Shown here: in pieces, positions 1 to 25,169 of the stretch
Numbering within the stretch: the first letter of the stretch is position 1
Layout: the number at the start of each line of letters is the position of its first letter
Source of the DNA: a virus
Direction: 5' to 3' (one strand)
IMG/VR virus record: IMGVR_UViG_3300006752_000203
Coordinates: 1-25,169 of that record
DNA length: 25,169 nt
Made by a program: the position numbers and the translations under genes
Notes under the pieces: generated by a model
What the model saw: only the letters and a program-made list of their open reading frames with translations
Databases searched by the model: none
What the model was told of the DNA's origin: nothing

Positions 1-1807
1 CAGGATTACCTGTTCCTCCACTAATAAATTTAATTGACGCACTATCAAAGCTAGTTGCCTCATTACTAATTAATAATTGAGGGCTACCTTCAGGCTCAGC
101 TATTTCCAGTTTCGCATCAGGGGTATCTGTACCAATTCCTACGTTGCCGTCGGAGTCGATTGCTACGGGAGATTGACCTATAGAGCCAGCAGATGTGCCG
201 GGATCTTTTAGTAATAATGTTCCTGTTTCTGCGTCTAGCTGTATGTCTGTATAATAATTCTGCCCCAAAGATGATTGACCTTGAAGTCGAACTATAGGGC
301 TTATCTCGGTTTCAATATTCCCTACTCGCATATGCAAGTTGTTTACTGTCTTAACTTCTAACTTAGCACCAGGACTGTCCGTACCAATTCCTACGTTGCC
401 GTCGGCGATGAAATTCTGGTTGCATCTCCATGCGTCCGCGGTATTAGACCACAGAATTGTTTTGTCGGTGTCCCCCTTTAATATTATACCTCCGTTATCC
501 GCGGTTGAATCTGTCGGGGTCCCGGTTGATAAGGCGCCGAGTATGATCTGGTGATCCTCAACCGTTAAGGTCTGAGTGTTTACCGTTGTTGTTGTCCCAC
601 TGACATTAAGATCTCCAGTAATTATAGCATCTCCGGAGACTTCTAACTTAGCGCTTGGACTATCCGTACCAATTCCTACGTTGCCGTCGGAGTCGATGCG
701 CATGCGTTCTACAATATTAGTGTTATCGTCTGGGTTGCGTAAAGAAAAAGCAAGAGCACCAGCAGCATTCAGTTGATTAACAACACTAACTACTGCTTCG
801 GCAGTACCGCTTGTACCTATATTTTGTATAAGTATTTTTGTTGAGCCTATACTGCTTGTTGTTTGTGTATTTCGCACAAAAAAATCAGGCGTTTCGGTTC
901 TCGCATAGGTTGAAGCGTAATCCCCTCTTTCTTCAGTATTTTCTAAGTGTAACCGCACACCCGGATTATCCGTACCAATTCCTACGTTGCCGTCGGAGTC
1001 GATGCGCATACGTTCCGCTGTATTGGCAGCTGCATCATACCCCCAAAGAGCAAAAGATTCATCAGAATTATTGTAAACTAATCCAGCGTGAAATTTGCGA
1101 GCTTGGTCACCTAAATATAGACGTGCACTAGTTGTGTCACTACTTGTCACTGTTATAATTGACGCAGAACTAGCATTATTAACGTGCAACTCATCTACAG
1201 GACTATCCGTACCAATTCCTACGTTGCCGTCGGAGTCTATGACTAAGTCTGAACTAGTATTATTGATTAATCTCAACAAGTTGTTGTTACAATCTACATA
1301 ACCTGAACCTTCTGAGTTTGTTAAAGTTAATCTTGCTGGGTTAGCACTTGTATTTTCAATAGTAGCACCCGAATCGTCAAAGCCTGCTTTAATATAAAGC
1401 TTATCTGTAGGACTATCCGTACCAATTCCTACGTTGCCGTCGGATTTTATATACATTTTGGATGTACCATCAGTTCTTTGAAAGTCAAGATTTCCAGCTC
1501 CTGTGGTCCATTCATTTTTAATATATATGCCAGTAGCAGAACTACCAATAAGCAACCTTGGGTTATTAGTGCCATCTGAAGTTCTTAACTTAACTATATC
1601 TCCAAATGAATCTGTTTGAACATCTAATTTCGCATCAGGACTATCCGTACCAATTCCAACCGCTGTCGTGCTGATAGCAAGTGCTGAGTTTGTACCTTCT
1701 CCGTCCTCTATGTATTTAGCGGTAGCGTCTACTCCGTTTGTAGCGTCGCCTATTTGTAATAAAGATTTGTAAGTATCTGCGGGTGTTTGATTTGATAAGT
1801 CTGCCAT
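1..1807 (-). CDS. Tail fibre / host-contact protein with GNVGIGTDSP repeats (C-terminus off the window)
   Basis: The frame opens at an ATG at 1805-1807 (protein start MADLSNQTPADTYK) and stays open to base 1, so about 602 residues are visible and the C-terminus is missing. The protein carries seven copies of a motif close to DSDGNVGIGTDSPxAKLxV, separated by unrelated beta-rich, Ser/Thr/Asn-rich segments. The motif is well known in phage tail fibres and in bacterial surface proteins with fibrous beta structure, so a role in host contact is likely. It is the last gene seen in the left-going operon, 42 bases after the lectin-like gene. No Shine-Dalgarno sequence precedes the ATG; the leader ends CTCTTTTACG. 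A C-terminal chaperone or receptor-binding domain, if present, lies beyond the edge. The family call is firm; the exact virion position is inferred. Confidence 0.85.
   Translation of the reverse strand, partial: MADLSNQTPADTYKSLLQIGDATNGVDATAKYIEDGEGTNSALAISTTAVGIGTDSPDAKLDVQTDSFGDIVKLRTSDGTNNPRLLIGSSATGIYIKNEWTTGAGNLDFQRTDGTSKMYIKSDGNVGIGTDSPTDKLYIKAGFDDSGATIENTSANPARLTLTNSEGSGYVDCNNNLLRLINNTSSDLVIDSDGNVGIGTDSPVDELHVNNASSASIITVTSSDTTSARLYLGDQARKFHAGLVYNNSDESFALWGYDAAANTAERMRIDSDGNVGIGTDNPGVRLHLENTEERGDYASTYARTETPDFFVRNTQTTSSIGSTKILIQNIGTSGTAEAVVSVVNQLNAAGALAFSLRNPDDNTNIVERMRIDSDGNVGIGTDSPSAKLEVSGDAIITGDLNVSGTTTTVNTQTLTVEDHQIILGALSTGTPTDSTADNGGIILKGDTDKTILWSNTADAWRCNQNFIADGNVGIGTDSPGAKLEVKTVNNLHMRVGNIETEISPIVRLQGQSSLGQNYYTDIQLDAETGTLLLKDPGTSAGSIGQSPVAIDSDGNVGIGTDTPDAKLEIAEPEGSPQLLISNEATSFDSASIKFISGGTGNP
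131..1668 (-). repeat. Seven dispersed in-gene copies of the GNVGIGTDSP-coding repeat
   Basis: A 23-base core is identical in six copies starting at 131, 383, 668, 973, 1211 and 1421. A seventh, diverged copy lies at 1649-1668 near the protein's N-terminus. The core encodes the NVGIG stretch, and the flanking bases extend the similarity to DSDG on one side and TDSP on the other. Spacing is irregular, between 210 and 305 bases, and the DNA between copies is unrelated. Synonymous differences are nearly absent from the core. Confidence 0.95.
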
Positions 1808-1849
1808 CGTAAAAGAGGGTTAGTTAAGTATTAATTATTAATTGATTGG

Positions 1850-3127
1850 CTAGGTTGACCATGTACGGCCATTTAATGCCGACCAGTTTGTATTTAAAGT
1901 ATTCCAGGCTCCAGCGACAACGGGTGCGGCAGGGCATGGGTGAGAAGCGGGGAGATTTTGGGTTAAACCCCATTTATGAGCTAGGTAGCATTCGTATTGC
2001 TGAACCGTTTCGACATCATCGACATCTAAAAAAGCAAGCTCGTGCATTTTTAAATCGGAAAATGTGCTGGGGATAGATTCAACAGCCGCGTCAATAAACC
2101 GATTACTTGGTTTGTTTCCACCAATCCAGTCATCGTCAAAAGCGGCAGATATTACACCGGGAGTGAAATCAGGGCCTGCGGTCGTTAAATTGGTGCCTGT
2201 TGCTGATTCAACACCACCGTTTAATGAAAAGTTAAGGGTTCCATCAATGTAAGAGTAAGAAACGGTGATTATTGTAAGAGGTAATGGGTCTCCTACGGTT
2301 ATAGGGCTTAGCTCGCCTCCGTTAAGAATAGGGGCGTAGAAGGTGTTGGTTAAGCCAGTCTGGTGGTGAGTTTCCACAAACATTAAGCATCGGAAAAAAG
2401 TGCCACCTATGTCTACCTGAAGCTGCGGAAATCTTTTATCTGAGCGGTTGCCGAGAGCGATAATTTTATGATTACGCTCTAACATATCAGAGGATACGAC
2501 CATTAAAAGCGTACCTGTTGCGGGAAGCGCCTGATTTCGGGGTCTGCTTGCACCGGAGCCCAAGATGTTATTACCTGCAACATCCTGACCTAATACATTC
2601 GTGGGGTTAAAATGTAAATAATGAGGATCACCTGGAGCATCCTGGTCTAAGACAGGAGCACCCCGGAGGTTCCACGAACTGCCCGTGCCGTAGTCCAAAC
2701 GCCAAAAGTCGGGGGTGGACGGGGCGGTGGTTATACCATTGCCCACAATATCAGTGAAACGGAAACCTGGCAGGCTTCCGTTGTAGTCAATATCGCCGTC
2801 GGTTCCTTGAGTAGAATAAGAGCCTTCAATATTAGACTCTATAAGGGAAGGCTCCCAGGAAAACGCAGGCCCGCCCGGTGTTGTTCCGGCTACTGGGTTG
2901 CACGCATAGTATTTACCCACTGCGGGACTTCTCCACCTACGCAGTAAAATATCAGGAAACCCGTTTCCGTCGCTATCGCAATATAAAGATTTTACAGAAC
3001 CGCCCAGCTTTCGACTTTTGACCGAGGTCTTTTGTCTTCCGCTCTTTCGCTTAGCGGGCCGTAATATTTCCGAGGTTCTTACGGAAATATCATCACGCTT
3101 TTTTTGCTGGGCGTTTTTGTAGTTCAC
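1850..3127 (-). CDS. Lectin-like (LamG/concanavalin-type) putative tail or fibre-associated protein, 425 aa
   Basis: The start is a GTG at 3125-3127, sharing four bases (GTGA) with the TGA of the upstream gene, which implies coupled translation. Residues 1-47 are strongly basic. Next comes DSDGNGFPD, which resembles a calcium-binding loop of the dockerin or thrombospondin-3 type. The middle is beta-rich. Near residues 365-395 is the pattern ELAFLDVDDVE followed by CYLAHKWGL and LPASHPC. That YLAHKWGL-LPxxHP pattern commonly closes LamG/concanavalin A-like domains in secreted and phage proteins, so carbohydrate binding is a reasonable inference. The first residues, MNYK, match those of the neighbouring 224-residue protein. 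The gene ends in TAG, and an in-frame TAA follows four codons later. The lectin-like fold is likely; the location on the virion is inferred from position. Confidence 0.75.
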   Translation of the reverse strand: MNYKNAQQKKRDDISVRTSEILRPAKRKSGRQKTSVKSRKLGGSVKSLYCDSDGNGFPDILLRRWRSPAVGKYYACNPVAGTTPGGPAFSWEPSLIESNIEGSYSTQGTDGDIDYNGSLPGFRFTDIVGNGITTAPSTPDFWRLDYGTGSSWNLRGAPVLDQDAPGDPHYLHFNPTNVLGQDVAGNNILGSGASRPRNQALPATGTLLMVVSSDMLERNHKIIALGNRSDKRFPQLQVDIGGTFFRCLMFVETHHQTGLTNTFYAPILNGGELSPITVGDPLPLTIITVSYSYIDGTLNFSLNGGVESATGTNLTTAGPDFTPGVISAAFDDDWIGGNKPSNRFIDAAVESIPSTFSDLKMHELAFLDVDDVETVQQYECYLAHKWGLTQNLPASHPCPAAPVVAGAWNTLNTNWSALNGRTWST

Positions 3128-3798
3128 TGAATGACTAAATTGTGAGTTCCTAAACTGAAAAGTCTGGTGTAATCAGCGGCCGTATCAGATGATAAAGGTG
3201 GGATAAAAAAGAGATGGTTGATGTCCGCACTCACCCAAGAAATACCTGCAAAATTCTGTGTTTGAATAGGGGTAGGAGCGTCTAAAAAACCAAACGAGAC
3301 CGTCCTGGGGTTGGATAAAGTGCCTGATATAATCGCAATGTCTGCGGGGGTATTGGGTGGCGGGGCGGCGGTAAACACACTGTCAGGATCTACTACATTT
3401 GTCCAATCTGTAGGGAAAACAGAAGATATTGTATACTCTGTACCGGTTGGTGTTATAAATAGATACGCACCATTATACGCATAAGCTATGATAACATCCG
3501 TATTTGGAGACGGGGACTGTATGCTCCACACTATATCAGCCGGGCCTGCCGACGGTACAAAAGATTTTATACTAGGAGTCCGACCGGCTTTTGTAACATC
3601 TCCGGTGTCCTTATCATAAGAAACGCCAAGGGATGACCCAAACTCTGGGAAAAACTCACCAAAAACACGCTCAACGGTTTCGTGGTTTTCCGCTTTTCGT
3701 ATTTCTTTAGCCCTTAAGCTTTTAGGTGTAACAACTGACCCGTCTCGACGAGTCTTACCTTTGCTTGAATTACCGGGTTTACTGTGCTTATAGTTCAT
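3124..3798 (-). CDS. Putative virion protein of unknown family, 224 aa, between portal and lectin-like genes
   Basis: The ATG at 3796-3798 has a good ribosome-binding site: AAGGA inside the last codons and stop of the portal gene, eight bases upstream. The N-terminal 50 residues are basic and polar and begin MNYKHSKPG, recalling the MNYK start of the next gene. The rest is rich in Ser, Thr, Pro and Asn with many beta-prone segments (for example YAYNGAYLFITPTGTEY) and no Cys or catalytic motif that I recognise. Position and composition suggest a head-tail connector, tail or fibre-adaptor protein. I do not recognise the family. It overlaps the next gene by four bases. Confidence 0.7.
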   Translation of the reverse strand: MNYKHSKPGNSSKGKTRRDGSVVTPKSLRAKEIRKAENHETVERVFGEFFPEFGSSLGVSYDKDTGDVTKAGRTPSIKSFVPSAGPADIVWSIQSPSPNTDVIIAYAYNGAYLFITPTGTEYTISSVFPTDWTNVVDPDSVFTAAPPPNTPADIAIISGTLSNPRTVSFGFLDAPTPIQTQNFAGISWVSADINHLFFIPPLSSDTAADYTRLFSLGTHNLVIQ

Positions 3799-3803
3799 AT
3801 AAA

Positions 3804-5828
3804 TTATCCTTGATATTGATTCATGCCACTGGGATTACTATTACCCATACCAGCGGTAGCAGCGGCAACGCCATCGGTTGGTTCGGGAGACTCCCCTCCA
3901 CCTTGTGCAGCATTGTCACCCAACATCTTTGCAATCTCTGCTTCAGTCTTCGGATCTGCCGGTGCTTCGGGAGGTAATAATTCATCGGTCTTTTCAAAGC
4001 CCATAGCATCCAGAATTCTCTTGAGCATAGGACGTATAAATGGACGCATCTCAGGCGGCGATTGGAAATATCGGTCCTGGGTCTGAAGCGCGAGGTTTGC
4101 TTTCTCTATCGCCCTTTGACCCTGGTCCTGCGACAAAATAACTCGGACATTGATACCGATATCACGGATGGCATCCGGGGTCATGACACCAAAGGCTCGA
4201 ACATCACCCTCCATATACTCAAATACTTCTTCCTCATCCATGGTAGCCATGGATACTTGAACAAGCTTAGTAAGGTGCTGCTCAAATCCTCGAACAATAC
4301 GACGCATCCAACGACGGCCGATTTTTGAGGCTTCTCGTAAAGTAGCTTCCACACCGGTTGCTGTATTAGCAGGGGCGAGTGCTTGATAATCGCCCTGTGC
4401 CATATTAGAGACACCAAGCCATAATTGAACAATGCCGAATACAAAATCTATGAGATCCTGAGTTCTAATATCTACATTCGGGATTGCCGCAAATTGAATG
4501 AATTCATCAATACTGCTCTGATCTTTTAACTCAAAAATCTTTCCTGCATGGAGCTCGACATCTTCTGGCTCATCTTCTACAGCCTGCGGGTTCACACCTA
4601 CAATCGGGTTAGCTGCAAGCTCATTGCGGTAGCTTTGAGAATTAAACTGTTTGTCTACATACTCCTGAAAGGATCGGATTCGCTCTGGTAAACTGCGCCC
4701 GCACCAGTGATTTCTGTCTTTACCGATAGATACAGCAGTGTAAGGAACCTGGTTGTCGGGGGTGAGTTTAGCAACGAACTCGTAATATAAAGGTTTTTCA
4801 GTCTCGGGATCTATAAATACGCAAAACTCTTGCGGACTACCTGTGCCGAGAACATCGCGCTTCATCCAACACTCTAATACTTGAACGCTTGGGTTTTCGT
4901 CCGAATCAAAGTCTAGGTTTTCCCGCCTCTCCTCATTCTTCTCTATCGGGCTTCTTGGGTTTGCGTCCTTCTTTACAAGATTTACATAGTCCCCAAAACT
5001 CATCCAGTCACGCTCAAGAAACATTTCACGAGCCCATCTTAAATCCTTGTCGTACAATTCAACGATGATGTCTGCTTCATCCAATGACTCTGCATGGGAT
5101 GGGCATAAGAAACGGTCAGAATCTATGACCTCCGACCTTGGACCTCGGTACTTGACCTGTTGAGTTGGGACACCTTGCGGAAGCGGTTGGAATTCGTGAA
5201 TGCCCGGAATCATTTGGAATGAGGGGTCGGTCGAAAGTCGAAGCTCTGTGTCGCCGGTCATTGGGTTTATCTCTGGTATAAACTGAGCCTCTCCTTCAAT
5301 GATGGGTCCTTCGCCGGGGATCTCTTCGAATTCCTGAGTTTCGTTATTAAACAATGCACTTCTTTCATAATCAAACCATGTCGAGATATCTTCCCGATAA
5401 GTAGATTTTAAAATTAGTGCGCGTTGTATAAATAGGTGGAGGTATGACTCTTCCAGGCGTTCTCTTGTATTTGCCTGGTCTTCAATCTTCCAATTAAAAT
5501 ATTTATCGTAGGCTTCAGCCATATCGATATCACCAGCACCCTGGGCATCGAATTTAAAATAGGGACTGGTTCCTGTAATCTCGTCCTCTGCCCGGGCCAT
5601 GAAGTGATCAACCACAAGGGATGTCATAGGAACGGATAGGTTAGAGTGACTGAATATTCCGTCGTACCCTACCCGATCAGACCGGTCATTATGATATGTT
5701 TTCCACGATACTTTATCGTGCTCAATACGCTCGCGGTTATCCTCTTTAAGTTGCTCTACTCTTTCGAGTGCATACTTTACGAGCTTTTCCTCCTGCTTTT
5801 GATTAAGACGTAGATTGGTTTGCTTCAT
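3804..5828 (-). CDS. Portal (head-tail connector) protein, 674 aa
   Basis: This is the likely portal protein, the ring at one capsid vertex through which DNA enters and leaves. Portal-like features are the charged helical N-terminus, the stretch SHSNLSVPMTSLVVDHFMARAEDEITG, which resembles the early core of podovirus portals, a middle segment with CWMKRDVLGTGSPQEFCVFI and VPYTAVSIGKDRNHWCGRS, and a long helical C-terminal half including RIRSFQEYVDKQFNSQSYRN. The length is in the usual range for podovirus portals. The C-terminal 50 residues are Gly/Asn/Pro/Ala-rich and probably disordered. The ATG directly abuts the TAA of the giant gene with no spacer and has no clear Shine-Dalgarno sequence, so expression probably depends on termination-reinitiation. 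The gene ends with TAA five bases before the next start. Confidence 0.85.
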   Translation of the reverse strand: MKQTNLRLNQKQEEKLVKYALERVEQLKEDNRERIEHDKVSWKTYHNDRSDRVGYDGIFSHSNLSVPMTSLVVDHFMARAEDEITGTSPYFKFDAQGAGDIDMAEAYDKYFNWKIEDQANTRERLEESYLHLFIQRALILKSTYREDISTWFDYERSALFNNETQEFEEIPGEGPIIEGEAQFIPEINPMTGDTELRLSTDPSFQMIPGIHEFQPLPQGVPTQQVKYRGPRSEVIDSDRFLCPSHAESLDEADIIVELYDKDLRWAREMFLERDWMSFGDYVNLVKKDANPRSPIEKNEERRENLDFDSDENPSVQVLECWMKRDVLGTGSPQEFCVFIDPETEKPLYYEFVAKLTPDNQVPYTAVSIGKDRNHWCGRSLPERIRSFQEYVDKQFNSQSYRNELAANPIVGVNPQAVEDEPEDVELHAGKIFELKDQSSIDEFIQFAAIPNVDIRTQDLIDFVFGIVQLWLGVSNMAQGDYQALAPANTATGVEATLREASKIGRRWMRRIVRGFEQHLTKLVQVSMATMDEEEVFEYMEGDVRAFGVMTPDAIRDIGINVRVILSQDQGQRAIEKANLALQTQDRYFQSPPEMRPFIRPMLKRILDAMGFEKTDELLPPEAPADPKTEAEIAKMLGDNAAQGGGESPEPTDGVAAATAGMGNSNPSGMNQYQG

Positions 5829-8800
5829 TTATGAGATTCCGAGCGACTGCGCTTTTTTGATGACCTTAACAAAAGTAGCATGCTCTTTCTGTTCTAGCTG
5901 TGCAATGCGTTGCAATTTTTCGTCTTGCGTTAAACTTTTTGAGCTTTCGATCTTTGCTTTATGAGTAGCGATCTTTTTCTTAAATGCATCGGCGTATTTA
6001 ATATTTCCGGACAGTGCCAGTAGATCCCGCATATTTCTGTTGGCTTCTGCGAACTGTTTAGGTCCCGCTATTTTTGCAGCTTTTGTTGCACGAACTGCTA
6101 TTTTATTCGCTTCCCGAACTTGGTAGTACAAATTCTTAACTCGTGAGCCGTGGGTGGATGACCTGTAGAACCGGTTCGCAATTGGCATTTTATTAGGATC
6201 AAAAGTCCCGTAGTCTTTCTCTTCAGAAAATGCAGGAAACACGAGACTCCCGAACATCATATTAATTATCTGCCCGGGACCTCCCGCATAGCCAAGAAGT
6301 AAGTGCTCCATTTGACTACCCGAGATATCAAACTTTAAGTCAGTCCCCTCAAGACCTTTAAGCGGTTGATTGCCAAACATGCCACCTACAGACCCTTTAA
6401 CTTGGTCACTACCTCCAAGAAGACTGTTGAGACCTTCGGATAAAGCAGTCCAATGCTCTTGTGTTCTTTTCGGGTCCATCATATGAGCAGGCTTTACAGC
6501 TTCATACGGGCGGTCCTCATTTCTTATAGGCATGCCCATAAAGTTTTGATTCGCCCATAACTCAGCCATAGGTTTCCCGACTGTTGGGATCATAGCTGTC
6601 GCTAAAGTAGAGCCTCCTATTGGGTTAAAACCGTTAAGAGTAGCATTTAAGTTTCTAGTTAGGAAATCAACAGCCCCTGCACCACCTCTACCCATTACAT
6701 ATTTTGCAAAAACATCGCCGGCTGTTTGCCCGAGGGTCCAGAACATGTTGTATCCGAGAGGGAGAGGTACGCCAAAGTAACCAGTGTTTTTATCACGAGG
6801 ATCGCCGATGATCGCCATAGTGTCGCGTCTGAATTCGGAGATCGTGTCATAATCAGGTAAAGGTTCGTCATCGTCATCATCCATTAACCTGTTAAAAATA
6901 TTAAGTGCAAAAGACGCGCCTGCGATGCCTAGAATAAGCTTCTTCCTCTCTCGGGGGGTACGCTTTTTAAAGGTAGACATCATTCGATGCATTGAGTTCA
7001 TAGAAGCACCGAAGAAGACGAATAAGGAGCCCATGGTCTGAGTTAGCTCGCCTTTTTGATTGAAGTCCACGGTTACATTTCTTGAAATTACTGCCGCCTG
7101 GTGAGTTGTAAAACCGGCTTCAACAGCGGAAGCAAAAGCAGACATCCTGATGGAGTTTTCTAGAGCTGTGTTAACGGTATCTAAATAGTTAACAAAAGAG
7201 CTCCATTTTTTCCGCATCCCTTTTCTAGACTTACCGGTGTCTTCTTTCATCTCGTCAATTAATTCAGGTATTGATTTATGCCTAAAATAACCAACCTTTG
7301 CCCCGGCTTGTTTTGCGAACTGGTAAACCTTGGCGTAGTCACCGTCCTTTATAAGTTTCTTGGCGTACTCTTCGGATGTTAACTCGCCTGGGTCGAGCTC
7401 TATAATTTCACCTTTGAAGTTTTTCCGCTCGGCCAATGTAATATGTTTAATAAAACCACCCAATCGCTTAGGGTTGAAAGCTGCTTTTACAAACTGTTTT
7501 TTCTCATCTTCGGTTAAATGTATAAACATAGTCCCCAAATCTCTGATAAAGTTGGGGATCATGAAAGCGGGGTTTTTGGATGTAAACATACTCGCCATAA
7601 ACCGAGTTACGCTGTTGACCCCTTTAAGAAAGGTCGGCAGCGCCTCGTAGCGTAGATTTTTCACGGATCTTGCAACCCTACTACCCGCCATGTTATTTCT
7701 AAATTTTATATATTGAGGAACCCCGTTTTTACGGTAAACGAATACATGATTGTCGTTCTGAAACTCGGTGTTAATTTCTCGGGTTACCATTTTGAAACCC
7801 TCAACTTCTTCACCGTCTACAGTTATAGACTTTGTGCTTATTGTGTAGTCTTTCTTGGTCTGAATCGGGTTGAACTCTTTTTCGAAAATAGCGTCTTTGC
7901 CCTCGAACATTTCACGGGTCGATTCAATAACACTGGGATCCTTTTTTATGATTTCCTTGATTTGATCAGGGAGTTCGACCAAAGGTAGCCCGCTTACGTC
8001 TTTGCTATTGTGATAAGCTACGGCTCGGAATATTTCAAAAGCCGCACCGAACGAGTTGGATACTTCGTTTTTAGCCCCGCGTATTCCGCTTTGAAAGTAT
8101 TGATCTTGCGAAACCGCGAATACCATCTCGGGGTTGGGTCCGAGGGTGTCTTCTTTCCTACCGAAAGCCCCTTTAAAAAGAAATTTATTTTTAGGCTGAT
8201 CCCAAGCTCTTCCCGATGCACTGCTCGATTTACCTAAAACATCGTAAGCATCTTCTTTATCGTAAAGCTTTTGGGTTTCCTGCGCACCCTCAAAGCCCTG
8301 CATTGGGGCGTAAGAGTAATTATTCTCCTTACCGTTACGCATATACATGATTTTAGAACCACCATCCTTCTTCCAGTTAAAAGAGGAGCTGGCTTGAACC
8401 ATAGCTGTGACCTCGTCAAGAGCTTCAGTTTTTTGGATAAGCTGAGAGGCTGATCGAATATCAAGAGACTCGCGGTTCATGTCGTAGAATTTCTGCAACG
8501 GCTCTCTTTCATCCTTTAAGAAATTCATAAAGGCTTCATCAGCCTCCATTTTCTGAACAACTTGGATTGCTACATCTGTTGAAATTCCGCTCAAAGAATC
8601 TCCGCGCTTTTCAAGCATTTCCTTGATTTCGTTTTTCGTGACTTCGTCTTTTGCGTCATTCATTAACTCTGCATAAAGACTTTTTAAATGGTTGTTTCTA
8701 CTGGGTGCGACTCTTGCAATCAGATATTCACCGAACTGCTCGGTAGTAATTCCATGATCATTAAGAGCATCTCGAATAGGCTCAAAATATCTCAAATTAG

Positions 8801-11800
8801 CAGTTTTAATCTGCTCGTCAGTTTTTCCATAGTAGAGGTGCCACAGACCTCTGACATCTAAGGAGTCTAGTAATTTCTGATCCGTCACACCCATATCTTT
8901 AAGTGCATCACTTATGAACTTAGTGCCGGCCCTGGACTGATCAATGAATGAAGCTATCAAATCTCCAGACTTAAACATGTCTTTTTTCTTTTCCCAAAAC
9001 TCTTTAAGCTGGTCTCTACCCTCGCCGTCAAAACCTACCTTATTTGCCATCTTAGTTAAAAGAAGAGAGCTTTGCGAATAATCGGTTGGAATACCTGATG
9101 ATAGTGCGTAACTGGAGCCGAGGGCTTGCGTATTCGAGCCTAAAATCCTTGCTTTAAATTTTGGGTAGTTTGGGTGCTCTTTTATGCCTTTAGACCATTT
9201 GTAAACTAAGTAGTCTTTTTGCGGAGGCATAGGCATACCGAATGCGTCCCAGAGACGCTCGTCGGTTCGAAACTCTTTCAATACCTTATTTAAAGTAAGC
9301 TCTTTACCACCCTTCTTGAGCTCGAACAGTTTCCGCATCGTTTCAGTACCCTCAAGCTTCCGAGATACGGGATCGTTTTGTGTAGCGAAAGACTGAGGGA
9401 TCAGATCTGTGTCTTTAAGCTGTTTTAAATCCTCATCGGATGCGGTCTCTTGCTCAAGTTGTACAGTCTTGGCCTGGTCCTTGTTTACTACAGAATCTGT
9501 TTCCTGGTTATCCATAGAACCTTCAGGAGCGTCACTCTTAATAAAGCTCTCAAAGGAGGATGTGTGAATCGTAGGATCCTGTTGCAAAACATTAGACGCA
9601 TTCAACGAATTTTTGGAAGACTCTTCTTCATCAAACCCTCGACCAACGGCCAACATTACACGGCCTGCGTCATAGACTGCTTGAATCACAGGCTGAACCT
9701 GTTTAACCATAGCGTCCACATCAGGGTAACCATTTTTCCAGAGAGTGTTGGGTTCGGTAACTCGTCGAGATGTTTTACGAATAGCCCTTTTCCAAGGTGC
9801 TTGGTTTGAAGGTACTACCCCTGCTGGAATATCTTCCTGTGCTATGTAGTCAGCGTTGTTATAATTTACCTGATCACCTTTTTTATAAGAACTTTCTGAC
9901 GACCACACTGGCGATAAATTTATTGTACGATCAATAGTTTCCGACTGATTTTTCCAACCACTCTTCTTTGGGTCCGGAGCAGGTACAAACTCAAAATCCT
10001 TTTCGATCTTTAATAACTTGTAGACCTCAAGCATGAAGTCATTCCATACATAGGGAAGAATACCTCCAGCAGGACCTCCGGGAAGCTGTTTAAAGTTTCC
10101 ATCATCTACCTGAGAAGACGGAGTAAATTGTAACGATAAGAGAGCGTCTTTTAATCCAGCCTTACCCTTTTTTGTTCCTATATTATCCAGAAGATACCGA
10201 ACAAATTGCGCAGGGCTAACAGAGTTTCCAGAGGATACACCAACTGTCCCCATAGAATCCTGAGCCACCATTACATTACGGATTTCGTTAATTAGCTCAG
10301 GCTTGTTCTTGATGAAATCTTCGCGGGCAATCTTTTCGGTCTCCTCATCAATTACATGACCGTTTGCCTTTTTCCATAGACCTTTGACTCTTTTGACTTT
10401 CAGCTTTTTACCATCGGCCCTTGTTATTTCAAATACAGCGATGTCCTGATACTTTTCATCCTGCATCACTTCAAAGGACTTCTTTACAATTGCTTCGTCT
10501 AGGCGTCTTTCTAAATCTCTCGCCAGGTCTGGGTTAGCCTGCTCAGAGCCAGAACCTGTGCCGAAGGTCACACGCTCCGGATCAAACTTATCAGCTCTTC
10601 CCTTTGCGAAAAGAGACAGTACATCAACACCTTCGTCCGCACTACCACGAGCAAATGCACCATGCCCATTACCGGATTTTATAGTACTGGTTGCTTTCTC
10701 TCCTTGGGCAAAGAATTCATACTCATCAGGAGAGGTGACGCTTGCGCCCCACTCTTTTGCCGCCTGCACTGTTTCTTCTGCGGTCTTCGCTTCGTATTGT
10801 TCTTCGTAAGCTTTTTGGGATTCGTTTTGGAGTTTTTCAAATTCTTCCTTAGCCTTGGCTATATCTTCCTCGGTTATACTTTCGTCCTTCTTCAGCTCTC
10901 TTACTACAGAGTATAGGTTGTTACGAAAGGCCGCTTTTTTTGCCGGGTCTAATTTATTCCAGGCTTCTACACTAGAGGACCAGGCTGGATCTTTTGAAAG
11001 GGTTTTCTTTTTAGTACGACCGACTCCAGGGCCTTGATCTGAGGCAATATCCTCTGCCCATATACCAATAATCTTTTTAACAGCTTCCGCTTTTTCCTGA
11101 TAAAAGAAATATTCCGTCAGGCTCTGGCTCCACTGCTTTCCGCCATGTAACTGCGGGAAGAAGCCACCAGTCTCTTCACCTTGGAAAGACCCGAGCTCAT
11201 CGTAGTCAAAGAACAATGCTTTTAACTGCTGCCTTAATCGAGCAACACTACGCTCCGCTCCTGCTCTCTGCTCGGAACCTTCTTCCATATCCTTAATGAG
11301 TTTTTCATACTCCTCGATATCCTTGGTCATCTCATGAGCTCTTCGCTCAATAAGTTGGTGGTATCTTTGTTGCTTGGATCCGCGAATATCACGGTCGTCA
11401 AGGATTTCGAGAGATCTGCCAGTAGCTAACTCATATACAGTCATCTCGGGGAGAGTCAGACGGCTAAGCTCACCGCTGGTAATATTTCGGTTATTTATAC
11501 CGTCTGATTTATCCTGCTCCTTTAATCGAAATAACATCATGGCTGCCACGGAGGTGCCATTTTCAGACTGCATGAATATACGGTCTCCTTCTTTATACCT
11601 ACGACCCCCTATTGTTTCAGGAAGTGCCGCGGATGCACGAACAGCGTCCAACATTTCGGTATACTCCTTGACTGTTTTATTACCGAACCAATCGAGCGTA
11701 GCGGTCATTTTACGACCTTTTTCAAAAGGATTAAAGCTTTGGTCTATGCCTGAGCCGAGAGAGGTTGGGTCTTTTTGGAGTTGAGCAAGTATTTTGTCTC

Positions 11801-14800
11801 GCTCTTCTTGCATATCGGTGAAAATTTGAACTTCTTCGGGTGTTGTTTTAACCCCTTGCGTATACTTTTTTACTATATCTTTAAGGCGTTCGTTACTTAC
11901 TTTCCCGGTCTTTGTAAAGGAGTTCCACTCTTCTTCGGAGATTGGATCCATGAATTTTGGATCCTGCTGCTCGGATTGGGACTCAACAAAGGAATCTAAC
12001 GCATTTAAAGATTCTTCTAATAGTGTACGACCGTTGGGATCAAATTTAAGTATCTTTGAAAGAAGATCTAGTATTTCAGTAAACAAGGATTCTTTAACCG
12101 GTGTGTCGGTTTCTATCTTAGATAAAAACTTTTGCAGTTCTTTATCCGTATAAAGCATAGCTAGGAACTCATCAAACTGAGTTAAGTAAAAAGGAACTTG
12201 TTTTTCCGAAATAGAATTACCGTAAGAATCTTTGTTTGGCCGAATCGTTTTGTCACTCTGCCAACCCTTTCTAGCTTTCTTCCACGCTCCATATAAACGC
12301 TGCATGTTTTCATTTGAAAATACAGGAGTCCGTTTTTCTTTGGTGTAGTTGGTGGACTCTACTACTGTTATTGCATGCATCATTTCGTGCAAGATAGTCA
12401 GACCCGTTCCACCGGGATACACTACTACACCCCCAGGATCGGCATTCTTCTCTTTATTATAGAAGTAAGCTCCTCGGTCAATTTGATCGGACACTTCATT
12501 GATAGCACCAACTCTTACCTTTTTAAGGATGCCCGCTTTTTTTAAACGTGCGGCTAACGCCTTTTCTAACTCCGTTCCGTTGCTTATTAAAATGTCTAAA
12601 GCTTCATCGCTTGAGATCCCGCCTTTTGCTGTCTGCTTAAGACCATTATAATTAGACACCTCTGTTCTGGATTTTATAAGTGCCTTAGCTTTGAGTATAG
12701 ATATTGGATCCGCATTCTCCGTCGGTACCCCTTTTAACTCTTTACCAATTTCTTTAGCGGTCTTACCAAACTTTTCCAGGACGAGTGCGTCTAGATCGGT
12801 TTTAATAATGTTTAATGCTCGGTTGTCTGCACCGTATAAAACGGCGCGGCCGTTTACATCAACCTCAAGACGGACCTGATCTCCGTTCCTCTCAAAAGTT
12901 TTTTCGGAGATAGATATAGGGTCAATCATTGGGCCCGGATCGACTTCTACATTCGCCTCGGCCTTCGGCTTTTGGCCCTCGGCCTTTGTCTCTGGCTCTG
13001 GGCTGTTTAGTCTCCAGTTTGTGTATTTGAAAAGATATGCCTGAGAATCAGAGAGTCCCTTTACAGTAACCCACTTTTTTGCACCAGGCTTACCTACCTG
13101 CATCCATATAGGGGTTTCTCTGTCCAAGCTAGCAAGTTGTCCCAGTGTATACCTCTCAAAATTTTCTTTTTGAAAACCTTTGTTTTCTTCTGTTGGTGCG
13201 CTCCCGGGGCCTACATATTTGTGATATATAAAATGCGGGGTGTCCATCCAATCAATTGTTGCTTTCTCGGGCTCGATTGCATCGCGATATTCGCGGAGCA
13301 TGGTAAGCTTCTTATTGATCTCGCTGATCTCAGCATCAATCGCTTTGGTATCGGCTTTGGCCTTTGGCTTTGGAGCTTCGGTCTTTGGAGCTTTGGCCTT
13401 TGGAGCTGCTTTCTTTGCGGGGGCTCCGTCAGATTTATTCTGTTTATACTGAATGAATTTAGGGTTGAGCCCCTTTTCTTTAGTCGCTGCTTCTTTAGCT
13501 TGGGCGTACTGTCTAGATAAATAACTGTGGGTTTTAGCGTTGTACTGCTGAATGAAGTCTCCCTCTTTCTTCTTTTTTGATCCTTTTGCACTTCGAACTG
13601 CTTCTTTCTTAGGGCCAAACTTGCTGCCGTCCCACTCACGATACTGAATTTTATCACCGACTCGATTTACAACGACTACGATCTTGTGTGTGTATTTATA
13701 ATTCTTCGACTGAGCGGAGCCCAAAGCTTTTACTTTCTCATCAAATACTTTTTGGGTGATACCTCCGTTTAATCTCTGCTTTTCGAGATTTAAGAACTCT
13801 TTTCGGGTTTCAAGCTCAGCGATACGTGTGTCGATGGAGCCGACCGCAAAAGCGACCTGTCCCTCGTATTTTGCAAATGCTTCGGCAACACGCTGGCCGT
13901 CCGGTGCTTTACCGCTGGTCACATCTGCTAAGTCGAAGGCTGCAAGTGCACTGGAGAAGATAGCGCTATCCATCAGGCCGTTAAGGCCCATCATCTCGGC
14001 TATGATCTGAGCGTGAGAGATATCGCTTTCAGACACCTCTCTTTTGCTGTCTTTGTTTTGCTGCTTGAGCTCTTCAAATAGCTTTTCCTTAATCTTGATC
14101 GACTCCTTATTAAAAGCTTCTTGGTCCATAACCAGCTTTTTAAGGTCTGCTACTTTTTTACTTACATCTTTAAGGTTTTTTAACTCTTGCGTAAAAAACT
14201 CTTTTTGAGCTTTCTCCGCCTCGGCCTTTGTGTTGAATAATCGAGGTGCTCGGGGTTTTCGGGTTCCTGGCTGTCTTATTATAAGTTCAAACTTGTCGCC
14301 CTTCTCCTTAATTTCCGCACCCGGCATAAGATACTGAATCGGGATGACCCGGGATTCAAGTTGATCTTGTGCTCTATCGACGTCTTTCTCAATCTTTGCA
14401 ACCTTACGAGTCTTAGTTGCTTTTACTTCATTGGTTAGTTTTTCCTTTTCAGAAAGGTCAACCTTTGGAGTTACTTCGGACTCAACTGCTTTTTCGACAG
14501 GTTTAACTCTACCTCTCTCGTCAAGAATCGGTTTGGGTTTTTCTTTAGAGCCTTCTTTAGGTTTTGTCTCTTCAACTTCGATGAGCTGTTTAACTCCCTC
14601 TTGAGCATCTGCTCCTTTAAGACCTTCATATACCTCGGCGGTTGCAACGGCGTCTTCGGCGGCAACTCGGCCTTCAGCAATAGGAGTTGCCATTTCTTCA
14701 AGCTCAAGCTTTGTATATGCGGACATATCTGTAGGCAGAATCTTTTTGTCGAGCATCTTATTAACTGCTTCTGCTACCTGCTTTGCTCGGGCTTTACCTT

Positions 14801-17800
14801 CTGTTTGCGCGACTCTCTTCACTTTACGCATCAAAAAGTTTAAAGCTTCGTCATCACCCATTTGTTGAAGCGGCGTTTCTTTATTGAGAAACAACTTCGC
14901 CATTCCCGGGCGTTCATCATAGCACTCACCAAATCGGGGTGTGTTTTGCTTGCTGTACCCGTTGGCACTGTAACCCATGCTCTGAAGTATTTTTTGGTTA
15001 AGCCTAAACTGCTGCTCTTTTGTACCACCTGTTGTCTTACCACCCATGAATTTCTCCATCGAAGGGTGTAGTACTTTGGTTAAGAAATTTTGGTACTCGG
15101 TTTTAACGGACGAATCTATATTCCTACCAGCAAGAAGACTGGCCCATTGATAAGAAAACCACTCTTCGGCCCTAATCTCTGGAGTCATCCTTTTATTGTT
15201 CCAAGCTTTATCAACCTGTGCTTTTTGTGCTTCGTCAAGCTGGCTATATTTTTGCTCTGGTATTTTTAATGTGTACTGAGTAAATGCGTCTTTCTGAGCA
15301 TCTATACCAATACCTTCATACAGGCTCATAAGCTCTTCTTTACTTAACATGAGCTTTCGAGCTAAGTGACCAGACTCATGAAGAAATACACCGAGAGGGT
15401 CTTTGCCTATTTTATTACGGTTTAAGTAAATTGCATATGTGCCTGTATCTACATCCTCATGGAAGGACCCTTCCATCTCTTTGTCAGAAAAAGGCGTCCT
15501 GTCAGCTACAACAATCTTTAAGTCTGTCATAGCTTCTGGGTTTAGTTCGTAAAGACGAGCCATTAAATCAGTTAGTACATTGCTGGCGTTTTCTTGTTCT
15601 TGTGCGGTTTCGAAGTTTCCTTCGCTTACTACATGAGACGCGGCTGATTGAGCGTTGTTAAAAGAGTTAAACTTATTTCTAAAGCCTGCGAGATTTACGA
15701 TACCAGTCTTCCCTGTTTCTGTATTCTCCACATTCTCATAATCAAATGGCGTACTAGTCAGATCTAGATTGCGGGTAGAGGCTACTTGATAACCGCCTCC
15801 AAGAAGACCCGGCCCCAATCCTATAATACCTTCTGCTACAATAGCGTTATGATCCCAAGCCTCTCCTGGTTCTTTACTCCAAGCTTGTCCAAGAAACTCA
15901 CCACCCATACCAAGTGCCGCGTCAGTGCCAACTTCAAGCGCCGCGTTACCCGCTCTTTGGAAAGCGGTGAATTTTGGGTAAGTCTGCTTTGATCGTTTCC
16001 ACGCAGCCCCGTCGATTAACTTCCCGCCTTTTATCGCGTTACCCCCATGATGCAAAGCAGCAGCAACGCGGCTCCCCATTAAACCCGAAACAGAGTCTAA
16101 TAACGCAATAGGAAGACCTTTTTTTAAAGCCTTCTCTTTAATCGCGTCCCTGGTTATCTCATTATTCCAGGCCGCGGCAAAAACCTTTGGGTTTTTATAA
16201 TCGATATTAAGCTCCTGCATGCCTTCTAAAATCATGCCGGAATATTCAAGGACGAAAGATGCTACACCCCAGTTAGCTCTAGCGGCTAAACTAGCACCTG
16301 ATATAGCCCCACCGGTAACAGTGACCGGAGCTAAAGGCCCGCCTGCTAGACCGGCCGCTCCACCTACTGCCGCTGCTCCTGGGATAGTTTTAAAACCGGT
16401 TCTTACATAAGCGGGTAAAAAGGATGAAAGGGATTCTACGAATAACTCAGGTATCGCTTCTGTATTATCAAAAAGTAGATTGCTTACAGAATCCCAAAAA
16501 CCTTTGGATTTATACTGCTGAAACTTTTTAGCTGCTGAGCTTGTAGGTATCTCACCTAGCTCTTCCGATATCTCAATAAACTTCTCAAAATCTGATTGGT
16601 CGGCTGCGTTTGTGAAAAAATCGTATGAGTACTCACTCATCTCGTTCATTTTCAAGCCGCGGCGAAATGCATTTGCGATGCTTTCGGACATCCGGGAAAA
16701 GAATCCTTTTTTCTCAGTCTGCTCGACAATCTCATCGGTCAAGCCAAACTCCGCGGCAAGCTGTATAGATTTATCAAAAGCTGCTTTAGAGCTTTCCATA
16801 GCTGATTTATCGGATTCTTTTTTGCCGTTAGTAAGCCAATTTATTTGAGCGTCTTCGTAATTACTGTAACTACCGCGGACGGCCTGCATAATCTTAGCTA
16901 CATTTAAGGACTCTTCACCACCCAGCTCATTTAATGCCTGCCCAATAGGCACACCTTTGTATTCTTTGATCCCCATCTTCTGCATCTCTTCTATATCGAG
17001 AAGATCTACATCTTTTCGGGATAGCCCTACAGGGCGGCCATCTAGCAAACCACTTTGAGAAAATAATATACCACGGTCTCTAAGCTGGCGTTCTTGTGCC
17101 ACAGTCTGACGACGACTCATAAAGCCGTCTATATCACCGCGCATCGCGGCTTCTAATCTTTTCTGCTGTCTCTGAGTATTACTTTTTACGAAACCTGGTG
17201 TCTTTGCTCGCGGATCTGTTTTTTCAAGATTTATGATCTCCCCGGTATTGATATCAGCGATAGGGTCTTCGAACTCAAAGCCGCTTAATAACTTATCTGT
17301 AGCTCTTTTGCTTTTCGGTTTTGCGGACCTAGCTTTTAATCTCTGGTCCAATTGCTCACGCATTGGAATAGGTATACTAGTCAAACCTTCGAACAACTTA
17401 TACTCTTCCTGCTTGGCTTGATCGGCTACTGCCCTCCTTCTTTCTTTTTCGGTTTTTAACCGTAAAAACTGATCTCGAATACCGTTAGGCTGATTCCACC
17501 CGACATACTTACCTAGTCTAGCCTTAGCTAGCTTTTTAGATTCAGACTCACCGCCAAAAAACCCGTCCTCTTCCTGACTAGCTTTAAGATCATTCTGGTA
17601 AAGTGCATCTAAACTTGAGGCATACTCGTCGTCGCTTTCGAACTCACCGAACTCGTCAAACTGCTTATAAAACGGTAAGAATTTATTTTCTTTGAAGTCG
17701 TCGTATAATTTTTCGTAATGCTTTGCCGATCTTTCGTTTTCTCTAGCAAACTGGCTAATCTGACCGTGATACTTTTTGGTTTGGTCATAAACATCGAGAC

Positions 17801-18020
17801 CCTCATCAAAAGGGTCTTGATAATTTGATTGAGGGGCTTCCTCTATTTCAGGTTGTACATATTGAGGTTGAACGACTGAGCTCTGCTTTCGCTGTATCTG
17901 CCCACCGAAGGGTTGATATTGCCTTTGTACAGGCTTGCTTAAGAACTGCTCAAAACCAGAACCTTTACCTTCAGGGCTGTAGTCGTTCGCTCCTAAATCA
18001 ACTTGATCGTCAATCGACAT
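5829..18020 (-). CDS. Giant polyvalent-type virion/ejection protein, 4063 aa, with two HExxH zincin motifs
   Basis: One uninterrupted frame of 12.2 kb fills almost half the window. In order: a Gln/Pro-rich N-terminus; long charged helices; a Gly/Ala-rich hydrophobic stretch at about 544-600 that could insert into a membrane; HESGH at 881-885 with a possible third zinc ligand in EEWFSYQW near 952; Lys/Pro/Ala linkers near 1150-1180, 1533-1565 and 1677-1700; HEMMH at 1878-1882 followed by DEFLAMLYTDKELQKFL near 1951; a CBM5/12-like module at about 2703-2745; YLIARVAPSRNNHL near 3097; a hydrophobic region around 3480-3720 (KNPAFMIPNFIRD, then TVDFNQKGELTQTM and an Asp run) resembling the large polyvalent protein-associated domain numbered 38; and a coiled-coil C-terminus. 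Polyvalent proteins are known to join proteases and other effectors that enter the cell with phage DNA. I infer a packaged, ejected protein. AGGA lies 14 bases before the ATG. Domain boundaries are by eye. Confidence 0.85.
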   Translation of the reverse strand: MSIDDQVDLGANDYSPEGKGSGFEQFLSKPVQRQYQPFGGQIQRKQSSVVQPQYVQPEIEEAPQSNYQDPFDEGLDVYDQTKKYHGQISQFARENERSAKHYEKLYDDFKENKFLPFYKQFDEFGEFESDDEYASSLDALYQNDLKASQEEDGFFGGESESKKLAKARLGKYVGWNQPNGIRDQFLRLKTEKERRRAVADQAKQEEYKLFEGLTSIPIPMREQLDQRLKARSAKPKSKRATDKLLSGFEFEDPIADINTGEIINLEKTDPRAKTPGFVKSNTQRQQKRLEAAMRGDIDGFMSRRQTVAQERQLRDRGILFSQSGLLDGRPVGLSRKDVDLLDIEEMQKMGIKEYKGVPIGQALNELGGEESLNVAKIMQAVRGSYSNYEDAQINWLTNGKKESDKSAMESSKAAFDKSIQLAAEFGLTDEIVEQTEKKGFFSRMSESIANAFRRGLKMNEMSEYSYDFFTNAADQSDFEKFIEISEELGEIPTSSAAKKFQQYKSKGFWDSVSNLLFDNTEAIPELFVESLSSFLPAYVRTGFKTIPGAAAVGGAAGLAGGPLAPVTVTGGAISGASLAARANWGVASFVLEYSGMILEGMQELNIDYKNPKVFAAAWNNEITRDAIKEKALKKGLPIALLDSVSGLMGSRVAAALHHGGNAIKGGKLIDGAAWKRSKQTYPKFTAFQRAGNAALEVGTDAALGMGGEFLGQAWSKEPGEAWDHNAIVAEGIIGLGPGLLGGGYQVASTRNLDLTSTPFDYENVENTETGKTGIVNLAGFRNKFNSFNNAQSAASHVVSEGNFETAQEQENASNVLTDLMARLYELNPEAMTDLKIVVADRTPFSDKEMEGSFHEDVDTGTYAIYLNRNKIGKDPLGVFLHESGHLARKLMLSKEELMSLYEGIGIDAQKDAFTQYTLKIPEQKYSQLDEAQKAQVDKAWNNKRMTPEIRAEEWFSYQWASLLAGRNIDSSVKTEYQNFLTKVLHPSMEKFMGGKTTGGTKEQQFRLNQKILQSMGYSANGYSKQNTPRFGECYDERPGMAKLFLNKETPLQQMGDDEALNFLMRKVKRVAQTEGKARAKQVAEAVNKMLDKKILPTDMSAYTKLELEEMATPIAEGRVAAEDAVATAEVYEGLKGADAQEGVKQLIEVEETKPKEGSKEKPKPILDERGRVKPVEKAVESEVTPKVDLSEKEKLTNEVKATKTRKVAKIEKDVDRAQDQLESRVIPIQYLMPGAEIKEKGDKFELIIRQPGTRKPRAPRLFNTKAEAEKAQKEFFTQELKNLKDVSKKVADLKKLVMDQEAFNKESIKIKEKLFEELKQQNKDSKREVSESDISHAQIIAEMMGLNGLMDSAIFSSALAAFDLADVTSGKAPDGQRVAEAFAKYEGQVAFAVGSIDTRIAELETRKEFLNLEKQRLNGGITQKVFDEKVKALGSAQSKNYKYTHKIVVVVNRVGDKIQYREWDGSKFGPKKEAVRSAKGSKKKKEGDFIQQYNAKTHSYLSRQYAQAKEAATKEKGLNPKFIQYKQNKSDGAPAKKAAPKAKAPKTEAPKPKAKADTKAIDAEISEINKKLTMLREYRDAIEPEKATIDWMDTPHFIYHKYVGPGSAPTEENKGFQKENFERYTLGQLASLDRETPIWMQVGKPGAKKWVTVKGLSDSQAYLFKYTNWRLNSPEPETKAEGQKPKAEANVEVDPGPMIDPISISEKTFERNGDQVRLEVDVNGRAVLYGADNRALNIIKTDLDALVLEKFGKTAKEIGKELKGVPTENADPISILKAKALIKSRTEVSNYNGLKQTAKGGISSDEALDILISNGTELEKALAARLKKAGILKKVRVGAINEVSDQIDRGAYFYNKEKNADPGGVVVYPGGTGLTILHEMMHAITVVESTNYTKEKRTPVFSNENMQRLYGAWKKARKGWQSDKTIRPNKDSYGNSISEKQVPFYLTQFDEFLAMLYTDKELQKFLSKIETDTPVKESLFTEILDLLSKILKFDPNGRTLLEESLNALDSFVESQSEQQDPKFMDPISEEEWNSFTKTGKVSNERLKDIVKKYTQGVKTTPEEVQIFTDMQEERDKILAQLQKDPTSLGSGIDQSFNPFEKGRKMTATLDWFGNKTVKEYTEMLDAVRASAALPETIGGRRYKEGDRIFMQSENGTSVAAMMLFRLKEQDKSDGINNRNITSGELSRLTLPEMTVYELATGRSLEILDDRDIRGSKQQRYHQLIERRAHEMTKDIEEYEKLIKDMEEGSEQRAGAERSVARLRQQLKALFFDYDELGSFQGEETGGFFPQLHGGKQWSQSLTEYFFYQEKAEAVKKIIGIWAEDIASDQGPGVGRTKKKTLSKDPAWSSSVEAWNKLDPAKKAAFRNNLYSVVRELKKDESITEEDIAKAKEEFEKLQNESQKAYEEQYEAKTAEETVQAAKEWGASVTSPDEYEFFAQGEKATSTIKSGNGHGAFARGSADEGVDVLSLFAKGRADKFDPERVTFGTGSGSEQANPDLARDLERRLDEAIVKKSFEVMQDEKYQDIAVFEITRADGKKLKVKRVKGLWKKANGHVIDEETEKIAREDFIKNKPELINEIRNVMVAQDSMGTVGVSSGNSVSPAQFVRYLLDNIGTKKGKAGLKDALLSLQFTPSSQVDDGNFKQLPGGPAGGILPYVWNDFMLEVYKLLKIEKDFEFVPAPDPKKSGWKNQSETIDRTINLSPVWSSESSYKKGDQVNYNNADYIAQEDIPAGVVPSNQAPWKRAIRKTSRRVTEPNTLWKNGYPDVDAMVKQVQPVIQAVYDAGRVMLAVGRGFDEEESSKNSLNASNVLQQDPTIHTSSFESFIKSDAPEGSMDNQETDSVVNKDQAKTVQLEQETASDEDLKQLKDTDLIPQSFATQNDPVSRKLEGTETMRKLFELKKGGKELTLNKVLKEFRTDERLWDAFGMPMPPQKDYLVYKWSKGIKEHPNYPKFKARILGSNTQALGSSYALSSGIPTDYSQSSLLLTKMANKVGFDGEGRDQLKEFWEKKKDMFKSGDLIASFIDQSRAGTKFISDALKDMGVTDQKLLDSLDVRGLWHLYYGKTDEQIKTANLRYFEPIRDALNDHGITTEQFGEYLIARVAPSRNNHLKSLYAELMNDAKDEVTKNEIKEMLEKRGDSLSGISTDVAIQVVQKMEADEAFMNFLKDEREPLQKFYDMNRESLDIRSASQLIQKTEALDEVTAMVQASSSFNWKKDGGSKIMYMRNGKENNYSYAPMQGFEGAQETQKLYDKEDAYDVLGKSSSASGRAWDQPKNKFLFKGAFGRKEDTLGPNPEMVFAVSQDQYFQSGIRGAKNEVSNSFGAAFEIFRAVAYHNSKDVSGLPLVELPDQIKEIIKKDPSVIESTREMFEGKDAIFEKEFNPIQTKKDYTISTKSITVDGEEVEGFKMVTREINTEFQNDNHVFVYRKNGVPQYIKFRNNMAGSRVARSVKNLRYEALPTFLKGVNSVTRFMASMFTSKNPAFMIPNFIRDLGTMFIHLTEDEKKQFVKAAFNPKRLGGFIKHITLAERKNFKGEIIELDPGELTSEEYAKKLIKDGDYAKVYQFAKQAGAKVGYFRHKSIPELIDEMKEDTGKSRKGMRKKWSSFVNYLDTVNTALENSIRMSAFASAVEAGFTTHQAAVISRNVTVDFNQKGELTQTMGSLFVFFGASMNSMHRMMSTFKKRTPRERKKLILGIAGASFALNIFNRLMDDDDDEPLPDYDTISEFRRDTMAIIGDPRDKNTGYFGVPLPLGYNMFWTLGQTAGDVFAKYVMGRGGAGAVDFLTRNLNATLNGFNPIGGSTLATAMIPTVGKPMAELWANQNFMGMPIRNEDRPYEAVKPAHMMDPKRTQEHWTALSEGLNSLLGGSDQVKGSVGGMFGNQPLKGLEGTDLKFDISGSQMEHLLLGYAGGPGQIINMMFGSLVFPAFSEEKDYGTFDPNKMPIANRFYRSSTHGSRVKNLYYQVREANKIAVRATKAAKIAGPKQFAEANRNMRDLLALSGNIKYADAFKKKIATHKAKIESSKSLTQDEKLQRIAQLEQKEHATFVKVIKKAQSLGIS

Positions 18021-18032
18021 GGCTGATTTGGG

Positions 18033-19829
18033 TTATCCTAGTTGGTCTAACAAAGACTGAGCTCTATTAAGCCGGCCAGAGGCCCGATCAATAAGAGGCT
18101 CGATACCACCATCGTCAAGTGCATCCATACCTCTTTTTTTCCTAAACCGGTTTAACTCTTCTATTTTTTTATTTTGAGGTAAGCTCTGATAAGCTTTCAT
18201 ACCTTGGTCTGCTAAAGGGGTTTCTGTAGGCCCGTCTGGTATATACCTATTTAGACCTCTTTCCTGTGCCTGACTGCTTAAATGATTTTGTCGTGTCTCA
18301 AAAAGCTGGTTGTCTAAATACGCACCTCTTATACCACCGTGTTTTTGAATCTCGCTGGGGGAAAAAGTCCTGTCTCCGTTGCGGTGATATTGAAAAGGGT
18401 TGTAAGCTTTGCCGCGATTAGCTTTCGCTGCTCCATAGTTCCTATAACCTATAAGTTTAGGTCTTCCGTTTTCAGTCCCGTAAACCGGCATAAGTCTGTC
18501 AAAATCTGTGTCTTTTGATTCTGGATTAGCCTGCTCGGGTGCTGGAGCTGGAGCTGGTGCTGGTGCTGGAGCGGCGGGCTCGCCATATAAATCAAACGGG
18601 TTTACCGGTTCTGGTTCTGGTGCTGGTGCCGGTGCCGGTACGGTGGGCCTTCCGCGATTAAACTCTAATATAGGATCCCCGTCTTCTAAAACCCGTTGTA
18701 GTTTGTTTTTAGGTCTTTCTTCAGTCAGCCTTTTTTCTACTGGAGATCTGCTATCGAAAACACCGTTTTTATAATATTTAGTATTTCCACCCTGATTAAA
18801 CTTAAAAAGAGGCTCGTCCCCGTCCAAAATTCGCTGAAGCTTATTTCTATCGTCTCTTTTCTGTTGGGGGGCTGGGCCCAAACTGCCGTCGGCTATACCT
18901 GCTTCGATCATGTCGGATTCTGAATCATATTCTGGTGGTAAGAACCCACCTGATTCGCCTTGTTCTGGGACAATTATATTGCTTTCAACCGCCTCTTTTT
19001 TCGGACCGTAAAACTCAACATACCGCTTACGCATTTCACGCTTTTCATTTTCTGGCAGTTCTGACCACCTTCGGCCATCGGCACGTCCTGTGGGGCTGTA
19101 CTTCTCCCACATCTCAGCTAATACATTTTCTTGATGAGCCCGGGACGCATCCATACGGTCCTGCTTTTTTTGCGCCGCTATCTCATTTTGTGTGCGGCGA
19201 ATAGCTTCGGATCGTTCAAGTTTAGTTAACTGATCATCCTCTCCGAAAACACGCTGAGTTGTTGCTGCGGTGGATTTTGCTGCGGCTGCGCTTCCTCCAG
19301 GATTGGGATTGGGATTATCCAGTGTTTGAGTCGCGGCGGGAGCGGGAGCGGGAGCGGGAGCGGGAGCTGCTTCTGCTTTCTGCTCTTCTGTACGGTAGTC
19401 TGGTTTAAACACTTTACCCTTATTTCGATACTCTTCTTCTGAAAAAACATCTTTCGGTGCTTCGCTAGCTTCTTTCGATCCTTCAAGACCGTAATCTGCC
19501 GAAGCCATTTTTTCAAGGTCTCGCAGACTTGGTTTAGCTCCTGGAAATATTGTATCTGGAATCTTGTATGTTGGGTAAAAAGAGGAGTCTATATTGTCTC
19601 CTAAAAACCTTTGCGTAGAATTTATCAAACTCTCAGCAAAACCTGGGGTGTAATCTACCGCCCCACCCTCCGGTATAGTGCCGGGAAAAAGATCATACAC
19701 GGATGCGACCCCCTGTTCTTCGGCGTACTCGGCTAAAGCTTTACGAGCTACCTCGGGATTTTCTTTTAACCAGCGAGATGCTATAAATGCATCCATTTTA
19801 CCATCGCGTAGAACTTTTTCGTAATCCAT
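18033..19829 (-). CDS. Unknown 598-aa protein with Pro-Ala linkers, possible virion protein
   Basis: I do not recognise a family. The N-terminal 150 residues look folded. A Pro-Ala linker follows at 154-166, then a charged helical segment (about 200-285). A motif of the form NKLQRxL-GDxxLxFN appears twice (329-346 and 375-392). Two more Pro-Ala linkers lie at about 397-408 and 418-432, and the C-terminal 160 residues are basic and Gln/Asn-rich. The linkers suggest folded modules on flexible tethers. It lies between the large terminase (23-base gap) and the giant gene (12-base gap). No Shine-Dalgarno sequence precedes its ATG; the leader is pyrimidine-rich (CTACTCTTCTGCT). Its position next to the giant gene hints at a partner or scaffold role in the virion, but this is inference only. 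Confidence 0.75.
   Translation of the reverse strand: MDYEKVLRDGKMDAFIASRWLKENPEVARKALAEYAEEQGVASVYDLFPGTIPEGGAVDYTPGFAESLINSTQRFLGDNIDSSFYPTYKIPDTIFPGAKPSLRDLEKMASADYGLEGSKEASEAPKDVFSEEEYRNKGKVFKPDYRTEEQKAEAAPAPAPAPAPAATQTLDNPNPNPGGSAAAAKSTAATTQRVFGEDDQLTKLERSEAIRRTQNEIAAQKKQDRMDASRAHQENVLAEMWEKYSPTGRADGRRWSELPENEKREMRKRYVEFYGPKKEAVESNIIVPEQGESGGFLPPEYDSESDMIEAGIADGSLGPAPQQKRDDRNKLQRILDGDEPLFKFNQGGNTKYYKNGVFDSRSPVEKRLTEERPKNKLQRVLEDGDPILEFNRGRPTVPAPAPAPEPEPVNPFDLYGEPAAPAPAPAPAPAPEQANPESKDTDFDRLMPVYGTENGRPKLIGYRNYGAAKANRGKAYNPFQYHRNGDRTFSPSEIQKHGGIRGAYLDNQLFETRQNHLSSQAQERGLNRYIPDGPTETPLADQGMKAYQSLPQNKKIEELNRFRKKRGMDALDDGGIEPLIDRASGRLNRAQSLLDQLG
18540..18642. repeat. Low-complexity Pro-Ala coding tracts
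   Basis: Two adjacent triplet/hexamer-type tracts (about 18540-18573 and 18606-18642) are built from GGAGCT, GGTGCT and GGTGCC units read as Ala-Pro codons on the minus strand. They form the second and third Pro-Ala linkers of the 598-residue protein. The units are partly diverged, unlike the purer tract at 19338. Confidence 0.8.
19338..19367. repeat. GGGAGC x5 hexanucleotide microsatellite
   Basis: Five perfect tandem copies of GGGAGC lie in frame and encode the first Ala-Pro linker of the 598-residue protein. Gain or loss of one unit would add or remove two residues without a frameshift. Confidence 0.95.
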
Positions 19830-19852
19830 AGCAGAAGAGTAGATATACAGAA

Positions 19853-21613
19853 TTACGGTCTCAACCGCTTGTGATTCTTCTTAAGCGATGAAAGAGGTAC
19901 CCGCATGAAGCCATCCGGGCATAAAAGGCTCGGATTTTTATGAAGCATGCGGTTTGTAATCTTCTTCTTCTTTGGAAGCTGGTACTTGCTAGCCTGGTCG
20001 ATATTGTAAATAGCGATAGCCGCGGCCAATACATGGTCGTCGTGATGGCCCGGGGCCGCTTCCGGCTTACCGCGATCATTAATGATAAAGGTTTTGAGCT
20101 CTTTTAATACATCAATATCAGGGATATCAAAATTCTCATCAATCAGCTCAGCCGCCATGTGATCAATAATGGTCTTTCGGGTAATCTTATCAGTAGACCA
20201 ACCAAAACTTTTTTCAACCATACCCATTGAATCATTATATTTTCGACGGCGATACACGCTTAAACCCATTTCCAGCAAATACTTTAATAACGCCAACCCG
20301 GAATTGTTTACCTCAGGAACTACAAAGGCATTACCATACCACCGGGCCGCTCCCTCAACTTCGTGCGCCAATATCCCGATATCTAAACGGCTGTGATGCA
20401 GAGCGACCAAGCGGGGAACATGCCAGTCACCATGCCAATCCTCAAACGGTGCTTTCCATACTTGCACAGAGTGAAAGTCTGGATCCGCCGCAAGACCCTG
20501 CATTTGTTGGTCTTCTCCGGTACAGGTGTCTACAGATATAATATAACGGGAGTCATACTCTGGTTCTTCGTATACTTTCCACATACCACCCTTGTCAGGT
20601 GTAAAACTGCCCGATTTTCCGTCATTCTGAACGCTCATGGTACCAGTTTTAAACTTTATGTTTTCCGCAGCCTTCATCATGTTTTCTATATTCGCTACAT
20701 GAAAACGAGGACGGGAACTCATTAAGAAACATTCGTCGGGATCACTTGGATACTCCTGGCGAAATTTGCTAATATCACCATTGCATTTGTCCTGAAGTAC
20801 ACGCCTTCTCCAATTGAGTTGTTCGTAATTTACATCAAAACGCTCCATTTCAGACTTCTCGTCCTCTGTCATCGTGTCGATAAAGTCCTGTTTCATCGAC
20901 TCGTTCTCAAAAGGTATAACGGAATCATCAAATTCATACCATGCCGCAAAAATCTTAGCCCATTCATTGTCCTGCACCCAGGTACGATAGAACCAGCCGT
21001 TTGGACCGTTCGGGGTAGAGTCAGCAACAACAAGGGATATATTATCGCCGTCATATAATGATTGGAGATATCCCAATGCCGGGTCCCGCTCACCTTGCAT
21101 AGGCCAGAAGGCAACCTCCGTCATATTCCCGACCTGAATGGTACCGGATCGACCAGCGTTTTTGGAACCCGCGGTTTCCTTTCCGTAATTACTGCGGCTT
21201 TTTAATTTGATCAAATCCGCAAGGCTACCGCCCTCGGCCAATGACCCCCCGCTTTCGTCCCAGGGAAATAGGTCGTATTCCGCATATCGACGGTATATCT
21301 CGAAAACCTTATCACTTGTTCCACTGATATCACCCATGAGGCTCCCGCTAAGGTTTTCATGCTTGCGCATATGGTGATATGTCAAAGCCTGAGCACAGGT
21401 ACTCGCACCCTTTTGCCGAGGTTTCTATATGATCATCTTGCACGGCTTATCCTCGATCTGGCACTTTCGATAATGCGCGAACATTCGCTTCTGCAAAGTA
21501 TTCGGCACGGGTTTTATGTCCCTGCCCCGCTTGTCCTTAATTACACCAAAGGTGCTAAACCACACCTCGGGATCAATACGGATTAAGTCTTGAAGTTGAT
21601 CGGAGCTTTGCAT
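19853..21613 (-). CDS. terL: Terminase large subunit (packaging ATPase/nuclease), interrupted by in-frame TAG
   Basis: This is the motor that pumps DNA into the capsid and cuts it. Read through the TAG it is 586 residues, a normal length for the family. The ATG at 21611-21613 shares one base with the upstream TAA, and GGAAG lies just upstream. Residue 63 is the TAG, directly followed by KPRQKGAST, the deviant P-loop of this family. MTEVAFW (E166) is the Walker B/catalytic segment, and ADSTPNGPNGWFY resembles the coupling motif. The nuclease acidic residues are D362 in ISVDTCTGED, E434 in VVPEVN and D525/D526 in GHHDDHV. Both sides of the TAG are in the same frame, so no base is missing. As read, translation yields a 62-residue stub. 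A TTG at 21385 or ATG at 21370 could restart translation, but both lie past the P-loop and would give an ATPase-defective product. It ends in TAA, 23 bases before the next gene. Confidence 0.9.
21425..21427 (-). other. In-frame amber codon within terL
   Basis: The minus-strand codons around it read ATC ATA TAG AAA CCT CGG CAA. The protein context is KMII-stop-KPRQKGAST, where related terminases usually have a hydrophobic residue such as Leu. TTG (Leu) or TAT/TAC (Tyr) are one substitution away. The base after the stop is A. Confidence 0.9.
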
Positions 21614-21885
21614 TAGCACTTCCAGCGACGGCGGGCTGCTTTGCCCCTCTCGCCAGTCCAGCTTTTACTTCTTGCGCAAAATGCTTTGCGTCGCTTAGCA
21701 GCCTTGCTTCCAGGTTTAACCTTGCCGGTGACAGCGGTCTTGAGCTTAGAGCCGGGATTAGCACGACGATATGCAGCGACACCTTTTTTGGTCATACCAG
21801 CACCAGCTTTGACAGTCCTGTAATTAGCTCCTTTACCCTTAGTCGTCTTCCGTATGGGTTTACTAGGCTTTCTTTTTGTAGGCAT
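21613..21885 (-). CDS. Small basic protein with FCARS and C-terminal RRRWKC, 90 aa
   Basis: This very basic protein (start MPTKRKPSKPIRK) contains GAGMTKKGVAAYRRANPG, then LKTAVTGKVKPGSKAAKRRK, FCARS, and ends ARRRWKC. I recognise this pattern from small proteins in marine phages and viruses, where it is annotated only as a domain of unknown function (possibly DUF6321, from memory). Charge suggests nucleic-acid binding; two Cys, one at the very C-terminus, could bind metal or form a bridge. Its ATG overlaps the upstream TAA by one base and its TAA overlaps the terL ATG by one base, so the trio and terL are probably translated as a coupled series. AAGG lies about nine bases before the start. 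Confidence 0.85.
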   Translation of the reverse strand: MPTKRKPSKPIRKTTKGKGANYRTVKAGAGMTKKGVAAYRRANPGSKLKTAVTGKVKPGSKAAKRRKAFCARSKSWTGERGKAARRRWKC

Positions 21886-22142
21886 TATTTCTTACCTTTC
21901 TTTCGGATTGATGATGTTCGTTTCCCCATACCGACACGCTTTTTTTCAGCGACGACAGCTTTCTTTCGTTTGCCGACGCCTTTCCAGGTGACGGGGGTCT
22001 TAGATGAAACTTTTTTGCTCGGACGGCACTTCTTGACACCCTTGTTTTTTGAGGAGCCGCACGGGTTCCCTTTTTCGTCCTTCCATTTTTCTTTGAACCA
22101 ACGCTTTAGTGCTGCGCCCTTTGCTGTCTTCCTAACCGCCAT
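21885..22142 (-). CDS. Small basic protein with KRWFKEKW / PCG / CRPSKKVSSKTPVTW motif, 85 aa
   Basis: The frame could open at 22178, but the ATG at 22140-22142 (MAVRKTAKG) is preferred. It starts two bases after the upstream stop and is preceded by GGAAGG, whereas the earlier start would overlap the previous gene by 34 bases. The core KGAALKRWFKEKWKDEKGNPCG followed by KKCRPSKKVSSKTPVTW recurs in small basic proteins of marine phages and other aquatic viruses, of unknown function to me. Two Cys (in NPCG and KKCRPS) may form a zinc or redox site. The C-terminal 30 residues are almost entirely Lys/Arg/Gly/Ser. A role in DNA condensation or packaging is plausible from charge and from its place beside terL. 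Confidence 0.85.
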   Translation of the reverse strand: MAVRKTAKGAALKRWFKEKWKDEKGNPCGSSKNKGVKKCRPSKKVSSKTPVTWKGVGKRKKAVVAEKKRVGMGKRTSSIRKKGKK

Positions 22143-22144
22143 CT

Positions 22145-22309
22145 TTACTTTTTCCTTCCAGCACCTTTCTTTCGGCACTTAGCGATAGCCCCGCTTGCAT
22201 AGGCACTGGGGAATACCTTGTAGCTCGCTTTTACCTTTTGATAACAAGCGTCTTTCTTTGTCTTTGTGGAACTAGACTTTTTTGCGGGTTTCTTTTTTCT
22301 TGCTGGCAT
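22145..22309 (-). CDS. Small basic protein with CYxKVKxxYKVFPSAYASGAIAKCRK motif, 54 aa
   Basis: It begins at an ATG at 22307-22309, reads MPARKKKPAKKSSSTKTK and then the conserved-looking core DACYQKVKASYKVFPSAY and ASGAIAKCRKKG, and ends GRKK before a TAA at 22145-22147. The CYxKVK-PSAYASGA-KCRK core is one I recall from many small proteins in marine phage and giant-virus genomes, so I regard it as real despite its size. Function is unknown. No Shine-Dalgarno sequence is evident (upstream is AACAAGTTAAACC), and an AT-rich 81-base gap precedes it, so this may be the first gene of a transcript. Confidence 0.8.
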   Translation of the reverse strand: MPARKKKPAKKSSSTKTKKDACYQKVKASYKVFPSAYASGAIAKCRKKGAGRKK

Positions 22310-22390
22310 GGTTTAACTTGTTTGCGATTATTCGACGGATCCGGAGCTGATTGTCCGAATTTATAAATTTTATAGTCTCCAGGCTGTGCA
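22310..22390 (-). promoter_or_regulatory. AT-rich intergenic gap with palindrome, possible promoter
   Basis: This is the only sizeable gap inside the packaging block. It holds a perfect 12-base palindrome AATTTATAAATT at 22358-22369 within a minus-strand TATAAAATTTATAAATT run, which could serve as a -10 element or a regulator site. I see no convincing -35 element and no T-tract terminator, so the promoter call is weak. Confidence 0.25.
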
Positions 22391-23173
22391 TTATAATCCG
22401 TATTGGTATGCGTGTTCTAAATTTCTACGCTCTTCTTTGCCCATTCCATAAAAGGGGTCGGTTTTGGCTTTTTGTAGCTCTGGGCCTTCCATGAACATAT
22501 CAATAAGACCACCCCCAATACCTCTGATCATTGGCATTCTGCCAGTCACCATTCCTGGTTTAGTCATCATTTCAGTGGACCCCGCGGGGAAATGCCCTAC
22601 GATTCTTTTTGGGTTTATACTACCTGAGGGAATCCTTTTTGGGCGAAGATTACCTGACAATTCTGAAAACCCTCCTGTCGAAGGTTTAACATTACTCTTA
22701 ATAAAGTCTGGACCTGGTTTGTAGAACATATCCTTTGGCCCTTTATAGATAACCGTTGGACTTTTACTTGATGTAGATCTAGTGCCTTGTGGTAAAACTG
22801 TAGTTTTTTTATGAGCGGCTTGTCGAGCATTTCGGCCAGCGTTTTCGTATGCTACTGAATCGGCACCTATACGCTGCATTAGCTTTTGATTATCTCCGTA
22901 GCCCCCAAGCTGACTTTGAGATACTGAATTGTTCCAGGCTGTGGGCCTAAACCATTTGTTTTTCGCCCCCTGTATTTTAACATTTAAACCGCTATTGTAT
23001 ACATTATCGAGAGTACCTGGAGCCACTTTAGATCCCCGAAAACCCAAATCATGGGAGTAATAATTGCCTGGAGTCATCTTGCCGTAGTCAAAGGGCACAT
23101 ACTTAGGTGCCGGTACCGGAGCTCCTGGGCTGATGGCTGGCATCCAAGGTTCTATTTCGTATGATTCACTCAT
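22391..23173 (-). CDS. Unknown 260-aa protein, Pro/Gly/Lys-rich
   Basis: I recognise no family. The start MSESYEIEPWMPAIS is at an ATG 9 bases after the previous stop, with GGAG in the end of the upstream gene. The composition is rich in Pro, Gly, Ser, Asn and Lys with few long helices: PGAPVPAPKYVPFDYGKM near the N-terminus, a basic middle, then RKPGMVTGRMPMIRGIGGG-like loops with FMEGPE, and a short charged helical end (GKEERRNLEHAYQYGL). No Cys pair, catalytic motif or transmembrane helix stands out. It sits between the hydrolase pair and the small basic proteins, so a virion structural or accessory role is possible but unproven. Confidence 0.7.
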   Translation of the reverse strand: MSESYEIEPWMPAISPGAPVPAPKYVPFDYGKMTPGNYYSHDLGFRGSKVAPGTLDNVYNSGLNVKIQGAKNKWFRPTAWNNSVSQSQLGGYGDNQKLMQRIGADSVAYENAGRNARQAAHKKTTVLPQGTRSTSSKSPTVIYKGPKDMFYKPGPDFIKSNVKPSTGGFSELSGNLRPKRIPSGSINPKRIVGHFPAGSTEMMTKPGMVTGRMPMIRGIGGGLIDMFMEGPELQKAKTDPFYGMGKEERRNLEHAYQYGL

Positions 23174-23182
23174 TTCTTGCCA

Positions 23183-23371
23183 TTACTCCTCTTCCTCTTC
23201 CACTTCGAAGTCAGCTTCGAATTCTACATCCGTGCTGCAAAAGCGATCGGTTACAGCTAGTGCAATCTCCGCCATTTCATGGTCCTCTAAGTCAGACTCC
23301 TCCCACCACCGGACAAATACCGAGGCTAATTCTCGTTCGAACTTTTGCGCTGGTCCAAGGTCTTTGGTCAT
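23183..23371 (-). CDS. Small acidic protein with Glu-rich tail, 62 aa
   Basis: Its ATG at 23369-23371 overlaps the TGA of the upstream hydrolase gene (shared ATGA), a classic coupled arrangement, which is the main reason to trust so small a frame. It looks helical (FERELASVFVRWWEESD, HEMAEIALAVTDRF) and ends in EVEEEEE. Strong acidity contrasts with the three basic proteins further on, so a chaperone-like or DNA-mimicking role can be imagined, but nothing shows it. No signal peptide or transmembrane segment, so it is not an obvious holin. Function unknown. Confidence 0.7.
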   Translation of the reverse strand: MTKDLGPAQKFERELASVFVRWWEESDLEDHEMAEIALAVTDRFCSTDVEFEADFEVEEEEE

Positions 23372-23928
23372 AATGATCCGCCTTTCATGTTTGCGGCGGG
23401 GGTTACACCGGTTCCTGGTTTAGTGCTATAGAAAATGTGGTCTTTATACTGCCCAAGCTTTCTCATTTTTGGGCTTTTGGACCATGACGGAGATACTTTA
23501 TCAGTATGGTAGTGATCTGCGTCCTTAAATTTATTCAAATGCTCTGGTAAGTCCTCTTCCGCAATTTCGTAAGCTTGTAAAAACTCAGAATCGTTGGAAT
23601 CTAAATTCAAAGACTCCATATATGATCGGTTAGGGTCGTCTTTATTCCATGCGCTGAACTGTTTGGGCTGCCGGGTGACTTCTTCTACAGTACCAGGCCA
23701 TTTTTTGTCGGCCGCCCTGTTTTTTATGGTCTGCATAATCAGACGCATACCGTCTAAACCCTGGTTTCTACCCTCGCCTGCCGCAGTTCTACTAAGCTCT
23801 AGCCGTTCTGCATCCACCAAGCTGTCTAAAGTCTGGGTTTCTAGCGGATTTACATCGTCTTCGTTGTAAACATCGACAACTCGACGAGGTTTAGAGCTTA
23901 CGAAATACTCTTCGAGCCGTTTATCCAT
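23368..23928 (-). CDS. SleB/CwlJ-type cell wall hydrolase (putative endolysin or virion muralytic enzyme), 186 aa
   Basis: Residues 44-170 match the pattern of the SleB/CwlJ (Hydrolase_2) family of peptidoglycan-cleaving enzymes. LSRTAAGEGRNQGLDG carries the probable catalytic Glu (E52), followed by MQTIKNRA and PGTVEEVTRQPKQFSAW. The second half has a helical ALA-type spacer, DADHYHTDKVSPSWS (139-150) and GQYKDHIFY. The family cuts the glycan backbone in spore cortex and in phage-encoded relatives. There is no signal peptide or membrane anchor, so export would need a holin or delivery within the virion. The ATG overlaps the end of the TerS-like gene by eight bases, and the gene ends in the ATGA overlap with the acidic gene. 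Lysis versus entry cannot be decided from sequence. Confidence 0.8.
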   Translation of the reverse strand: MDKRLEEYFVSSKPRRVVDVYNEDDVNPLETQTLDSLVDAERLELSRTAAGEGRNQGLDGMRLIMQTIKNRAADKKWPGTVEEVTRQPKQFSAWNKDDPNRSYMESLNLDSNDSEFLQAYEIAEEDLPEHLNKFKDADHYHTDKVSPSWSKSPKMRKLGQYKDHIFYSTKPGTGVTPAANMKGGSL

Positions 23929-24313
23929 CGTTTTCGATCTCTATCGGGGCTTCCTTCACCGATTCTGCGTAAACATCGACAATTTCATTCAAATCCATAC
24001 CCGAAGTGCGGAATCTAGCCATAATATCGGCTGGGGATGCCGCTTTTGAAGCTTCGTTATTGACCGTAATCTCTGCTCTTGTGGCCGGTTTACCGAATCC
24101 GTACTCTAACATGAGTTTTGCGGCTGCGATACGAACGGTGTGGCAGGGAGTTTCGGCATATTCAACACCTCTTTCCCCGTCTGAGCGGTTTCTACGAACG
24201 GTTTGATTAGCTTTTAGCCCTTCTCGAAGCGCATTCATAGCCATTTCAAAATCATCATCGTGGATGAATTTATGAACATCTTCTCTTAATCGTGTGATTT
24301 GTTTATTACCCAT
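23921..24313 (-). CDS. Putative terminase small subunit-like DNA-packaging protein, 130 aa
   Basis: This is a small, helical, charged protein at the head of the packaging block. The segment HTVRIAAAKLMLEYGFGKPATRAEITVN resembles the VRxxAAKxLLxxGxGKP stretch found in many phage terminase small subunits and related DNA-binding packaging proteins. The N-terminal half (REDVHKFIHDDDFEMAMNALREGL) is helical. TerS recognises phage DNA and hands it to TerL; here terL follows about 2.3 kb downstream in the same direction, which supports the call without proving it. The ATG at 24311-24313 has GAGGA 12 bases upstream, a rather long spacing, and a leader ending CTCCTTTACGAC. It overlaps the next gene by eight bases. 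The gene is real; the TerS label is moderate. Confidence 0.6.
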   Translation of the reverse strand: MGNKQITRLREDVHKFIHDDDFEMAMNALREGLKANQTVRRNRSDGERGVEYAETPCHTVRIAAAKLMLEYGFGKPATRAEITVNNEASKAASPADIMARFRTSGMDLNEIVDVYAESVKEAPIEIENDG

Positions 24314-24536
24314 GTCGTAAAGGAGTCCTCATTGATATACAGAGTACAATTTAGGTACCCCCCTTACCACCGGTTGGGGAGTGTCGGAAAACAACTGGGG
24401 CGTAGGTTTATATGCTCGATATAACAGGCAGATCTTCCATTTTAACCGCTTGGAACCTTTATTTAGACAACCGCTCTGCTTTTTGCCTGATATATCACGC
24501 CCTCCAAGGATCCTTTTTTATTTCTGTGATTGATAG

Positions 24537-24632
24537 GCGATTGCGAGTGGTAGTGATAGTGGTACCCGGGCGGAGGTGGGGGGGTAGCCCCACCATAGAG
24601 CGGGAGCCAATGTCAGTAGCGGTCACAATCGC
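24537..24632. repeat. Long-range inverted repeat enclosing a GC-rich hairpin
   Basis: GCGATTG (24537-24543) pairs with CAATCGC (24626-24632). Inside lies GGTGGGG (24575-24581), loop GGGTAG, and CCCCACC (24588-24594), a perfect 7-bp stem with six G-C pairs. No T-tract follows on either strand, so it is not an ordinary terminator. Confidence 0.6.
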
Positions 24633-24636
24633 AAGG

Positions 24637-24681
24637 TAGTTACAAAGCAGTTGCATCTTGATGCGGCTGTTGCGGTAACTA
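24637..24681. repeat. Imperfect long hairpin with TAGTTAC/GTAACTA arms
   Basis: The outer arms TAGTTAC (24637-24643) and GTAACTA (24675-24681) form 7 bp. Inside are CAG/CTG and GCATC/GATGC pairs separated by small internal loops, giving a 45-base, cruciform-like structure. Confidence 0.6.
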
Positions 24682-24752
24682 GCTAAGAGTCAAAGACTTA
24701 CGGGCGGTGACATACTAGATTCGGAATCTTGTGACTGATCAGGAGATTAAGC

Positions 24753-24779
24753 GGGCCGAAATGGAACATTTCGCGTCCC
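24753..24779. repeat. Hairpin CGAAATG-GAA-CATTTCG with outer GGG/CCC
   Basis: A perfect 7-bp stem (24757-24763 with 24767-24773) and a three-base GAA loop is extended by GGG (24753-24755) pairing CCC (24777-24779) across a small internal loop. Confidence 0.65.
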
Positions 24780-24827
24780 TTGATCCCTGAGAAGCATCAG
24801 ATCGAATTTTGTCTGGCAGTGGCCTTA

Positions 24828-24843
24828 AGTCAACGGTTTGACT
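24828..24843. repeat. Hairpin AGTCAA-CGGT-TTGACT
   Basis: A 6-bp perfect stem with a four-base loop, seven bases from the terminator A-tract. Its minus-strand arm TTGACT doubles as a -35-like hexamer. Confidence 0.5.
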
Positions 24844-24849
24844 CGGAGC

Positions 24850-24882
24850 AAAAAAAGGGCCACAGGCGCAAGCCTGTGACCC
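24850..24882 (-). terminator. Intrinsic terminator of the right-edge gene
   Basis: On the minus strand a stem GGGTCACAGGC / GCCTGTGGCCC, with one mismatch and a TTGC loop, is followed by seven T. It starts 20 bases after the stop of the right-edge gene, so it ends that transcript and separates it from the packaging block. Confidence 0.85.
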
Positions 24883-24885
24883 TGG

Positions 24886-24912
24886 GATGATCAACTTGTT
24901 GATTATCTTTTT
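24886..24912 (+). terminator. Possible plus-strand terminator overlapping the end of the right-edge gene
   Basis: GATGATCAAC (24886-24895) pairs with GTTGATTATC (24898-24907) with one G-T wobble, and five T follow on the plus strand. The tight inner loop would open to a larger one. It would stop plus-strand transcripts coming from the non-coding region. Modest stem strength keeps confidence low. Confidence 0.35.
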
Positions 24913-25169
24913 GTGATTTTGGAAAGATTGGCGTAGCCATTCTTTTCAATGAAGGAGGCGATGAAGGCGTCTCCTTCTGCTAAGCCGGCTTTTGTAAGCT
25001 TGTCGTCAAAAGCTCTGCTTAGTTTAGTTCCATTCTTCGTCTCGACGGAGATGGAATGGGCGGGGACGCTGACACTTGTGTCAGCTTCGCCGACTATACC
25101 GTAGTGTACACATGGATCGTTGAGGTCGGAGACTGAGAGGATCGATGTGGTAACGGAGTTGATTGAATC
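24903..25169 (-). CDS. C-terminal 88 residues of an unknown protein (N-terminus off the window)
   Basis: The frame is open from the right edge to a TAA at 24903-24905. The visible part is beta-rich (HYGIVGEADTSVSVPAHSIS) and ends KAGLAEGDAFIASFIEKNG followed by YANLSKITKR. I do not recognise it; the last strands could suit a small beta-barrel, but that is a guess. About 42 of 88 codons end in C, against roughly a fifth in a sample of the giant gene's first 41 codons, which suggests high expression or a different history. A strong terminator follows at once, so it belongs to a separate transcript from the packaging block. Confidence 0.8.
   Translation of the reverse strand, partial: DSINSVTTSILSVSDLNDPCVHYGIVGEADTSVSVPAHSISVETKNGTKLSRAFDDKLTKAGLAEGDAFIASFIEKNGYANLSKITKR

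Follow-up and report, generated by a model that had tools for sequence, protein, structure and literature searches.

In phAss-1, which recodes TAG (genetic code 15), TAG occurs in 41 open reading frames (ORFs) and interrupts the large terminase (TerL) in frame; the TerL TAGs stand at Gln positions, three tRNA-Sup(CTA) genes are present and the recoding is shared by relatives (PMC10607447). The TerL analysed here also contains an in-frame TAG, and its nearest relative among annotated cultured phages is the TerL of Roseobacter phage CRP-7 (MK613349), at about 25% identity. These two proteins are alike in their strand and P-loop pattern, AIILKARQQGIST in CRP-7 against MIIxKPRQKGAST (x = TAG) here, KARQQGIST of the former being the counterpart of KPRQKGAST, and a TEVAFW / SEVAFW motif is common to both.

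The terL gene and its surroundings

The analysed stretch of DNA, referred to as the window, is a whole IMG/VR virus record of 25,169 bases, with a G+C content of 44.6%, zero N and nearly all genes on the minus strand. The TAG is codon 63 of terL, counted from the ATG at 21613 (Table 1), and the frame is open on either side of it (...EDKPCKMII*KPRQKGASTCAQ...), so that with TAG read as a residue both halves fuse into a single 586-residue frame. This frame is not a chance one, because its 586 residues can be aligned over their whole length with 80 homologues and its TAG is the only internal stop of the contig (1 in about 7,950 codons, 12 gene frames). No stop interrupts any of the other gene frames, which speaks for one lesion and not for a recoded or decaying genome. 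The preliminary description had located the stop at this codon, with TerL continuous on both sides and KPRQKGAST next to it, and its coordinates proved correct; its exclusion of an indel is borne out as well, the reading frame being exact across the TAG.

Table 1. Coordinates of terL and associated features in the window
Feature	Position	Strand	Remarks
terL, large terminase (T4 gp17-like)	19853..21613	-	586 codons + stop; intact save TAG; assigned by PHROG, Foldseek and CRP-7 alignment
In-frame TAG, codon 63 of terL	21425..21427	-	CTA on + strand; replaces invariant Leu, abuts KPRQKGAST
KPRQKGAST, Walker A / P-loop-like motif	21398..21424	-	immediately 3' of TAG; invariant in 31-sequence alignment
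Longest downstream ORF with possible start (TTG 21385), 510 aa	19853..21385	-	starts past P-loop motif
90-aa basic protein gene, upstream of terL	21613..21885	-	TAA overlaps terL ATG (TAATG)

The TerL protein matches PHROG terminase families, including PHROG 24361, while a PDB sequence search with it gave no match. An AlphaFold2 model built from 31 sequences gave a confident prediction only for the C-terminal nuclease domain, that of the N-terminal ATPase domain being of low confidence. Foldseek with this model returned T4 gp17 as the top match (3cpe, E 1.6e-9), followed by the large-terminase nucleases of RB49 and G20c, and the hits to 3cpe, 3c6a and 5m1q (E 1e-6 to 1e-9) identify an RNase H-like nuclease domain at the C-terminus. 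Judged by its letters, KPRQKGAST provides the N-terminal P-loop ATPase motif expected of such a protein.

Several observations concern the neighbourhood of terL. Upstream of it lie a GTG-started 97-aa ORF (21885-22178, minus strand) and an endolysin gene of the cell wall hydrolase type (PF07486; 23368-23928, minus strand). The 97-aa ORF is probably over-extended; since relatives have stops at residues 3 and 8, it likely begins at the ATG of MAVRK instead. A single intact ORF of 4,063 aa (5829-18020, minus strand) located between the portal gene and a 598-aa gene occupies about half of the contig. In the gene at 18033-19829 (minus strand), codons 297-305 contain clustered amino-acid differences from the closest record, L006, in an otherwise near-identical stretch.

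Codon 63 in relatives and divergence from the closest record

A scan of viral_contigs yielded 136 TerL relatives, 80 of which were kept for comparison (77-99.6% amino-acid identity to the window TerL). Leu occupies the codon-63 column in 80/80 of them and a stop in none, and the Leu codons used are CTG (24), TTA (23), TTG (22), CTA (8), CTT (2) and CTC (1). One residue encoded by six different codons indicates strong selection for Leu, with no trace of a conserved stop. The MAG-derived relative L162 (72% identity) has Leu at this column too; this sequence (CALIKS010000014.1) sits in a MAG labelled uncultured archaeon, and contamination through binning of a phage contig is likely. CRP-7 TerL likewise has Leu there, so the conservation of this residue immediately in front of the P-loop motif extends to a relative as distant as that. 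A degenerate pattern for TAG in the codon-63 context was found in 0 contigs of viral_contigs, and an exact-context DNA search around codon 63 did not find a second copy of the window haplotype. Internal stops in the TerL of relatives occur only at residue 585, the natural C-terminus. Altogether 310 of the 586 TerL columns are invariant, and the TAG is the sole private change of the window at an otherwise invariant column; apart from it, terL is under strong purifying selection.

L006 is 98.4-98.7% identical to the window at the nucleotide level over the shared parts. Their TerL genes differ in 22 codons: 20 synonymous differences, one substitution and the TAG. The substitution (residue 254) is private to L006, the window carrying the common Ser. 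The differences are unevenly spread, with 13 sites (0.8%) in 19826-21379 and 9 of 119 sites (7.6%) in 21380-21498, where L006 ends, and in the latter part every one apart from the TAG base falls on a third codon position. This pattern points to a change of haplotype between the window and L006 around 21380, no more than about 50 bp from the TAG. The junction may be an assembly switch, but natural recombination would look alike. With the TAG so close to a haplotype junction, strain mixing makes a consensus or assembly error likelier there. The identity of another record, L005, to the window is 99% in 21626-21925 but falls to 81-92% over most of the other blocks in this region, which indicates that the clade is mosaic.

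The portal protein, compared across 76 sequences, has a single private change in the window, the conservative Y152F. A generally poor quality of the contig was considered as a cause and rejected, given this one change and the intactness of the other genes.

Weighing the explanations of the TAG

The private TAG is absent from all of 81 relatives, and so it almost certainly reflects either a mistake of sequencing or assembly or a dead mutant copy, rather than a new mode of gene reading. We regard a one-base error of the consensus in an otherwise normal terL as the probable explanation. The TAG would then be a private lesion introduced by base calling, by PCR of the library or by the mixing of strains in the assembly, and in the phage itself codon 63 would encode Leu and terL an ordinary full-length terminase. 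The sequences themselves show that this contig alone departs from Leu, and by a single base; the origin of the change in sequencing or assembly, rather than in the virus, is what we infer, and not a measured quantity. An error is preferred over a real allele on general grounds: in a phage population that replicates, the consensus is not expected to be a lethal allele. Against it stands the rest of the contig, where a high error rate is not evident, neither in the stop-free gene frames nor in the portal gene. A literature search on assembly base errors found nothing.

A genuine nonsense mutation that does not propagate, carried by a defective genome in a mixed population or by a just-inactivated provirus, and surviving by complementation or not at all, is possible but clearly less likely than a consensus error. 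The TAG is one base away from the Leu codon carried by the nearest relatives, stops make up 4.5% of all single-base changes in terL, and the conservation of the rest of the gene is as expected for a very recent change. However, a lethal allele of an essential gene should be rare when the phage replicates and is unlikely to become the consensus unless coverage was very low, and the contig bears no further decay. Base-call error and nonsense mutant were both among the options of the preliminary description and agree with all the results, every relative having Leu at this column and none TAG; its third option, a read-through or suppressed codon, fails the test that the description itself had set for it.

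According to that third explanation an amino acid is inserted at the TAG, with the aid of a phage or host suppressor tRNA or through programmed readthrough, and the output of full-length motor is thereby kept low. In its favour, the frame continues on either side of the TAG, and the contig covers only a portion of a genome that reaches about 69 kb in the largest relatives, so that a tRNA gene may lie in the missing portion. Nevertheless, we consider this explanation very unlikely. The homologue alignment has TAG at this position in 0/80 relatives, whereas a programmed readthrough stop would be expected to recur there. The window has no tRNA genes, and a suppressor tRNA with the CUA anticodon was found neither in it nor in the 20 related contigs (15-69 kb) searched; the only tRNAs of these are tRNA-Ala(tgc) and tRNA-Thr(ggt), in two of the contigs. 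Rather than being spread over many genes, as under recoding, TAG is a lone internal stop, and rather than being avoided as a terminator it serves the group as a normal one: it ends terL in four relatives (L065, L069, L073 and L074) and other genes in nine, in one case with 76 codons before the next stop. In the window itself gene g2 ends in TAG, with a further stop within a few codons. The conserved residue is Leu, not Gln. The 100 nt 3' of the TAG fold no better than shuffled sequences (z -0.17, pseudoknots left out), giving no sign of a stimulatory RNA structure. TAG recoding was thus rejected on account of the single TAG, the Leu column and the use of TAG as a terminator, and programmed readthrough on account of the non-conserved stop and the unremarkable RNA fold. 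Slimmer still is the chance that, when this strain infects its natural host, a host or phage suppressor not seen here lets translation pass the TAG, and that the amount of full-length packaging motor is throttled in this way.

Finally, a split gene, with a 62-residue peptide followed by a terminase restarted downstream, can practically be dismissed: the TTG-started ORF does follow the TAG, but its start lies past the P-loop motif and therefore the re-initiation product would be devoid of this motif, while terL is a single continuous gene in all relatives. The 62-residue peptide, which is the product made without readthrough, has no P-loop motif either and could not package DNA.

The biological weight of the finding is small. 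Its value lies in a caution, that related sequences should be consulted before a lone in-frame stop in one metagenomic contig is put down to recoding. Were the TAG fixed in a phage that replicates, this would suggest that amber suppression occurs naturally in a presumably marine host, but we see no support for it.

Comparison with known systems

The resemblance to phAss-1 consists in the interruption of TerL by an in-frame TAG in both. In contrast to that phage, the window has one internal TAG, which replaces Leu and occurs in none of its relatives, and no suppressor tRNA was seen. From T4 gp17-type terminases it differs in having TAG where all relatives have Leu. We found no feature separating it from the sporadic nonsense errors of metagenome-assembled viral contigs, which likewise show one private base change while the rest of the ORF is conserved.
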